DNA of 64,000 nucleotides from Spongiibacter sp. IMCC21906. GTDB taxonomy: Bacteria > Pseudomonadota > Gammaproteobacteria > Pseudomonadales > Spongiibacteraceae. The notes beneath the pieces are model-generated. The model was given only the letters and a program-made list of their open reading frames with translations. It did no database searches and had not been told where the DNA came from. The DNA lies in the NCBI RefSeq assembly GCF_001010805.1, contig NZ_CP011477.1, forward strand, positions 2,908,501 to 2,972,500, in the 5' to 3' direction. The position numbers were made by a program, and so were the translations under genes. Below, piece by piece: positions 1 through 64,000 of this stretch; the stretch's first letter is position 1; each line of letters starts with the position of its first letter.

Positions 1-291
1 GCCAACGTCTTCCAGGCGATCAATAAGACCACTCAAGGTGACTTTCCCCAAGTTCATATCATCGGCCAGATCAGATTGAGTCAAACCATCTCGGCGAGAC
101 AAAAATGCCAATGCCCAAGCCTGAGAACGCGTCACTCGCAGGGGCCGAAACACCTCATCGATAACAATTCTTCGCAGACGAGCCGCATCGTGAATTAAAA
201 ACCCCAGCCTTAGCTTTTGATCTTCATCCGAAATCTGCACCTCACTAGAAAGGGCGTCGTTATAGCCTTTCGAACTGGATGATTTCTCCAT
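1..291 (-). CDS. MarR-family transcriptional regulator (partial, 3' end outside window)
   Basis: The first 97 codons of a regulator are visible; the gene continues past the left edge. Residues about 28-60 (LGFLIHDAARLRRIVIDEVF, then RVTRSQAWALAFL) look like the dimerisation helix and first DNA-binding helix of MarR proteins. Residues about 70-94, containing TQSDLADDMNLGKVTLSGLI, fit the helix-turn-helix. MarR dimers are usually repressors that respond to small aromatic or lipid ligands. The ATG at 289-291 is the only plausible start. A dyad at 331-350, 40 bp upstream, may be its autoregulatory operator. The target genes are not identified; the adjoining catabolic region is a candidate. Confidence 0.8.
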   Translation of the reverse strand, partial: MEKSSSSKGYNDALSSEVQISDEDQKLRLGFLIHDAARLRRIVIDEVFRPLRVTRSQAWALAFLSRRDGLTQSDLADDMNLGKVTLSGLIDRLEDVG

Positions 292-330
292 TGCTTCCCC
301 AACCACTCATCTATTTACATGAATTTATTA

Positions 331-350
331 ACTGTTCACATAGTAACAGT
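331..350. promoter_or_regulatory. Dyad ACTGTT-N8-AACAGT, possible MarR operator
   Basis: Perfect 6-bp arms ACTGTT (331-336) and AACAGT (345-350) flank an 8-bp spacer, 40 bp upstream of the divergent regulator start. MarR proteins typically bind 16-20 bp dyads in their own promoter. The assignment rests on position and symmetry only. Confidence 0.4.
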
Positions 351-527
351 ATTTATGATAAATGCACCTCCCCCAAATCAATGGAAACCTGCAAAACAGC
401 CCCTCTGGGCGATACCTCAGACTAGAGCTACCCGGAAAAGTAGCCTTATGGGTGCAATGCTACATACGCTTATAAATAATGCATTACTTTAATGTTCGCT
501 TGCTAAGCGTTAGTGACAAAACGATCA

Positions 528-556
528 TTGAGAGAATAAAAACACTTTGTTATCTT
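528..556 (+). promoter_or_regulatory. Possible sigma-70 promoter for tRNA-Pro
   Basis: TTGAGA (528-533) matches the -35 consensus at 5 of 6 positions. TATCTT (551-556) is a weak -10 element 17 bp further on, and the tRNA begins 30 bp later in an AT-rich leader. This is a consensus match only. Confidence 0.3.
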
Positions 557-585
557 TTCTAATTAAGCAAAGACCACATAAATTA

Positions 586-662
586 CGGAGTGTAGCTCAG
601 CTTGGTAGAGCACCGCCTTCGGGAGGCGGGGGCCGGAGGTTCAAATCCTCTCACTCCGACCA
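586..662 (+). tRNA. tRNA-Pro (anticodon CGG)
   Basis: This is a complete 77-nt cloverleaf with an encoded CCA end. The acceptor stem CGGAGTG pairs with CACTCCG. The D-arm contains TAGCTCAGCTTGGTAGAGCA. The anticodon stem CCGCC/GGCGG encloses loop TTCGGGA with CGG at the anticodon, reading CCG proline codons. The T-arm is GGAGG-TTCAAAT-CCTCT. No T-rich terminator hairpin is obvious just downstream. Confidence 0.97.
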
Positions 663-880
663 GCAGATCTCAGACAGCCTCTATGCCGAATCAAACCTGA
701 CCCACCCAAATTCAGCCTAGCCAATGGATACCACCCTTTTTAGCTGCAGAATGTAGCCAGACATTCTTTGACTTTTTGATGGTGTGAATAACAAAAATAG
801 GCTAAAAGTTTATTTAGCAACACTCTAATTAAGCTTTTGGCCATTCCAGAGCGCGTGTCCAAACCAGAACAGGTCGCCCT

Positions 881-1858
881 ATGTCATTCACAGCAGAACT
901 CAGTCAATTAATGGCAGCGGTGTTAGGTCGAGAGCCCACGCTCAATGAAATGATTCTGATCCCAATGGTGCCGCTATTTGTGGCAGGGTATTTAGTCGAG
1001 TGGTCATCCTTTCGTCTTAACAGTGGAGGCTGGGGAACAGCTCAGGGAAAGCCGTTTTATCTTCGTGAGGTGATCGCCAATTTTTCATTAGGTACGGCTT
1101 ATTACGCATCCAGTGCCATTATGAACATCCTCTATGTTGCCGCCGTGTTTGCCTTTGTATGGGAACACCGAATACACACTATTCCCATCAGTTTTGGCAC
1201 AGTGATATTGGCATTTTTTGTACAGGAATTTTGCTACTACTGCTACCACCGAACGTCACACCGCGTGCGCTGGTTCTGGACTCAACATGTGTCCCATCAC
1301 TCAGGGGAAATTATGAATATGTCTACCGCAGCCCGGCAAAGTATTCTTAATGGCATCGTCGGTACATGGATTTTTTATGCCCCTGCCGTATTTATTGGTT
1401 TTAACCCCGATTTGATTCTTGGATTGCTAGGCGCCAACCTTGCGTTTCAATGGTTTGTACACACCGAATCCGTCGGAAAGCTTCATCACTGGATCGAATG
1501 GTGGATCAATACACCGTCTAATCACCGTGTTCATCACGGTCGCAACTCTGCCTACATCGACAAAAACTATGGCGGTGTCATTATGTTATATGACCACCTA
1601 TTTGGAACCTATCAAATCGAACATGAAAAAGTGAGATACGGTATTCGGCAGCAAATAAAAAGCCATAATTTCTTAGTGCTTAACGTCCATGAATTTATTG
1701 ACATGCTTCGTGATGTAGCTGCGCCAGGAAGATTTAATGAGCGTTTGAAACATATATGGAAGCCGCCAGAATGGACCCGCGCCGACCACAATCCAATTCA
1801 CACTTGGCCAGTAAAAGGAGAACATCCATCAGCGCAAAAACCTAAAGACACATTTTAA
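881..1858 (+). CDS. Sterol desaturase / fatty acid hydroxylase family membrane protein
   Basis: This 325-residue protein is a membrane-bound non-haem di-iron oxygenase. Three histidine clusters are visible: HRTSH (123-127), HVSHH (136-140) and HRVHH (215-219), followed by the NYGG...YDHLFGTY block normal for the family. Hydrophobic segments near residues 24-38, 72-95, 103-120 and 155-190 should place the active site at the cytoplasmic face of the inner membrane. Such enzymes insert hydroxyl groups or double bonds into sterols, carotenoids, ether lipids or fatty acids. The substrate cannot be told from sequence. The gene stands alone between tRNA-Pro and a minus-strand catabolic operon that converges on it. 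Confidence 0.88.
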   Translation: MSFTAELSQLMAAVLGREPTLNEMILIPMVPLFVAGYLVEWSSFRLNSGGWGTAQGKPFYLREVIANFSLGTAYYASSAIMNILYVAAVFAFVWEHRIHTIPISFGTVILAFFVQEFCYYCYHRTSHRVRWFWTQHVSHHSGEIMNMSTAARQSILNGIVGTWIFYAPAVFIGFNPDLILGLLGANLAFQWFVHTESVGKLHHWIEWWINTPSNHRVHHGRNSAYIDKNYGGVIMLYDHLFGTYQIEHEKVRYGIRQQIKSHNFLVLNVHEFIDMLRDVAAPGRFNERLKHIWKPPEWTRADHNPIHTWPVKGEHPSAQKPKDTF

Positions 1859-1933
1859 AAAATATTGTCGCGTCAAAAGCAGCAACTAACCGTCAACAAT
1901 ACAGACGATCACTTTCAAGCATGCTACAAAAAA

Positions 1934-3061
1934 TCACACTAACTCAATAGCAATCGCCGTCGCTTCACCACCACCAATACACAAGCTTGCAACGCCACGC
2001 TTTAAACCCCGGGCTTTAAGCGCATATAACAGGGTGACAACGATTCGGGCACCTGAGGTACCCAGCGGATGACCGAGTGAACATGCACCGCCGTTTACAT
2101 TGATTTTTTCCAGTGGAATGCCCAGCAATTTATGAGGTAACAAGGCAACTAAAGCAAAGGCCTCATTGATTTCAAACAGGTCAACATCATCGACTGTCCA
2201 GCCGATGTCCTTCATTAATTTTTTAACACAGTGTACTGGCGCAACAGGAAACTGCTCTGGCGCACCGGCAACTCGGGCATACCCCTTAATGGCAGCCAAG
2301 GGTTGTGCATCAACACCTTCGCTACCCACTAACAATGCTGCAGCGCCATCTGAGATAGAACTGGCATTTGCTGCAGTAATGATGCCGTCAGGAGAGAATG
2401 CCGGTTTTAGCGTTCGGATTTTTTCCGGACGCGCATTGCCCGGCTGCTCATCGCTGGCGATGCCATTCACCGACACAATTTCTTCGTCGAAGGCAGCAGA
2501 TTTCTGGGCGCTTAACGCGCGCTCTAAAGAAAGCAATGCGTAGTCGTCCAACTCTTCACGACTGAAGTGATATTCAGCGGCAACCACTTCACCCACTTGC
2601 CCCATTAATTTTCCCGAGTACGCGTCTTCCAAACCATCGACAAACATGGCGTCACGTACTTGGTTGTGGCCAAGGCGGTAACCCTGCCGTGCACGTTCAA
2701 GTAAATACGGCGCAGCACTCATGCTTTCCATACCACCAGCGACGACCAGCTTGCTACTCCCAGCTTTGATTTGGTCGGCAGCGGTAATGATAGACTGCAT
2801 GCCTGAGCCGCACACCTTGCTAACCGTCACGCAGGGAATCGACTCGCTCAGCCCCGCGGCTAACGATGCCTGACGTGCTGGCGCCTGCCCTACCCCAGCA
2901 GAAATAACATTTCCCATCAGGACTTCATCGATACTGGCCCGCAGGTTTTCCGCACATGCACCTTTAATCGCAGCGGCACCCAGCTCCGGTGCTTTTAGCT
3001 TTGCAAATTGACCGTTCAGTCCACCCAGCGCAGTGCGCTTCGCGCCATAAATATATTGCAT
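1934..3061 (-). CDS. Thiolase family protein (acetyl-CoA C-acyltransferase)
   Basis: The enzyme cleaves 3-ketoacyl-CoA with CoA, or condenses two acyl-CoAs. The thiolase triad is present: nucleophilic Cys84 in KVCGSGMQS, His331 in GHPLG and the acid/base Cys361 in SLCIGGGEA; NEAFA also occurs. Its 375 residues are slightly short of the usual ~390 because of compact loops; no domain is missing. The ATG follows a GGAGAA Shine-Dalgarno sequence. It is the last gene of a four-gene operon (CoA-transferase, acyl-CoA dehydrogenase, NMO-like, thiolase) with 13-34 bp gaps, so it probably performs the terminal cleavage of that beta-oxidation route. Chain-length preference is unknown. Confidence 0.93.
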   Translation of the reverse strand: MQYIYGAKRTALGGLNGQFAKLKAPELGAAAIKGACAENLRASIDEVLMGNVISAGVGQAPARQASLAAGLSESIPCVTVSKVCGSGMQSIITAADQIKAGSSKLVVAGGMESMSAAPYLLERARQGYRLGHNQVRDAMFVDGLEDAYSGKLMGQVGEVVAAEYHFSREELDDYALLSLERALSAQKSAAFDEEIVSVNGIASDEQPGNARPEKIRTLKPAFSPDGIITAANASSISDGAAALLVGSEGVDAQPLAAIKGYARVAGAPEQFPVAPVHCVKKLMKDIGWTVDDVDLFEINEAFALVALLPHKLLGIPLEKINVNGGACSLGHPLGTSGARIVVTLLYALKARGLKRGVASLCIGGGEATAIAIELV

Positions 3062-3095
3062 TACTGTTCTCCGCGCTCATCAACCGCGCTATTGG

Positions 3096-4031
3096 CTATT
3101 TAAATTCAGAAAGCCGCTGAAAGGCTTGGGTATATTCGTTTTTAAATTTATCCACAATTTCAGCAACGGTTTCATAAGAAGCAATCGCCCCCACGCCCTG
3201 GCCTGCAGACCAGACATCTTTCCAGGCTTTTGCCTCGCCACTCAGCTCATGCTCGGCATCCATTGCGGGCGTGGGTGTGTTATCAAGATCAATGCCAGCA
3301 GCATCCACACTGGGTTTGAGAAAATTGGCATGAACCCCGGAAATTTTAGGGGTATACACGATATCGGCTGCAGTTTTTTCAAGCAGCATGTCTTTATAAG
3401 GCTGACTGGCGAGACTTTCTTTAGCGGCAATAAAACGGGTGCCCACATAAGCAAAATCAGCACCGCAGGCCCGGGCTGCCAATATTGAATCGCCATTACT
3501 AATACAGCCTGAGGCAATAATCGTTTTATCAGTAAGTTGTTTTAACTCCGAGATAAAAGCAAAGGGGTTGTAAGTGCCAGCATGGCCACCTGCACCAGCG
3601 CACACCGCAATCAGGCCATCTACCCCCGCTTCCAGCGCTTTTTTAGCAAAGCGCACATTGGTGACATCATGAAAAACCAGACCACCGTAACTGTGGACTG
3701 CATCCACCACGTCTTTAGCTGCGCCCAATGAGGTAATCACAATGGGCACTTTATATTTCACCGTCAGCGCGATATCCGCAGCCAATCGAGGATTGGTTTT
3801 GTGAACAATCAGATTAACGGCAAAGGGGGCATCCTCTTCAGTCAACGCGGCTTGAACTTCTTGCAACCATTGTTCGTAGCCATCACTACTGCGCTGATTT
3901 AGCGCCGGAAAACTACCCACCACGCCAGATTTACAGCAGTTAATAACCAGTTCGGGGCCAGACACCAAGAACATCGGCGCAGCGATAACCGGCAACGACA
4001 GCCGATCTTTAAATATTTCGGGAAGGCTCAT
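3096..4031 (-). CDS. Nitronate monooxygenase-like flavoprotein (NPD family)
   Basis: This is an FMN-dependent TIM-barrel protein of the 2-nitropropane dioxygenase/nitronate monooxygenase family, 311 residues from the chosen start. Typical elements are PVIAAPMFLVSGPELV at the N-terminus, the central CAGAGGHAG loop, and GADFAYVGTRF in the phosphate-binding half. The ATG at 4029-4031 has AAGGA 8 bp upstream and avoids overlap with the preceding gene; a longer reading frame to 4070 would overlap it. In acyl-CoA degradation clusters these proteins are often annotated as NMO, but the physiological reaction may be a flavin-dependent enoyl or nitronate oxidation. Here it lies between an acyl-CoA dehydrogenase and a thiolase. 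Confidence 0.85.
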   Translation of the reverse strand: MSLPEIFKDRLSLPVIAAPMFLVSGPELVINCCKSGVVGSFPALNQRSSDGYEQWLQEVQAALTEEDAPFAVNLIVHKTNPRLAADIALTVKYKVPIVITSLGAAKDVVDAVHSYGGLVFHDVTNVRFAKKALEAGVDGLIAVCAGAGGHAGTYNPFAFISELKQLTDKTIIASGCISNGDSILAARACGADFAYVGTRFIAAKESLASQPYKDMLLEKTAADIVYTPKISGVHANFLKPSVDAAGIDLDNTPTPAMDAEHELSGEAKAWKDVWSAGQGVGAIASYETVAEIVDKFKNEYTQAFQRLSEFK

Positions 4032-4044
4032 TATCAATTCCTTA

Positions 4045-5196
4045 TCATTGGGCCAAAGCGTTTCTGGCAATAATCATACGTTGAATTTCGCTGGTTCCCT
4101 CATAAATACTGGTGATTCGAACATCGCGAGCATAGCGTTCGAGGGGATACTCACGATTGTAGCCATGGCCACCCAAAATTTGTTGGCCAGCATAACAAGC
4201 ACGATTGGCGGCTTCAGTGGCAAATAATTTTGCCATAGATGCCTGAGCAGCGAATGCATTGCCGCCCTCTTTAAGGTAAGCCGCTTGCATAAGGAGTAGT
4301 CTGGCAGCTTCCAGCTCTGTGTAGCTATCTGCCAACATCCACTGCAGTGCCTGGAAACTGGAAATGGGTTTACCAAATTGCTCCCGCTCTTGGGCATAGC
4401 TTTTCGCGTAATCAGTGGCGGCCAAACCAATACCCAAAGCAAGCGACCCAATGCCAATACGGCCACCCGCCAGCTCACCTAAGGCCACTTGATAACCTCG
4501 ATTTAGCTCGCCCATCAAGGCGTTTTCTGGAATACGACAGTTGTCAAAATAGACAGGATTGGTAGCCGAGCCTTTCTGACCCATTTTTTCTTCGGCGGGC
4601 CCCACTTCCAGCCCTGCCGTTTCTCGCTCTACCAAAAAACAGGAAATGCCTTTACCTCTAGGGGCCTCTTTATCTGTCACCGCCCAAACCACAAACACCC
4701 CGGCAAACTCACCACTGGTGATGTAAGCTTTGGAGCCATTCAATATCCATTCACCCCCATCCTTTACTGCACTGGTTCGCATGGCCGAAGGGTCGGAGCC
4801 TGCACCGGGCTCAGTCAAACAGAAACCCGCAGCAGGATATTCACCACTACAAATTTTGGGCAGGTACTGGCGTTTTTGCGCCTCGGACGCCACCGTTTGA
4901 ATAACCTCCGCCACCATATTGGTCACCGACACGGTTACTGCTGTAGAGGCACAAGCCCGAGCCAACTCAGTAATCGCCAAACTAAACGCAATGCTACCAG
5001 CGCCGCTTCCTCCAAAATCTGGCGCAATATTTAAGCCCATAAAACCCAGTTCGGCTAGGCTGCGAAGATTGCTAAAAAACGTTTCTTTACCCTCGCCGTT
5101 ATCCAAACTAGCGGCATTGCCAGCCAAGGCCTTTTGAGCAAACTCTCTGGCAGTATGCTGTATAAGCAACTGCTCTTCACTTAATGTCATATTCAT
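4045..5196 (-). CDS. Acyl-CoA dehydrogenase
   Basis: This 383-residue FAD enzyme forms the trans-2 double bond in acyl-CoA and passes electrons to electron-transfer flavoprotein. Its N-terminal helical domain, the middle beta-domain with CLTEPGAGSDPSAMRT and ITSGEFAGVFVV, and the C-terminal domain with REQFGKPISSFQ are all complete. The catalytic base is Glu366 in SIYEGTSE, the position used by short- and branched-chain enzymes. GGHGYNREYPLERYARD is also typical of the short/branched-chain class. The gene lies 31 bp after the CoA-transferase and 13 bp before the NMO-like gene, so the four are very likely co-transcribed. Confidence 0.95.
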   Translation of the reverse strand: MNMTLSEEQLLIQHTAREFAQKALAGNAASLDNGEGKETFFSNLRSLAELGFMGLNIAPDFGGSGAGSIAFSLAITELARACASTAVTVSVTNMVAEVIQTVASEAQKRQYLPKICSGEYPAAGFCLTEPGAGSDPSAMRTSAVKDGGEWILNGSKAYITSGEFAGVFVVWAVTDKEAPRGKGISCFLVERETAGLEVGPAEEKMGQKGSATNPVYFDNCRIPENALMGELNRGYQVALGELAGGRIGIGSLALGIGLAATDYAKSYAQEREQFGKPISSFQALQWMLADSYTELEAARLLLMQAAYLKEGGNAFAAQASMAKLFATEAANRACYAGQQILGGHGYNREYPLERYARDVRITSIYEGTSEIQRMIIARNALAQ

Positions 5197-5227
5197 TATC
5201 GTATCTCTTATTTCTGCTCATATAGAC

Positions 5228-6367
5228 TCAGGTCAATACACCTTGCTCTCGCAACGCGGCAATGTCTTCTGCTGGGTAGCCCAAGGTAAGCAGCAAGGCT
5301 TCGGTATCTTCACCCGCAAAACAGGGGGACTCCGGTTGAGGCGGAACGCTACGGCTGAATTTAGGAGCAGGAGACGGTTGTACAACGCCGTCACTGGTAT
5401 AAAAACTTTTTCGAAATTGATTATGCGGGTGCATTGGTGCCTCTAACATAGACAGAACAGGCGCAAAACACACATCAGAGCCTTCCAGCAATTCACACCA
5501 CTGCTCACGGGTTTTTGTTTTAACTATATTGGCAATTTTTATTTTCAGTTCTGGCCAATTCTGGATATTGTTTTGGTCGTCATACTCTGGTGAGTCCAGC
5601 GCCATTTTCTCGCGCATTAATTGATAAAATTGCGGCTCCAATGCACCTAGAGTGATGTATCTATTATCTTGGGTTTCATAGCTGTCATAAAAATGGGCGC
5701 CACCATCGAGTAGATTGACACCCCGCTTATCCTGCCAGTTTCCTGCCGCCAACCACGCGTACATCATATGCATCAGACTGGCGGAGCCTTCAACCATCGA
5801 CACATCAATGACCTGCCCCTTGCCAGAACGACCCGCTTCAAAGATCGCACACATGATGCCAAAAGCGAGAAACATCCCACCGCCGCCAAAATCCCCAACC
5901 AAATTCAATGGTGGCTTTGGGGGTAAGTCCGGCCTTCCCATACCGTGCAAGGCGCCAGATAAAGCAATGTAATTTAAGTCATGCCCCGCCGCGTGAGCCA
6001 TTGGGCCATCCTGCCCCCAGCCTGTCATGCGGCCGTAAATTAATTTTTCATTGCGAGTAAGACATGCTTCGGGACCAATTCCTAGTCGCTCCGCCACACC
6101 CGGCCGAAAGCCCTCAATCAATACATCAGCGGTTTCACACAGCTTGAGAATAATCTCAACGCCTTCGGGGCTTTTAAGGTTTACGGCAATACTGCGTTTA
6201 CCACGCTCACTAATGGCATCGGGGCGAGGTTGCGTATTGGTTTTTCGGGTCACCGAGATCACCTCCGCCCCCATATCTGCCAGCATCATGCCGCAGAATG
6301 GCGCAGGGCCAAGCCCTTCAATTTCGACAACACGTAGACCATGTAGAGGGCCTTTACTGACTGACAT
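5228..6367 (-). CDS. CaiB/BaiF CoA-transferase family, alpha-methylacyl-CoA racemase-like
   Basis: A family III CoA-transferase-fold protein of 379 residues from the ATG at 6367, which is preceded by GAGGAAGG; a GTG at 6400 would add 11 residues but has no good ribosome site. The GWGQDGPMAHAAGHDLNYIA block, with His129, and Asp159 in VGDFGGG match the catalytic His and Asp of alpha-methylacyl-CoA racemases. These epimerise (2R)- to (2S)-methylacyl-CoA so that 2-methyl-branched chains can enter beta-oxidation. It is the first gene of the operon, ahead of a short/branched-chain acyl-CoA dehydrogenase, which fits a racemase. A CoA-transferase role is the alternative. Confidence 0.85.
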   Translation of the reverse strand: MSVSKGPLHGLRVVEIEGLGPAPFCGMMLADMGAEVISVTRKTNTQPRPDAISERGKRSIAVNLKSPEGVEIILKLCETADVLIEGFRPGVAERLGIGPEACLTRNEKLIYGRMTGWGQDGPMAHAAGHDLNYIALSGALHGMGRPDLPPKPPLNLVGDFGGGGMFLAFGIMCAIFEAGRSGKGQVIDVSMVEGSASLMHMMYAWLAAGNWQDKRGVNLLDGGAHFYDSYETQDNRYITLGALEPQFYQLMREKMALDSPEYDDQNNIQNWPELKIKIANIVKTKTREQWCELLEGSDVCFAPVLSMLEAPMHPHNQFRKSFYTSDGVVQPSPAPKFSRSVPPQPESPCFAGEDTEALLLTLGYPAEDIAALREQGVLT

Positions 6368-6785
6368 AGTTGCAACCTTCCTCACGTTGGCCGTACCCAC
6401 TAAGCGGAAATTCTAAAAACACCACCTGACTACCGTTATTGTTAATAGACATTCACTCACCCCTAAAAAGTAAATTTCTAAAGCTGCAACACTGATCTCG
6501 TGCTGCATTATCAGAATCTATTTTGAAGTGAGCGCGATTGCTTACGCCATGATCAATTAAGTGTATTTTTTTAACATTTCGTTACAGCGACGGGGAATGA
6601 GAGCCCAGTTATACTCGACCAAACCACCGCCCAAACCAAAGCATCGAGTATGAGCATTTCCGATAAAAACTCCCTAGTCTAAAGTTGGGCACCGTCATAG
6701 CAAAGAACGACTAAACTACGTTTACTTGACTACAATTACTTAGCTACGTTTACTTAACTACGAGCGACTTTCAGGACTCAATAAT
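6368..6785. other. Intergenic region between divergent catabolic genes
   Basis: These 418 bp separate the CoA-transferase (minus) from an acyl-CoA dehydrogenase (plus) and must hold both promoters. No open frame with a ribosome site is credible. The distinctive feature is the 14-bp tandem repeat at 6716-6762. Confidence 0.6.
6716..6762 (+). repeat. 14-bp tandem repeat (3.4 copies) upstream of acyl-CoA dehydrogenase
   Basis: Consecutive units are CTACGTTTACTTGA (6716), CTACAATTACTTAG (6730) and CTACGTTTACTTAA (6744), then a partial CTACG (6758). The array ends 23 bp before the ATG of the next gene. It may be an iterated regulator site or a slippage-prone spacer. TTTACTTGAC and TTTACTTAAC resemble -35 elements with TTGAC-like cores. 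Confidence 0.8.
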
Positions 6786-7997
6786 ATGAAACGGCACGCC
6801 GACACGCTTTTTAATGACATTTTTATTCCCGAAGAAACACTCCTCATTCGTAAAGAAGCACGGGAGTTTGCCGACGATGTTATTCGCCCTGTCGCCCACC
6901 AGCTCAACACCACTCCTGAGTCCAAAGATAGCTTTGCTCGCGAGCAATTTGATGCCATGGCAGCAGCGGGCTTATATGAGATCCCCTATCCCGCAGATGT
7001 CGGCGGTAGAGGCTTGGAATTCCCTACGCTGGCGACAATGACAGTATTGGAAGAGCTGGGCTACTACTCGCCCAGCCTGGCCTCAGCTTTTTACGATGGC
7101 CAAGCCATTTTGGTAGGCAAAACACTGGATAATGCTCAGGCATCGATTCGAGACTCGTTTTTACCCAAGCTGATCCGCGGCGAGTTTGTTGGTTGCTTTG
7201 CCACCTCAGAACCCGCCGCCAGCACGGACTTGTCCGTTAACTCAATCGAAACTCTTGCCGAAAAAGTCGATGGCGGTTACCGCATCAACGGCGTTAAACG
7301 ATGGATCACCAACTCACCCGCCGGCGATCTGATTTTAACCCTGTGCAAAACCGAAGACTCCCTTACCATGCTGCTGGTCGACATGAATCAGGACGGCGTT
7401 AGTGTCTCTGACCCGGACCTTAAAATGGGCAACCACGTTCAGCTCACCGCCGATGTTAGTTTCAACAACGCTTTCGTCAGCGATGACCGAGTAGTTGGCA
7501 ATGTTGGCAGCGGTCTTCGCACTGCGATACAAGCCCTAGTGCAAGGGCGTATGGGAATTGGCGCCATTGGCTGCGCCATGGCGCAAGCCGCATTTGATTT
7601 TGCCACCGACTATATGGGCCAACGCAAAGTATTTGGCAGAGAACTGGCAAAGTTTCAACACTGGCAATACAAGTTTGCCGACTACGCCCTACAAATCGAA
7701 TCCGCTCGAAACCTCACCCAAAAAGCGGCATTACTCTATGACCGTTTAGGAATTGCCGATACCGAAGCCGCCATGGCCAAATTGGCCGGTTCACGAGTCG
7801 CCTGCGATATTGCCCGAGACGCAATTCAGGTCTGCGGTGCCTACGGTTTTGTAAAAACCTTATCGGGTCCCCAAAAGCATTTCCCGCTGGAGGCAATTTA
7901 TCGAGATTCTAAAATTGGAGAGATTTACGAAGGCGCTAACGAAATACAAAGCTGGGTTATTGCCCGACGTATTTTTGGTCGTGAAATGACGGGCTAA
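6786..7997 (+). CDS. Acyl-CoA dehydrogenase family protein
   Basis: This second acyl-CoA dehydrogenase (403 residues) diverges from the 4045-5196 enzyme. It keeps the flavin-domain block CFATSEPAASTDLS in a modified form (usually TEP-G-GSD) and RKVFGRELAKFQHWQ. The catalytic Glu is Glu382 in EIYEGANE. The less usual SEPAASTD suggests a non-standard acyl substrate, perhaps branched or cyclic. The ATG at 6786 follows the 14-bp repeat array by 23 bp with only a weak ribosome site (CAGGAC), so expression may be limited. It is transcribed alone and divergently from the CoA-transferase operon. ETF should be the electron acceptor. Confidence 0.93.
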   Translation: MKRHADTLFNDIFIPEETLLIRKEAREFADDVIRPVAHQLNTTPESKDSFAREQFDAMAAAGLYEIPYPADVGGRGLEFPTLATMTVLEELGYYSPSLASAFYDGQAILVGKTLDNAQASIRDSFLPKLIRGEFVGCFATSEPAASTDLSVNSIETLAEKVDGGYRINGVKRWITNSPAGDLILTLCKTEDSLTMLLVDMNQDGVSVSDPDLKMGNHVQLTADVSFNNAFVSDDRVVGNVGSGLRTAIQALVQGRMGIGAIGCAMAQAAFDFATDYMGQRKVFGRELAKFQHWQYKFADYALQIESARNLTQKAALLYDRLGIADTEAAMAKLAGSRVACDIARDAIQVCGAYGFVKTLSGPQKHFPLEAIYRDSKIGEIYEGANEIQSWVIARRIFGREMTG

Positions 7998-8111
7998 GCC
8001 TCTTTTATTACAGTCATATCTACTAGCTAAAATTGCATTAATGTTTCTTTGTTAGTCATTAAGTATAGGTAGCACTACACAAATAATTCATGGCACCAAC
8101 TTTTCTTAAGC

Positions 8112-8143
8112 AAAAAAAAACGCTGCTCCAATCGTGGGCAGCG
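8112..8143 (-). terminator. Rho-independent terminator of the TonB receptor gene
   Basis: On the minus strand GCAGCG/CGCTGC form the base of an 8-bp stem (8121-8128 with 8136-8143) around a 7-nt loop, followed by nine T residues (A-run at 8112-8120 on the plus strand). It lies 63 bp past the receptor stop codon. Confidence 0.88.
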
Positions 8144-8206
8144 CTATCAACAAAAATATGATTAAGAGTAAGAGACCTGGGTGGTCTTTAAAATTTAGCT
8201 AAAAAC

Positions 8207-10420
8207 TTAAAAATGGTAGGTAAAATCGACACCGTAACTACGTGTTGGAGCGCGGTAATTGACTGACAAGACACCAAGCAGCGGTACCACCTCCTGATAA
8301 TATTCTTCATCTGTCAGGTTTTTACCCCACAATGCCACCTCCCATTGAGCCCCTTCTGCCAAGGTTAAACGACCATCGACGATAGTCACCGGGTCGCGCT
8401 CAGTACCTGGGGTATTGGCAACATCCCACCAAATTGAACCATAACGAGTGACTTCAAGACGGGGGGTTAACGACAGACCGTTGCTCAGTTCAAAGGTTTT
8501 TGTCACGCCCAGGGTAGCGGTGGTTTTAACAGAACCTGGCGCGGTATTACCTTCAAAACTGGGGTTGGCAGCAAACTCCGTCACTTCGCCATCGGTAAAG
8601 CCATAACCACCAAATACCTCATATTCAGATGGCAGCAATGCAGTAAAGTCGACATCAAAGCCTTTTAGCTCCACTTCATCAATAGACGTCACGGTTTGCA
8701 AACCGGCTGATGGGAAAAACTCAAACTGTTGAGCCCCTTCAACCACCGTATGGAAAATACCAATATTGACACTCAAGCGTTGATCAAAGAATTTGCCTTT
8801 TGCGCCTAACTCAAAAGACTCTGAAACCTCTTCCTCGAACTGGTCTTGAACAAAGATGTCACTTTCATCGACACCGGCACCAGCGCCAGCCGTAATCAGT
8901 GCCTGTCTACTCCCAAGTGGGTTATAGCCACCACTCTTATAGCCTTTACCGTAATTTGCATAAAGTGTCAGGTCGTCACCTGCCAAATAAATGAGTGAGG
9001 CTTTGGGCGAAAAATTTCTAAAGGTTGTGGAATCGTTACACGCTGATAAGGGCGTTGAAAAAGCCTGAACACACAAGTTGAATGCTTCAGGTGCTTTTTC
9101 TGTTACCTCGCGCTTTTCAACATCATATCGGCCTGCGAGTTCCAGTGTCAGCCTGTCGCTCAAATCCATTTGCATATTGGCAAACACAGCATAATTCGTG
9201 GTTTCAAATTCGCTGTTCGTGTAGCTTGCCGTGGGTGCAATCGTATCCGGGCCGTCAACACCGCGGGTCCGCAACAGGGTGCCATTAACGTCCTGGTTTA
9301 ATTCACTGATCTGATCACGCTTAAACTGCAGAAAATAGACACCAGCCATCCACTGAATACGGCCATCGGCATTTGATGAAACTCTGAACTCCTGCGAAAA
9401 AACCTCATCATCATAGGTATACATCTGGGTAAGAGCGCCCTCTGCACCACTATCGGCAATATAAGGCACGCCATCGCCACCAAAGGTTTGGTCAAAGCTA
9501 TTCAGGCTCGTGATGGAGCGAATGCTGCCAAAATCGAGCTGCCTTTCTACATCCAGCGCCATATCAAGCATTTCTTCTTCAGAGAAGCCAGCGACGTTAG
9601 ATACAAACGGTAACATTAAATTGGCATCCAGTGCTGGCACCGGTACACCGCCGATGGGCACACCGGCAAATTGTCCGTTATAGGCTGTGCCACCCCCTTT
9701 TGAGTCATGGGCAGCTAAGCGAAAATTAACACTTGTATCATCATTAGGGTTATAAAAAAGCCGCAAGCGCCCCAGCGAAGTTTTATAACGCTGCACTTTT
9801 TCGCCGGTCAGTTGATTGGTAAAAGGGCCATCGGTTTCCCGTGTTGCCGCAGACAAGGCAAACTTTAGCTCATCACTAAATGGACCGCTTAAGCCAACTG
9901 ACATCCGGCTACTACCAAAATTACCCATACCAGCAGACATCGAACCTTCGGTTTCGTCACCTGGTTGCTTTGTGGTAATAACAATGGCACCCGCCGCTGC
10001 ATTACGGCCATACACCGCACTCTGCGGGCCTTTTAAAACTTCAATTTGTTGAATATCAAATAAATCCTGGTTGAATGCTTTTAAGCTGACCAGGGGCACG
10101 CCATCAATAACCACGGCCACATTCGGGTCAGAGTTCCGCACAGCGGTTTGCCCACGTATATTGACATAAACCTCGCCCGCATTATCTTCAATAAAGGTAA
10201 CATTCGGTACCGTTGCCAAAAAATCCTTGGGCCGTTTAATACCGGCTTCCGCAATATCTGACTCAGTTAATACGTTTACTGATGAGGGGACATCCTGCAG
10301 CGCCTGATCACGCTTTGTACCAGTAACAACAACCTCTTCTACAGGATTATTTTTTTGTGCATTTGCTGATAATGCCGCAAGCATTATCGGAAAGGATAAA
10401 AACTTCATATAATTATTCAT
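8207..10420 (-). CDS. TonB-dependent outer-membrane receptor
   Basis: This is a 737-residue outer-membrane transporter energised by TonB-ExbBD. A signal peptide (MKFLSFPIMLAALSANAQ) precedes a TonB-box-like EEVVVTGTK and a plug domain (VPSSVNVLTESDIAEAGIKR, VLKGPQSAVYGRNAAAGAI). The rest is a long beta-barrel ending VDFTYHF, with the usual terminal Phe for BAM insertion. The ATG at 10420 is preferred over an upstream TTG at 10432; MKFLSF at 10408 is an alternative. Its place among acyl-CoA catabolic genes, with no siderophore genes nearby, suggests uptake of the hydrophobic substrate rather than iron. The family alone does not prove this. It ends in a strong terminator. Confidence 0.92.
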   Translation of the reverse strand: MNNYMKFLSFPIMLAALSANAQKNNPVEEVVVTGTKRDQALQDVPSSVNVLTESDIAEAGIKRPKDFLATVPNVTFIEDNAGEVYVNIRGQTAVRNSDPNVAVVIDGVPLVSLKAFNQDLFDIQQIEVLKGPQSAVYGRNAAAGAIVITTKQPGDETEGSMSAGMGNFGSSRMSVGLSGPFSDELKFALSAATRETDGPFTNQLTGEKVQRYKTSLGRLRLFYNPNDDTSVNFRLAAHDSKGGGTAYNGQFAGVPIGGVPVPALDANLMLPFVSNVAGFSEEEMLDMALDVERQLDFGSIRSITSLNSFDQTFGGDGVPYIADSGAEGALTQMYTYDDEVFSQEFRVSSNADGRIQWMAGVYFLQFKRDQISELNQDVNGTLLRTRGVDGPDTIAPTASYTNSEFETTNYAVFANMQMDLSDRLTLELAGRYDVEKREVTEKAPEAFNLCVQAFSTPLSACNDSTTFRNFSPKASLIYLAGDDLTLYANYGKGYKSGGYNPLGSRQALITAGAGAGVDESDIFVQDQFEEEVSESFELGAKGKFFDQRLSVNIGIFHTVVEGAQQFEFFPSAGLQTVTSIDEVELKGFDVDFTALLPSEYEVFGGYGFTDGEVTEFAANPSFEGNTAPGSVKTTATLGVTKTFELSNGLSLTPRLEVTRYGSIWWDVANTPGTERDPVTIVDGRLTLAEGAQWEVALWGKNLTDEEYYQEVVPLLGVLSVNYRAPTRSYGVDFTYHF

Positions 10421-10785
10421 GCATCGACCCAACTATAATTTTTATAAGATATTTATAGTGCTGAGAAAAATGGAAGAAATCCAAAGAAACTCAACGTGGG
10501 TAAATACTAGAAAATATACAAGTAAATTAAGATGGCTTTCCGCGTCACCGAACAGCAATACAAGACATTATCGCCATTACGCAAAAGCGCATTTTTTATT
10601 AATGTATCTTAGCGGACAATATCCGGCCTCAATACGGCATCTACGCTGGGATATTAATGAGAAAAAGCAGATAGGTATAAACACTATGATGGGAAAGGCT
10701 TTTGCTAAAATAGACACTGGCGAATCCTAAGCAAGCCCTGATTGTTCAAGCCCTCTATTACAATAATAGAGGGCTGTCACAGCAA
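10421..10785. other. Intergenic region upstream of TonB receptor
   Basis: These 365 bp are AT-rich and hold the promoter of the receptor (minus strand) and the hairpin terminator of the thiolase gene at the right end. An open frame on the plus strand (10419-10730) has no ribosome site and no recognisable product, so I see no gene here. Confidence 0.55.
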
Positions 10786-10789
10786 TCAG
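10738..10789 (-). terminator. Extended hairpin at the 3' end of the thiolase gene
   Basis: A perfect 12-bp stem AGCCCTCTATTA/TAATAGAGGGCT (10749-10760, 10764-10775) with loop CAA sits inside an outer pair CTGATTG/CAATCAG (10738-10744, 10783-10789). The outer arm overlaps the thiolase stop codon. No long T-run follows, so it may act as a terminator or as an RNA-stabilising hairpin. Confidence 0.6.
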
Positions 10790-12021
10790 ATTCGCTCAAT
10801 AATAATGGCTGGCGCCATACCGCCGGCAGCACACATGGTCACTAGACCTCGTTTAAGATCACGGCGCTCAAGTTCATCTAGCAATGTGTTAATCAGCATG
10901 ACACCCGTACAACCTATAGGGTGACCAAGCGCCATTGCACCGCCGTTTACATTTACCTTGTTGCGATCCAGTTTAAGATCACGAATATATTTTTCTGCTA
11001 CTACAGCAAAAGCTTCGTTAATTTCAAACAGGTCGATATCGTCTATGCTCAATCCCGCTTTGGCCAATACCTTTTTAGTCGCTGGCACAGGAGCATTCAG
11101 CATCAAGGTGGGTGAGTCACCCATATTAGCCATGGCAACGATTCGAGCACGAGGCTTCATGCCGTGCTTTTTAGCGTAATCTGGAGAAGCCAGCAACATT
11201 GCTGCCGCGCCATCTACCACACCCGATGAGTTGCCTCCGTGGTGAACATGCTCCACTTTAAGGTCAGGGTAGGCTTTGCTGATAAGGCTGGCGTAAGTGG
11301 TGCCCTCCTCATCCAGTGGGATATTGGCCAGTTTAGCAAAAGACGGATTCAATTCAGCCAGAGCATCCGCTGTGGTACCGGGACGGGGAAACTCTTCTTT
11401 ATCTAAGGCTAAACTACCGTCCTGCCGGTAGACGGGAATCAAGCTTTTGTCGAAGTAGCCATTGGCAATCGCATTGGCTGCACGCTCCTGGCTGACGGCT
11501 GCCAACTCGTCCAGAGCTCTACGGTCAATGCCTTCCAGACTGGCAATGGCATCAGCGCACACACCCTGATGGGGCTGCGGATGCATCTCCCGCAGCACCA
11601 TATTGCCGTTGTCCATGAAGGCAGGCATATCGTTACCAGCATGGCCGTAGTTGGACATCATTTCGGTGCCACCGGCAATAACCAAATCTTCAAAACCTGA
11701 GGCAATATTCGCTGCAGCAATATTGACCGCCGTAATACCAGAGCCGCAAAAGCGATCCAGAGTGACAGCACTGCTGCGGACATCATAACCTGCCTGAAGG
11801 GCGGCCATGCGACCAAGGTCACCACTTTGCTCCCCACGCTGGGAGCTCGTGCCCCAGACAATATCGTCTACTTCAGCCGTGTTCAGTTTATTACGTTCAG
11901 CAAGAGCTTTTAATACGGTTGCCCCCAAGTGCTGGGGATGAATTCCCGACAGTGCACCCTTGCCCGGTTTGCCAACACCCCGGGGAGTGCGGCATGCATC
12001 AATAATCCACGCTTCATTCAT
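10786..12021 (-). CDS. Thiolase family protein (acetyl-CoA C-acyltransferase)
   Basis: This is a full-length 411-residue thiolase. Cys92 in DRFCGSGIT is the acyl-accepting nucleophile, His367 lies in GHPIG and Cys397 in CAAGGMAPA is the general base; NEAFAVVAEKY is also present. It differs clearly from the 375-residue thiolase at 1934-3061, so the two probably handle different 3-ketoacyl-CoA substrates. The ATG has AGAGGTG 7 bp upstream. It is the distal gene of a set with two enoyl-CoA hydratases (39 and 51 bp gaps), which with the SDR dehydrogenase gives hydratase, dehydrogenase and thiolase steps. FadA-type long-chain or AcaB-type branched-chain roles are both possible. Confidence 0.94.
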   Translation of the reverse strand: MNEAWIIDACRTPRGVGKPGKGALSGIHPQHLGATVLKALAERNKLNTAEVDDIVWGTSSQRGEQSGDLGRMAALQAGYDVRSSAVTLDRFCGSGITAVNIAAANIASGFEDLVIAGGTEMMSNYGHAGNDMPAFMDNGNMVLREMHPQPHQGVCADAIASLEGIDRRALDELAAVSQERAANAIANGYFDKSLIPVYRQDGSLALDKEEFPRPGTTADALAELNPSFAKLANIPLDEEGTTYASLISKAYPDLKVEHVHHGGNSSGVVDGAAAMLLASPDYAKKHGMKPRARIVAMANMGDSPTLMLNAPVPATKKVLAKAGLSIDDIDLFEINEAFAVVAEKYIRDLKLDRNKVNVNGGAMALGHPIGCTGVMLINTLLDELERRDLKRGLVTMCAAGGMAPAIIIERI

Positions 12022-12060
12022 AGATTCACCTCTGTTTATAACGTTGCAGCAAGCTATTAG

Positions 12061-12822
12061 TTACTTGCCTTTCCAGTTTGGGGCGCGTTTCTCTGCGAAA
12101 GCCTTGGAGCCTTCAATGGCATCTTCACTGGCAAACACCGGATCGATAATCGCGGCCTGCTTTTTAAACATCTCATCGCTGGACCAGTCTTGGGATTCAA
12201 CAATTACCTGCTTGGAGGCCATAACCGCCATCGGGCCATTGGCCGCAATCGCTTTTGCCATGTCCTTCGCACCCGCCAATGCTTGGCCAGCATCCACGAT
12301 GCGATTTACCAAGCCCAGCTCATAAGCTCGTTGAGCGTCGATAAAGTCCCCTATCAAGGCCATTTCCATTGCGACCCGGGATGGGATTTGACGCGGTAAG
12401 CGCATCAAACCACCAGCGGCGGCTGCCAAGCCTCGCTTGGCTTCTGGAATACCAAACTTGGCATTGTTTGCTACCACCACTAAATCGCAGCTCAATGCCA
12501 GCTCACAGCCTCCTGCCAATGCATAGCCTTCTACTGCAGCAATTAATGGTTTTTTGGGTGGCTGTTCACACAAACCCGCAAAGCCTCGACCTTTAACCAT
12601 GGGCATTTCACCACTGACAAACGCCTTCAAGTCCATGCCTGCACAAAAAGTGTTGTCGGCACCCGTTAAAATCGCCGCTCGAATATTCTCATTACTATCC
12701 AGTTCCTCCATTGCTGCCGCAATCTCTATTGCTACAGCTTTATTAATGGAGTTTTTTGCTTTGGGACGGTTAATGGTGATAACCATGACTCCGTCTTCAA
12801 CAGTGACCAACACATCGCTCAT
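12061..12822 (-). CDS. Enoyl-CoA hydratase/isomerase (crotonase family)
   Basis: A 253-residue crotonase-fold protein predicted to hydrate 2-enoyl-CoA. The oxyanion-hole segments FCAGMDLKAF (about residues 61-70) and ALAGGCELAL (about 102-111) are conserved. FGIPEAKRGLAAAAGG replaces the more usual FG-PE---G--PG-GG segment; only the first of the two catalytic glutamates is obvious, so isomerase, hydrolase or other crotonase chemistry is open. The C-terminal FAEKRAPNWKGK is typical. It lies between the thiolase and the second crotonase and is preceded by AGAGAG. Substrates are inferred only from the operon. Confidence 0.92.
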   Translation of the reverse strand: MSDVLVTVEDGVMVITINRPKAKNSINKAVAIEIAAAMEELDSNENIRAAILTGADNTFCAGMDLKAFVSGEMPMVKGRGFAGLCEQPPKKPLIAAVEGYALAGGCELALSCDLVVVANNAKFGIPEAKRGLAAAAGGLMRLPRQIPSRVAMEMALIGDFIDAQRAYELGLVNRIVDAGQALAGAKDMAKAIAANGPMAVMASKQVIVESQDWSSDEMFKKQAAIIDPVFASEDAIEGSKAFAEKRAPNWKGK

Positions 12823-12873
12823 ATCAAACTCTCTCTATGAATGGGCAGCTAATCTCTCGCACCATAAAATTCG

Positions 12874-13656
12874 CTACTTACCCTTAAATACCGGCTGACG
12901 TTTTTCTTTAAATGCGACAATCGCTTCCTGAGAATCTTCGCTGGCCAGGCAGGCTAGCTGAGCGTTTGCCTCAGCAGCAAGCGTTTGCTGATAGGTTTCC
13001 GTCGCCGCTGCCCGCAACAGTTTTTTGGCGCTACGCAAGGCAATGGGCGGTCTTGCCGCGAGGGCTTTTGCCCAGTCTTGAGCAGATGTCAAAACCTCCT
13101 CTGCGGGAACCAGCCGGTTAACCAAACCCGCAGCAAGACAATCTGCAGCCTTCAATTGCCCACCTTCAGCAATCAGTTCAAAGGCACGCTGATAGCCCAA
13201 ATAACGCAGTAAATTCCAGCTGGCACCGCCATCAGGAACCAGACCGACATTACTGAACGCCATAACCATACGACCAGTATCCGCCATAACCGACAGGTCA
13301 CATTGCATAGCAAAAGCAGCACCGATCCCCGCCATAACACCGGGAATAGCGGCAATTACCGTTTGATCCATATCGCCAATTTGACGAAGTATAGGGCCAT
13401 ATTCTTCCAGCAATTGCTCTTCTACGGTTTGATCGGGCTCAACAACCGCAGCAAGGTCAGCCCCCGCAGAAAACGCCTTACCAACACCACTCAACACCAA
13501 TACACGAATGGCAGAATCGTGGGCTACGCTTCGCACGGCGGCCAGCAGCTCAAGACGCATCTCGCGATTAAAGGAATTAAGATTTTCCGGCCGATTCAAG
13601 CAAATGGTGGCAACTTGCTCGTTTACCTCTAAGGTAACGGTGTTGTACTCACTCAT
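12874..13656 (-). CDS. Enoyl-CoA hydratase/isomerase (crotonase family)
   Basis: This second crotonase has 260 residues and is distinct from its neighbour. FSAGADLAAV and GVMAGIGAAFAMQCDL form the oxyanion hole. The region FSNVGLVPDGGASWNLLRYLG resembles PaaG/PaaB-type 2,3-dehydroadipyl or ring-opened enoyl-CoA isomerases, in which Asp in the PDGG turn serves catalysis. The gene therefore may be an isomerase shifting a double bond rather than a hydratase. GGAGTAA stands before the ATG. It is followed by the other crotonase and the thiolase; a 192-bp gap with a hairpin separates it from the upstream SDR gene. Confidence 0.9.
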   Translation of the reverse strand: MSEYNTVTLEVNEQVATICLNRPENLNSFNREMRLELLAAVRSVAHDSAIRVLVLSGVGKAFSAGADLAAVVEPDQTVEEQLLEEYGPILRQIGDMDQTVIAAIPGVMAGIGAAFAMQCDLSVMADTGRMVMAFSNVGLVPDGGASWNLLRYLGYQRAFELIAEGGQLKAADCLAAGLVNRLVPAEEVLTSAQDWAKALAARPPIALRSAKKLLRAAATETYQQTLAAEANAQLACLASEDSQEAIVAFKEKRQPVFKGK

Positions 13657-13808
13657 GTCTTACTCCAATAACGAGAGCACCGCTAATTAATTTAGCGATG
13701 TTCTAACAGACCCCTAGCAGGCTGTTGATTTTCTATCTGCGTTGCCAGTGCGGCGTTAAAAACAGGCTTAAATTGCAACCATCAAGGCTCTAAAAATCAA
13801 ATAATAGT

Positions 13809-13833
13809 AGGAATGGGCAAAAAGCCCACTCCT
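13809..13833 (-). terminator. Hairpin downstream of the SDR gene
   Basis: The arms AGGAATGGGC (13809-13818) and GCCCACTCCT (13824-13833) pair with one mismatch around an AAAAA loop. It lies 15 bp past the SDR stop codon, and a T-rich stretch follows on the minus strand. It may reduce read-through into the crotonase genes. Confidence 0.55.
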
Positions 13834-13848
13834 GATAACACCGACTTC

Positions 13849-14622
13849 TTATCGAGGTTGCATGCGAATCGCGCCATCTAAACGAATACATTCGCCATTC
13901 ATATATTCGTTTTCAGCAATCATTACCGATACATGGGCGATCTCTTCAGGGCGGCCCAGACGTTGAGGATTCACAACGCTTTGTTCTAAGGATTTGTAGG
14001 CAGCTTCTGGAATAGTTTCAAACAAAGGCGTATGAATCAGACCAGGAACGAGGGTATTCACTCGAATGCCATACGATGCCAAGTCCCGCGCCATCGGCAG
14101 AGTCATACCCACCACGCCACCTTTAGATGCGCTGTAAGCCAGCTGCCCCACCTGACCTTCATATGCAGCAACAGATGCCGTGTTGATAATCACACCGCGG
14201 GCATTTGCACCATCATAAGCTTCGTTTTTCGCCATTTGTTCGGCGGCTAAACGGGCAACGTTAAACGTCCCCACCAAGTTCACATTAATAATTTTGCTGT
14301 ATTCTGCCAATGGAAAGGGACCATTTTTGCTCAGCGTCTTCACTGCGCTGCCAATACCTGCAAAGTTATTACAAATATGAATGGCACCAAACTTGGCCAT
14401 TACACCGTCAATTGCCGCTTGCACAGACGCTTCATCCGCCACATTCACATTGAAAAACGCGACTTTGTCCGCACCAAGCTCCGCAACAATGGCGCTGCCT
14501 CGCTCTTCGTTCATATCAAAAATAGCGACCTTGCCACCCTTTGCAACATAGGCACGCACCGTCGCTTCACCTAAACCTGATGCTCCACCGGTGACAACGG
14601 CAACTTTATCTTGAATATCCAT
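13849..14622 (-). CDS. SDR-family 3-hydroxyacyl-CoA dehydrogenase (HSD10-like)
   Basis: This 257-residue NAD-dependent short-chain dehydrogenase has the TGGASGLG cofactor loop (residues 11-18), Asp near residue 36 (IFDMNEE) favouring NAD over NADP, and YSASK as the catalytic Tyr-Lys pair. Its length, the ICNNFAGIG segment and the C-terminal MNGECIRLDGAIRMQPR resemble type-2 3-hydroxyacyl-CoA dehydrogenases (17beta-HSD10). These act on short and 2-methyl-3-hydroxyacyl-CoA as well as on steroids. This fits a beta-oxidation set that otherwise has hydratases and thiolase but no FadB-type dehydrogenase. GGAGAA precedes the ATG. It faces the AraC regulator across a 266-bp divergent region. Confidence 0.88.
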   Translation of the reverse strand: MDIQDKVAVVTGGASGLGEATVRAYVAKGGKVAIFDMNEERGSAIVAELGADKVAFFNVNVADEASVQAAIDGVMAKFGAIHICNNFAGIGSAVKTLSKNGPFPLAEYSKIINVNLVGTFNVARLAAEQMAKNEAYDGANARGVIINTASVAAYEGQVGQLAYSASKGGVVGMTLPMARDLASYGIRVNTLVPGLIHTPLFETIPEAAYKSLEQSVVNPQRLGRPEEIAHVSVMIAENEYMNGECIRLDGAIRMQPR

Positions 14623-14888
14623 GATGTTCTCCTTATTTCAGCTATATCTGGCTGTGTTACAAAGTATTCCGCTTTACTCCAACAGCAATAAAACGGGATG
14701 TTAAATCGTCTCATTCATTTCGTTGTGACCAAAAACTCAATACGCTTTTGTAATACCTCTGCGCCAACAAACAACGTAGTTCTCAAGCTAACATTTTGCC
14801 CATTAGCCGCAACAATGACATGACAAAACATGGCAGTGATATTGACATTTCATTATAGTAACCAGGTGTTTTCATCGAGTTTAAAACC

Positions 14889-15890
14889 ATGCATGCGCCA
14901 ACAGTCTCCATCTATTTTGTCAATGCCGCATTGGCCTCACTACGGGAGCAACCGGAGACCTTTCTGCGTTTAATTGAGCAAAATCACATTCCCAAAGAAC
15001 TGCTAAAAAATGACTCTGCCCGGGTACCCGGTGTCGACTTCTCCAATTTACTGCGAGACATCATGCTCGAAACCAAGGACGAGCAAATGGGCCTTGGCCC
15101 CTCACCACTGCCATTAGGCAGCTGGGCAACACTGGCCCAATTGAGTATCGCCGCTAACAATCTAGGTGAAGCCATAAGGCGCTTGGCCCGTTTTTACCGC
15201 CTGCTTCCTTTGGGTATTGATACTCGCCTGGATGTATCGGGCGATGTTGCCAGTTTCAAAATGATAAAAACGGCGGACCACCCTTTTCCGGATTACGTTT
15301 TCGAATCCTTTCTCTTTTATGTATCCCGGTTCAGCAACTGGCTTATCAACAAACTGATACCACTCATATCGGTTGATTTTTGCTTTTCAGAAACGCCGCA
15401 TCGCAGTGAGTACCGCAACTTGTTCATCACCAGCAACGTTAATTTTAACTGCGAGTGCAGTCAGTTTAACTTTCCCCGCCGCTACCTCAATGAGCCCATA
15501 CGTCAAGACAACTACAGCTTGGCGAAGTTTTTAGAACACAGCAATTTGTCCATGGTGGCCCAACGCACACAACACAAAAACTGGCGAACCAAAGTACAAC
15601 AGCAACTGATTTTAAAACTGGATCAAAACCCCAGCGTCAACGACATCGCTCAAAATCTTGGCGTACACCCTCACACACTCCGCAGCCATCTCCGCCGAGA
15701 AGGCGTACAATTCAAAGATATAAAAGATCAATTACGTTGTGAAATCGCCATTGATCTTCTGCGCAAGCAAGGCTGCAGCGTAGCGGAAACCGCTATTAAA
15801 ATAGGCTTTTCTGAAACCAGCGCCTTCACCCGTGCGTTTAAAAAATGGATGGGTGTCACACCCATTATGTATAAACAATTTAACAATTGA
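14889..15890 (+). CDS. AraC-family transcriptional regulator
   Basis: A 333-residue regulator. The N-terminal ~220 residues resemble the arabinose-binding-like ligand domain found in OruR/ArgR-type AraC proteins. The last ~100 carry the two helix-turn-helix motifs (PSVNDIAQNLGVHPHTLRSH and CSVAETAIKIGFSETSAFTR, then FKKWMGVTPIMYKQF). It is divergent from the SDR/crotonase/thiolase genes, the arrangement of a local activator. The ATG at 14889 lies 9 bp after TCGAG, a weak ribosome site. The inducer is unknown; a degradation intermediate of the cluster is the natural candidate. Confidence 0.9.
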   Translation: MHAPTVSIYFVNAALASLREQPETFLRLIEQNHIPKELLKNDSARVPGVDFSNLLRDIMLETKDEQMGLGPSPLPLGSWATLAQLSIAANNLGEAIRRLARFYRLLPLGIDTRLDVSGDVASFKMIKTADHPFPDYVFESFLFYVSRFSNWLINKLIPLISVDFCFSETPHRSEYRNLFITSNVNFNCECSQFNFPRRYLNEPIRQDNYSLAKFLEHSNLSMVAQRTQHKNWRTKVQQQLILKLDQNPSVNDIAQNLGVHPHTLRSHLRREGVQFKDIKDQLRCEIAIDLLRKQGCSVAETAIKIGFSETSAFTRAFKKWMGVTPIMYKQFNN

Positions 15891-15926
15891 TTCTAAAGAC
15901 CAGACTGCTCCCTGGCAGCCGTGCCG

Positions 15927-16331
15927 TTACGCTGAAGGTTGACTCAACTCAATCAATACGCCATCACAGGATTTAGGATGAATAAAAATCACCTTACAGT
16001 TATGGGCGCCCAAGGTGGGGGCATCTGATAAAAACTGATACCCCTTAGCGCGCAAGTGTTCAACATCTGCATCGATATCGTCACTTCTAAAACACAGGTG
16101 ATGAAGACCACCCGGCTTTTTCTCTAAATATTTAGCAATGGGGCCTTCACCATTAAGGGGATGAACCAATTCGATGCTGGTCGGCGGTAGAGGAAAAAAA
16201 GCGGTAGAGGTTTTTGCACTCGCCACTTCCTCAACACCCTCAAAGGGCAGACCAAAGTCTTCCATAAAGCGTTTGATGGCTTTATCCAAATCCGGTACGG
16301 CAATGGCGATATGATCAAGCGCGGTAATCAT
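15927..16331 (-). CDS. mce: Methylmalonyl-CoA epimerase
   Basis: A 134-residue vicinal-oxygen-chelate protein that interconverts (S)- and (R)-methylmalonyl-CoA so that B12-dependent mutase can make succinyl-CoA. Two betaalphabetabetabeta modules are visible, starting ALDHIAIAVPDLDKAI and GLHHLCFRSDD. Likely metal ligands are His7, one of His77/His78 and Glu128. Length matches the family. It is 61 bp downstream of the biotin carboxylase gene and shares its direction, which indicates that the carboxylase makes methylmalonyl-CoA from propionyl-CoA. No mutase gene lies in the window. GGAGACC precedes the ATG. Confidence 0.93.
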   Translation of the reverse strand: MITALDHIAIAVPDLDKAIKRFMEDFGLPFEGVEEVASAKTSTAFFPLPPTSIELVHPLNGEGPIAKYLEKKPGGLHHLCFRSDDIDADVEHLRAKGYQFLSDAPTLGAHNCKVIFIHPKSCDGVLIELSQPSA

Positions 16332-16392
16332 AAATACGGTCTCCAGGCATTGCTGGCATCACCTCAGTAAGCCAGCATCTGCATTATTTTTT

Positions 16393-19242
16393 CTAAACTA
16401 AATTCTGTAAAAAACCATCGGTTTTCTCACGGCGCTCTGCAGCAATTTTCTCAGGGGTCACCACTTCAATAACTTCATCAGGGCTGATTTTAAACAGTGG
16501 CTGACCTTTCTTGATGATCACACCATCACCCTCTACCAGCACTTTTTCGACAGTACCGGCAAAGGGCGCCAACACCTTGTTGAACATTTTCATGACTTCA
16601 ACAATGTACAAGGTATCACCGGCTTCAAAGTGATCGCCTTCATTCACAAACACATCCATACCCGGCGCTTCACGTGGATAAAACATGCCGCCACTGAGCG
16701 CCAGTATTTCATCTGATTTGGCCGCTGGCGGTGGCACCAACACTTTGGCCATCCGTTTCTGCAGGCTCACATCGGTCAAGCGTTCGGGGATGGTAATACT
16801 CAAATCCGCATTGACGGCCAGCTCACAGAAGCCCGTTTGGGTCGGGATATGAGCCAGGATACTCAGCAGTTCAGTACCCGCCTGATAAGCAATATGCGCG
16901 CTCTGCGCCGCGGCCCACTCGTCTGCAGTCAAATCACCCGCTGGGGTATCAGCTGCCAACAGCGCAGCAATCTCTGGGTAGTTCTGGGTACCCAAGCGGC
17001 TTTCCAGCGCATCATAAAAGGCCAAAGCATCGCTGAGAATGTCGTGGTCGTGATCCCAAATCATGTATCGGGCGGGCTTACCCAGTTCATAATCCATATT
17101 GAGATAGTGATACAAGCGATCCAGCAGACGAATAGGATTTTGATGCCAAACCACCCCGTCCGCCGACAGCGTTAACGCGTCTTTGTGAACACTAATCCAA
17201 CCCGCCATGTAATGCGGTTCGTTAAACAAGCGTTCAAGGGGGCGAGTCAGCAACAATTGTTTGGCATTCAACACCTGGCGCCACACCCCAGCATTATCGG
17301 CATCAGCGACAGCATAGGTTTCGCAAATACGTTTGTAGGCGTATTCAAGGTCAATTTGTTGCGCCTGCTCTTTCAGTTCACCCACGGCTGTTAAATAGGG
17401 AACAATAAAATTAGTGGCAGGCCGGGCATTAATACCGTTGCCGATAAACCAGTGCAACAGGCCGTAATGAAACTCCAGGTTGGTGGACAAATCTTTGCCC
17501 CGCAATTCGGTCTGGCGCAGTATTTCTGCTAGGCGCTGGTAGCTATCCAGGCGACTGTTACCCGTGGTCAGCAACAAAGCGATATTGGAATCGTAGGCCC
17601 CTGCCAAGTGATACTTCATAAAGACATCAGTATCAGGGTTGTGGGTAGAAATACCCTGGTCATCGCGAATCTCACCCTCAACCGGGTTCGACCAGTTCTC
17701 GATAATCCCGCCGGCATGGGGCTGCAACGCTTGGTTGGTAGCATTCATGCGGGCTTCAACCGTATTCTTTTCCCGGAGTAAGCGGCTTGGTTTTGGCAGC
17801 GCCTTACCGTGGCGAGCCAACAACACCATAACCTCTACCAAGCTCTCGGCCACAAAATAATCGGCCGAATCATCGGGGTTACTAAACTTGAGCTTGTAGC
17901 AAAGCTCGGTGACCCGGTGCTCCACCTGAATACGCGTATTCATCTCCATAAAGTAGTGGGCTTCGCCATCGACGATGCATTCAAAAGTGCCCACCGAATC
18001 CAGCTTCACGGCCTCACCAAACACCGCACCTTCGTGCTCCATTTTTTGGAGAATCAACAGATCTTTTTTAAGCTGCTGCGCTTCCTCACTGAGTCCGGCC
18101 TGTTCCGCAGCAGCAATGGCCTCTTCCAGCTCTTCCTGGGTGACGGAAACTTCGAGTAGTTTCTGTTCATGCATTTGCAGTGAGCAATCACGACCGCCCA
18201 TGGTCATGCACCACTCGCCGTTACCCACCACCTGAATTTCCTGGTGTCGGGTGGTGTCAATGTTCATTTCAATCAGAACATTCTTATTGTCGCCTACACC
18301 ATTGGTTTTCAGCTCAATCAAACACTCTTTCACCAGCGCGGGCACACCGGCAGCAGCGTTGTCCACTTTCGCCTCAAGGCTGTCTCCGTCACAGGAATTG
18401 GCCGACTGCAAAATCCGCTGGCCCTTTCCCCCGCCACCGGCAATGGCTTTCAAACGAAAACGGTTATTGGGCTTCTCCGCCAACATCCGCTTGGCTTCAA
18501 CTTGCAGTGCCGCGCCAATATCGTCGGCATCAATAATGTCGATGCCCGCATTATAAGAAGCTGACAACAGCGCGAGGGCTTGCTCTTCTTCGTCTTTGCA
18601 GGCCGCAAAATCGACGTCGAGTTGATGATCTTTGGCGCATTTTTCCAAACCATCACGACCATATTTGGCAAACAGTGCCAGGCTAGTGGCGTTATTGACG
18701 CCGGGCGTCACCGAGACACCCGTCTCCAGTGCTGTGCGCTTGGCCTGGTCTTTCATGCCTGCCGAACGCTGGGTAAAAGAGCAGGGGCCGATAAAATTCA
18801 ACCCGGCCTCTTCCATGGCCTCGACCATTTCTGCATCTTCAGACATAAAGCCGTAGCCAGCAAAAATCGCGTTATACCCATTTTCATGCGCGATGCGAAT
18901 AATCTGCTGGATGCGCTTCTGACGCTCACTCTTGGTAACACCGCTGTAATCAGGTACGCGATGGATACGATTGGGATCTTTCAGACTGCGAAGCTCTGGT
19001 GCCAAAGCATTGGTGTAGGTAATCGAGTCTTTTTCTGACAATAAAATGCCATACTCGCTGATACCCATTTCCTCAAAGACATCAATAGCCTCTTTGCGGA
19101 TAGGGCCACGGCATATAATCAGGGGCTTGATATCACTGCAGTCAAAGCGGCGCACCCAAGCTGATGGGGCGTCGGCAAGCTGGCGATTGCGGTGAACCAG
19201 CGGATTGCTAAGGTAGTAACTATTACGGCGCACGTTCAACAT
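16393..19242 (-). CDS. Large biotin carboxylase-BCCP subunit of an acyl-CoA (propionyl-CoA-like) carboxylase
   Basis: This subunit carboxylates its own biotin using ATP and bicarbonate. It has 949 residues from the ATG at 19242, far longer than the usual 650-680. The N-terminal biotin-carboxylase fold precedes an ATP-grasp domain with GGGGKGQ near residue 270 and the catalytic MNTRIQVEHR near 435. A C-terminal biotinyl domain carries VEVMKMF, with the biotinylated Lys at 885. The extra length lies in an insertion before ATP-grasp and a ~200-residue segment between carboxylase core and biotin domain. A GTG at 19302 would add 20 residues and overlap the preceding gene. Co-transcribed with the carboxyltransferase (34 bp) and mce. 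Confidence 0.9.
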   Translation of the reverse strand: MLNVRRNSYYLSNPLVHRNRQLADAPSAWVRRFDCSDIKPLIICRGPIRKEAIDVFEEMGISEYGILLSEKDSITYTNALAPELRSLKDPNRIHRVPDYSGVTKSERQKRIQQIIRIAHENGYNAIFAGYGFMSEDAEMVEAMEEAGLNFIGPCSFTQRSAGMKDQAKRTALETGVSVTPGVNNATSLALFAKYGRDGLEKCAKDHQLDVDFAACKDEEEQALALLSASYNAGIDIIDADDIGAALQVEAKRMLAEKPNNRFRLKAIAGGGGKGQRILQSANSCDGDSLEAKVDNAAAGVPALVKECLIELKTNGVGDNKNVLIEMNIDTTRHQEIQVVGNGEWCMTMGGRDCSLQMHEQKLLEVSVTQEELEEAIAAAEQAGLSEEAQQLKKDLLILQKMEHEGAVFGEAVKLDSVGTFECIVDGEAHYFMEMNTRIQVEHRVTELCYKLKFSNPDDSADYFVAESLVEVMVLLARHGKALPKPSRLLREKNTVEARMNATNQALQPHAGGIIENWSNPVEGEIRDDQGISTHNPDTDVFMKYHLAGAYDSNIALLLTTGNSRLDSYQRLAEILRQTELRGKDLSTNLEFHYGLLHWFIGNGINARPATNFIVPYLTAVGELKEQAQQIDLEYAYKRICETYAVADADNAGVWRQVLNAKQLLLTRPLERLFNEPHYMAGWISVHKDALTLSADGVVWHQNPIRLLDRLYHYLNMDYELGKPARYMIWDHDHDILSDALAFYDALESRLGTQNYPEIAALLAADTPAGDLTADEWAAAQSAHIAYQAGTELLSILAHIPTQTGFCELAVNADLSITIPERLTDVSLQKRMAKVLVPPPAAKSDEILALSGGMFYPREAPGMDVFVNEGDHFEAGDTLYIVEVMKMFNKVLAPFAGTVEKVLVEGDGVIIKKGQPLFKISPDEVIEVVTPEKIAAERREKTDGFLQNLV

Positions 19243-19276
19243 CCTCGTGAAAAATTCGTCGTTGGGCTGGCAGGCA

Positions 19277-21010
19277 TTAATGGAATTCGCGCTGAACACC
19301 ACTCATAGGTGCAGGCGTATAACCTTTCAGGTGGAGTTCTAGCTGTTCGCCTAATACTTTGCGCAGCTCCGAGGGCATGACGATTTGAGAGATGGAGCCC
19401 AAACTGAGGGCTTCATTGGGATTCATTAACTCGCGCTCATAACGTTGGCTAAGCAGCGCTTCTTCTTGTTTTTGCCACTCACCCACAGCCGTTTTGGCTG
19501 CTGCCGCGGCATCGGCTTCAGACATACCCGCCGCCCTATTTTGCTCGGTGGCTTTTTCAATGCGGCCTTTGATGCTGTTGCGAATATTGCGCACTTCATC
19601 TTTGTACACATATTCCACCCCGGCCGGTCCCATCACCGCCAAACGCGTGGTGGGCAGCGCACAGACAAAGTCAGCTCCTGTTGGGTAGTTATTGAATGAG
19701 GCGTAAGCACCGCCGTAAGCATTGCGAACAATCAACAAAAATCGCGGTGTACGCAGATCAATAATGGCGTCGAGCATGGCGCGGCCTGCTTGTACAATGC
19801 CCCCCGCTTCCTGCTCGCGACCAGGCAAAAAGCCGGTGGTGTCTTCCATAAAGATCACCGGAATATTGTAGATATTACAAAAACGGATAAAACGGGCATT
19901 TTTATAGGCCGCATCAATGTCTATCTGCCCGGACGCGACGGCAGAATTATTGCCTACAAACCCCACCACATTACCGCCCATCCGGCCCAGTGCACAGATT
20001 GTATTGCGCGCGCGCTCAGGCTGAATTTCGAAGTAATCGCCATGATCACACAGTTGCTGAATAATGATGCTGATATCAAAGGGGGTATTAAAACCCGTGG
20101 GACTGTTAAAGGCTTTTTTCAGCAGCAGATCGACATCCCAGGTTTTGCGGTGAAGAGGGTCTGACGTAGGCTGAAATGGCGGCGCAACACCGGCGTTGTC
20201 TGGCAGGTAGTTGAGCAATTCTTTCACCTTAAGCAACGCAGAGACTTCGTCGGGCACGACAAAGTCAGTAACACCGCTGCGGCTGTGGACAGACGGACCA
20301 CCCAACTCATCAGCCGTAACGTCTTCGCCCAGCACAGACTTCACCACACCGGGGCCCGTTAAGCCAAAAAAAGTCTCGTTGGGTTGAATAATAAAGGAGC
20401 CTTGTCGGGGCAAATATGAGCCACCCCCGGCGTTATAACCAAACATGCACATAATGGATGGCACCACACCATTGATCTTACGCAGTGCGGTAAAGGCTTC
20501 CGCGTAGCCATCCAGGCCACCCACCCCCGCTGGGATATAAGCCCCGGCAGAGTCATTCATGCCCACCAGTGGAATGCCCAGCTTGCCAGCCATGGAAAAC
20601 AGTCGAGCCAGTTTGCTGCCGTTGGTGGCATCCATGGAACCGGCGCGGACGGTGAAGTCATGGCCATAAACGGCCACATCACGACCATTGACCTTAACAA
20701 TCGCCGTCACCAGCGACGCACCATCTAAATTGGGGCCCCAGTTTTGGTACAGAATTTTAGGGTCGGAGCCTTTGTCCGCCAGCACTTGCATGCGCTCCCA
20801 AACCGTCATCCGTTTTTTGGCGTGTTGCTTTTGAATGCTGCTGACCCCAGCCGCCCGAACAGGGCGCTCTTGCAGGTCATAGCCCGACTTCAGGGCGGCT
20901 TCGTATACACCAGGGTCATAGTCGATTTGCCCCGGCACGGTAAACTCCATTTCCTGCTTTTGCGAAAAAGGGTTATTCAGTGAAGGTGTTATGGGAGATT
21001 TATCGGCCAT
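19277..21010 (-). CDS. Acyl-CoA carboxylase, carboxyltransferase (beta) subunit
   Basis: This 577-residue subunit transfers CO2 from carboxybiotin to an acyl-CoA. Both crotonase-like halves are present: the N-half with [21 protein letters not shown] and [15 protein letters not shown], the C-half with [19 protein letters not shown] and [11 protein letters not shown], which line the acyl-CoA and biotin sites. Propionyl-, methylcrotonyl- and geranyl-CoA carboxylases share this layout. The operon partner mce favours propionyl-CoA, but the long partner subunit leaves another substrate possible. The ATG at 21010 is preferred to a TTG at 21019. First gene of the carboxylase-mce operon; a 437-bp leader precedes it. 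Confidence 0.92.
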
Positions 21011-21447
21011 ACTTATCAATTCCAGTCAGTGCGATAATTTTTAGTATTTCTTGTTGGCTAGACCGACGCTTTCTGCAGGCTGAATAAGATTAGCGTCGAA
21101 ACAAACAACAAGCTGCATTTTCTAACACTGCGTGTGCGGTAGAAGGTTTATCCATTCTTTATAATCCTGCTCACCCTAGAGTACATAATTTAAGGGAGAG
21201 ACACATCGCAGAGCCTGTGCATTTATCCAGACTTATTCTCTGCGAGGACTCTTTTATCAACAATGATAAGCGCTAACAAATATTTTGACATATCGTTACA
21301 AGGCATGGGCGAACTTCCAAGCCGGTACAGCGCAACCCCCAAAAGCACACTCACCTCAGGGAGATTGGTCTAAAACATGAAATTTCGAGGATTTTAGTAG
21401 AACTTATGCAGATTTAAGATTGTTTAAGCCATGTTACATAACACAGC
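21011..21447. other. Intergenic region between carboxylase and MFS genes
   Basis: These 437 bp must hold the promoter of the carboxylase operon. A dyad TTATCA-ACAA-TGATAA (21254-21269) is the only symmetrical element noticed, about 245 bp upstream of the carboxyltransferase start. No coding frame is credible. Confidence 0.5.
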
Positions 21448-22677
21448 TTAAGCCACTTGCTCGCGACGAACTTGGCCATCGACATTAGGCAGCGCCAAAC
21501 AACTTACCGCCGCGGCTAAAATCAAGCCACCACTTACCAACAGCGGTAAACTATAGCTGGAGGATGCATCACGCAGCTCGCCAACAACATAGGGGCTTAC
21601 ACCATAACCCAGTGCAAAAACACTGTATTGCCAGCCATAAATAGCACCATAATGGCGAGCCCCAAAATAACTCATGGTGAGATAGGCCAGTAGATCAATC
21701 TCAGCACCTGCAGCCAGGCCAAGCAGCGCCACCGCAATATAACCGGTAAGCAAACCATATTGCCAAAGCATAAAAATGCCACATGACGCCAATACCAAAA
21801 CGGCTATCGTGACTAACACCGTCGGCAAACGATCCAGCACATAGCCAATCAATAGTCGCCCCACAACACTTGCCAAGCCAACCGTAGAAGCCATTTTGGT
21901 GGCCTCGATTGCCGTGCCCCCCAAGTCCATAAAAAGTGGCAGCAAATGCACCACCACTCCGGCAATGCCGCAAGCCATGGCAAACGACATCCACGTCAGC
22001 AACCAGTAACTGCGAGTTTTTCTGGCTTGGGCATGACTATAGCCCCCACATTCGTCTGCACTGACACTCACCGCCACGACACTCGACGTAGTGGTGTCTC
22101 TAAATCCCAACCAGACAATCGGCGCGGCCAACGCAGCAACGGCTGCCAAGGCCAAATAGGCTTCCCGCCAGCCGTAATACGTAATCATCCAAGTGACCAG
22201 CTGGGGCACCCAAAAACCGGCAATACCCGCCCCAGTTAGCGCGATGCCCAAGGCAATTCCACGGGCGGCATTAAAATTAGTGGTGATGGGGCGCACCATG
22301 GCGATAGGCGTTGAGCCTACCCCGACAATGGCGATACAAAAATAACCGATCCAAAAGTGGCTTAAGGTTTCCATTCTGGACACAACTACCACGGCGATGG
22401 CATAAGCTAGCAAGCTCAAGCTCCCCACCTTGCCCGCCCCGTATTTATCACAGAGCTTGCCCGCCAAGGTGCCACTGATAAAAACGGCTAAGGTAAGAAA
22501 CGTTGCGCCAAGAGAGATGTCACCCCGGCTCCAGTCAAACTCCTTTTGCAATGCGGGAATAAACGCACCCAGACTATAAAACATGGTGGCGGTCATACCC
22601 GCCGTTAAGCCGATGGCAGAGGCGTATAACAGACGCTGCAATTGAAACAGTTCTTTGCACTGAGCTTTGGTCAGCAT
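21448..22677 (-). CDS. Major facilitator superfamily transporter
   Basis: A 409-residue inner-membrane protein with about 12 hydrophobic helices in two six-helix halves. The loop-2/3 motif GKLCDKYGAGKVG follows the second helix, and VGRLLIGYVLDRLPTVL is its second-half counterpart. FDWSRGDISLGATF after helix 1 is typical of the monocarboxylate/oxalate-formate branch of MFS. It probably imports or exports an organic acid linked to the catabolic cluster; direction and substrate are not visible. AAAGGAAAA precedes the ATG. It is 37 bp downstream of the GST-like gene and is likely co-transcribed with it. Confidence 0.9.
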   Translation of the reverse strand: MLTKAQCKELFQLQRLLYASAIGLTAGMTATMFYSLGAFIPALQKEFDWSRGDISLGATFLTLAVFISGTLAGKLCDKYGAGKVGSLSLLAYAIAVVVVSRMETLSHFWIGYFCIAIVGVGSTPIAMVRPITTNFNAARGIALGIALTGAGIAGFWVPQLVTWMITYYGWREAYLALAAVAALAAPIVWLGFRDTTTSSVVAVSVSADECGGYSHAQARKTRSYWLLTWMSFAMACGIAGVVVHLLPLFMDLGGTAIEATKMASTVGLASVVGRLLIGYVLDRLPTVLVTIAVLVLASCGIFMLWQYGLLTGYIAVALLGLAAGAEIDLLAYLTMSYFGARHYGAIYGWQYSVFALGYGVSPYVVGELRDASSSYSLPLLVSGGLILAAAVSCLALPNVDGQVRREQVA

Positions 22678-22714
22678 ACTTTTTCCTTTAACACAGCGAA
22701 GCCTATCGTTGCTG

Positions 22715-23383
22715 TTAGCGTGCCGCGGCCTCGGCGGCTTTTTTATTTAGGTAGGCCGTCATAGCCTCATCTCGCTGGCTGCACAATACATTGACAAAAT
22801 CCAGCCTGCCAATTTTCAGCATTAATTTTTTCAGCAGCGGCTTGGCTTCGGTGATGCTCCAGTTATATTGTGATTCTGTCACCCTGCCAGCCAAGGCCAG
22901 CGAAAAGTAAGTGTAGAACTCAGCAGCGTTTGGCGCTCCATCTTGGGGATAATCCTTATCGGCCAAAATCAGCTCGGCCGCGATCAAGCCCCGCTCCATT
23001 ACCGGCCGCACTTCGTCAATGTGAAGCGGGTCATTGTCCATAAACCAAAAAACACCGGGGAATAAACGGCGGGCGGGAGACTCAACATACAGCTCAATAA
23101 ACTTCATTAATTGCCGTTGCCTGGCCCGTTGCAGTGCGGTGCCAGGAAACAGTTTGGGACCGGCAAAGACCTCATCAAAGTATTCAACAATCGCCGAAGT
23201 CTCCGAGAGATTAACCTCCTCATGCTTTATATAAGGAATTTTGCCCATCGGGCTGCGCTGCAGAAACGCCGAGTCGCGGGAGGCCGGAACCGCCTCTCCC
23301 ACGTACCCAAGCTGCTTGTATTCTGCGGCCGCCACAACCGTGTTATAGCAATTGCTGACCGGCGAACCGTAAATACCTATCAT
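22715..23383 (-). CDS. Glutathione S-transferase family protein
   Basis: A 222-residue protein with an N-terminal thioredoxin-like domain (IYGSPVSNCYNTVVAAAEY; then SPMGKIPYI and the glutathione gamma-glutamyl site SETSAIVEYFDEV) and an all-helical C-terminal half. The SPVSNC loop contains the candidate catalytic Ser or Cys. Bacterial members conjugate glutathione to electrophiles, isomerise or reduce. Being between an oxidoreductase and a transporter, it may protect against or transform a reactive catabolic intermediate. The exact class is not recognisable from sequence. Stop and start spacings (60 and 37 bp) suggest the same transcript as its neighbours, although a hairpin lies between it and the upstream gene. 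Confidence 0.85.
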   Translation of the reverse strand: MIGIYGSPVSNCYNTVVAAAEYKQLGYVGEAVPASRDSAFLQRSPMGKIPYIKHEEVNLSETSAIVEYFDEVFAGPKLFPGTALQRARQRQLMKFIELYVESPARRLFPGVFWFMDNDPLHIDEVRPVMERGLIAAELILADKDYPQDGAPNAAEFYTYFSLALAGRVTESQYNWSITEAKPLLKKLMLKIGRLDFVNVLCSQRDEAMTAYLNKKAAEAAAR

Positions 23384-23404
23384 AGTTTTATCTCTTTTAT
23401 TATC

Positions 23405-23428
23405 GCTGGCAGATTCATATCTGCCAGC
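23405..23428 (-). terminator. Hairpin between 2-oxoacid oxidoreductase and GST genes
   Basis: Perfect 10-bp arms GCTGGCAGAT/ATCTGCCAGC with a TCAT loop lie 15 bp past the oxidoreductase stop codon and 21 bp before the GST start. On the minus strand an A/T-rich tail without a T-run follows, so it may attenuate rather than stop transcription. Confidence 0.5.
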
Positions 23429-23443
23429 AGTGGCTTACAACGA

Positions 23444-26400
23444 TCAAGCCTGAGGCTCAAACACCTCCACAGAATCCACAGCAATTAAATTTGCAGCCTC
23501 GGGATCAACTCCGGCATTTTCAAACTGCTTCCAAAGTCGAGCCTGAGAACGGCGTACCGTTTTTACGTGCTGCTCTTTGATATGGCCAAAACCGCGAATA
23601 TGCTCAGGAATCGCCGCAATTTCCACTGCGGTATCATAGGTGTCAGCGTCAATCTCAGTACATAATTTTGCAACCGTTTGAAAATACTCTTCAATCAAAG
23701 CCCGCTCCATTTTACGCTCAGCGGTATAGCCAAACACATCCAAAGCGGTGCCACGCAAAAACTTCAGCTTGGCCAATAACTTGAATGAAAACATCATCCA
23801 GCTACCGTATTCCTTCTTGCGGGGCAAGCCACTGTAGGCATCCGTTTTGGATAACAACGGCGGTGCCAGATTGAACTTCAGTTTCATATTGCCCTGAAAG
23901 GTTTCTTTTAACTGACGCATAAATTCAGGGGCAGTATAAAGCCGAGCCACTTCGTACTCGTCCTTATAGGCCATTAATTTAGCGCCATAGCGGGCAACTG
24001 TTTTAGAAAGCGCCTGATTCTTCTCGGGGAACCGCGCATCCACTGCCACCACAGAGTCCACCAGCGCCTTATAGCGACTTGCATACGAGGCATCTTGATA
24101 GTTTTCAAGCAATGCCATTCGATGGGCCACAATGTCATCGAGCGCTTCTAAACGCTCAATAGGAGCCGTGTTGTTAACACTGTTTAGCAGGGCTTCAATC
24201 TTTTCAGGTGCATGCACACACAGACGCCCCAAATTGAAGGCCTCTAAATTAAACTTCACCGCCACACCATTAATTTCAATGGCTCGCTCAATAGCGGCCA
24301 CTGACAAAGGCAACAACCCCAGTTGAGTGGCATAGCCCACCAGCATCATATTGGCGGCAATAGAGTCACCGGACAACGTTTGGCCCAAGCCACTTGCATC
24401 AAGCGGATGAACAGCATCGTTACCCACCATATTGATAAAACGTTCCAGTAGCTCCCGGCTGCTAAATTGCATATCCGGATTTTTCTGAAAGGCCGCCGTG
24501 GGCATGACTTTGGTATTGGCCACAATCTTGGACATGTGCTGATTCACCGCCAGCAAGGGTTCGGCAGATTGCGCCGCGACCATATCAAAAGCCAGAACCA
24601 AATCTGCTTCACCCGCACCCAAGCGCTGAGAACCGATATTGTCTCTGGTCTCAGCAATACGTAAATGACTGTAAACCGCACCGTTCTTTTGCGACAAACC
24701 AGTCATATCAAATACCGATGATTGCTTGTGCTCCAAATGTGCCGCCATCGCCAGTACCGCGCCCACGGTCACAACACCGGTGCCACCGATACCCGAAATC
24801 ATCACACCGTAGCTATTCACAATTACAGGATGCTGGGGTTCGGGAATATCCGCAAACAAACCGCTACCCAGGTCGGCTTTCTCCGGCTTACGAGGCTCGC
24901 CACCCAATACCGTTACAAAGCTGGGACAAAAACCTTTAACGCAACTGTAGTCCTTATTGCAATTAGACTGATCTACCGCTCGCTTGCGGCCCAGCTCGGT
25001 TTCTTTTGGTACCAGACTGACGCAATTGGACTGCACCGAGCAATCACCGCAGCCTTCGCATACGGCAGGGTTGATAAACATGCGTTTTGCCGGATCAGGA
25101 AAATTGCCCCGTTTACGACGGCGACGTTTTTCGGCCGCGCAGGTTTGTTCATAAATTAAGACCGTTAACCCCGGCACCTTGCGAAGACGATCCTGTACCT
25201 CTTGAAGATCATCACGGTGATGCACTTTAACCCCAGGCGCTAATTTACTGGCGGGGCCAAAAAGCTCAGGCCGATCACTGACCACCACGCACTCATTGGC
25301 CCCTTCTGCCAACACCTGATGGCTGATTTCACCGACAGATAGATTGCCCTCAACAGGTTGTCCACCCGTCATCGCCACAGCATCGTTAAACAAAATTTTA
25401 TAAGTGATATTTTGGCCAGAAGCCGAGGCAGCTCGAATAGCTAATAAACCCGAGTGATAATACGTCCCGTCTCCCATATTCTGGAAAATATGCGGCAGCT
25501 TGGTGAAATGCGCCAGACCAATCCACTGGCCACCCTCGCCCCCCATATGGGTGTTGGGCATCATATAGTCATGATGATACAAGGCCATAGAATGGCAACC
25601 AATGCCACCAGCAGAATAGCTGCCATCAGGTTTTTTCAAGCTGGAGTTATGGGGACAACCCGAGCAAAAGAAGGGTGAGCGGGCAATGGGGGCGACGGAG
25701 TTTTTCTCCGAAAAAGCCTGTTCAGCTCGAATAATATCTGCCCGGGTTTTTAAATCTTCGTCAACCATCTCAGCCCGCAGCATACGCTGGAATACCGCCA
25801 ATGCGACCTCAGATTGGGTGAGCTGTATATCTTCAGGCAGCAAAAATTTACCCTGATCATCTTGCTTGCCACTGATACGTGGAGCATCGACACTGCCATA
25901 GAGAATGCTGGTTGCCTGGGGCTGAACCACTTCTCGCTTCTCTTCTACAAACAGCAGCTCTTCATGACCTTTGGCAAAATCTTTTAGACCTTCGGGTTCC
26001 AATGGCCAAACACAACCCACCTGATATACCGAGATACCCAGTGCTTTGGCACGCTCAGTATTAATACCCAGCTTGGTCAATGCTTGCATGACATCTTGGG
26101 TGGCCTTACCGGCGGTCACAATCCCTAGCTTGCGCTTGGGCGCATCAATTAACACCCGATCAATATTGTTAGCCCGCACAAATTTATGCACCAAAGGAAT
26201 ACGATAGCGCGTTACCACCACATCACTGCGCAGCCGGTCAATATGGGTTGAAACGAAATGCACCCCCTCCTCTGGCAACTCGCCTTTATCAGGATAGATA
26301 AACTGGTAGCGAGAGGTATCCACATCCACCGTGGCGGTAAGTTCCAAGGTTTCGTTGGTGGCCTTAAAACCCGTGTACAGGCCAGAATAACGGGACATGG

Positions 26401-26962
26401 CAAAACCCGCGGCGCCAAAATCCAGACAGTCCTGCACATTCGCCGGGGCCAGAATAGGAATACTACAATGGATAAACGCCCGCTCACTCTGGGCGGCCAA
26501 TGTTGACGATTTGCCCGCATGGTCATCCCCCGCCACCACCAACACACCACCGTGGGGATGGCTGCCCCCAAAGTTTCCGTGCTTAAGTGGATCGCAGGAA
26601 CGGTCTATGCCCGGCGCTTTGCCGTACCAAATCGCAAACACACCATCAACAGTGGTATCAGGAGTATCGGCTATTTGCTGGGTGCCCCAGGCCGCAGTTG
26701 CCGCAATATCCTCATTCACACCGGGTTCAAACACAATCTGGTTTTCGACCAGTAGCGTCTGTATTTGCCACAAGGCCTGATCATAACCGCCAATAGGTGA
26801 GCCACGGTAACCCGAAATATAACCGCCAGTATTGAGTCCTGCGGCCGTATCAAGGGCTTTTTGCAACAGGGGAAGTCGCACCAATGCCTGAGTGCCAGAC
26901 ATTAAAACCGTACGGTTATCGGCGAGGTATTTATCTTCTAGGGCAACGTCTCTCAGCGCCAT
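23444..26962 (-). CDS. Indolepyruvate/2-oxoacid:ferredoxin oxidoreductase (alpha-gamma fusion)
   Basis: This 1172-residue fusion oxidatively decarboxylates 2-oxoacids to acyl-CoA with reduction of ferredoxin. The N-terminal domain shows NTGGYISGYRGSPIGGYDQ. CSGCPHN is near residue 434 and the thiamine diphosphate segment GDGTYYHSG near 495, with the paired DAVAMTGGQ after it. A cysteine-rich region near 634-680 (CEGCGDC, then CNKDYSC and FCPSF) can bind iron-sulphur clusters. The gamma-type domain starts at GIGGTGVV near 725. The C-terminal ~200 residues are a helical DUF. These fused enzymes occur in aerobic proteobacteria, with aryl- or branched 2-oxoacids as substrates. Here it sits inside an acyl-CoA gene cluster. 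Confidence 0.9.
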   Translation of the reverse strand: MALRDVALEDKYLADNRTVLMSGTQALVRLPLLQKALDTAAGLNTGGYISGYRGSPIGGYDQALWQIQTLLVENQIVFEPGVNEDIAATAAWGTQQIADTPDTTVDGVFAIWYGKAPGIDRSCDPLKHGNFGGSHPHGGVLVVAGDDHAGKSSTLAAQSERAFIHCSIPILAPANVQDCLDFGAAGFAMSRYSGLYTGFKATNETLELTATVDVDTSRYQFIYPDKGELPEEGVHFVSTHIDRLRSDVVVTRYRIPLVHKFVRANNIDRVLIDAPKRKLGIVTAGKATQDVMQALTKLGINTERAKALGISVYQVGCVWPLEPEGLKDFAKGHEELLFVEEKREVVQPQATSILYGSVDAPRISGKQDDQGKFLLPEDIQLTQSEVALAVFQRMLRAEMVDEDLKTRADIIRAEQAFSEKNSVAPIARSPFFCSGCPHNSSLKKPDGSYSAGGIGCHSMALYHHDYMMPNTHMGGEGGQWIGLAHFTKLPHIFQNMGDGTYYHSGLLAIRAASASGQNITYKILFNDAVAMTGGQPVEGNLSVGEISHQVLAEGANECVVVSDRPELFGPASKLAPGVKVHHRDDLQEVQDRLRKVPGLTVLIYEQTCAAEKRRRRKRGNFPDPAKRMFINPAVCEGCGDCSVQSNCVSLVPKETELGRKRAVDQSNCNKDYSCVKGFCPSFVTVLGGEPRKPEKADLGSGLFADIPEPQHPVIVNSYGVMISGIGGTGVVTVGAVLAMAAHLEHKQSSVFDMTGLSQKNGAVYSHLRIAETRDNIGSQRLGAGEADLVLAFDMVAAQSAEPLLAVNQHMSKIVANTKVMPTAAFQKNPDMQFSSRELLERFINMVGNDAVHPLDASGLGQTLSGDSIAANMMLVGYATQLGLLPLSVAAIERAIEINGVAVKFNLEAFNLGRLCVHAPEKIEALLNSVNNTAPIERLEALDDIVAHRMALLENYQDASYASRYKALVDSVVAVDARFPEKNQALSKTVARYGAKLMAYKDEYEVARLYTAPEFMRQLKETFQGNMKLKFNLAPPLLSKTDAYSGLPRKKEYGSWMMFSFKLLAKLKFLRGTALDVFGYTAERKMERALIEEYFQTVAKLCTEIDADTYDTAVEIAAIPEHIRGFGHIKEQHVKTVRRSQARLWKQFENAGVDPEAANLIAVDSVEVFEPQA

Positions 26963-27053
26963 CGGTAACTCCCATCATTATCTTTATAAACTAGCGCTTA
27001 CTATATTGCTCTGCCTTGGCAAGCTGAATAACGCGGCAGGCCGCGACTAAGCC

Positions 27054-27080
27054 AAACGTGACAATTTAATTGTCACGTTT
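27054..27080. promoter_or_regulatory. Perfect 12-bp-arm palindrome
   Basis: AAACGTGACAAT (27054-27065) and ATTGTCACGTTT (27069-27080) flank a 3-bp TTA centre. It lies 92 bp upstream of the oxidoreductase ATG and 50 bp past the stop of the upstream SDR gene. It can be either an operator for a TetR- or GntR-like regulator or the SDR transcript terminator. The absence of a T-tail favours an operator. Confidence 0.5.
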
Positions 27081-27129
27081 GTTATTGAGACCTTTACGGA
27101 AAGACGCTATCAAGACAAAAACACCGCCC

Positions 27130-27891
27130 TCACTGCTCCATCACCACTCCAAAAGCCTGCATCGACGTACCGGTACTCCAGCCACCATCAACAGAAAGAA
27201 CTTGCCCGGTAATGTAACCCGCATCGTCACTGACCAAAAAATGAATCGCCGCGGCAAGCTCTTCTGTTTTTCCAATCCGCCCTAACGGTGCGAAGATTCG
27301 TGCATTTTTTGCGACCATTTCAGGCGCTTCTCGCATGGCCATCGGCGTATCAATAATGCCCGGCGCAACAGCGTTAACCCGAACATTTGCACAGGCACAT
27401 TCAATCGCCGCCGTTTGAGTTAGCGCAATAATTCCCCCTTTAGCGGCGCCATATTCCGTCCACTGTGGAAACCCGCGCACAGCCGTAATCGAGGTAAGAT
27501 TTACAATCGCCCCACCATTTTTCATTCTGGCGGCCGCCTCTTTTGTCCCCATTTGAGCACTCAGAAAATTGACCTTCCAAAATCGTAGCGAGTTCTCAGG
27601 GCTATCAATATCAGCAAGCATTCGGCCCGTAGACACCGCCGCATTATTGACCATGATGTCTAATTTGCCATATTGAGAAACGGCGTAATCACAAAGCTCA
27701 ATAATCTGCTGATGCTCACTCACATCACAATGCCGGTAATCACCACCCCAGGCAGCAACTGCTTCAGAACAGTCTGTAATATCGGCCACAATCACAGTAG
27801 CGCCCGCACGCTGCAGGCGCTGGGCGGTTGCCTCACCAATACCAGAAGCCCCTCCGGTAACAATGGCAACCTTGCCTTCAAGTGAAAACAT
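27130..27891 (-). CDS. SDR-family NAD(P)-dependent oxidoreductase
   Basis: A 253-residue classical short-chain dehydrogenase. The cofactor loop is TGGASGIG (residues 12-19); an Asp in IVADITD near residue 36 suggests NAD(H). The NNAAVS strand, Ser in LTSITAV, and YGAAK with catalytic Tyr and Lys are all present, and the C-terminus has TGQVLSVDGGWSTG. It should oxidise a secondary alcohol or reduce a ketone. The ATG has GGGAGAGAG upstream. It lies between the EthD-like gene (59 bp) and the 2-oxoacid oxidoreductase (167 bp). The substrate is unknown. Confidence 0.88.
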   Translation of the reverse strand: MFSLEGKVAIVTGGASGIGEATAQRLQRAGATVIVADITDCSEAVAAWGGDYRHCDVSEHQQIIELCDYAVSQYGKLDIMVNNAAVSTGRMLADIDSPENSLRFWKVNFLSAQMGTKEAAARMKNGGAIVNLTSITAVRGFPQWTEYGAAKGGIIALTQTAAIECACANVRVNAVAPGIIDTPMAMREAPEMVAKNARIFAPLGRIGKTEELAAAIHFLVSDDAGYITGQVLSVDGGWSTGTSMQAFGVVMEQ

Positions 27892-27950
27892 ACTCTCTCC
27901 CGACTTGTACTCAATAACACGAAATTAATACGTGTTTAAAATAAAAATGC

Positions 27951-28940
27951 TTAGCGAACGCTATCGCCATACACCGCTTTTAAGACCGGATCAGATAATT
28001 GATTATCAGCGCCGATCCGCTTAATTAAGGCCATCGCCGGACCGCCTCGCAGCCCCATTAAACTGATCTTGCCATCGACTACCATCGCGTATCGCTGGGC
28101 CACCGCATAAGCCAGCTGTACACGCTGACCATCATTGCCAAGAATTGACTGTCGTTGCAGGCACTGCAGCGTGTGCGCTCTATCACTAAACTGCAGCTCT
28201 AATGAAGCATCCATTAACTGAGCTGGCTGGTGATTCACATTCGGCGCTTGCCAAGCGTTCGCGTCATAGGGCTGAAAGTAATTCACTCTCAAACGCTGCA
28301 GGCCGTCATCACACTGTACGACCAGTTCCGCAAGGGCGTTATCAAGGCTGGCTCGAAATTCCGAGCTATTTTCATCAGCGCCCGCCGCCAATAAAACAAC
28401 CACGCTATCGCCACTGCCTTCAGCAGCCAGCGTCGCTAATGGTGCAGCACTACGCAGCGTTATACTGTCTCCTGGAAGGGCCCCATATAAATAGCTAAAG
28501 CTAAATACATTCTGTTCGTCATGCTTAATCAGCTCAGCCTGGGAGCTAGACGCCAAACCAGCGATAGCCTCCGCGCTGCAAAAGCTCACATCAGCAAAAC
28601 CCGCCAACGGTTCTACGGTTTTATCGTAAGCTTCGGGCAGTTGCCGCAGCTCAGTGAGTTCGCCGTTGAGATGGTATTGTCGATAGGCCCAAAACCCAGG
28701 AATGCGGGTTGCCAACATCCCGTGTATATCCCGCCAGTAAGCATAAAAGTCAGCACTGCTAACGCCCTCTCGCTTACCGAGTAAAGCCACCGTCGAAAAA
28801 GGCCCTGCTTCACCAGACCGGCACAGGGGCTCGCCATCGGGCGGTGGCGCAGCCTGAGCAAGAACTTCTGCAGGTGTACCCTGCAGACCGAGAAAAAGAC
28901 AACATACGCCCAAGGTTTTGATAATAGCTTTTTGGTACAT
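27951..28940 (-). CDS. Exported protein with EthD-like dimeric alpha-beta barrel domain
   Basis: A 329-residue protein starting at the ATG at 28940, which has AAGAAGA upstream. A signal peptide (IIKTLGVCCLFLGLQGTPAEVLAQA) should send it to the periplasm. Residues about 48-100 (TVALLGKREGVSSADFYAYW, then DIHG) match the EthD domain, which begins with a beta strand and a W-x(2-3)-H-G turn. The C-terminal half may hold a second, diverged copy. EthD proteins are usually cytoplasmic accessory proteins of P450 or polyketide pathways, so export is unusual. Function not recognised. Downstream of it lies an SDR gene; upstream the MITE-like element. Confidence 0.7.
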   Translation of the reverse strand: MYQKAIIKTLGVCCLFLGLQGTPAEVLAQAAPPPDGEPLCRSGEAGPFSTVALLGKREGVSSADFYAYWRDIHGMLATRIPGFWAYRQYHLNGELTELRQLPEAYDKTVEPLAGFADVSFCSAEAIAGLASSSQAELIKHDEQNVFSFSYLYGALPGDSITLRSAAPLATLAAEGSGDSVVVLLAAGADENSSEFRASLDNALAELVVQCDDGLQRLRVNYFQPYDANAWQAPNVNHQPAQLMDASLELQFSDRAHTLQCLQRQSILGNDGQRVQLAYAVAQRYAMVVDGKISLMGLRGGPAMALIKRIGADNQLSDPVLKAVYGDSVR

Positions 28941-28996
28941 GATCAAATCTTCTTATATTTATTAAAAAACACGAAACAATAATGTCGATCATTAAA

Positions 28997-29316
28997 TTAA
29001 GGCAGTTCTGATTAATTCGGTGATATCTCAAGCTTAGCCAAAAGCGGCTCAACAAGGCGCCGACATGAAGGAATGCTGATTGCCTTTCAAGTGGTGGCAA
29101 CGCAGTTGAGCCGCTTTTGGCTAAGCCCCGAGGGGCGGGCCTCTGGCGCACACTGAACTGCGTTGCCATGCTCATTAAGGACAACCAGCCTTAATCTCGG
29201 CAACTGCTCCTGCGTTGCGCTAACTCCTGCATCCATGCAGTCGTTCGCATCGCGCCTTGCCAGTGCGCGCCAGAGACTCCGTTGAAACATTACCGAATTA
29301 ATCAGAGCTGCCTTAA
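28997..29316. mobile_element. MITE-like, palindrome-rich element with 25-bp terminal inverted repeats
   Basis: The ends are 25-bp inverted repeats (28997-29021 and 29292-29316) with one mismatch, beginning TTAAGGCAG and containing CTGATTAATTCGGT. Inside are a perfect 22-bp inverted repeat (29032-29053/29105-29126), a perfect 13-bp pair (29095-29107/29156-29168), a 15-bp pair with one mismatch (29141-29155/29261-29275) and small hairpins at 29174-29195 and 29227-29240. No transposase is encoded. The palindromic TTAA at each end prevents a decision between target duplication and element end. The right TTAA contains the stop codon of the FAD-linked oxidase gene. Confidence 0.75.
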
Positions 29317-30740
29317 CTATAGCTGTCCAGTACTTTGTTTGGGTTAAGAATTCCTTTGGGGTCCAGGGTCGTTTTCAATAACTTCATCAAGCTGATTTCT
29401 TCAAGACTTCTGGACAGGTGTAGAAAGTCCTTCTTTTCAAGACCAATACCATGTTCGGCCGAAATACTGCCGTCGATACTCGCCAACGGTTCGTATACAC
29501 AATGCTCAACGGCCCGTCCTGCACCCGGCTCTTTGCTGCCACAGCCCACTGCGATATGCAAATTGCCATCCCCTACATGACCAAGAAAACACACCTTCCC
29601 TTCCGGCCACTTGGCTTTAATATTCTGGGTAACATCCGTCATATACTGCTGCATATCGCCAATAGGCATACTGACATCAAAGGCCTGAAACGGCTGCAGA
29701 TCCTTTACCACATATTCAAGGTCTTCACGTAACTGCCAAATGCTTTCTCGTTCTGCCTGCGATTTAGGTATCACCGCATCGGCAATTATTCCAGTTTCCA
29801 GTGCATCAACCAGCACTTGTTCAAAGCGGCCAGCGTCCAAATCAATATCAAAGCCCAGAGACTCGGTAATAACATAATAGGGATAGCTTCCCTCAATAGG
29901 CGCACTGTGACGACCCGGGGCGGTATTGATACCGTAAAAATGGGCATCCAGAACCTCAAAGGCGCTGAGGTTACCGCCCAGGCTTTTATCCATATAGCGT
30001 AAAAACCGGCTCACACTATCAAAATCATTCAGGGCAACCATCGCCGCATTTTCACTTCGGGGTTTCTCATAAAGGCGCAATACCAGTTTGGTAATAACAC
30101 CCAAGGTACCTTCGCTACCCATAAACAGCTGCTTAATATCGTAGCCCGAATTGTTTTTGAGCATCTTGTTCATCGAGCTGATCACGGTGCCATCCGCCAT
30201 CACCGCTTCCAGCCCCATGACTAGCGAGCGCATCATGCCGTAGCGAATCACTCGAATACCGCCAGCATTGGTAGCGGCATTACCGCCTACCTGACAAGAA
30301 CCCCTCCCTCCCAGATCCAGAGGAAAAATCAGCTCATACTGCTCAAGATTTTCTTGCAGGTTTTGTAAAATCACCCCGGCTTGTACAACCGCCGTTCGAT
30401 TCACCGTGTCTACAGACTCAATCTGATTCATTCGCTCCATAGACAAAATAATATCCTGGGGCCGGGTTTGCGTTGCCCTTACCCAACCCGACATACCCCC
30501 CTGGGTCACAACAGGACGACCAGCGTCATTGCACAGTTTTAAAACCTGAGAAACTTCTGCCGTGGTGGTGGGCCTCACCAATAATTGGCTCTCTACTCGG
30601 TCCATGAAATAACCTGGACTGCGAGAGGTAACCGTATCGCCTTGCAATACCCCGCTGCTGCCGACAATATCAATCAGCTGCGCGATAAAAGCACTATCCT
30701 CTGCATTGCTCACTGCTGCGGTGTCGCCATGCTTATCCAT
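29313..30740 (-). CDS. FAD-linked oxidase (D-2-hydroxyacid dehydrogenase, GlcD/DLD type)
   Basis: A flavoprotein of about 475 residues with a PP-loop FAD-binding domain (RPVVTQGGMSGWVRATQTRP; VGGNAATNAGGIRVIRYG) and a C-terminal oxidase domain with CFLGHVGDGNLHIAVG and SAEHGIGLEKK. These are signatures of D-lactate, glycolate and D-2-hydroxyglutarate dehydrogenases. It would oxidise a 2-hydroxyacid to a 2-oxoacid, which the nearby 2-oxoacid:ferredoxin oxidoreductase could use (inference). A GTG at 30749 overlapping the Rieske stop by 4 nt is an alternative start; the ATG at 30740 has GAAGG close upstream. The stop codon TAA comes from the end of the MITE-like element. Confidence 0.88.
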   Translation of the reverse strand: MDKHGDTAAVSNAEDSAFIAQLIDIVGSSGVLQGDTVTSRSPGYFMDRVESQLLVRPTTTAEVSQVLKLCNDAGRPVVTQGGMSGWVRATQTRPQDIILSMERMNQIESVDTVNRTAVVQAGVILQNLQENLEQYELIFPLDLGGRGSCQVGGNAATNAGGIRVIRYGMMRSLVMGLEAVMADGTVISSMNKMLKNNSGYDIKQLFMGSEGTLGVITKLVLRLYEKPRSENAAMVALNDFDSVSRFLRYMDKSLGGNLSAFEVLDAHFYGINTAPGRHSAPIEGSYPYYVITESLGFDIDLDAGRFEQVLVDALETGIIADAVIPKSQAERESIWQLREDLEYVVKDLQPFQAFDVSMPIGDMQQYMTDVTQNIKAKWPEGKVCFLGHVGDGNLHIAVGCGSKEPGAGRAVEHCVYEPLASIDGSISAEHGIGLEKKDFLHLSRSLEEISLMKLLKTTLDPKGILNPNKVLDSYS

Positions 30741-30745
30741 AACCT

Positions 30746-31060
30746 TCACTCCACCGCAATTCGCACAGTGCCATCTTCCACACTAACCGGATAGGTTTTC
30801 TGGGATAGCGACGGATCCATTAAACACTCGCCGCTGCGAAGGTCGTATTCCCAACCATGCCATGGACAAGTAATCACCATTTCATCATCGATGACTTCGC
30901 CCCGGCACAAAGGCCCACCGGCATGTCCACAAACCCCATCTACCGCATAAAATTCGCCATCAATATTAACCAAGGCAATCACTTGCTTGCCGTGTTCAAT
31001 TTTATGAATTTTCCCCGGCTGCAAATCGTCTACCTGGCCAGCAGTTATTGATTCTGTCAT
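30746..31060 (-). CDS. Rieske [2Fe-2S] ferredoxin
   Basis: A 104-residue Rieske protein. The two cluster-binding boxes are C-G-H in GVCGHAGGPLCRGE and C-P-W-H in VITCPWHGWEYDLRSG, giving the Cys/His pairs of a Rieske centre. It is soluble, with no membrane anchor. It sits 39 bp after a cytochrome P450 gene and directly abuts the FAD-linked oxidase, so it could carry electrons to the P450 or from the flavoprotein. Rieske proteins usually serve ring-hydroxylating oxygenases; none is near here. GAGGAGAAA stands before the ATG. Confidence 0.93.
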   Translation of the reverse strand: MTESITAGQVDDLQPGKIHKIEHGKQVIALVNIDGEFYAVDGVCGHAGGPLCRGEVIDDEMVITCPWHGWEYDLRSGECLMDPSLSQKTYPVSVEDGTVRIAVE

Positions 31061-31099
31061 TGCTTCTTTCTCCTCTTCGCCACGTCTTATCTACGCCAT

Positions 31100-32299
31100 T
31101 CAAGCCAGTTCGTAACGAACCGGCAAAGTGGCAGGGCCATGCGCAAAATAGGAATCTATCCAGCGAATTTCTGCTGTTTTTTGTAGCGGCTCAAGCACTT
31201 TAAAGCGATCAAACAACCTGTTTACCGCGATAGCGGCTTCAAACTTGCTCAGAAAACTGCCCATACAAAAATGCGGCCCTTGACCAAAGGTGCAATAGCC
31301 TCTGACATCGCGATTTAAATCAAACTTACCCGGGTTCGGAAACTTTTCAGGGTCACGGTTTGCGCTGCCCAACAAAGGCATAACCATCGTGTTTTCAGGA
31401 ATGGTGACGCCACCCAATACGACTTCACGAGTGGTATGACGAAACAAGCTCTGGACCGGCGGCCGATAACGCAACTGTTCTTCTAGTAACTGCGGCACCA
31501 AAGACCGATCCGCACGGGCAGCAGCAAATGCTTCGGGATACTCGTTAACACCGGCAAACAAGCCACCTATAAGATTTGTGGTAGTTTCCGTGCCGCCGAT
31601 CAGCAACAGAATTGACAAATTCAACACTTCAATTTTGCTTAACTTCTCGCCATTAACCTCAGCCTTGATAAAGGCACTGATCATATCGTCGCCGGGATTC
31701 TCGGTGCGCTCATCAATAATCTTGCTGAAGTAGGCACGCAGGCTGTCAGAGGCGTGTTTGATTTCTTTTAATCTTGCCTCGTCGTACACCGCCCGATTAG
31801 AGGCCGCCAGTAAATTATCAACCCAATGCTTAAAATCCAGTCGCATGCTTTTATCAATTCCCAGCATTTCTGCAATCACGCTAACGGGGAACAACGCCGC
31901 AAAATCCCAGGCCATGTCAAAGGTATTGTCATCAGAAACCGATATCGCATGCTCGACTAATTCGTCGGAGATTTGGATGATTTTCTCTTCCAGCTTCTTT
32001 AGTTCGCGGGGCAAAAACGCTTTTTGCGCTAAGGTCCGGGTCCGCAAATGATCAGGGGGATCGAGGGAAATCATTGGCTGCACTTCAGGCGCTGGGTCAT
32101 ACTCCCCCAACAGGATCGGCCAGAATTTAGATGATGAATATTGATCTGAGTCGGTAAGCACCGTCATGATTTCATCGTAGCCAGCAACACAAAAACCCTG
32201 CATGGATTCTGACCAGATTACGGGCGCCTTCTCTCTAAGCTCATCGTAAAATGGATAGGGATTTTGCTGAAAATCGGGACTCATAGGGTCGAATTGCAT
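31100..32299 (-). CDS. Cytochrome P450
   Basis: A soluble 399-residue bacterial P450. The haem-ligand Cys345 sits in FGQGPHFCMG, the I-helix oxygen-activation site is LLIGGTETTT, and the K-helix EQLR gives the ExxR motif. The sequence ISLDPPDHLRTRTLAQKAF is the typical C-helix region. It will hydroxylate a hydrophobic substrate with electrons from an iron-sulphur partner, most simply the adjacent Rieske protein (inference). No ferredoxin reductase gene is nearby. The closest families act on terpenes, alkyl chains or steroids, such as CYP107, CYP125-like or CYP153-like; I cannot assign one. AGAGGTA precedes the ATG. Confidence 0.95.
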   Translation of the reverse strand: MQFDPMSPDFQQNPYPFYDELREKAPVIWSESMQGFCVAGYDEIMTVLTDSDQYSSSKFWPILLGEYDPAPEVQPMISLDPPDHLRTRTLAQKAFLPRELKKLEEKIIQISDELVEHAISVSDDNTFDMAWDFAALFPVSVIAEMLGIDKSMRLDFKHWVDNLLAASNRAVYDEARLKEIKHASDSLRAYFSKIIDERTENPGDDMISAFIKAEVNGEKLSKIEVLNLSILLLIGGTETTTNLIGGLFAGVNEYPEAFAAARADRSLVPQLLEEQLRYRPPVQSLFRHTTREVVLGGVTIPENTMVMPLLGSANRDPEKFPNPGKFDLNRDVRGYCTFGQGPHFCMGSFLSKFEAAIAVNRLFDRFKVLEPLQKTAEIRWIDSYFAHGPATLPVRYELA

Positions 32300-32364
32300 G
32301 GGTATACCTCTACTGCAGCGGGACTGTATTCAGTCCCCCACATCTAAATATATCGGATGTATTT

Positions 32365-32781
32365 TTATTGATTAACAATACCGAGCTGACGGAATATTCT
32401 TAACAGATCACAGATGCTTTCTTCGCGCGTGATCTTGCCGTTTTCATCCCACTCCATCAGGGTCATGCCACGGGTCTCTGTTTCTTTTCCCGCCGCAGGC
32501 AAGCCCAAAAAATCACCTGCGTGTTTGGCTTTCCAGGTCCACTGAAAACAGCCTCGGCGCTCATCACCTGCGTAATCAAATACGTCAAAATAATCGTATT
32601 TTTCTTCCGGATTACTGTTATCGAAAATACCGTGAAATTCTTTAAGCGCCTCAAGATCATTCTCAATCTCAATTTGCATATTAATATCGATAAAATAGAA
32701 TTCGGGGGCATAAAGTGCGATTAATTCTTCGCCTTTACGATCAAATAACTTAATCCAATATTGAACCCAATCTTTATTCAT
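32365..32781 (-). CDS. SnoaL-like / NTF2-like protein
   Basis: A 138-residue protein with the cone-shaped alpha+beta fold expected for SnoaL-like members: an N-terminal helix (WVQYWIKLFDRKGEELIALY), then the strand-helix YAPEFYFIDIN, and the C-terminal sheet with FQWTWKAKHAGDFLGLPAAGKETETRGMTLMEWDENGKI. Family members include ketosteroid isomerase-type enzymes, polyketide cyclases and many proteins without a known function. It lies between the P450 (65 bp) and SDR (118 bp) genes, so an isomerase or cyclase step on the same substrate is plausible. CAGGAA stands before the ATG. Confidence 0.78.
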   Translation of the reverse strand: MNKDWVQYWIKLFDRKGEELIALYAPEFYFIDINMQIEIENDLEALKEFHGIFDNSNPEEKYDYFDVFDYAGDERRGCFQWTWKAKHAGDFLGLPAAGKETETRGMTLMEWDENGKITREESICDLLRIFRQLGIVNQ

Positions 32782-32899
32782 AGTGTTATTCCTGTTGTTT
32801 ATTATTAATTTACAGTCTACGTTTTATTCCTGCGGAGGAAATGGCACATAGGGTCAGCTCAACACCAATGCGGACATTTATCCCGCAATAAGCTTGTCA

Positions 32900-33661
32900 C
32901 TACTTTAATAAAACGCCGCCTTCCAGTGCCGTAAGCTGCCCGGACACAAATGCCCCGGCGCGACTGCACAGCGCAATACACATGCCGCCAATATCTTCAG
33001 CCGTGCCCAGCCTCCCCAGCGGAGTTGCATCAATAATGGCGTCTTTCAATCCGGGCTGTGCCGAAAAAAATCCATCGGTCATTTCACTGGGAAAATACCC
33101 CGGCGCAATGGCATTAACGGTAATATGCTGAGCACTGAGATCACTGGCGAGAGTACGAGTCAAATGATGAAGCGCGGCCTTACTGGCGCCATAGGCATAA
33201 GCCATATTGCTGGAGCCCATAATGCCCGCAATAGAGCCAATATTAATGACCCGAGCAGGATCAGCGGGTGAACCCGATGCCAACAATAACGGCATGAGTT
33301 TTTGCACCAGAAAGAAGGGAGCCTTGACGTTTAAGCCCATTACCGCATCAAAGTCATCGCTTTCCACACCCTCTATAGGCGCAGCTGAAAAATAACCCGC
33401 ATTGTTAATTAAAATATCCAGCTTGTTCTCATGGGCCTTAATCTCTGCAACCAGCTCATCCCGCCCCGCATCACTGGCCAAGTCGCATGCAATCGCTTTA
33501 TGACCACTGGAGCTATCCGCTGAGCGCGAGGCAATATAGACTTTGCATCCGGCTTGAGATAGTGAGTCGGCAATCATTTTGCCAATCCCTTTATGACCAC
33601 CAGTAACCAGTGCGACCTTGCCCTCTAAACCAAAAAGCGAACCTAAATATGATGCCGCCAC
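32900..33661 (-). CDS. SDR-family oxidoreductase
   Basis: A 253-residue short-chain dehydrogenase with TGGHKGIG (residues 20-27), ASRSAD following the second strand (suggesting NADP preference through Ser/Arg), the NNAGYFS strand, and a YGASK catalytic pair. The end is FVSGQLTALEGGVLLK. It starts at a GTG preceded by GGGGGC. It is 9 bp from the aldehyde dehydrogenase gene, indicating translational coupling. Oxidation of the alcohol made by the P450 to an aldehyde or ketone, followed by the aldehyde dehydrogenase, is the simplest reading. It is not proved by sequence. Confidence 0.88.
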   Translation of the reverse strand: MAASYLGSLFGLEGKVALVTGGHKGIGKMIADSLSQAGCKVYIASRSADSSSGHKAIACDLASDAGRDELVAEIKAHENKLDILINNAGYFSAAPIEGVESDDFDAVMGLNVKAPFFLVQKLMPLLLASGSPADPARVINIGSIAGIMGSSNMAYAYGASKAALHHLTRTLASDLSAQHITVNAIAPGYFPSEMTDGFFSAQPGLKDAIIDATPLGRLGTAEDIGGMCIALCSRAGAFVSGQLTALEGGVLLK

Positions 33662-33670
33662 TACTGCCCC

Positions 33671-35071
33671 CTATTTTTTTATATTTACAATTTTAAGGTT
33701 TGTGTATTCCAGCAAGCCTTCGCGTCCCGCTTCAACGCCTTGACCAGAATGCTTGCTGGTAGGGAATGGAATACTCGGGTCAATCGCGCAATGCTGATTA
33801 ACCCACACCGTTCCCGCCTCAAGACGCCCAGCAATCTGTTGCGCTTTATTCCCATCGGCCGACCATACCGAAGCACCCAGGCCGAAGCTGGAAGCATTGG
33901 CGCGCCGAATAACATCCTCTACATCGCTATATTTGATAATCGGCAGAATCGGGCCAAAGGGCTCTTCATCAACGATACGATCACCATCACTCACATCTCG
34001 CACCAGCGTTGGTGTAATGAAATAACCTTTACCTTCAGGCACATCACCACCGCAGATAATAGTGCCCGTCGATTTTGCCTCTTCCAGATATGCTTTAACC
34101 TTTTCAAACTGCGCGGCATTCTGGATCGGACCAAACTGCACATCCGGGTCCATACCGTTGCCCATCACCGCTTGAGAAAGCCCCGCAGCAAGGGTGTCAC
34201 ACAACTGGTCGTAAATAGATTCATGCACATACAAGCGCTTAATCACCGCACAGATTTGCGCGCTGTTAAAAAATGCCCCAAAGATCAGTTCGGGTGCAAT
34301 AGCGGCAACATCCACGTCCGGCAGGACAATCGCCGCATCGTTGCCACTCAACTCCAGGGTGACCTTCTTAAGCTGCTGAGCCGCTGCAGTCAGTATTTTT
34401 TGGCCGGTTACAGTCGAGCCGGTAAAGGCGATTTTGCTCACATCGGGGTGGGCCACCAAGGCGCCCCCCAAATCATTGTTGTCGCAGATAATATTGATTA
34501 CACCCGGAGGGAAAATCTCATTGATCAGCTCGCCCAGTTTTAAGGTGGAAAGCGGCGACGTAGGCGCAGGCTTAAGAATAATACTGTTCCCCGCCAACAC
34601 AGCTGGCGCCAGCTTATTAATGGCAAGATACAGCGGCGCATTCCAAGGTAAAATCGCCGCAATCACACCCAAAGGTAAGCGGTGAGCTTCGACCCGTATT
34701 GCCTCGTCTTCGTGGATCAACTCCACGTCCAGACGCTGCTGGCTATAAAAATCGCAGCTCTTTTGCACCAACTGGGCTTCAAAATGAGACAAGGGCAAAG
34801 GACGCCCCACCTCTTGGGTGATCAGGGTGGCAATATCTGCCTCATGGGCTTGCACGGCTTCGCCCAGTCGCTTCAAACACGCCGCACGCTCATCAATGGG
34901 GGTTTGCGCCCATTCGGGCTGTGCCCGCTTAGCTGCCGCGACAGCCTCATTCAGCTGGTTTTGATCAGCAACCGGACTGTTAGCGACAATACTTTCATCA
35001 GCAGGATTAATGACCGGCACGGTGTTCGCACCAGCCACCTGTTTTCCATCAATTAGTAGCTTAAAACTCAT
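33671..35071 (-). CDS. Aldehyde dehydrogenase (NAD(P)+)
   Basis: A 466-residue aldehyde dehydrogenase. The active-site Cys274 lies in SAQICAVIKR and general-base Glu240 in TLELSGNDA; PWNAPLYLAINKLAPAVLAGN and FTGSTVTGQ shape the cofactor site. The motif SAQIC replaces the more common GQVC, as in some vanillin or salicylaldehyde-like enzymes. It oxidises an aldehyde to the acid, which a CoA ligase would activate before beta-oxidation; no ligase is present in the window. First gene of the oxidation operon (ALDH, SDR, SnoaL-like, P450, Rieske, FAD oxidase), with the AraC regulator 210 bp upstream. Confidence 0.94.
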   Translation of the reverse strand: MSFKLLIDGKQVAGANTVPVINPADESIVANSPVADQNQLNEAVAAAKRAQPEWAQTPIDERAACLKRLGEAVQAHEADIATLITQEVGRPLPLSHFEAQLVQKSCDFYSQQRLDVELIHEDEAIRVEAHRLPLGVIAAILPWNAPLYLAINKLAPAVLAGNSIILKPAPTSPLSTLKLGELINEIFPPGVINIICDNNDLGGALVAHPDVSKIAFTGSTVTGQKILTAAAQQLKKVTLELSGNDAAIVLPDVDVAAIAPELIFGAFFNSAQICAVIKRLYVHESIYDQLCDTLAAGLSQAVMGNGMDPDVQFGPIQNAAQFEKVKAYLEEAKSTGTIICGGDVPEGKGYFITPTLVRDVSDGDRIVDEEPFGPILPIIKYSDVEDVIRRANASSFGLGASVWSADGNKAQQIAGRLEAGTVWVNQHCAIDPSIPFPTSKHSGQGVEAGREGLLEYTNLKIVNIKK

Positions 35072-35281
35072 AATTTGACCTTATGCATTATTCTAATCCA
35101 CAGCAAAGCATGGACTTGTCTCAATAGGGAAGCGCTGGACAATGTTTGCACAAGGTATCGGGAATTGAATAAAGGCTAAATAGCCAAAGGCTACCCAAGG
35201 TGGCAGAACGTGCCATTTTAGAATGGTCAATCAAAAGTGGGGCATGTCGTTAACGGGAGTGAGCAAAACCGCGAATAAAGT

Positions 35282-36349
35282 TTACTCGCTGGCGGCTTCT
35301 TCCTGCTCCCCCAAAAGCTTCACTTGCTCACTGCGCCACTCAGTGGGGCGTTTGCCGGTCCAGCTCTTAAACGCCCGGGAAAAAGTACCTCGATCAGAGA
35401 ATCCCAGCAGATAGGCAATTTCTTCGATATTCAGCTCTGTGTGCTTCAGGTAGGAATAGGCCTGTTCTTCTCGCAACTGCTTGAGAATTTCGTAAAACGT
35501 GGTGTTTTCTTCGGTTAACCGCCTGGCCAAGGTTCGCTCGGTCATCGCCATACTATGGGCCGTTTCTGCCCGAGAAGGCTCGCCATTGGGCAGTTTAACC
35601 AACAAGACTTCTCGTACCCGGCGGGAAAACCGCCCCTGCAAACGGTCAAGCAAATATCGTGAAGCCAGCTCATCTAATAATGACGCCAGCTCATCATTCG
35701 CCCCCGGTATTGCCCTATCCATATCCGCCGCATCAAAAACCAATACATTAGTATCGCTTTCATAGCTTATCGGGCATTGAAAAAAAGCCTCATACTCCTC
35801 AGGCTTCTCCCCCACAGAATGGCTAAACGCCACCGCCCGGGGATTAATATCGTCGTGAAGCATCCAGCGGCAGTACTCTAAAAACCCCGCCAACACCGTG
35901 TCAAAAGCCTGATATCTAGGCAAACTGCCACCCGTTTCCAACGCTATGCTCAATTCACAAGCGCCCTCCCGCTCAGTGAAATTCACCACCGCAGAATCAG
36001 ATATTAATTTGGCAAACCGGGCAAACCGACGACTGGCAGACCGAAGCGTATCGCTGCATAACATCGCCTGACCGACCACATGGTAGCTGGATGGGCGGAT
36101 ATGCTTAGCCACTTTTAAGCCGAAATTAGGGTCGCCCGTGCTTTCCACCGCCAAGCGCCAAAGCTGGGTCACTTTCTCTTGGCTGTAACGGTAACCAAAA
36201 TCCTCAAGCCTCTGGTGCTCCATTCCCAGCCGGTTCATAAGCGCGCGATGATCCACACCGGCCTCCGCCATGGCATGTACCATGGCAAGCACATAGCCCG
36301 ACAGTGCAGTTCGGTTAGCTGGTGGTGTCACAGGGGATGATTTCGACAT
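35282..36349 (-). CDS. AraC-family transcriptional regulator
   Basis: A 355-residue regulator with an N-terminal arabinose-binding-like domain (to about residue 215) and C-terminal double helix-turn-helix (residues about 255-345) with MTERTLARRLTEENTTFYEI and NIEEIAYLLGFSDRGTFSRA, then FKSWTGKRPTEWR. It has the same overall plan as the AraC regulator at 14889, but is not a duplicate. It is transcribed in the same direction as the aldehyde dehydrogenase operon downstream, the normal position of a local activator. The ATG at 36349 is separated by 640 bp from the nearest gene to the right. Confidence 0.9.
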   Translation of the reverse strand: MSKSSPVTPPANRTALSGYVLAMVHAMAEAGVDHRALMNRLGMEHQRLEDFGYRYSQEKVTQLWRLAVESTGDPNFGLKVAKHIRPSSYHVVGQAMLCSDTLRSASRRFARFAKLISDSAVVNFTEREGACELSIALETGGSLPRYQAFDTVLAGFLEYCRWMLHDDINPRAVAFSHSVGEKPEEYEAFFQCPISYESDTNVLVFDAADMDRAIPGANDELASLLDELASRYLLDRLQGRFSRRVREVLLVKLPNGEPSRAETAHSMAMTERTLARRLTEENTTFYEILKQLREEQAYSYLKHTELNIEEIAYLLGFSDRGTFSRAFKSWTGKRPTEWRSEQVKLLGEQEEAASE

Positions 36350-36988
36350 AAAACATTATTATATTCAGCATATACGGATCACAGCATAGTACTGCAAAAT
36401 GGTAGTGTAGCGCGAAGGCAACTTACCCTATTGCTAGACTACCTAGTAAAACATCGCTGAAACATTATCGAACTGATCGCTTCGGTTTCGTTAACCAAGA
36501 CAAACTTCAGTGTTACCCATTATCACACCATGACAAGCACGGCTAATTTATTGAATCAAAACTTTAACCCTGTGTGGAAAAATCAAATTTGAATAGGGTG
36601 TATCGCCTATTTATAAACAGTCTAAAATCAGGTGTCTCTAGCGAGAGTGGTAGATTTCATCTCCGCCGCATAAGCGATTTGGCAATAGATAAGCGCACGA
36701 CGACAAAATGTTTCAGCCGAGTAATGTTAATAATTTGCAAGCTTCGCCAAGCATTTGAAAATTAGTACTTCACAACAATAAAGACCTACAAGCACAAGTA
36801 AACTTTACATAAATTGCTGGGAAGGTTGGCATAAATACCTCATCGGGCGATGCGGGCACGAGCAGGGAGAATGTCGGGACGAACATTTCTTGAAGTAGCT
36901 TAAAGCCACAAAGTGACCACAGAGAAAAAGTCCAGGCGAAAAAAAAGCGCTGCATATATGCAACGCTTTGATTTTCTTCGGAATTTGA
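36350..36988. other. Long intergenic region between AraC regulator and tRNA-Lys
   Basis: These 639 bp are AT-rich in the left half. Small open frames on both strands (for example the GTG frame at 36574-36765) have no ribosome sites and no recognisable product. The only clear element is the terminator at 36939-36969. The region may hold the AraC promoter or a decayed gene. Confidence 0.5.
36939..36969 (-). terminator. Rho-independent terminator downstream of tRNA-Lys
   Basis: On the minus strand AAAGCG pairs with CGCTTT, and the inner TGCAT with ATGCA, to form an almost unbroken stem at 36944-36969. A run of T residues (A-run 36939-36946) follows. It lies 20 bp after the tRNA 3' end. Confidence 0.85.
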
Positions 36989-37063
36989 TGGTGGGCCGTG
37001 ATGGATTCGAACCATCGACCAATTGGTTAAAAGCCAACTGCTCTACCACTGAGCTAACGGCCC
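36989..37063 (-). tRNA. tRNA-Lys (anticodon TTT)
   Basis: A 75-nt cloverleaf with encoded CCA. Acceptor stem GGGCCGT/ACGGCCC; D-arm GCTC-AGTGGTA-GAGC; anticodon stem GTTGG/CCAAT around loop CTTTTAA with TTT as anticodon; T-arm GATGG-TTCGAAT-CCATC. It has its own terminator and lies on the same strand as the queC operon, which is 110 bp away. Confidence 0.97.
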
Positions 37064-37173
37064 CGAAAGAGGCGCTTATGATACGGATTTGAGACCAAAA
37101 GACAACAGTGAAAATGGAAAAATTTCAATTTTATCAGCCAACTATAGTAATCAGGGGCTAAGATAGCGATAAG

Positions 37174-37845
37174 TCATAGGTAAGCTGTCGGGTCAAGCAG
37201 TCCCGCTTCCATAAACCCTTGACTCCGCAGCTGACAACTGTCACATCGTCCGCAGGCTTTTCCAGCTTCATTTGCCCGATAACAGGAAACAGTTAAACCA
37301 TAATCCACCCCAAGTTTACTGCCCCAAGACACAATTTCGGCCTTGCTCAACGCCATTAACGGGGTTTGCACGTGGAGCTTATGCCCCTCCACTCCGGCTT
37401 TTGTTGCAAAATTGGCAAGGGTTTCAAAGGCGTTAATAAAATCGGGCCGACAATCAGGATAGCCGGAGTAATCGACAGCATTCACGCCAATAAAAATGTC
37501 ATCGGCCTGCAAAACTTCAGCCCAGCCTAGGGCTATCGACAGAAACACGGTATTTCGGGCGGGAACATACGTTACGGGAATACCGCTGCCACCGGCATCG
37601 GGCACATCAATATTCATATCGGTGAGGGCAGAACCACCAATACTGCTTAAATCGAGCTTAATAATTTTAAATTCTTCGGCACCTTGGTGCTCACAAACAC
37701 GTTGGGCGGCCAATAACTCGGCCCGGTGACGCTGCCCATAATCAAAGGCTAAGGCATAACATTGGTAACCCTGTTCTCTGGCAATGGCCAGGACGGTGGC
37801 ACTATCTAAACCGCCTGATACCAGTACAACTGCCTTCTTCTTCAC
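37174..37845 (-). CDS. queC: 7-cyano-7-deazaguanine synthase
   Basis: QueC converts 7-carboxy-7-deazaguanine to preQ0 with ATP and ammonia, in the queuosine pathway. The 223-residue protein has the PP-loop [12 protein letters not shown] at residues 8-19. The Zn site is made of Cys residues in [20 protein letters not shown]. The GTG start (37843-37845) has the strong ribosome site GAGGAGGAAAGG; no ATG fits better. It is 30 bp downstream of queE, so the two consecutive pathway enzymes are co-transcribed. Length is normal. Confidence 0.97.
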
Positions 37846-37875
37846 CCTTTCCTCCTCTCCATACGTTGTGGCTTG

Positions 37876-38529
37876 TTAGTGACCAGCGGCATCATTCCAG
37901 AGCAATTTGTGCAACTGCATCTGAAAGCGCACCGGCAAATTATCTGCAACGATCCAATCAGCCAGGTCGGTCGCATTTAATTGGCCAAAACTGGGAGAGA
38001 ACAAGACCTCACCCACTTTGCCCACCAAACCGTGACGCTCAATCTCAAACCGCGCCCAGTCATAATCTTGTCGGTCACAAAGTACAAATTTGAGTTGGTC
38101 GTTACTGCCCAAAAAAGCCAAATTTTCTATTAAATTGCGGTGTTGCTCGCCCGACGCGGGGGTCTTTAAGTCCATCACCTTTGACACCCGCGGGTCCACA
38201 TCAGCAACTGGCATGGCGCCGCTGGTTTCTAAAGAGACTTCATAGCCTTCGTCACAAAGCGCCTGCAACAAGACAAGGCAATTCGGCTGGGCAAGGGGTT
38301 CACCACCGGTAACGCAAACATAGCGGGGCGAAAATGAGGCGACAATGGCCATGATATCCGCCAGCGTTTTACGCTCGCCGCCGTGAAAAGCGTATTCAGT
38401 GTCGCAGTAATGACAACGCAGGGGGCAGCCGGTCAGGCGCACAAATACCGTAGGCAAGCCCAGACTGCGAGACTCACCCTGTAGGGAATAGAAAATTTCG
38501 GTAATACGAAGCGAGGTAGTAGCGCTCAT
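37876..38529 (-). CDS. queE: 7-carboxy-7-deazaguanine synthase
   Basis: QueE is a radical SAM enzyme making 7-carboxy-7-deazaguanine from 6-carboxy-5,6,7,8-tetrahydropterin. The radical SAM cysteines are in GCPLRCHYCDTEYAFHGG (C-x3-C-x2-C), close to the N-terminus as expected; TGGEPLAQPNCLVLL is the SAM-binding GGEP motif. From the ATG at 38529 it has 217 residues; a GTG at 38553 would add eight without a good ribosome site. It precedes queC by 30 bp and follows cpoB by 60 bp, a tol-pal/queE/queC order common in gammaproteobacteria. Confidence 0.96.
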   Translation of the reverse strand: MSATTSLRITEIFYSLQGESRSLGLPTVFVRLTGCPLRCHYCDTEYAFHGGERKTLADIMAIVASFSPRYVCVTGGEPLAQPNCLVLLQALCDEGYEVSLETSGAMPVADVDPRVSKVMDLKTPASGEQHRNLIENLAFLGSNDQLKFVLCDRQDYDWARFEIERHGLVGKVGEVLFSPSFGQLNATDLADWIVADNLPVRFQMQLHKLLWNDAAGH

Positions 38530-38589
38530 GCAAAAATCCGCTTGGCAGCGCACCCCAATGGTTCGCCGCCATAAAAAAGCGCTAGCTTA

Positions 38590-39489
38590 TCAGAAATTCT
38601 TGCGTAGAAACTCCCGAGACTTTTGTACTGCGGAGTTTCCAGTGTTGCTATAACGATCAATGACGTGGGTTAACAGCTCTTTAGATTTCTGTTTTTGATC
38701 ATTAAGAAAATAAACCGTTGCCAGCTTATACATTGCCGCCGGAATTTTGCCGCTATTGGGAAAGTCTGCCAGCAGCTTTTGGAAGGCCTGGGTTGAAGCC
38801 TGCAAATTTTGGGGTTTTACGGCAAGATACAGCTCACCCAACCAGTACCAAGCATTTGGGGTATAGCGCTCGTCAGGGTATTTAGCGACATATTCATTAA
38901 AGGCGACAATCGCCTCATCAAACTTGCGGTCTCTCACCAAGCCATAGGCTTTTGCGTAATCACTGGATGGATCACCGGTGCTACTGGTATCCGCAGGCTC
39001 GGCCACCTCACCCGCTACACGGCTGCCGCTAGCGGCGGCCCCAGTGGATGCAGATGTTGGCGAGTCACCTCCCGAGCGTCCCCCAGTGCCTGCAACAGCA
39101 CCAACTTGGGCTCCGGCACCTGCTGCAGCCATTCCGGCATCGCCGCTGTTTGCCACAGCGTCACCGTCAAGCATGGTGTCTTCTGCTTCGCTAGCGGGCA
39201 CGGTGTTTGCCCCTGCTCCACTAATACGACGGTCCAGATCAATATAGCGATCTAGACTTTGTTGTTTGAGTTGGCGGATCTGATGCCCTTGCTCTTCAAT
39301 GGTACCTCGCAGCTGCATCATCTCCTGACGAAGTTGTTGCAACTGTTGGTACAACTCACCCTGCATGCTTTGCTGGCTATTTGCCTGTTGACGACCACCG
39401 CTACCGATATCCACTACCGGCGCTTGGGCCACAGCCAAACCAGGTAACACAACAAAGCTCAATAAAAGAGAAAGTTCTTTAAAATGCAT
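38590..39489 (-). CDS. cpoB: Tol-Pal system periplasmic coordinator CpoB (YbgF)
   Basis: A 299-residue exported protein. A signal peptide (MHFKELSLLLSFVVLPGLAVAQA) is followed by a coiled-coil (about residues 40-90, QLYQQLQQLRQEMMQLRGTI), which trimerises the protein. A Gly/Ala/Ser-rich linker (about 95-175) leads to TPR repeats (from about 178: DYAKAYGLVRDRKFDEAIVAF and later DFPNSGKIPAAMYKLATVYF). CpoB links PBP1b peptidoglycan synthesis with Tol-driven outer-membrane constriction. The linker is longer than in Escherichia coli. It is 20 bp downstream of pal. Confidence 0.94.
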   Translation of the reverse strand: MHFKELSLLLSFVVLPGLAVAQAPVVDIGSGGRQQANSQQSMQGELYQQLQQLRQEMMQLRGTIEEQGHQIRQLKQQSLDRYIDLDRRISGAGANTVPASEAEDTMLDGDAVANSGDAGMAAAGAGAQVGAVAGTGGRSGGDSPTSASTGAAASGSRVAGEVAEPADTSSTGDPSSDYAKAYGLVRDRKFDEAIVAFNEYVAKYPDERYTPNAWYWLGELYLAVKPQNLQASTQAFQKLLADFPNSGKIPAAMYKLATVYFLNDQKQKSKELLTHVIDRYSNTGNSAVQKSREFLRKNF

Positions 39490-39509
39490 CAGTCCGCCTA
39501 CAAAGTTAC

Positions 39510-40004
39510 TTACTTAAGTTCAACACGACGGTTTTTCGCGTAGGAAGAATCGGATTGACCGAATGCTGCCGGACGCTCTTCACCGTAGCTTACTGTTTCT
39601 ATACGGTAGCGAGGAATGCCGTTAATTGCCATGTAATCAGCAATTGCGTTAGCACGACGCTCGCCCAGTGCTATGTTGTACTCGCGAGTACCACGCTCGT
39701 CTGCATGACCTTCTAGACGGATAGGACCTGTTGATTTTTTCAGACGTGCAATTTGCGCGTCCAAATCAGCACGGGTGCTAGCGTCTAAGTTAGCTTGGTC
39801 AAAATCAAAATAGAAAACCGTTTCCAAACTGGCTGGATCTACCTCTGCTTGATAGCTAGAAGCGGTATCGGTTTTTTTGTCGACGTAGGTGCTCATGCCA
39901 TCATCACCAGCTTGACCACTGCTATCGGTATCGGTAGATGCACAACCGGCTAACAATGCGCTCAGTAACGCAACGCCGAAAAACATTTTACTTTGGTATT
40001 TCAT
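39510..40004 (-). CDS. pal: Peptidoglycan-associated lipoprotein Pal
   Basis: A 164-residue outer-membrane lipoprotein. The lipobox LLAG-C21 ends the signal sequence, and Asp at +4 relative to Cys does not suggest inner-membrane retention. The OmpA-like domain (about residues 62-164) carries FYFDFDQANLD and GHADERGTREYNIALGERRA, which bind meso-DAP peptidoglycan. Pal is held and released by TolB during division. Good start context (GGGAAAATGCT before ATG). Located between cpoB and tolB in the standard order. Confidence 0.98.
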   Translation of the reverse strand: MKYQSKMFFGVALLSALLAGCASTDTDSSGQAGDDGMSTYVDKKTDTASSYQAEVDPASLETVFYFDFDQANLDASTRADLDAQIARLKKSTGPIRLEGHADERGTREYNIALGERRANAIADYMAINGIPRYRIETVSYGEERPAAFGQSDSSYAKNRRVELK

Positions 40005-40094
40005 AGCATTTTCCCTTCACATTTAGATTAAACACACCGGTCAATAAGGCTACTATCTCTCACTGACACGGACATTCCATTTCCGGCTACATCA

Positions 40095-41384
40095 TTAATG
40101 CAGATAAGGCGACCAAGCCGGTTCACGCACATCTCCGAATCGAGAGGGCAAGCGATACTTCACATTGCCATCTATCGATACTGCTGCGAGAACACCGCTA
40201 CCGTTATGCTTTGTTGCGTACAATAGCATACTGGCATTCGGTGCCACGCTAGGTGACTCGTCCAAAGCCGTCGAGGTGAGCAGTTCTACGCGATTGCGCT
40301 TGAAATCCTGCACGGCAATGTGAAAGTTCCCCCTTGTTCTATGTACCATAACTAGCCCCAAATCGTCGGGCAAAACTCTAGCTCTGGCGTTGTAGTCACC
40401 TTCAAACGTGACGCGTTCTACATAACCACTTGCCAACTCCACCTTATAGATCTGCGGTTTGCCGCCTCTATCCGAGGTGAAATACAGCACCTTGCCATCT
40501 GGCCCCCAAGCGGGCTCAGTATCAATTGCAAAATGATTAGTCACTTTTTGCAATTGCTCGGTCTGTAAGTCCATTACATAGACATCTGGGCTGCCATCCT
40601 TTGACAACACCATCGCCATTTTTCGCCCATCAGGCGAAAACGCTGGCGAACTGTTCAAACCTTTAAAATCGGTAATCTGTCGACGCGCTCCCGTTCCCAA
40701 ATCTTGAATATAGATTGCAGGGCGGGAAGTCTCGAAAGAAACGTAAGCAATTTTCTTGCCGTCTGGCGACCAGGTAGGGGCCATAATGGGTTGCCGACCA
40801 TCAAACAGCACCTTTTCGTTGGCACCATCAATATCACTCTTTAACAGTCGGTAGCGGACACGATTGTCGCCTTCTCTGACGGCGGAAATGTAGAGCAGCT
40901 GAGTGCGAAATGCACCGCGGATATTCGTGAGTTTTTCATATATTTGGTCGCTGATGGAGTGAGCCAAATAACGCAGCTTGTCGCGACCGGCAGTTTCAGT
41001 GCCGGCAATAATCAAACGCTGTGTATTAACGTCCAATAACTCATATTGTGCAATCAAATTGTCACCCGCTGCCTTCAGCGTTCCGACCACAACATAGTCA
41101 ACCCCAAGGCTCTTCCAGTCTTTAAAATACACTTCGGACGAGGAGTTAGGACGGCTGAGCATATCGTTGCGGCTCAAGGGCTCAAACAGACCGCTGCGGT
41201 GTAGGTCACTCTCAACAATTGAGGCGATATCTTCAGATACAGACAATCCAGGATCCCAACCAAAAGGCACAATGCCTATGGGAATCGGGTCATCATTACC
41301 CTTGTTAATTTCAATAACCAGCTCTGCCCTGGCCACATTCGCAAGACAGCACACAAGTAGTACTGACAAAATTCTAGTAAGCAT
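40095..41384 (-). CDS. tolB: Tol-Pal system protein TolB
   Basis: A 429-residue periplasmic protein with signal peptide (MLTRILSVLLVCCLANVARA), N-terminal TolB_N domain (ELVIEINKGNDDPIPIGIVPF) and a C-terminal six-bladed beta-propeller. Repeats include WSPDGKKIAYVSFE, FSPDGRKMAMVLSK and WGPDGKVLYFTSDRGGKPQIYK. The propeller clamps Pal; its N-terminus reaches TolA. The start codon overlaps the tolA stop by 1 bp (TAATG), showing translational coupling. Length and order are normal for the family. Confidence 0.98.
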   Translation of the reverse strand: MLTRILSVLLVCCLANVARAELVIEINKGNDDPIPIGIVPFGWDPGLSVSEDIASIVESDLHRSGLFEPLSRNDMLSRPNSSSEVYFKDWKSLGVDYVVVGTLKAAGDNLIAQYELLDVNTQRLIIAGTETAGRDKLRYLAHSISDQIYEKLTNIRGAFRTQLLYISAVREGDNRVRYRLLKSDIDGANEKVLFDGRQPIMAPTWSPDGKKIAYVSFETSRPAIYIQDLGTGARRQITDFKGLNSSPAFSPDGRKMAMVLSKDGSPDVYVMDLQTEQLQKVTNHFAIDTEPAWGPDGKVLYFTSDRGGKPQIYKVELASGYVERVTFEGDYNARARVLPDDLGLVMVHRTRGNFHIAVQDFKRNRVELLTSTALDESPSVAPNASMLLYATKHNGSGVLAAVSIDGNVKYRLPSRFGDVREPAWSPYLH

Positions 41385-42148
41385 TAGCGCCTCAATTCCG
41401 TCGGTGCAAATTTAAATCGGAAGCTGCGGAAGTTTCCTTCATAGGCAGACATATTCTCTCTTGCCAAATCCGCTAACTCATCAATTTTCCCAAGTCGGGC
41501 AATCGCGGTAATGACCGAACGATCAAACGCAGGATTGCCACTACTTTCTACAATATATTGATTCACGATATCCCCAGTGGGAACCGTTTCAATTTTAACT
41601 ACAGCCACCATGCCATTGCGCGCGGTTGGCGGCGGCGACCAATTTTGCTCCACCAACGCCTGAATTAACTCGGCATAGCTGGAGGTTTGCTCTGCAGAGT
41701 CAAGGATTTCAGACTCTGCCGCGAGCGCATCGGCCAACTCACGTTCTTGCTGCCGACGAATACGCTCTTCCAGTTCCCGCTGTTTCTTTTCCTCGGCCTT
41801 ACGCTCCTGCTCCTTCTTCTTACGAATTTCCTCTGGTGTTGGGCCTTTGGGCTTCGGTTTAGGCTCAGGTTTTGGCTTGGGTTTAGGTTTTGGCTCCGGC
41901 TTAGGCTCTGGTTTGGGTTTAGGTTTTGGCTTAATCACCGGTTTCGGCTTGGCTTCAGGTGGCGCAGGCTTGGAAGCGGCTCGACTGCTGGGCTTATCGA
42001 TAACCAACTTAGCTTGAATCACCTTAGGTTTTGGCTTCACCTGCAAAGGCTCAGTGCTACCGGGCAAACCCACTACCAACACCACAATCGCCAGAGCATG
42101 AAGGCAAAACGTGACAGCAGCAGGAACCAGTTTAAATTCCGACGACAT
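41384..42148 (-). CDS. tolA: Cell envelope integrity protein TolA
   Basis: A 254-residue inner-membrane protein linking TolQR energy to the outer membrane. It has one transmembrane helix (about residues 8-30, TFCLHALAIVVLVVGLPG), a proline/lysine-rich stretch of KP/KPEP units (about 60-105), a charged helix rich in E/K/R (about 106-150), and a C-terminal domain of about 95 residues (SYAELIQALVEQNWSPPPTA). The KP-rich stretch replaces most of the long helical spacer of the E. coli protein (421 residues). The gene starts 3 bp after tolR and overlaps tolB by 1 bp. Confidence 0.94.
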   Translation of the reverse strand: MSSEFKLVPAAVTFCLHALAIVVLVVGLPGSTEPLQVKPKPKVIQAKLVIDKPSSRAASKPAPPEAKPKPVIKPKPKPKPEPKPEPKPKPKPKPEPKPKPKGPTPEEIRKKKEQERKAEEKKQRELEERIRRQQERELADALAAESEILDSAEQTSSYAELIQALVEQNWSPPPTARNGMVAVVKIETVPTGDIVNQYIVESSGNPAFDRSVITAIARLGKIDELADLARENMSAYEGNFRSFRFKFAPTELRR

Positions 42149-42151
42149 GCG

Positions 42152-42592
42152 CTATTTCCCGCTGCCAGCCGGTGGTTCCTCGGTGATCAAGCCGACAGAT
42201 TCCGCACCCGCTCCCTGCAGAACCGCCATTGCCGACACAACACTACCGTAATTAACCGCATTATCCCCTTTCACCATGACGGGCGTTTTGGGCTTGTTGC
42301 GTAAAATTTTCTCCAGTTTTTCACCAATCACACTCAGCGCGACCGGCTCACCTTGCTGATCAGGGTCGCCTAAGGTGACAAAGTACTGTCCGTCCTTATC
42401 TACCGACACCACAATGGGATCGTCGTCGGTTTCTGGCACCGGCTCGGTAGAAGCTTTTGGCAAATCAACCTGTACCCCTTGCACAAGCAAAGGCGCTGTC
42501 ACCATAAAAACAATCAGTAGCACCAACATAACGTCGATATAAGGAACGACGTTAATGTCGGACATGGGTTTGCGTTTATTACGCCGCGACAT
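42152..42592 (-). CDS. tolR: Tol-Pal system protein TolR
   Basis: A 146-residue ExbD/TolR protein with one transmembrane helix (VVPYIDVMLVLLIVFMVTAP), in which Asp in YIDVMLV is the proton-relay residue, and a periplasmic domain. Together with TolQ it forms the proton-driven stator that powers TolA. The acidic insertion STEPVPETDDDP sits in the linker. It starts 11 bp after tolQ and ends 3 bp before tolA, a compact operon. Confidence 0.97.
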   Translation of the reverse strand: MSRRNKRKPMSDINVVPYIDVMLVLLIVFMVTAPLLVQGVQVDLPKASTEPVPETDDDPIVVSVDKDGQYFVTLGDPDQQGEPVALSVIGEKLEKILRNKPKTPVMVKGDNAVNYGSVVSAMAVLQGAGAESVGLITEEPPAGSGK

Positions 42593-42603
42593 CCCCGGAC
42601 TCC

Positions 42604-43278
42604 TTAGCGCGAATGGACCTGACGATGAAGGATGCTGGAAAATTCCTCCATGAAGGTCTCATATTTACCGGCGTAAGAATCCACCCGAGAAGAAAAGCGG
42701 TTATACGAAACCACCGCAGGAATAGCGGCAATCAGACCCATTGCCGTGGCGACCAACGCCTCAGAAATACCCGGTGCAACCGTTGCCAAAGTAGCCTGTT
42801 GAACCTGACCTAAACCGTGGAAAGACCCCATAATTCCCCATACCGTACCTAACAGGCCGACGTAGGGACTGGTGGAGCCCACGGTTGCCAAGAATGGAAG
42901 GTTACTTTCCATTGCTTCTTCTTCGCGTGACAACGCCACCCGCATGGCCCGTTGACAGCCTTCCATCATCGCGTCATTGTCGATGCGCTTTTTTGCCATT
43001 CGGGTAAATTCTTTAAAGCCGGCACGAAATACAGACTCCATCCCCATTGCCGACTGGGCTGTGTCGCTGCCCTCGTTGTACATGGTATTAAGATCCACCC
43101 CCGACCAGAAGCGTGATTCAAAACGCTGCATTTCCCGGTCAGCCAGGTTGAAATACATTACCCGCTGGGCAATGACATACCAGGACACCACTGATGCCAA
43201 TAGCAACACCAGCATAATCAGCTGTACAAATAAGCTGGCCTGGCTTACCAATTGCCAAATGGAAAGCTCTTGTCCCAC
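42604..43278 (-). CDS. tolQ: Tol-Pal system protein TolQ
   Basis: A 224-residue MotA/TolQ/ExbB proton channel with three transmembrane helices: about residues 16-36 (LFVQLIMLVLLLASVVSWYV), 130-155 and 168-190. The signature LLGTVWGIMGSFHGLG in the second helix and GISEALVATAMGLIAAIPAV in the third line the channel. It starts with GTG (43276-43278), 3 bp after ybgC, so its translation is probably coupled. No anomaly beyond the GTG start. Confidence 0.97.
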   Translation of the reverse strand: MGQELSIWQLVSQASLFVQLIMLVLLLASVVSWYVIAQRVMYFNLADREMQRFESRFWSGVDLNTMYNEGSDTAQSAMGMESVFRAGFKEFTRMAKKRIDNDAMMEGCQRAMRVALSREEEAMESNLPFLATVGSTSPYVGLLGTVWGIMGSFHGLGQVQQATLATVAPGISEALVATAMGLIAAIPAVVSYNRFSSRVDSYAGKYETFMEEFSSILHRQVHSR

Positions 43279-43281
43279 GTT

Positions 43282-43695
43282 TCAACTCCCTTTTTCTGAT
43301 GATTCCGCAAGCGCGGTTAATAGTGTTTCTGGAATTCGCTTGGGCTTATGGGATACTCGATCCACACAGGCAACTTGCACCTTGGCCGTAAATAGCTTTG
43401 TTCCATCGCGATAAATATCTTGCTCAAACTCAAGACGGACTCTGGCGACAGTTGTTACGGTAGCTGTGACCACCAATTCGTCATCCAGTTTAGCCGCATG
43501 TAAATATTTAACAGTCATACCACTGACGACAAACATCAGTGCGTCATCAAATATCGCCGCTTTATCAAAGCCCAACGCCCTAAAACACTCTGTACGCGCG
43601 CGCTCAATAAACTTTAGATAATTGACATAATAAACAATACCGCCAGCGTCGGTGTCTTCAATATAAACCCGAACAGGAAACTGAAATACACTCAA
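43282..43695 (-). CDS. ybgC: Tol-Pal-associated acyl-CoA thioesterase YbgC
   Basis: A 137-residue hotdog-fold 4-hydroxybenzoyl-CoA-thioesterase-like protein. The active-site Asp is in [21 protein letters not shown]. It hydrolyses short or medium acyl-CoA or acyl-ACP. The start is a TTG that overlaps the ruvB stop codon by 4 bp (TTGA), so it depends on ruvB translation. It continues the gene order ruvB-ybgC-tolQRAB-pal common to gammaproteobacteria. Confidence 0.94.
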
Positions 43696-44756
43696 AATAG
43701 CGTTCCTGACTCATTGTTACTGTCGCTTTCAGCAGCTTGATCTACGCCTTTCCCTAGCGAGTCTAAGCCAAAATGACGATACGCGTTATTGGTCACCACA
43801 CGCCCTCTTGGGGTGCGCATAATAAAGCCTTGCTGAATCAAGAAAGGCTCCAATACATCTTCAATCGTGCCCCGCTCCTCACTGATGGCCGCTGCCAAAC
43901 TATCTATCCCCACAGGGCCACCATCAAATTTCTCAATCATAGTCAGCAGCAACCGGCGGTCAAGATGATCAAAGCCACTACTATCGACACTGAGCATATT
44001 CAAAGCTCGGTCCGCAATATCCGCGTTAATTGTGCCGTTGCCCTTCACTTCAGCATAATCTCTCACCCGGCGCAGCAAGCGGTTGGCAATGCGTGGCGTT
44101 CCCCGCGAACGGCGGGCAATTTCCAGGGCTCCAGCTTTATCCAGTGGCATCCCCAGTATTGATGCGGAGCGGCTGACGATGGTAGCCAAGTCTTCAACAC
44201 CATAAAACTCAAGTCGCTGAACAATGCCAAAACGATCACGTAGTGGCGACGTTAATAAACCAGCTCGGGTAGTAGCGCCCACTAAGGTAAAGGGTGGCAA
44301 GTCCAGTTTAATTGACCGAGCAGCCGGACCTTCACCAATCATAATATCCAGCTGGTAATCTTCCATTGCCGGATAGAGCACCTCTTCGATATGAGGGCTC
44401 AAGCGATGAATTTCATCAATAAACAGAACATCGCCAGCTTCGAGGTTGGTCATTAACGCCGCCAAGTCACCGGCTTTTTCCAACACCGGACCAGAGGTCG
44501 TTTTCAGCGAGACTTGCATTTCATTGGCAAGAATATTGGCAAGGGTAGTTTTGCCCAATCCGGGAGGGCCAAAAATCAAGGTGTGATCTAAGGGTTCGCC
44601 TCGACCCCGGGCAGCGCTGACAAAAATCTCCATTTGCTCACGCACAACCGGTTGACCAATATAGTCGCTCAGGGCTTTAGGTCGAATCGCCCTGTCGTAG
44701 CGCTCCTCACCAGTTTCAGTGACATCTGCAGCCACCAGGCGATCAACTTCTATCAT
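43692..44756 (-). CDS. ruvB: Holliday junction branch-migration helicase subunit RuvB
   Basis: A 354-residue AAA+ ATPase that drives branch migration of Holliday junctions with RuvA. Walker A is [11 protein letters not shown], Walker [11 protein letters not shown], sensor 1 [20 protein letters not shown] with the Arg finger, and the C-terminal winged helix includes [18 protein letters not shown]-terminal [11 protein letters not shown] is typical. It lies 16 bp after ruvA. The last ~18 residues are an unconserved polar tail. Confidence 0.98.
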
Positions 44757-44772
44757 TTTCTTTATCCGGAAA

Positions 44773-45369
44773 TTAGCGGATCATATTTTTTAGGGCGGCG
44801 CGAATCAGCTCTTCACTGTTCAAGCCGTCAGTCGCAAGCGCATTGATTGCCTTGCTGGCTTCTTGGGGCTTGTAGCCCAAGGCAACCAGCGCGGCTTCCG
44901 CTTCGGCAATATAATTGTTCACCGTGGGCACTGGACTGCCACCGTCGCTCAATGCTGAAGGCTCCCACGCTTTTAGCTTGTCGCGCATTTCCATCACCAG
45001 ACGCTCGGCGGTTTTTTTGCCCACCCCCGGCAGTTTTACCAGTGCGGCGGTATCACCACTGCGCACACAGCGTACAAAATCATCGCTATCAATACCGGAC
45101 ATCACGGTTAGCGCCAACTTGGGGCCAACGCCATTGACCTTGATCAGGTCTCGAAATAAAGCTCGAGACGCCGTATCAGCAAAGCCGAACAATATTTGTG
45201 CATCTTCCCGAACTATAAACTGGGTGTAAAGGCTCACCTCTTGCCCCACTGGCGGCAGACTATAAAGGGTGGTCATTGGCACCAGCACTTCGTAACCCAG
45301 CCCGTTGACATCAATAAGTATTTCGGGAGCCTGCTTCTCCAGCAGTATTCCCCGCAATCGTCCAATCAT
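44773..45369 (-). CDS. ruvA: Holliday junction branch-migration subunit RuvA
   Basis: A 198-residue protein that binds four-way junctions as a tetramer. The OB-fold ([20 protein letters not shown]) is followed by two helix-hairpin-helix motifs ([13 protein letters not shown] and [16 protein letters not shown]). A linker leads to the C-terminal helical domain ([19 protein letters not shown]) that contacts RuvB. 18 bp after ruvC and 16 bp before ruvB. No anomalies. Confidence 0.98.
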
Positions 45370-45387
45370 AATTATCCTGAGTTACTG

Positions 45388-45915
45388 TTATTTCAATCTG
45401 CCCCGGCGCATTCGACCTTCCGTGGGCAGCATCGTCATTTTCGCTAAACCGCTTTGGGCATTAGCATGACAAATAGCTGCGGCGAGTGCATCCGCCGCAT
45501 CTTCTTGTGGCACGGCGGGTAACGCCAATAAAATACGCACCATTTCTTGCACTTGTTCTTTGGTGGCCGCACCACTGCCGACAACCGCTTTTTTTATTTG
45601 CCGAGCCGTATATTCCGCCACAGCCAAATCACGACTCACACAGGCGACCACTGCCGCACCTCTGGCCTGTCCCAGCTTTAACGCCGAGCCCGCGCTCTTG
45701 GCCATAAACACTTCTTCCACCACCGCCTGATCCGGGGCAAATTCATCAATAATCGTATTCAGGCTTTTGAAGATAATATCCAGGCGCGGGGGCAAGGCCC
45801 CTTGAGGTAAGCGAATAACGCCGCTACTTAAATAACGGTGACGAGTCCCGTCGCTCTCAATAAGCCCAAAGCCTGTTTTCTGTGAACCTGGGTCGACGCC
45901 CAAGATGATGGTCAT
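45388..45915 (-). CDS. ruvC: Holliday junction resolvase RuvC
   Basis: A 175-residue endonuclease that nicks Holliday junctions symmetrically, with an RNase H fold. Asp7 in GVDPGSQKTGFG, Glu in VVEEVFMAK and the C-terminal DAADALAAAICHA supply the four acidic metal ligands. Normal length. It opens the ruvCAB operon, separated by 275 bp from yebC upstream; the promoter is presumably in that gap. Confidence 0.97.
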   Translation of the reverse strand: MTIILGVDPGSQKTGFGLIESDGTRHRYLSSGVIRLPQGALPPRLDIIFKSLNTIIDEFAPDQAVVEEVFMAKSAGSALKLGQARGAAVVACVSRDLAVAEYTARQIKKAVVGSGAATKEQVQEMVRILLALPAVPQEDAADALAAAICHANAQSGLAKMTMLPTEGRMRRGRLK

Positions 45916-46190
45916 AGTCTGCCTCTAGGGCTTACGCATTTACGTTGCAATCCGCTTTCGCACCGTCGATCGCACAACTATATCAGCGCTCAACAACAAA
46001 ATGATGAGCCTTTAGGGCAAACACCCTACCTGCTACAACGCGACATAATACTCAGGGACACAGCCCATTTTACGGGGCTATTATGCACAGAATGACAGCG
46101 ATAAAGACACGACTAGACAGGGGACTGAGAAAATAATTTATTAACACAGGGCTCGCCAATCGACCCCGCCCCGCCGGCTGGAAAAGCGGC

Positions 46191-46943
46191 CTAATTTTGA
46201 TTTAGCGCGTCAAAAATGTCTTCCGGGATATCGGCATTGGTATAGACGTTTTGCACGTCATCTAAATCCTCAAGCATATCAATAAGGCCGAGGATATTTT
46301 CAGCGCCAGCCAGGTCCAGTTCCACCGTGGTAGCGGGCAGCATCGCGACCGCGGCACTTTCATGCTCGAAACCTGCCGAGACCATTGTTTCTTTTATTTC
46401 CAGAAAATCTTCCCAAGGCGTTAATAGTTCAAGGCTGCCATCCGCATGATTAATCAGGTCTTCGCCGCCCGCCTCCAGGGCTACCTCCATAATCTGCTCT
46501 TCGTCGCTGCCAACGGGGTAAAATATCTGCCCCCGCCGACTAAACAAATACGCGACCGAACCATCTGTGCCAAGGTTGCCGCCACGTTTACTAAACGCAT
46601 GACGAACTTCGGCAACGGTGCGATTGCGGTTATCGGTCATGCACTCAAGCAACACCGCCACGCCGCCATTGCCATAGCCTTCATAGGTGACTTCTTCGTA
46701 ATTATCGCCATCCGCATTACCCACGCCTCGAGCAATAGCTTTATCGATGGTATCGCGTTTCATATTGGCGCCCAGCGCCTTATCCATCACCGCCCGTAAA
46801 CGCGGGTTATCTTCAGGCGCGGGGCCGCCCTCTCGGGCAGCAACCACGATTTCGCGGATAATTTTAGTGAAGATTTTGCCGCGCTTGGCGTCTTGTGCGG
46901 CTTTACGGTGTTTGATGTTGGCCCATTTACTGTGTCCGGCCAT
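46191..46943 (-). CDS. yebC: YebC/PmpR family transcription/translation regulator
   Basis: A 250-residue protein of the TACO1/YebC family. The N-terminal [21 protein letters not shown] block and [21 protein letters not shown] are diagnostic. Members regulate transcription (PmpR) or ease ribosome stalling at proline-rich sites. The 250-residue length and three-domain layout are normal. It follows aspS by 54 bp and precedes ruvC by 275 bp, an order conserved in gammaproteobacteria. Confidence 0.97.
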
Positions 46944-46997
46944 AAATCGCTCCCGTTACAGGCAAGCAGCGCCCGACAGAGCGGGCGCTGTATTCAT

Positions 46998-48767
46998 TTA
47001 CTCTTCTATTTTACGAACACGAATATTCAGCTCAGTCAGCTGCTTACTCTCTACTGACGCTGGCGCGTCGGTCATCACACAAGCGGCACTTTGAGTTTTA
47101 GGAAAGGCAATAACATCCCGGATGGACTTCGCACCCGTCATCAACATGACCAAGCGATCCAAACCAAAGGCCAAGCCACCGTGCGGCGGTGCGCCATATT
47201 TCAAGGCATCCAGCAAGAAGCCAAACTTCTCGTCGGCTTCCTCTTGACCAATACCTAACAGGCGAAATACCGCTTGCTGCATATCTTGACGGTGGATACG
47301 AACCGAGCCACCGCCTAATTCAGTGCCATTGAGCACCATATCGTAGGCGATAGACAGAGCCTCACCTGGTGAAGATTCTAATTCTTCGCTTGTACACGCC
47401 GGTGCGGTAAAGGGATGGTGCAGCGCCGTCCAGCCGCCTTTGTCATCCTCTTCAAACATCGGGAAGTCCACCACCCATAATGGTGCCCACTGGGAGGTGT
47501 AAAGATTGAGGTCTTCACCCAACTTGCAACGCAGTGCACCCAAGGCTTCATTCACCACTTTCGTGCTATCGGCACCAAAGAAAATCAGATCGCCATCTGC
47601 GGCAGCCACCCGCTCAAGAATCGCAGCACGAACCGGCTCCGGCAAAAACTTAACAATTGGCGACTGCAGGCCATTTTCCAAATCAGCTTTATCGTTAACC
47701 TTGATATAGGCCAGCCCTTTGGCGCCATAAATGCTGACAAACTTGGTGTAGGCGTCAATCTGCTTGCGGGTGAGGGCCGCATTACCACCGGGGACTTTTA
47801 ACGCCGCAACACGACCTTTGGGGTCTTTCGCCGGACCGGAGAACACCTTGAACTCCACTTCTGTCATCAAATCGCCCACGTCCACGATCTCTAGCGGAAT
47901 ACGCAAATCAGGCTTGTCACTGCCAAACCGAGACATCGCTTCGGCGTAAGCCATACGAGGAAACTCGCCCAAGTCCAGATCCATCACTTCAGCAAAGAGT
48001 TTGCGGATCATGTTCTCGGTCACCGCCATAATCTCCTTGTCGTCCATAAAGGAGGTTTCAATATCGATCTGGGTGAACTCTGGCTGGCGGTCTGCCCGCA
48101 GGTCTTCGTCCCGGAAACATTTGGCAATTTGATAGTAGCGGTCAAACCCCGAGACCATGAGCAACTGCTTAAACAGCTGGGGCGACTGGGGCAGCGCAAA
48201 AAACTTACCCGCATGGGTACGGCTGGGAACCAAATAGTCCCGGGCACCTTCTGGGGTAGTTTTGGTCAAGATCGGCGTTTCAATATCCAAAAACCCCTGC
48301 TCGTCCAAATAGCGGCGCAACACGGAAGTAATGCGAGCACGCAAGCGCAGCTTGTCAGCAATTTGCGGGCGACGTAGATCCAAGTAGCGGTAGCGCAAAC
48401 GAACGTCTTCACCGACTTCAGTATGATCATCCAACTGGAATGGCGGCGTAGCAGCTTCGTTCAAAATCTCTAATTCTTTGCCCAAGACTTCAATTTCGCC
48501 AGTGGGCATATTCGAGTTCACGGTAGCCGCATCACGGGCCCGCACTCGACCACGAATTTTCAGTACAAACTCGCTACGAACCTTATCTGCCAGCGCAAAC
48601 GAGGCTTCGGTATCAGGATCAAACACCACCTGCACAATCCCTTCGCGGTCTCTCATATCCAAAAAGATCACGCCCCCGTGATCCCGGCGACGGTCAACCC
48701 ATCCACACAGGGTGACTTCTTGGTCGATAAACGCCGTGGTTAGGCTACCGCAATAATGGCTGCGCAT
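46998..48767 (-). CDS. aspS: Aspartyl-tRNA synthetase
   Basis: A 589-residue class II synthetase charging tRNA-Asp. It has an N-terminal OB-fold anticodon domain ([26 protein letters not shown]), class II motif 2 ([21 protein letters not shown]) and motif 3 ([20 protein letters not shown]), and the bacterial GAD insertion (about residues 290-410). The end [16 protein letters not shown] resembles nondiscriminating and discriminating bacterial enzymes alike, so I cannot tell whether it also charges tRNA-Asn. 34 bp downstream of the FmdB-type gene. Confidence 0.98.
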
Positions 48768-48801
48768 TTATTTAATTCTCGCTGTATCAAGTTTGCTTTA
48801 A

Positions 48802-49086
48802 TTAATCTGCTGTCGAAGGCGCACTTTTCGCGGCCCCACCAGCACTATCAGAAGAAGCACCGCCAGAAGACTTACCATCCCCTGCCAGATTTTTCTTTTT
48901 ATCACCGGTCTTAAAATCGGTTTCGTACCAACCACCGCCCTTTAAACGAAAGGCCGCCGCTGAAATTTTCTTCACCAACGTCGGCTTCTGGCATGCCGGA
49001 CAATCGATCAGGGCAGGATCGCTCATTTTTTGCAGCGCTTCCATATCATGACCACAAGACTCACAACCGTACTCATAAATAGGCAT
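48802..49086 (-). CDS. FmdB-family zinc ribbon protein
   Basis: A 94-residue protein with two CxxC knuckles: GCESCGHDMEAL and DCPACQKPTL, which form a rubredoxin-like zinc ribbon; the remainder (KKISAAAFRLKGGGWYETDF) and a Gly/Ser-rich tail are standard for the family. Function is not established; FmdB was named as a regulator in methylotrophs. The ATG at 49086 has GGGAGGATG 6 bp before it; a longer frame to 49107 lacks this advantage. It precedes aspS by 34 bp. Confidence 0.9.
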   Translation of the reverse strand: MPIYEYGCESCGHDMEALQKMSDPALIDCPACQKPTLVKKISAAAFRLKGGGWYETDFKTGDKKKNLAGDGKSSGGASSDSAGGAAKSAPSTAD

Positions 49087-49133
49087 TGGAACATCCTCCC
49101 AATACAAAAAGCCAAGGCAAAGTGGCCACAGGG

Positions 49134-49157
49134 CCGGGAAAAAGGAGCGCGATTATA
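49134..49157 (-). promoter_or_regulatory. Possible promoter of the FmdB-aspS-yebC transcript
   Basis: On the minus strand TATAAT (49152-49157 in plus coordinates) is a perfect -10 hexamer 66-71 bp before the FmdB ATG, though the -35 region (TTTCGA) is weak. A consensus match only; the stated span includes the likely start site. Confidence 0.35.
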
Positions 49158-49220
49158 ACGCAAAGCGGCGGAGTCGAAAAACGTCTACGAAAAAAAGAAG
49201 GGGCAAAACGATGGAGAGAG

Positions 49221-49254
49221 CGGATTACCGGGCGCTAAGCGGCCCGATAATCCG
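49221..49254 (-). terminator. Hairpin terminator of the HU-like gene
   Basis: CGGATTA-C-CGGGC (49221-49233) pairs with GCCCG-A-TAATCCG (49242-49254), twelve pairs with one mismatch, starting 14 bp past the stop codon. The tail CTCTCTCC has few T residues. Confidence 0.6.
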
Positions 49255-49267
49255 ATTTAAGACTCGC

Positions 49268-49696
49268 TTAGACAGCGAAATCTTTTAGCTTTTTCAACGG
49301 ACGGACTTTAACCGCAACGCTGGCAGGCTTAGCCTTGAACGTAGTTTCTTCACCCGTAAAGGGGTTAACACCTTTACGGGCTTTAGTTGCAGGCTTTTTA
49401 ACCGTGGTGATTTTCATCAAGCCAGGTATTGTGAATTCGCCCAACGCACGTTTTTTGATACTGCGCTGAATCAGCACTTCCAGCTCATCCAGCACCGCCG
49501 TAACCTGCTTGCGGCTCAATTCAGTGTTTTCTGCAATTTCAGTAAGAATTTGAGTTTTGGTCATTTTCTCATTGATTGCAGTGGTTTTACGCTTAGGTGC
49601 TGCGGCAGCCGCTTTTGCTTTGGGTGCAGCTTTAGCCTTTGCAGCGGCCTTTTTAGGTGCAGCCTTCTTTTTAGCCGTAGCTTTCTTAATCGCCAT
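49268..49696 (-). CDS. HU-family DNA-binding protein with histone-like Lys/Ala-rich tail
   Basis: A 142-residue nucleoid protein. The first ~40 residues are a Lys/Ala/Pro repeat (KKATAKKKAAPKKAAAKAK) of the histone-H1/AlgP type; residues about 45-142 form an HU/IHF fold (MTKTQILTEIAENTELSRKQ to KGVNPFTGEETTFKAKPASV). The beta-arm GVNPFTGE matches the DNA-intercalating tip of HU. Such proteins add compaction or regulate adhesion and virulence genes in Pseudomonas and Bordetella. It is a single gene with its own hairpin terminator and an AT-rich upstream region. Confidence 0.93.
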   Translation of the reverse strand: MAIKKATAKKKAAPKKAAAKAKAAPKAKAAAAAPKRKTTAINEKMTKTQILTEIAENTELSRKQVTAVLDELEVLIQRSIKKRALGEFTIPGLMKITTVKKPATKARKGVNPFTGEETTFKAKPASVAVKVRPLKKLKDFAV

Positions 49697-49901
49697 ATTC
49701 GTTATTCCTATTTATTTACGCTGAGTGTAAGAATTAGCCCGAAAAAGTAACAGCACTCAGGGCAACCCGTTCTGCAAGAATCACCCAGCAACTAGTGCTA
49801 GCGTGTACATATAGTCCATCAACTACGGCAATACAAGGGTCGGCGCACTAAAACACTACAAAAACCCCTATAAAATGGCAGTATTGTGCAATATTAGCCC
49901 A

Positions 49902-51104
49902 TTAATTTTGTAACAACTGGGCCACAATATGTCGACCTATCGGCAGCGCAGAAGTAGCTGCGGGTGACGGGGCATTACACACATGCAAGCTGTTTACCGT
50001 ACGTATAAAGTGAAAATCCTGCATTAGCTCACCATTAACGCCGACGGCTTGTGCTCTGACGCCTGAGGGGTGAGCAGAGAGATCATCGGCCATAATATCT
50101 GGGCAATAACGCTGCAACAACGCAAGGTAAAGCCCCTTACTATAAGAGTGTGACATCTCTTTCAAGCCTGGTCGCCAGTGCCTTTTCAGCAGCTTCCAAA
50201 AGCCGGCAAAACGCAGCATTTCAACACTATCCGCAAGGCTGACATCGCCGCGATGATAGCCCTCCCTCCGCCAAGCCAAGGCGGCATTGGGTCCAGCTGT
50301 TACTCCACCCTTCACAGCTAAGGTTAAATGCACACCCAAAAATGGAAGACTGGGGTTCGGCACCGGGTAAACGAGATGACTCAGCCAGTTATCACAGCGC
50401 GCAGCCAAGCGATAAAACTCACCTCTAAAAGGAATAATCTGAAAATCGCAGGGCAAACCCATTAGCCGCACCATGCGGTCGGCCATCAACCCTGCACAAC
50501 AAACTAAGTGTCGACAAAAAAGTGAGCGGCTTGCAGTTTCTACTGTGACACCGCCGGCCTCTTCATGTAACGCCTGTACCTCACTTCCCAACTCCAACTC
50601 GCCGCCATCGTTCTGAAACAAAGTTAACAGCATATGGGTAATTTGCCGGTAATCCACCACCGCACTTGCAGGTATTTCTATGGCCCCGGCACCACGCAAA
50701 TACGGCTCCCGCTCACGGAGCTCTGTTGCGCTCAGTCTTGATACCTGCAAGCCATTTTGGCTGGCCCGTTGACGCAAAGCATCCAGGCCCGGCAATTCGC
50801 TTTGGTCTCTGGCGACAATTAATTTGCCGCATTGACGATATTGAATATTGTGACGATCACAGAATGCCAAGGTCTGCTGCCAGCCTTCCTTACAAAACTG
50901 CGCTTTCATGCTGCCCGGCGGGTAATACACTCCCGCATGTACCACGCCGCTATTATGCCCACTCTGATGTTGAGCGGGCTCGGCTTCCTTGTCGAGAATA
51001 AGAATTCGCCAATCAGGCCGCTGCTGCTGAAGCTGCCACGCGGTCGACGCGCCAACAATGCCAGCGCCGATAACAATGGCGTCATAGCTTGCTAGCATCG
51101 ACAC
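49902..51104 (-). CDS. lhgO: L-2-hydroxyglutarate oxidase
   Basis: A 400-residue FAD-dependent oxidoreductase converting L-2-hydroxyglutarate to 2-oxoglutarate, coupled to the quinone pool. The N-terminal dinucleotide fold is VIGAGIVGASTAWQLQQ; HNSGVVHAGVYYPPGSMKAQF and VYPVPNPSLPFLGVHLT are characteristic of LhgO/L2HGDH. A GTG at 51104 has AGGAGGGG six to nine bases upstream, and so is preferred to the ATG at 51098. It is transcribed after the HIT-family gene, 21 bp apart, on the same strand. Confidence 0.93.
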   Translation of the reverse strand: MSMLASYDAIVIGAGIVGASTAWQLQQQRPDWRILILDKEAEPAQHQSGHNSGVVHAGVYYPPGSMKAQFCKEGWQQTLAFCDRHNIQYRQCGKLIVARDQSELPGLDALRQRASQNGLQVSRLSATELREREPYLRGAGAIEIPASAVVDYRQITHMLLTLFQNDGGELELGSEVQALHEEAGGVTVETASRSLFCRHLVCCAGLMADRMVRLMGLPCDFQIIPFRGEFYRLAARCDNWLSHLVYPVPNPSLPFLGVHLTLAVKGGVTAGPNAALAWRREGYHRGDVSLADSVEMLRFAGFWKLLKRHWRPGLKEMSHSYSKGLYLALLQRYCPDIMADDLSAHPSGVRAQAVGVNGELMQDFHFIRTVNSLHVCNAPSPAATSALPIGRHIVAQLLQN

Positions 51105-51125
51105 ATAACCCCTCCTGGCAAAGCA

Positions 51126-51560
51126 TCAACCCGACGCGGCTTGAAAACTGCCATCCATCGCAAGCAGTGCGCCCCGGAGTAACTCTAGTCTCTGGGCTAA
51201 TTGAGATTCGGAATAAGGCGTCGCTGGCAACGCTCCCCATACCGGCTTAGGCCATGCCGGGTCTGCCGCAAAGCGAGCAATGTGATGAATATGCAACTGG
51301 GGCACCATATTTCCCAAGGCAGCAATATTAAGTTTTTCAGCATGAAAATGCTCTTGCAAAACCTGACTGACGATATTGGACTCCTGCCAAAACTGCGCTA
51401 ACTGAGCCTCATCCAATTCACATATTTCCCGCAATCCCTGTTGGCGAGGCACCAAAATCAACCAAGGGTATTGGCTATCGTTCATCAATAAAATCTGGCA
51501 CAAGGGCAACTGCCCTACTGCCAAGCAATCTCTTGCCAAGGTTTTGTCCAAATTAAACAT
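51126..51560 (-). CDS. HIT-family (Ap4A-hydrolase-like) protein
   Basis: A 144-residue member of the histidine triad family from the ATG at 51560 (AAGGGAGAG upstream). The signature [20 protein letters not shown] gives H-x-H-H rather than the canonical H-x-H-x-H, a variant common to this proteobacterial subgroup. Members hydrolyse dinucleoside polyphosphates or nucleoside phosphoramidates. It overlaps no gene and faces proS divergently across about 100 bp; proS and this gene share a promoter region. Confidence 0.9.
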
Positions 51561-51661
51561 CGTCTCTCCCTTGCCCTGTACCGCGCTGCAGATCAATCGT
51601 AAAATGCCCGCTGACGCAACATCCCAAAAGTCGTTCTTCAAAAATAGGCATAAACAATACC

Positions 51662-53386
51662 ATGCGCGCCAGCCAGTTCCTTATCGCCACATTAAAAGAA
51701 ACCCCCGCCGATGCGGAGGTCATTAGTCACCAGCTCATGCTTAGGGCGGGAATGATACGCAAGCTCGCATCTGGCCTCTATACTTGGATGCCTATGGGCC
51801 TGAGAGTACTGCGCAAGGTTGAGCGTATCATCCGCGAAGAAATGGACCGCAGTGCCGCCCAAGAGGTCATGATGCCAGTGGTGCAGCCCGCCGAGCTATG
51901 GCAGGAGTCGGGGCGCTGGGAGCAATATGGCGCGGAATTACTGCGGATTTCTGATCGCCATGACCGGGCCTTTTGCCTCGGCCCAACTCACGAAGAAGTC
52001 ATCACCGATCTCATTCGCAACGAAATCAAAAGCTACAAGCAGCTTCCCGCAAATTTTTATCAGATTCAAACCAAATTCAGAGACGAGATTCGTCCACGCT
52101 TTGGGGTTATGCGCTCCAGAGAATTTATAATGAAAGACGCCTACTCTTTCCACAATGACCAAGCGTCGCTGCAACAAACCTACGAGGTCATGCACGGCGC
52201 CTACACCCGCATATTCACCCGGCTGGGCTTGGACTTCCGCCCTGTCATTGCCGACACCGGCTCCATTGGCGGCAGCGGCTCCCATGAATTTCATGTCCTC
52301 GCCTCTTCAGGTGAAGACGACATTGCCTTTTCTGACAGCTCAGACTATGCCGCCAATACCGAAATGGCAGAAGCCCTCGCCCCTGCGGGCGAGCGCCCCA
52401 CGGCGACGGCAGAATTAGAAAAAGTAGCCACCCCCGGCGCTCACAGCATTGACGAAGTAGCAAGCCAGCTCAACTGCCCAAGCAATACCATTCTAAAAAC
52501 CTTAGTGGTTTACAGTGAAGCTGACGAAGACGGCAAGCAGGATTTGATTGCCCTGGTATTAAGAGGTGATCATCAGCTTAATGAAATTAAAGCTGAAAAA
52601 ATCAACGGCGTCGCCAACCCCTTAACCTTTGCCAGCGAAGAAGACATTGATAAAACCCTGTCTTGCAAACCCGGCTCACTGGGGCCAGTAGGCCTGGATA
52701 TTCGCTGTATTATTGACCGCAGCGCTGCGCACTGCAGCGACTTTGTCTGTGGCGCCAATGAAGATGGCTACCACCTGACCGGCGTCAATTGGGAGCGGGA
52801 TGTGGCCGCAGCTGAAATCGCCGATATCCGCAATGTTGTCGAAGGCGACCCCAGCCCTGACGGCAACGGTAGACTACTCATTAAGCGCGGCATTGAAGTG
52901 GGCCACATTTTCCAATTAGGCACAAAATATTCAGAGGCCATGAACGCCACTGTGCTCAACGAAAACGGCAAACAGCAAACCATGACTATGGGCTGTTACG
53001 GCATTGGTGTGACCCGCGTGGTCGCCTCCGCCATCGAGCAAAATCACGATGACAAAGGCATTATCTGGTCCAATAGCATTGCGCCATTCCAAATAGCCAT
53101 TGTGCCCCTTAACTACCAAAAATCAGATGCCGTTAAAGTCCAGTCAGACAAACTCTACGCCCAGCTTTTAGCCAAAGGCTATGACGTGATTCTTGATGAC
53201 CGCAACGAGCGTCCCGGCGTTAAGTTTGCCGACATGGAACTGCTGGGAATTCCCCACCGGATTGTGGTCGGTGACCGAGGCTTAGAGAAAGGACTGCTGG
53301 AATATAAATTTCGCCGAGCAAACGACAATCAAGATGTGGCTATTGACGAGGTTGTGGACTTCATTGATACGCAATTTTCAGCTTAA
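51662..53386 (+). CDS. proS: Prolyl-tRNA synthetase
   Basis: A 574-residue class II synthetase of the bacterial ProS type. Motif 2 is [21 protein letters not shown]; motif 3 is [21 protein letters not shown]; the anticodon domain is at the end ([17 protein letters not shown]). The editing INS domain (about residues 220-400) is present. ATG at 51662 follows AAAAATAGGC with a weak ribosome site; the frame opens just there. Divergent from the HIT gene. Its 3' end overlaps the next gene by 53 bp if that gene starts at 53334. Confidence 0.98.
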
Positions 53387-53978
53387 GCAAGGCCTAGGCC
53401 TTGTTACCCTGACGCTGCTCCTCAGCTTCAGTCTTTCCACTGCCGGCAGTACCTTTGTCGCAGAAAAAGACCGCGCGGAGCTGCGTCAGCACCTTAAGCT
53501 GGCCATCGCCCAAGCCGATAGCTTCGACGACCGATTCGACGCGGAAGTCTGGTTGCTGGACATGTCCGGACGCTTAACTCGGTTTATGCCAGAGCCCCAG
53601 CAACGCTTGGAGTTTTTACGCTTAGTACATCGCGAAGCCCGAGCCGCCAAACTAGATCCAGAACTGGTGCTGGCACTCATTGAAGTAGAAAGTAACTTTG
53701 ACCGCTTTGCCGTGTCCAGCGCCGGTGCGCAAGGGCTTATGCAGGTCATGCCATTTTGGAAGGCGGAAATCGGCCGAAGTGATGACAACCTAAGCAAAGT
53801 CGAAACCAACCTCCGCTACGGCTGCCAGATTCTCCAGTTTTACATCAACAAGGAAAAAGGCGGCCTATTTCGGGCATTAGCAAGATATAACGGCAGTTTA
53901 GGAAAAAGCTGGTACCCAGAAAGAGTACTCAGCCGATGGCGCAAACGATGGTATGCAGGGGAGATAGAGGGGCTTTAA
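53334..53978 (+). CDS. Lytic transglycosylase (Slt family)
   Basis: A protein of up to 214 residues that cleaves peptidoglycan between MurNAc and GlcNAc. The catalytic Glu119 is in EVESNFD, followed by [18 protein letters not shown], the goose-type SLT signature; [19 protein letters not shown] is the C-terminal motif. A hydrophobic segment ([21 protein letters not shown]) is a signal peptide or anchor. The ATG at 53334 sits inside proS and has no clear ribosome site; a start from a TTG nearer 53364 is equally possible. Downstream of proS, same direction, probably co-transcribed. Confidence 0.88.
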
Positions 53979-54056
53979 GAATAGAGGAATTTTTCAATAG
54001 AGGGACTGATCAAAAGCTGGGCAGGCGGCAAATAACAGCAGCGGCCATCTCATCTG

Positions 54057-54347
54057 CTATATCTTGTCTGCTGCATACACCGTATTCAAATACAGCGCAC
54101 CTCGTTTAATGGAAACAATCACCTCATCACCCGAACTACAATTGCTCAGACTGGCAATAACATAACGGCCATGCTCGGTTTTAATGGTGGCATGGGATAA
54201 GGGTTCTACTTCGCCACCGCCAAGCACCTCACACTTTTGCACCTTGCCACTCATCGTGCTGATTGTTTCACCGTTTTTATAGAACGATAAAGCGGCAAAA
54301 ATACACAGCAACACGAATGCCCCTAGCAATGCCCCAGTTAGCTTCAT
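54057..54347 (-). CDS. Small membrane-anchored hypothetical protein
   Basis: A 96-residue protein with one N-terminal hydrophobic helix (LTGALLGAFVLLCIFAALSF, residues 3-22) and an extracytoplasmic domain of beta-type composition with two cysteines (VQKCEVLGG and LSNCSSG). It is not recognised. The two cysteines could form a disulfide in the periplasm. It lies downstream of the metal-binding protein gene on the same strand (77 bp away) and may be part of that transcript. Confidence 0.6.
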   Translation of the reverse strand: MKLTGALLGAFVLLCIFAALSFYKNGETISTMSGKVQKCEVLGGGEVEPLSHATIKTEHGRYVIASLSNCSSGDEVIVSIKRGALYLNTVYAADKI

Positions 54348-54424
54348 TTCAATGTGCCATGCCTCTAATAATCTTCAACCATTGTATTCCTTTGAGCCTA
54401 CATCCCGTTCGGTAGCAGTCAGTC

Positions 54425-54898
54425 CTATTCAGGGCCATGTTTTGGCGGTGGCTGCTTACCTTTATGTGGCCGCCGCATTTTTTTGTCCTCCCACTTAGCC
54501 AACTCCAAGCGATGCTCCACAGGCACACCGGGCAGAACCTCGGCTAACACGTTGTGTATTTCACTTTTTAGTTTGTCGTCTGCAGCCCGAACCCGACCAA
54601 AGCCAGCTTGCAGTTCAGCTTGAGTGACCGACTCCTGCTTTAAAATACCCACCATCTCCCGGCGGGCCTGACGCAGCTCACGAAAAGAGCTACGCATTTC
54701 GCCTTTATGCTCGTGCATGGCCTTTTTAAGCACATCAGCAAACTCTGACGGTGAATCTTTAAGCAGTTTATGGCTCATTTCCCGCATGGCCCAGCGGTCT
54801 TTACCAGAATACTGCTGGCCAAAATAAAGCCCCAGCAGTATGCCGTTGCCGACCAGAGACACCAACAACGCAATGACCAAACCTTTATTTCGCTTCAT
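54425..54898 (-). CDS. Periplasmic heavy-metal-sensor-like protein (CnrX/ZraP type)
   Basis: A 157-residue protein anchored by an N-terminal helix (GLVIALLVSLVGNGILLGLYFG, residues 5-26) with a long helical periplasmic part containing HEHKGEMRSSFRELRQARRE. This is the layout of CnrX/ZraP/CpxP sensors. Histidines and methionines suggest metal binding, and the C-terminus is basic and Pro/His-rich (HKGKQPPPKHGPE). Its start overlaps the stop of the upstream anti-sigma-like gene by 4 bp (ATGA). In Cnr-like systems such a sensor controls an ECF sigma factor through an anti-sigma partner, and the neighbours here match that. Confidence 0.78.
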   Translation of the reverse strand: MKRNKGLVIALLVSLVGNGILLGLYFGQQYSGKDRWAMREMSHKLLKDSPSEFADVLKKAMHEHKGEMRSSFRELRQARREMVGILKQESVTQAELQAGFGRVRAADDKLKSEIHNVLAEVLPGVPVEHRLELAKWEDKKMRRPHKGKQPPPKHGPE

Positions 54899-55329
54899 TC
54901 CTCAGCCTCCGCCAACCACTCGCTTACTTCATAATTTGCCGTGCTATCCAGCTCAAAATCGGCGGCTGCATCCGGTGGTGCCAGCAAACCACCCGCTCCC
55001 AACAAAAAACCCAACATCACCGATGCCAGCGCCGTAGACATACCTAGCCGCCATACCGGTAAAGTCGGAGTGGGGCCCAAGGACGCCTGAGGACGCGACG
55101 AGATCGAGGCAAGTCGAGCTTGCATTTGGGGGCTAAGTGTCAATTGAGGCAGCTGAGTCAACATGCGCTCCATTCGCCGCTCGTCCTCTAGGGCGGCATG
55201 CCATTGCTTTGCCAGCTTGGGCTGCAATTTTAACAACAACGGCAAAACCACCCGCCACCACAATGGCCACACCTTTATATCGGAGCCATATGCAGTCAGT
55301 TGTTTGTCAAAATAACGCTCAAAGTTCAT
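54895..55329 (-). CDS. Probable anti-sigma factor (membrane protein)
   Basis: A 144-residue protein with a cytoplasmic N-terminal half and a single transmembrane helix near residues 95-118 (MSTALASVMLGFLLGAGGL), then an acidic tail (DFELDSTANYEVSEWLAEAEE). No enzyme motif is visible. It begins 11 bp inside the ECF sigma gene and overlaps the metal-sensor gene by 4 bp, so all three are translationally coupled. This position and topology, not sequence similarity, are why I call it an anti-sigma factor. Confidence 0.6.
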   Translation of the reverse strand: MNFERYFDKQLTAYGSDIKVWPLWWRVVLPLLLKLQPKLAKQWHAALEDERRMERMLTQLPQLTLSPQMQARLASISSRPQASLGPTPTLPVWRLGMSTALASVMLGFLLGAGGLLAPPDAAADFELDSTANYEVSEWLAEAEE

Positions 55330-55885
55330 GGTATAAATCTCCCAATAGAGATTTCAGCTGGGGCTTAGCCCGGCTCAGCAACGATTCTATGGCCTTAGGA
55401 CTACTGTCCATAATGTGTGCAATCTCCTTTACGGCCAATCCTTGATAGTAGCGAAATACCATCGCCATACGCTGGGCCTCAGGTAAGCTCGCCAAAGCGA
55501 TTGAGATCCGGTGTTGACGATCTGCGCCATCAATACTGTCGCTGCTGCTGTTATGACTATCATTCCCTTGTTCATCGTTTAGACGAACGGCTTCATCACT
55601 ATCGATGACATGACGGTTTTGAAAGCGCTGGCGGTGGTTTATGGCGAGGTTGGATGCAACCCGGTATAACCAAGTTGAGACTTGGGCCTTATCCTCCCAA
55701 GTCCCTGCCTGATACCAAAGTTTTTCAAATACCTCCTGACAGAGGTCCTCCGCTTCATCCCGAGATAGCACAATGCGATAAAGCACGTTGAGCACTTGGC
55801 CAGCATGACGTTCCATCAAAATAGCCAAGGCCTGTTGATCACCCGAGCTCAACCGTCGCATTAACGCTGTATCAGATACCTGCAT
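55319..55885 (-). CDS. ECF-type RNA polymerase sigma factor
   Basis: A 188-residue sigma-70 family protein. Region 2 (VLNVLYRIVLSRDEAEDLCQEVFEKLW) and region 4 (AQRMAMVFRYYQGLAVKEIAHIMDSSPKAIESLLSRAK) are complete. A longer TTG start at 55888 lies nearer the AGGAG; the ATG at 55885 is used here. With the anti-sigma-like and metal-sensor genes it forms a coupled set. Members of this group usually respond to metals or envelope stress. Downstream of the EF-hand gene by 18 bp. Confidence 0.9.
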   Translation of the reverse strand: MQVSDTALMRRLSSGDQQALAILMERHAGQVLNVLYRIVLSRDEAEDLCQEVFEKLWYQAGTWEDKAQVSTWLYRVASNLAINHRQRFQNRHVIDSDEAVRLNDEQGNDSHNSSSDSIDGADRQHRISIALASLPEAQRMAMVFRYYQGLAVKEIAHIMDSSPKAIESLLSRAKPQLKSLLGDLYHEL

Positions 55886-55903
55886 CAATGCGACAGCTCC
55901 TGA

Positions 55904-56356
55904 CTACTCGCCCGTATCCTTGCCCTTGCGATCGTAACCGCGATCATGCTCACAGCCACCCTTACGGTGTTTGCCGCCGCGCATTTCTTCACGACTGATC
56001 GTGCCATCACCATCCTTATCGAGTTTCTTCTGCATTTTCTCAGACTGCGCTGCAAACTCATCGGCAGAGACTTTACCGTCTTCGTTGCTATCAGCGCGGC
56101 TGAAGCGATCATGCTTTTTACGCATTTTTTCTTTAAAGGCTTCGTTCTCTTCCCGAGTCAAAAAGCCATCGCCATTGCTGTCAATTTCACTGAACATTTT
56201 TTGACGGTGCTGGCTAAGCTCCTCAGCACTGACCACACCATCTTTATCCAGATCAAGCAGGTTGGCATGTTTGCCTTTAAACGCTCCAGCATCTGCTTGC
56301 ACTGACATAGATGCCAGAAGAATCATGGCGATAGAAACAGTTTTTACGTTCATCAT
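55904..56356 (-). CDS. Exported EF-hand calcium-binding protein
   Basis: A 150-residue protein with signal peptide (MMNVKTVSIAMILLASMSVQADA). Four EF-hand loops are visible: DLDKDGVVSAEE, DSNGDGFLTREE, DSNEDGKVSADE and DKDGDGTISREE. All have the normal Asp/Asn ligands and the final Glu. The C-terminus (KGGCEHDRGYDRKGKDTGE) is His/Cys-containing and basic. It is the first gene of the operon with the ECF sigma factor, 18 bp upstream; it may sense or buffer Ca2+ in the periplasm, linked to that system (inference). GGAGTAA before ATG. Confidence 0.9.
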   Translation of the reverse strand: MMNVKTVSIAMILLASMSVQADAGAFKGKHANLLDLDKDGVVSAEELSQHRQKMFSEIDSNGDGFLTREENEAFKEKMRKKHDRFSRADSNEDGKVSADEFAAQSEKMQKKLDKDGDGTISREEMRGGKHRKGGCEHDRGYDRKGKDTGE

Positions 56357-56450
56357 AGGATTTACTCCAAATTTAGGGTTTTGAACGGCCGTTACTGATT
56401 AAACACCCCGGAGAAAAAAATCCTTCGCAAAAAATTCCTCGACCAACGTC

Positions 56451-57119
56451 TTATTCGGGGCCGCACACATAGCGCCAGACATCATTGTCTAAATAACAGC
56501 GATTTTTGGGTCCCGGCAAACTATCGTCTGCGCTTTCAAAACCCGCATCACCCGGATACATCATGCATGTTAATGCGGGGTTATTCGCTTTAACCGGCTC
56601 AATAAATGGCGCCTCGCGGTTGGCATAAAACGCCCTCACTGCAGCAACATTCTCGCAAGCGGCAAGCTCACAGAGTGTCACAACAGTAGGCGGCAACATC
56701 AACATTTGCCGAGCCTCATGGCAACGCAGGAAATGTGCAGGGCTAGCCCACAGAAAATCGTCCATTTCCTCGCCATCCACCTTAACGGGAGCATCGCTAC
56801 CCTCAGTCACAAAAAACCAGGTGGCGAAGCGAAATGGATAACCGCTCGGTGTCGTCCAATGAGAGAGAAATTGCAAACCCGCTAACGGCACATCCAGGCC
56901 CGCCTCTTCTTGCGTTTCCCGCAGCGCCGCTACCATCGCGGTATGCTGCTCTTGCTCGCCAAGCAGGCCGTCTTCAGGGTCAATAGCACCACCGGGAAAC
57001 ACCCAACTCCCACTCCCGACTTTCAACTGTTTGTGACGACGCAGCAACAAGGTTTGCAAGCCTTCGTCACTATCTTTTACCAATACCAGCGTTGCCGCAC
57101 GCTTCGCTTCTTTTTTCAT
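56451..57119 (-). CDS. NUDIX hydrolase
   Basis: A 222-residue protein hydrolysing a nucleoside diphosphate linked to another moiety. The NUDIX box is about residues 42-70, with GGAIDPEDG in front and AALRETQEEAGLDVPL as the catalytic part (RETQEEAG). The C-terminal half (AREL-type ECGP... CMMYPGDAGFESADDSLP) is typical of a larger NUDIX group whose substrates, perhaps CoA or polyphosphates, are not known. The ATG at 57119 has TGGAAG upstream; a GTG at 57131 is the alternative. Divergent from the wax-ester genes. Confidence 0.88.
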   Translation of the reverse strand: MKKEAKRAATLVLVKDSDEGLQTLLLRRHKQLKVGSGSWVFPGGAIDPEDGLLGEQEQHTAMVAALRETQEEAGLDVPLAGLQFLSHWTTPSGYPFRFATWFFVTEGSDAPVKVDGEEMDDFLWASPAHFLRCHEARQMLMLPPTVVTLCELAACENVAAVRAFYANREAPFIEPVKANNPALTCMMYPGDAGFESADDSLPGPKNRCYLDNDVWRYVCGPE

Positions 57120-57217
57120 ATTTACTTCCACTGATCCTTACCCCATGCCGTCATATCCCCAGGGGGCGCTGGTCGTAAACCCCTGTTCAGATACCGGTTG
57201 CGAATTCTTTATATAAG

Positions 57218-57269
57218 TTGGCCTAAAAAACGGCTATTGCTGCAAGTTCGGCAATAGCGGAGTGGCCAA
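57218..57269. promoter_or_regulatory. Nested inverted repeat upstream of wax-ester synthase
   Basis: TTGGCC (57218-57223) and GGCCAA (57264-57269) enclose a second perfect pair GCTATTGC (57233-57240)/GCAATAGC (57251-57258). The structure is 140 bp before the wax-ester synthase ATG and 99 bp before the divergent NUDIX start. It could be paired operator sites or an RNA structure in a 5' leader. Confidence 0.5.
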
Positions 57270-57409
57270 TATGTGCCTAGACTACGATAGAGTCACGCAA
57301 TCAGGCATATGCAAATTTGCCATTGCGAAGCTTACACAAATTCAGCCGTGCCCGCAGTGCGGCAGCTTATCGGTTTATAACGGCAAGTCCGTTTGGGGAT
57401 GAAGAGCAC

Positions 57410-58822
57410 ATGGCAACGCTTTCAGTGATGGACTTGGCTTTCTTGCTAACCGAGTCAGATGCCAGCCCAAAACATGTGGGTGGGGTAATGATTTTTAAAA
57501 AGCCTGCTTCAGCCGGACCCGATTTTGTGCATCGGGCTGCGGAACAATATTTGGGTGGTAACGACGACCTACAGCCGCCTTTTAACCAAATTATTAAGTT
57601 TAACCTTTTCCGTGGTCTGCACTGGCAAACCGCCGCTAATTTCAATATTGCCGACCACATTCATTTCCACCAGCTTAAGGGTAGCGATTTTCGCGACAGC
57701 CTCTACAAACTGGCTGGAGCGCTACATAGCGAGCGTCTGGGAAGAGACGCTCCCATGTGGGAATTCCACATTATTGAAGGCATTGATCCGACCCGCTTCG
57801 CATTGTACGTCAAAATCCATCACGCCTATGCCGATGGCATGACAATGGCGGCGTGGCTGGCCAAGTCTTTATCCACCACGGCTCGCACGAAAGCAATTAG
57901 CCCAATATGGCATCACCTCAAACGGTCCGGCGCATCCACTCGTATAGCAGAAGAAAAGTCGCTGTTAAAATCCCTGACCGGCGTTGCCGGACAATCAACG
58001 AGCTACCTACGCTCAGCGATAGGCCTGAGTAAACTCAGCACGCAGTTGGCACTGGAAATGGCTAACCTCACCAAAAATGCCGTTGCGGTTCCGTTTAAAG
58101 CTAACCCCAATACGCCGTTAAATGGGCAGGTGGTTCAAGGCCGTCAAATCGCTACCGCCGCCGTACCCATGGCCCGGGTCAATAAATTACGCCACCAAAC
58201 CCGATCCACACTGAATCATATTGCCTTAACCTGCATCGATGGGGCATTGCACCGTTATTTAGAAAGCTGTTCGGCAGACATTGACCAGCCCATCACCATT
58301 CAAATGCCCGTGAATTTACGCCAAGAAGGCGACGACAGTTTGGGCAATAAAATCGGCATCGTCTTGGTCGAGCTTGCCAGCAAAACCACCGACCCCTATG
58401 AGCGACTGCGAGAAATTGGTTTTACCCTGCGCAACGTTCGCTATCAGGTAGACGGCGTACCTGCAGGCTCTATTGTTGCCTACACTGTGCTGTTGGGCAG
58501 CCTGGCCATGGTTACCGAGGCCTTAAAGCTGGGGGACGCCGCACCACCGCTGGGTCACACTTTGGTCTCGAATGTGCCCGGCCCGGCAAAGACGCTGTAT
58601 CTTGGCGGTGCCCAGCTCGAAGAGATGTACCCCATCAGTACTCTCACACCCAACAATCATCTCAATATCACCTTGTTCAGTTACGACGGTCGCCTACAGT
58701 TTGGGCTGGTAGCCAGTTCAGCCATGCCTGAGCTACAGCGTTTAGGAGACTATATTCACGAGGCCTTTACCGAACTCGAAGAGGCGGTGGGGTTAACAAC
58801 ACAGCAGTCAACAAAACTTTAA
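57410..58822 (+). CDS. Wax ester synthase/diacylglycerol acyltransferase (WS/DGAT)
   Basis: A 470-residue bifunctional acyltransferase that esterifies fatty alcohols or diacylglycerol with acyl-CoA to make wax ester or triacylglycerol stores. The active site HHAYADG (residues 137-143, with His137 and His138) is the HHxxxDG motif; DGALHRYL, PVNLRQEGDDSLGNKIG and VSNVPGPAKTLYLGG are the other conserved blocks. The ATG at 57410 begins MATLSVMDLAFLL, typical of the family; an earlier frame start at 57317 adds 31 residues without support. The next gene is a fatty acyl-CoA reductase, so both enzymes of wax-ester synthesis sit together. Confidence 0.95.
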   Translation: MATLSVMDLAFLLTESDASPKHVGGVMIFKKPASAGPDFVHRAAEQYLGGNDDLQPPFNQIIKFNLFRGLHWQTAANFNIADHIHFHQLKGSDFRDSLYKLAGALHSERLGRDAPMWEFHIIEGIDPTRFALYVKIHHAYADGMTMAAWLAKSLSTTARTKAISPIWHHLKRSGASTRIAEEKSLLKSLTGVAGQSTSYLRSAIGLSKLSTQLALEMANLTKNAVAVPFKANPNTPLNGQVVQGRQIATAAVPMARVNKLRHQTRSTLNHIALTCIDGALHRYLESCSADIDQPITIQMPVNLRQEGDDSLGNKIGIVLVELASKTTDPYERLREIGFTLRNVRYQVDGVPAGSIVAYTVLLGSLAMVTEALKLGDAAPPLGHTLVSNVPGPAKTLYLGGAQLEEMYPISTLTPNNHLNITLFSYDGRLQFGLVASSAMPELQRLGDYIHEAFTELEEAVGLTTQQSTKL

Positions 58823-58875
58823 AGAAATAATAATCGCTCTATCAAGAGCCGTTTTCACCAGCAGGAGAGTCAACC

Positions 58876-60867
58876 ATGAGCTACTTTGTTACCGGCGGTA
58901 CCGGATTTATTGGCAGATTTCTAATTGAGCGGCTGGCCAAGCACCGGGGCACCATCTATGTACTGGTGCGCAAGGGATCTAAGCAAAAATATAAAAACCT
59001 GCTGGAGCAAACCGGCTTAAACAGCGACCGTTTAGTGGCGATTAATGGCGACTTGTCCAAGAAAAATCTCGGCATTAGCCGCAAGGATTTGGACCTGCTC
59101 AGCGGCAACATAAAACACTTTTACCACTTGGCTGCCATTTACGATCTAAAAGCGGATGCCGCCAGCCAGGAAGTCAGTAATATTGCCGGCACTCAAAATG
59201 CCATTGCGGCTGCCGAAACCATGTCCGCGGGCTGCTTTCACTTAGCCAGCTCCATCGCTGTCGCGGGCTTATACCGGGGCGTGTTTAACGAGGATATGTT
59301 TGAAGAGGCAAAAGGCCTGTCCCACCCCTATTTTAGAACCAAACACGACTCGGAGCGGCTGGTAAGACAGCAGTGCAGCATCCCTTACCAAATCTACCGT
59401 CCAGCCATGGTGGTAGGCGATTCCAAAACCGGAGAAATGGACAAAATTGATGGCCCATATTATTTCTTCAAACTTATTCAACAAATTCGCAGCCGCATTC
59501 CCCAATGGATTCCGTTAATCGGTATTGAAGGTGGGCAAATGAATATTGTTCCGGTGGACTACGTCGTCGATGCAATGGACTACCTGTCTCATAAATCGGG
59601 TTTAAATGGCCGCTGCTTTCATCTGACCAATCCCAGCGGCCAACAAGTGGGACAAGTACTCAATATTTTTGCCAAAGCCGCCCACGCCCCTAAATTTGCA
59701 CTGCGCATCGACAGTAGAATGCTCGCGTTTATTCCCCCCGGTGTGCTCGGCATTGTTAAAAGCCTGCCTCCGGTAAAACGGATTATCAATGCCATGCTGG
59801 CCGACTACGGCATCCCCAAAGCGGCTATGGGATTTATTAATATGCCCACCCGTTTTGATAGCCGCGACACGGAAAAAGCCCTAAAAGGTAGCGGTATCAG
59901 CCTGCCCCCCTTAGAAGATTACGCCGCTAAAATTTGGGATTACTGGGAACGCAACCTCGATCCGGAGTTGTTTAAAGACCGCTCGCTGCGAGGCAATGTT
60001 AAAGACAAAGTGATTGTCATTACCGGCGCCTCTTCTGGTATTGGCAAGGCTGCAGCCGTGAAGCTGGCCGATGCTGGCGCGCAGCTTGTTCTGGTTGCCC
60101 GAAGCTTAGACAAACTGGAAGAAACCCAAAAAGAAATTGCCAGGCGTGGCGGCAAAAGTGTGGCTTACAGTTGCGATGTTTCCGATATGGAATCCTGCGA
60201 CAAGCTAGTCAGCACCGTGCTAGAAAACCACGATCACGTCGATGTATTGGTTAACAATGCCGGGCGCTCTATTCGGCGTTCGCTGGAACTCACCTTTGAT
60301 CGCTTCCACGACTTTGAGCGCACCATGCAGCTCAACTACTTTGGCGCCATTCGACTGATTATGGGTTTATCTCCCTCCATGCTGGCCCGTCGCCAAGGCC
60401 ATGTCATTAATATCTCGTCTATCGCAGTGATTGTTGGCACCTCGCCACGTTTTTCTGCTTATGCCGCATCTAAGTCGGCATTGGATGCCTTCTCTCGCAG
60501 CGCGGCGGCAGAATTCTCTGACCGTAATATCGCCTTCACTACCATTAATATGCCGCTGGTAAGAACGCCAATGATTGGACCCACCTCAATTTATAGCGCG
60601 GTGCCCACCCTGTCTCCCGACGAGGCGGCAGATATGATCTGCGAGGCGATTGTTCAACGCCCCAAACGGATTGCAACCGCGCTGGGGATTACCATGCAGG
60701 TCCTGAATGCAATTATGCCTAAAGCCACCGAAATTATTATGAACACGGTATTCAGAACCTTCCCCGACTCTGCCGCCGCGAAAGGTGAAGATGAAGGCGG
60801 TCAAAAAACCGAACCCTCAAACGAGCAAGTCGCATTGGCAGCCGTACTAAAAGGCATTCACGTCTAA
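58876..60867 (+). CDS. Two-domain fatty acyl-CoA reductase (alcohol-forming)
   Basis: A 663-residue protein of the Marinobacter FAR type, reducing long-chain acyl-CoA by two NADPH steps to fatty alcohol. The N-terminal extended-SDR domain (FVTGGTGFIGRFLIERL, YFRTKHDSERL) handles the first reduction, and a C-terminal classical SDR domain begins near residue 376 (VITGASSGIGKAAAV) with Tyr529-x3-Lys533 in YAASK. Length and domain order match the family; sequence segments such as GPYYFFKLIQ and DYWERNLDPELFKDR also recur in it. CAGGAGAG precedes the ATG, 53 bp after the wax-ester synthase. Confidence 0.95.
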   Translation: MSYFVTGGTGFIGRFLIERLAKHRGTIYVLVRKGSKQKYKNLLEQTGLNSDRLVAINGDLSKKNLGISRKDLDLLSGNIKHFYHLAAIYDLKADAASQEVSNIAGTQNAIAAAETMSAGCFHLASSIAVAGLYRGVFNEDMFEEAKGLSHPYFRTKHDSERLVRQQCSIPYQIYRPAMVVGDSKTGEMDKIDGPYYFFKLIQQIRSRIPQWIPLIGIEGGQMNIVPVDYVVDAMDYLSHKSGLNGRCFHLTNPSGQQVGQVLNIFAKAAHAPKFALRIDSRMLAFIPPGVLGIVKSLPPVKRIINAMLADYGIPKAAMGFINMPTRFDSRDTEKALKGSGISLPPLEDYAAKIWDYWERNLDPELFKDRSLRGNVKDKVIVITGASSGIGKAAAVKLADAGAQLVLVARSLDKLEETQKEIARRGGKSVAYSCDVSDMESCDKLVSTVLENHDHVDVLVNNAGRSIRRSLELTFDRFHDFERTMQLNYFGAIRLIMGLSPSMLARRQGHVINISSIAVIVGTSPRFSAYAASKSALDAFSRSAAAEFSDRNIAFTTINMPLVRTPMIGPTSIYSAVPTLSPDEAADMICEAIVQRPKRIATALGITMQVLNAIMPKATEIIMNTVFRTFPDSAAAKGEDEGGQKTEPSNEQVALAAVLKGIHV

Positions 60868-60890
60868 TCTCAACTGGTTTACCCCACTCC

Positions 60891-60914
60891 AAGCCGGCAG
60901 CCCACTGCCGGCTT
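60891..60914 (+). terminator. Hairpin after the wax-ester operon
   Basis: A perfect 10-bp stem AAGCCGGCAG/CTGCCGGCTT (60891-60900, 60905-60914) with CCCA loop starts 23 bp past the reductase stop. A pyrimidine-rich tail (CTCTC) follows rather than a pure T-run. Confidence 0.7.
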
Positions 60915-61077
60915 CTCTCAACAGCGATATTTACGCCCATCCTTTATTTGCCCTAAAGCCACTCAGCGGGCAAAATTCTCTGCGCTGAATAAACGAGCCG
61001 AGCGATCGCCGCGCTCAAGGCTTAATTGCGGTAGGATAAGCCCCGCGCAAATCAGAGAATAAAGAGGAAAACGCGAC

Positions 61078-62379
61078 ATGATCAGCATGATCGGCTTGAT
61101 AGGTGGCTTGATACTACTGACCGTTCTGGCACTGCGGGGCTGGAATTTGTTTATAGCGGCGCCGCTTTGTGCGCTAGTTGTCGCATTTACTGGCGGTATA
61201 CCTCTCTTTCCCGGTGAAACTGAACACGCGTTTGTCACCACCTACATGCAAGGTTTTTCTGGCTTTGTTGCCGCCTGGTTTTTGATGTTTTTACTGGGCA
61301 GCCTGTTCGGAAAATTCATGGAAGACACTGGCGCCGCCGATAGCCTGGCCCGTTGGATTATCAATAAAATTGGCATTAAGCACGCTGTTGCCGCTGTCGT
61401 GCTTGCCTGCGCGGTGCTGACCTACGGCGGAGTAAGTGTGTTTGTTGTAGCGTTCTCGGTTTACCCTATGGCACTGGGCTTGTTTAAAGATGCCAACCTA
61501 CCCAGACGTTTTATCCCCGGCGCACTGGCGTTTGGCTCCATCACTTTTACCATGACCTCGGCAGGCTCCCCCGAAATTCAAAACTGGATTCCCGTAAAAC
61601 ATCTGGGTACCAGCCCTTATGCCGAATGGGAAGTTAGCTTGATTGTTGCCACCTTTATGGCCTGCATGGGCTTTTGGTGGATAAACCGAATGATCAAAAA
61701 AGCCGTGGCCAATGGCGAAGTGTTTGAGCATCGAGACACCGACCCGGCTATTAAAGAAAGGGACTTTCCTCACCCCATCACCGGTTTACTGCCTCTACTG
61801 GTGGTGCTGTTAACCTCTTTTATTTTCCACGACAGCCTGGCCCAATATGCATTAATTCTAGCCCTGCTCGGCGGCTGTTTAAGCATTATGCTTATTAACC
61901 ACAAGTATTTTCACGACCGTTCCAAAGCCATTAACGAAGGTACTACCGGTGCCCTGATTGCCATTGGCAACACGGCCGCCGTTGTCGGTTTTGGTACCAT
62001 TGCCAAAGCCTCCCCTGCCTTTGCTGTTGCTGTCGACGCCATGACCGGCATTCCCGGCAACGAGTTGATTGGTGCCGCCATTGCCGTGACCACCATCGCG
62101 GGCCTAACCGGCTCAGCATCCGGCGGTCTATCCATCGCCCTGCCCGTCCTCGGTCCGTATTACATAGACCAAGGCGTCGACCCAGAGCAGTTGCACCGCA
62201 TCTCGTCCATCTCCTCTGGCGCCCTGGATTCCCTACCCCATAACGGTTATATCGTGACCACCGTCCGAGCAATTTGTGGAGAAACCCATAAAAGTGCCTA
62301 TTGGCCAATTGCCGCCTTAACCATGGCGGTCCCCGTGATAGGTTTAGTATTAGCTGTCGTACTTATGCAGTGGTTATAG
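61078..62379 (+). CDS. GntP-family permease
   Basis: A 433-residue inner-membrane transporter with about 12 hydrophobic helices in the ion-transporter (IT) fold. GGIPLFPGETEHAFVTTYMQGFSGF, YGGVSVFVVAF and SGSASGGLSIALPVL are typical for gluconate/citrate/3-hydroxybutyrate-like GntP permeases. IGIKHAVAAVVLACAVLTYGG in helix 4-5 and DSLPHNGYIVT near the end are frequent in citrate-transporter-annotated members. The true substrate (an organic acid) is not visible. AGAGGAAAA upstream gives a good start. It stands alone between the wax-ester operon and a DUF2889-like gene. Confidence 0.9.
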   Translation: MISMIGLIGGLILLTVLALRGWNLFIAAPLCALVVAFTGGIPLFPGETEHAFVTTYMQGFSGFVAAWFLMFLLGSLFGKFMEDTGAADSLARWIINKIGIKHAVAAVVLACAVLTYGGVSVFVVAFSVYPMALGLFKDANLPRRFIPGALAFGSITFTMTSAGSPEIQNWIPVKHLGTSPYAEWEVSLIVATFMACMGFWWINRMIKKAVANGEVFEHRDTDPAIKERDFPHPITGLLPLLVVLLTSFIFHDSLAQYALILALLGGCLSIMLINHKYFHDRSKAINEGTTGALIAIGNTAAVVGFGTIAKASPAFAVAVDAMTGIPGNELIGAAIAVTTIAGLTGSASGGLSIALPVLGPYYIDQGVDPEQLHRISSISSGALDSLPHNGYIVTTVRAICGETHKSAYWPIAALTMAVPVIGLVLAVVLMQWL

Positions 62380-62432
62380 GCAATATATGTACTGTTTACA
62401 TTGATGTAAAAACTGAAAAAGGCGCCTAGCAA

Positions 62433-63227
62433 ATGCAGCTGACCCACATGCCGCTAAATCCTCACTACGGACAGGGGCAATTCACCAGAGCAATATTAAT
62501 TCGTAATCTAAGCGCTCAAAAAGTGGAATTGGGCATGGAGGACCACGAACACGCCCTGCGTATTTATCTCAAGCACGACGGTGAGAATATTCTGACAGTC
62601 TCAGGGCAGTGGATTCGCCACCCTATGGATATTTGTGCGGGTGCAGCCCAGGCGCTATCGAGTTGGAACGGGAGCCCGCTGTTAAAAGACTTACGCCAAT
62701 CACGACGCACCCAAGACACGGCTCATCACTGCACGCATTTTATAGACATGCTGGACCTGGCATCGGTACACGCTTATCAACAGCGGCCAGAGGTGCATTA
62801 TGCAGTAGTGGTAGATGACTCACCCGAGGGCAATGAAGCACCACAACTATGGCGCAACAAACAAAAAATACTCTCACTACAACTTGAGCAACATGAAGTA
62901 TTTGTAGAACCCCGCCACTGGCGGGGTCGATCAGTTTACAAAGGCTTTCTCAAATGGGCTGCGGCCTCCCTGGAGGAAGCCGAATTTGAACTGGCTTACA
63001 TCGTTCAAAAAGCCATGTTTGTTGCCAGAAGTCAGCGCATTGATATCCCCACGGTTACCGGCAAAGCTGCTCGATTGTCGGGCCCCCCAGATAGCGTCTG
63101 TTATGCGTCCCAACCCGAGCGCTATGACACTGGCTTGCGGTTAAACAACAACCGGGACATATCATCCACCCCCAGCCAAATCCTCAAATTTATGGATTCG
63201 CCGCTAGCTGCGCAAAGTGATAACTAA
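62433..63227 (+). CDS. DUF2889-like hypothetical protein
   Basis: A 264-residue cytoplasmic protein. The first ~60 residues (FTRAILIRNLSAQKVELGME, DHEHALRIYLKHDGENILTV) and IRHPMDICAGAAQALSSW match the plan of DUF2889 proteins: a strand-rich front with a R-x-P-x3-C-x-G-A signature. The rest carries no recognised motif. Function is unknown. The stop codon lies in a hairpin shared with the converging DUF1145-like gene; spacing of 53 bp from the permease permits co-transcription. Confidence 0.65.
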   Translation: MQLTHMPLNPHYGQGQFTRAILIRNLSAQKVELGMEDHEHALRIYLKHDGENILTVSGQWIRHPMDICAGAAQALSSWNGSPLLKDLRQSRRTQDTAHHCTHFIDMLDLASVHAYQQRPEVHYAVVVDDSPEGNEAPQLWRNKQKILSLQLEQHEVFVEPRHWRGRSVYKGFLKWAAASLEEAEFELAYIVQKAMFVARSQRIDIPTVTGKAARLSGPPDSVCYASQPERYDTGLRLNNNRDISSTPSQILKFMDSPLAAQSDN

Positions 63228-63252
63228 AGAATCAGACCGACTGATTCTTTAG
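63224..63252. terminator. Bidirectional terminator spanning both stop codons of convergent genes
   Basis: Perfect 12-bp arms CTAAAGAATCAG/CTGATTCTTTAG (63224-63235, 63241-63252) with loop ACCGA. The plus-strand stop (63225-63227) and minus-strand stop (63232-63234) both fall in the left arm. It can stop transcripts from either side. Confidence 0.75.
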
Positions 63253-63483
63253 CGGCACCCAATGTACAACGCCAAACAACACACACAGCACAATACTTGT
63301 CAGCAAACCGCCCTGATAGCGTTTCAAATATTTGAAGCTTAAGGGTACTTCCATCAAATGAATAAGAAAAATAATAGCGAGCGCCTGTAAGATATAGCTT
63401 TGCACTGAAGCAAAGGCAGGAATAAAAGCCACCGTTAGCGCAATAACATAAGAGATGGCCATGATACTTTTCAGGCTTTTCAT
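63232..63483 (-). CDS. DUF1145-like small membrane protein
   Basis: An 83-residue inner-membrane protein starting at the ATG at 63483, which is the family's normal length; the open frame reaches further upstream to 63666 without a good start. Three hydrophobic stretches are visible: [37 protein letters not shown] and [20 protein letters not shown] short basic loop [12 protein letters not shown] lies between them. The family (YhhL-like) has no established function. It converges with the DUF2889-like gene. Confidence 0.7.
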
Positions 63484-63689
63484 TTTTTTTATTTTCCATT
63501 CATAAGTCAAAAGTGACGAGCAGCATAACGCTAAACAACGGAATAATGAAAGTACCCGCCGCAATTCCCACCTTGAGACAAAAACCCCATTTATTACAAG
63601 CATGCCCCCTGTCTCGATACCCAAAACAACAACATAAACCCCACTCAAAATACTGTACAAAAACACAGCATCATATTATTCTCGCCACC

Positions 63690-64000
63690 ATGGAAAAGCA
63701 TCAAGCAAGCAAAGTACTAAAAGGTCGAGGTAGCGCCTCGACAATGGAGGGGCGTTTCGCCATTCGCCGCATAGAGCTGGATGACAGCGGCGAGCCTCTA
63801 CACCACCCCCGTACCGAGCTTAGAGCAGAAACAGCCAAAAGCATTATTAGTCGCAACCAATCACCGGATATTCCGTTTAATCTTTCTGTAAACCCCTATA
63901 GAGGCTGTGAGCAGGGTTGTGTTTATTGCTTTGCCAGGCCCAGCCACGCCTACCTGGACTTGTCTCCGGGACTGGATTTTGAAACCAAAATCAGCGCTAA
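63690..64000 (+). CDS. PA0069-family radical SAM protein (partial)
   Basis: The first 103 codons of a radical SAM enzyme are visible; the gene runs off the right edge. [20 protein letters not shown] is the family's N-terminal block. [26 protein letters not shown] holds the [4Fe-4S] cysteines (C-x3-C-x2-C). Members are often annotated as PA0069-type; the reaction is unknown. The ATG at 63690 is the first in frame, but no clear ribosome site is visible. The remainder lies outside the window. Confidence 0.9.

Follow-up and report, generated by a model that had tools for sequence, protein, structure and literature searches.

MITEs are usually seen as transposons that have been reduced to their ends; in the element described here, on the contrary, a module of the interior is found again and again between ends of many kinds. 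The unit of the REPINs, which are associated with RAYT transposases, is made of two palindromes, one inverted relative to the other. Small size, lack of a transposase, terminal inverted repeats (TIRs), a 4-bp YTAR duplication and an IS5-group IS with one near-identical end, here in a genome of the same family, are features that the present element shares with MITEs of the IS5 group. The sequence YTAR (Py-T-A-Pu) is given as the IS5 target in the available text of two papers (PMC5493358; PMC10359306). Other MITEs are known for transcripts that fold, and RNase III cleaves Correia-containing mRNA at its TIRs, according to the accessible part of a review (PMC10969869). Another type of precedent is the put RNA of phage HK022, described in the accessible portion of the source as a folded nascent RNA of about 70 nt with two stem-loops that acts in cis against termination (PMC9378689). 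With regard to length, the R200 repeat of P. fluorescens measures 320 bp in the available text of its description (PMC2718517).

The window analyzed here is a 64-kb stretch of the chromosome of Spongiibacter sp. IMCC21906. Dispersed copies, YTAR ends, and the match of one end to an IS of the IS5 group show, on sequence grounds, that its positions 28997-29316 are a non-autonomous element of the IS5-group type, with TIRs of about 32 nt and a YTAR duplication, in agreement with the MITE-like nature proposed by an earlier note on this DNA. The element interrupts a string of minus-strand genes, in the order P450, Rieske, FAD-linked oxidase, [element], EthD and SDR. Its parts and immediate neighbors are as follows:

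28997-29316, no strand: whole element, an IS5-type MITE; its 320 bp comprise the 4-bp target duplication on each side
28997-29000, no strand: left target-site duplication TTAA (YTAR)
29001-29031, plus strand: left TIR, GGCAGTTCTGATTAATTCGGTGATATCTCAA
29032-29126, plus strand: arm A, with a 22-bp stem P1, unpaired AAGGC / AAC, P2 and the hairpin P3 (93.2 bits with covariance model R1, built on 15 arms; 92 bits with model R2, built on 83 arms; covariation)
29127-29135, no strand: inter-arm spacer, CCCGAGGGG, a small hairpin
29136-29280, minus strand: arm B, the fold of arm A on the opposite strand, larger by a 47-bp insert (47 bits with R1)
29197-29243, minus strand: the insert, a separate dispersed repeat of 47 bp within arm B, missing at the equivalent point in copies L007, L009 and L010
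29281-29312, minus strand: right TIR
29313-29316, no strand: right target-site duplication TTAA, containing the stop codon of the oxidase (29313-29315, minus strand)
29313-30749, minus strand: FAD-linked oxidase (PF01565, PF02913), upstream of the element
27951-28946, minus strand: EthD-domain protein (PF07110), downstream of the element

The outer inverted repeat detected by the repeat search (28997-29031 / 29282-29316) comprises 35 nt with 89% identity, and its first 25 nt correspond to the 25-bp terminal repeats with one mismatch that had been noticed earlier. The perfect internal pair of 22 bp is also present (29032-29053 / 29105-29126). As to the four further nested repeats once counted, nested repeats do exist inside the outer pair, but at the default thresholds of the search they are three (22, 16, and 15 nt). 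A stricter search (at least 18 nt, seed 12, arms no more than 600 bp apart) yields three inverted pairs in the whole window, two in the MITE and one that is a local palindrome at 36939. The fold of 28990-29320 has z values of -12.0 and -12.5 on the plus and minus strands, respectively, and none of 100 dinucleotide shuffles was as stable. The list of open reading frames (ORFs) and the Pfam search bear out that the element lacks a transposase: besides the oxidase, the only ORF of at least 80 aa that overlaps it lies at 28810-29184 on the minus strand and has no match in Pfam. A consensus scan of the window copy found neither promoter-like nor terminator-like sites inside it. The interior is formed by two paralogous arms of about 95 nt, inverted and approximately 10 nt apart, in each of which the stem P1, of 22 bp, is followed by an asymmetric loop (AAGGC / AAC), P2, and the hairpin P3. 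Two inverted palindromic units are thus common to this element and to REPINs and REPs; the difference is that the present arms have about 95 nt and internal loops, and that the element is provided with TIRs and a YTAR duplication. The IS5-group MITEs, for their part, differ from it in the conserved, covarying two-arm interior, which here is common to many TIRs.

In its own genome, the covariance model recognizes 26 arms, which form 11 two-arm elements and four solo arms. Six copies have the full 320 bp and differ from one another at 4-11 positions; in addition, there are about six diverged or deleted copies, plus fragments. Identical YTAR sequences flank eight of the 12 copies L001-L012 (TTAA in seven, CTAG in one), the ends of the remaining four being unequal, and CTAA is found at both ends of L063, from another genome. 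Since these four bases vary from site to site (TTAA, CTAG, CTAA), they represent a target duplication and not a part of the inverted repeat. Among 36 non-redundant elements, 14 have identical YTAR at both ends, whereas 63 other patterns with equal degeneracy average 0.16, and the highest of them (RTAY) reaches 5; a more lenient end table gives 24 of 52, with a scoring that is biased towards YTAR. The 20-mer of the TIR was found in records named Zhongshania, Spongiibacter, Neomelitea, and Haliea, as well as in unclassified MAGs. The search for copies in this genome and in its relatives, and the alignment for target duplications, which the earlier note had suggested, have therefore given many copies at unrelated loci and YTAR duplications at the element ends. 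A single RNA gene conserved in all genomes and without other copies, the outcome that the note regarded as contrary to its view, is contradicted and ruled out by this dispersal. Arm-less elements of about 53-56 bp also exist, in which two TIRs lie back to back (L064, 4370-4422; L083, 2478-2533); these are possible end products of deletion.

The closest IS was found in a genome of the same family (G020), in which an intact IS5-group transposase ORF of 335 aa (NF033581) lies between CTAA repeats. One end of this IS is GGCATCTCTGATTAATTCG, versus GGCACCTCTGATTAATTCG in most MITE copies, and the other is GGAAGGTCTGAATAATT. The match is limited to the terminal 19 nt of the one end, so the MITE did not arise from the G020 IS by internal deletion. 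An IS with a matching TIR was looked for in the genome of the window and none was seen. This genome contains six copies of an IS of the IS5 group (NF033581), weak candidates as the direct partner because their ends have only about GGxACCTCTG in common with the MITE; an origin by internal deletion from a resident IS was likewise rejected, on a single 10-nt match at chance level (E 0.56). Fused remnants of two IS types are found in G016, where MITEs of both TIR types are present; the remnants, of the IS5 group but different, are joined head-to-head at the start of a contig (L142, 1-980). In G203, a damaged IS has the end GGAGCCTCTGAATAATTC and a MITE has the TIR GGAGCCTCTGAATAACTC. The genome G289 has 76 matching TIR ends. 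Inspection by eye of the TGTACTGCGCC TIR ends in G289, G412 (an assembly in many contigs), and G220 revealed no two ends that face each other at 0.7-2 kb without further ends between them. Dozens of TGTACTGCGCC TIR ends occur in G289 and G412, many of them paired near 245 bp, the size of two arms, or at 141-168 bp, a shortened form, and an autonomous copy was detected in neither genome.

According to the earlier note, the element supplies the stop codon of the oxidase, so that its insertion or excision could change the C-terminus of the protein. The right TTAA indeed holds the stop (TAA at 29315-29313, minus strand). Nonetheless, the same TTAA is found at 28997-29000 and 29313-29316 as a duplicated target, from which it follows that the site before insertion would already have had a TAA, reading AGT TAA in the oxidase frame. 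The proposed comparison of C-termini gives the same answer: the orthologues of G014 and G001, which have no element, possess ends of equal length, and in the three proteins (those of G014, G001, and the window) these finish eight residues past GILNP, the last residues being GKVIDLEE, GKVFDLTR, and NKVLDSYS. The change of C-terminus is thus discarded, and the role of stop-codon supplier is rejected on the basis of these orthologues together with the target duplication; the element apparently did not create the codon. Landing at stop codons is not surprising, since YTAR has TAA or TAG on both strands, and L009 offers a second case, in which an ORF of 104 aa has its stop inside the target-site duplication. 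The check for an empty site gave none at strain level, the gap in G014 and G001 being occupied by another reading frame. This frame closely follows the oxidase in both genomes (L094 and L095, about 3485-4250), seems GST-like by reading of its sequence, and is absent from the window, where the MITE stands instead.

The arms are distributed well beyond this genome. Of 194 genomes sampled from the order, model R1 detects them in 49 (E ≤ 1e-3). Model R2 does so in 85 of the 274 sampled from the class (E ≤ 1e-4) and 44 of the 249 from the phylum (E ≤ 1e-5). These samples overlap, all include the genome of the window, and had no more than 15-21 candidates scored per genome and scan. Among the 44 positives of the phylum, 24 are labeled only as belonging to the same phylum, and 20 of those 24 are of one family. 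For most genomes the scans took a single best locus, with 30 as the upper limit, which leaves weak members under-sampled, and two of the locus searches took in hand-chosen subsets (51 of 166 and 72 of 195 loci). The TIRs of the arm-bearing elements differ widely, as seen in GGCACCTCTGATTAATTCGG, GGAAGCTCTGAAAAATACCC, TGTCCCGTCTGGCTAATTCG, and CCCGGCCACATAATATG, and where the boundary is clear, the distance from the duplication to the arm is 28-34 nt. Adjacent arms are arranged as plus then minus in 53 of 53 pairs, and in 48 of these they lie 9-11 nt apart; the same set includes 22 arms with no detected partner, in some cases owing to a contig end or a shortened second arm, and there are one-arm forms with both TIRs (for example, L128, L130, and L170). 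At the gathering threshold, Rfam 15 matched only two tRNAs in the window and nothing at the element, and with E values up to 5 it gave no match in L001, L033, L034, or L047. An interior that accompanies many TIRs, and that has no match in the cognate-like IS, must be retained for a purpose other than recognition by the transposase.

The fold of the arms is sustained by covariation. In the alignment A3 (128 arms), 91.1% of the cells are paired versus 53.3% in shuffles, and cells with a double change number 1502, versus 448 ± 19 when shuffled and 250-394 when slid. A double change is found at all 32 pairs (29.7 on average in shuffles, with one of 500 reaching 32) and the further pair types are 131 (124.8 in shuffles, 13 of 500 reaching that figure); these two of the five measures are barely above the shuffles. 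In the alignment A2 (83 arms), double changes occur at 31 of 32 pairs and in 834 cells versus 242.5 ± 12.5. It is important to note that both alignments were fitted to the model, which favors its structure.

A second and stronger line of evidence comes from mismatches. In a DNA palindrome, a transition appears with equal frequency as G.T on one strand and as A.C on the other. In DNA, G.T is a mismatch, whereas RNA accepts G.U as a normal pair. If the fold is needed on one strand, G.T is kept and A.C is rejected. In 87 non-redundant arms, pairs 5-19 of P1 contain 102 G.T and 11 A.C (sign test 1e-19; such tests count arms as independent, and some kinship remains after the 80% filter). This main count omits pairs 1-4 and 20-22, which give 13:16, with no asymmetry, and 16:0, respectively; the ratio is 131:27 over all 22 pairs of P1, 31:1 in P2, and 19:1 in P3. 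Most of the excess resides in pairs 14-16 (67:2), the rest of pairs 5-19 giving 35:9 (p 1e-4). At pairs 14-16, the wobbles are 5′U.3′G in 60 cases and the reverse in seven. These directional wobbles cluster at three neighboring pairs, columns 14-16 with 207-209 of A3, and P1 of arm A in the window is perfect and has no wobble. The asymmetry is found in both arms, on opposite strands (32:6 in the first position and 42:3 in the second, excluding six of 40 non-redundant elements whose orientation could not be assigned). An arm set collected through the loop motif and screened only for Watson-Crick pairing gave 41:3 in 42 arms, or 17:2 and 18:1 by position once five arms that could not be oriented are excluded. 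On the contrary, when TIR stems were scored in the same manner in 34 non-redundant elements, the result was 37:33 (p 0.72), a count that excludes elements with fewer than 18 of 32 TIR positions paired or near a contig end. Redundancy was removed at 80-85% identity, or when at least 27 of 32, or at least 28 of 35, positions next to the arm were equal. Among the eight unpaired positions of AAGGC/AAC, seven are 97-100% constant and one 85% in the 87 arms; these arms were found with models or motifs that contain AAGGCG/CAACG, and the constancy is partly due to this ascertainment.

The large excess of G.T over A.C in the arms, and not in the TIR stems, indicates selection on a folded single strand. 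These comparisons show that selection maintains in each arm, on the strand proper to it, a single-stranded fold around a nearly constant AAGGC/AAC. The earlier proposal of a large multi-hairpin RNA is strengthened by the two covarying arms and has to be amended in that there is one arm per strand; the RNA itself is predicted. The count of G.T against A.C, with the TIRs as internal control, offers a simple way to discriminate between RNA-level and DNA-level selection in palindromic repeats.

The folded form is probably RNA, made when transcription of a neighboring gene crosses the element. Read-through of this type would follow from the absence of a promoter-like site inside the element, and the inverted layout ensures that transcription entering from any side reaches first the arm in the correct orientation, which makes the orientation of the insertion irrelevant. 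Tentatively, the arm may act in cis, its target being the transcript that crosses it or the RNA polymerase, in such a way that the host would pay little for an insertion between co-transcribed genes. Candidate actions would be the relief of Rho-dependent polarity, as in the phage put RNA, or the setting of transcript processing or stability, either of which would benefit an element landing in operons; the HK022 RNA is a phage leader, and its likeness to the arms would be one of function, by analogy only. In the window, the oxidase-EthD gene string would then stay expressed through the insertion. On a broader and equally tentative proposal, the double-arm module could be a widespread class of structured RNA, cargo of IS5-type MITEs across the Pseudomonadota, that moves between TIRs, acts in cis from either side, and makes insertion tolerable. 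With regard to gene context, seven of the 12 copies in this genome are between co-directional ORFs, two between convergent, and three between divergent ones (longest flanking ORFs, with no gene finder); in the 46 elements with ORFs on both sides, the figures are 24, 9, and 13, with no clear orientation bias in these crude calls, and the ORF distances of 0-2 nt in that table are an artefact of cutting the sequence at the element.

It is rather unlikely that the arms work instead as folded single-stranded DNA, in a cruciform or a lagging-strand hairpin, serving as a site for host enzymes (replication restart, recombination, or IHF-like) or as an aid to end pairing in transposition. One correctly oriented arm per strand in 53 of 53 pairs and genes without a clear orientation bias are what such a function would accept, and single-stranded DNA, too, would favor G.T over A.C to some extent; but G.T is a mismatch in DNA, and 5′U.3′G is frequent at three neighboring stem positions, and one-arm forms with both TIRs exist (L128, L130, and L170). 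The very stable folds on both strands might also suggest a bidirectional transcription terminator or insulator. This is improbable, given that the consensus scan detected no terminator-like site inside the element, that seven of the 12 copies of this genome are between co-directional ORFs, and that only nine of 46 elements are placed tail-to-tail, with no bias, unlike the P. fluorescens repeats as they appear in the available text of PMC2718517.

An ordinary MITE, whose inert palindromes are kept complementary by template switching of the DNA polymerase, is a very improbable reading. It would account for the nearly perfect P1 of many arms, arm A of the window included, for TIRs that diverge and yet stay complementary, and for the outermost four P1 pairs, with their 13:16 and no strand asymmetry. 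Such a correction is blind to the strand, however, and the ratios are 102:11 at P1 pairs 5-19 (131:27 in all P1) as opposed to 37:33 in the TIR stems. Neither would it produce positioned and directional wobbles, an unpaired AAGGC/AAC with seven positions 97-100% constant and one 85% (the ascertainment bias being noted), or a two-arm layout that recurs with different TIRs. Finally, as the element lies in a gap between genes that follow one another on one strand, it might evoke a cis-regulatory RNA that belongs to the oxidase-EthD operon alone, but the chances of this are practically negligible, as many copies are at unrelated loci and none follows the orthologous oxidases of G014 and G001.

A folded RNA carried within a MITE, the reading preferred here, also has to be placed among the folded transcripts already described. 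The Correia, ERIC, and QMITE elements share with the present one the folding of their transcripts (a predicted fold in our case) and are set apart by their description: in the accessible part of the review, no interior common to several TIR types is described for them (PMC10969869). No description of the two-arm interior was found in the literature searched, from which most subscription papers fell outside coverage; R200 could be related to the present element, by size alone. MITEs and IS5 targets are already known, and the new part is the conserved two-arm module, so that the interior of the element seems to be a structured module, hitherto undescribed, that travels with selfish DNA. Should the arms be RNA, a cis-acting RNA module with no Rfam 15 family would have been spread by such DNA through a sizeable share of the sampled Pseudomonadota (44 of 249 genomes).

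The insert of arm B at 29197-29243 (minus strand) belongs to a repeat of its own, of 47-48 bp, which runs from CGACTGCATGGATGCAGGAG to GCAACGCAGGAGCAGTTGCCGA and contains two small palindromes. A search of phage records with the element gave no match, and the matches in plasmid records, five large ones of Pseudoalteromonas, are restricted to the insert region. The repeat of 47-48 bp occurs without arms in several genomes of other families (L039, L057, L041, L042, L043, L045, and L046), and the MITE copies of the genome studied here present both filled and empty sites for it.
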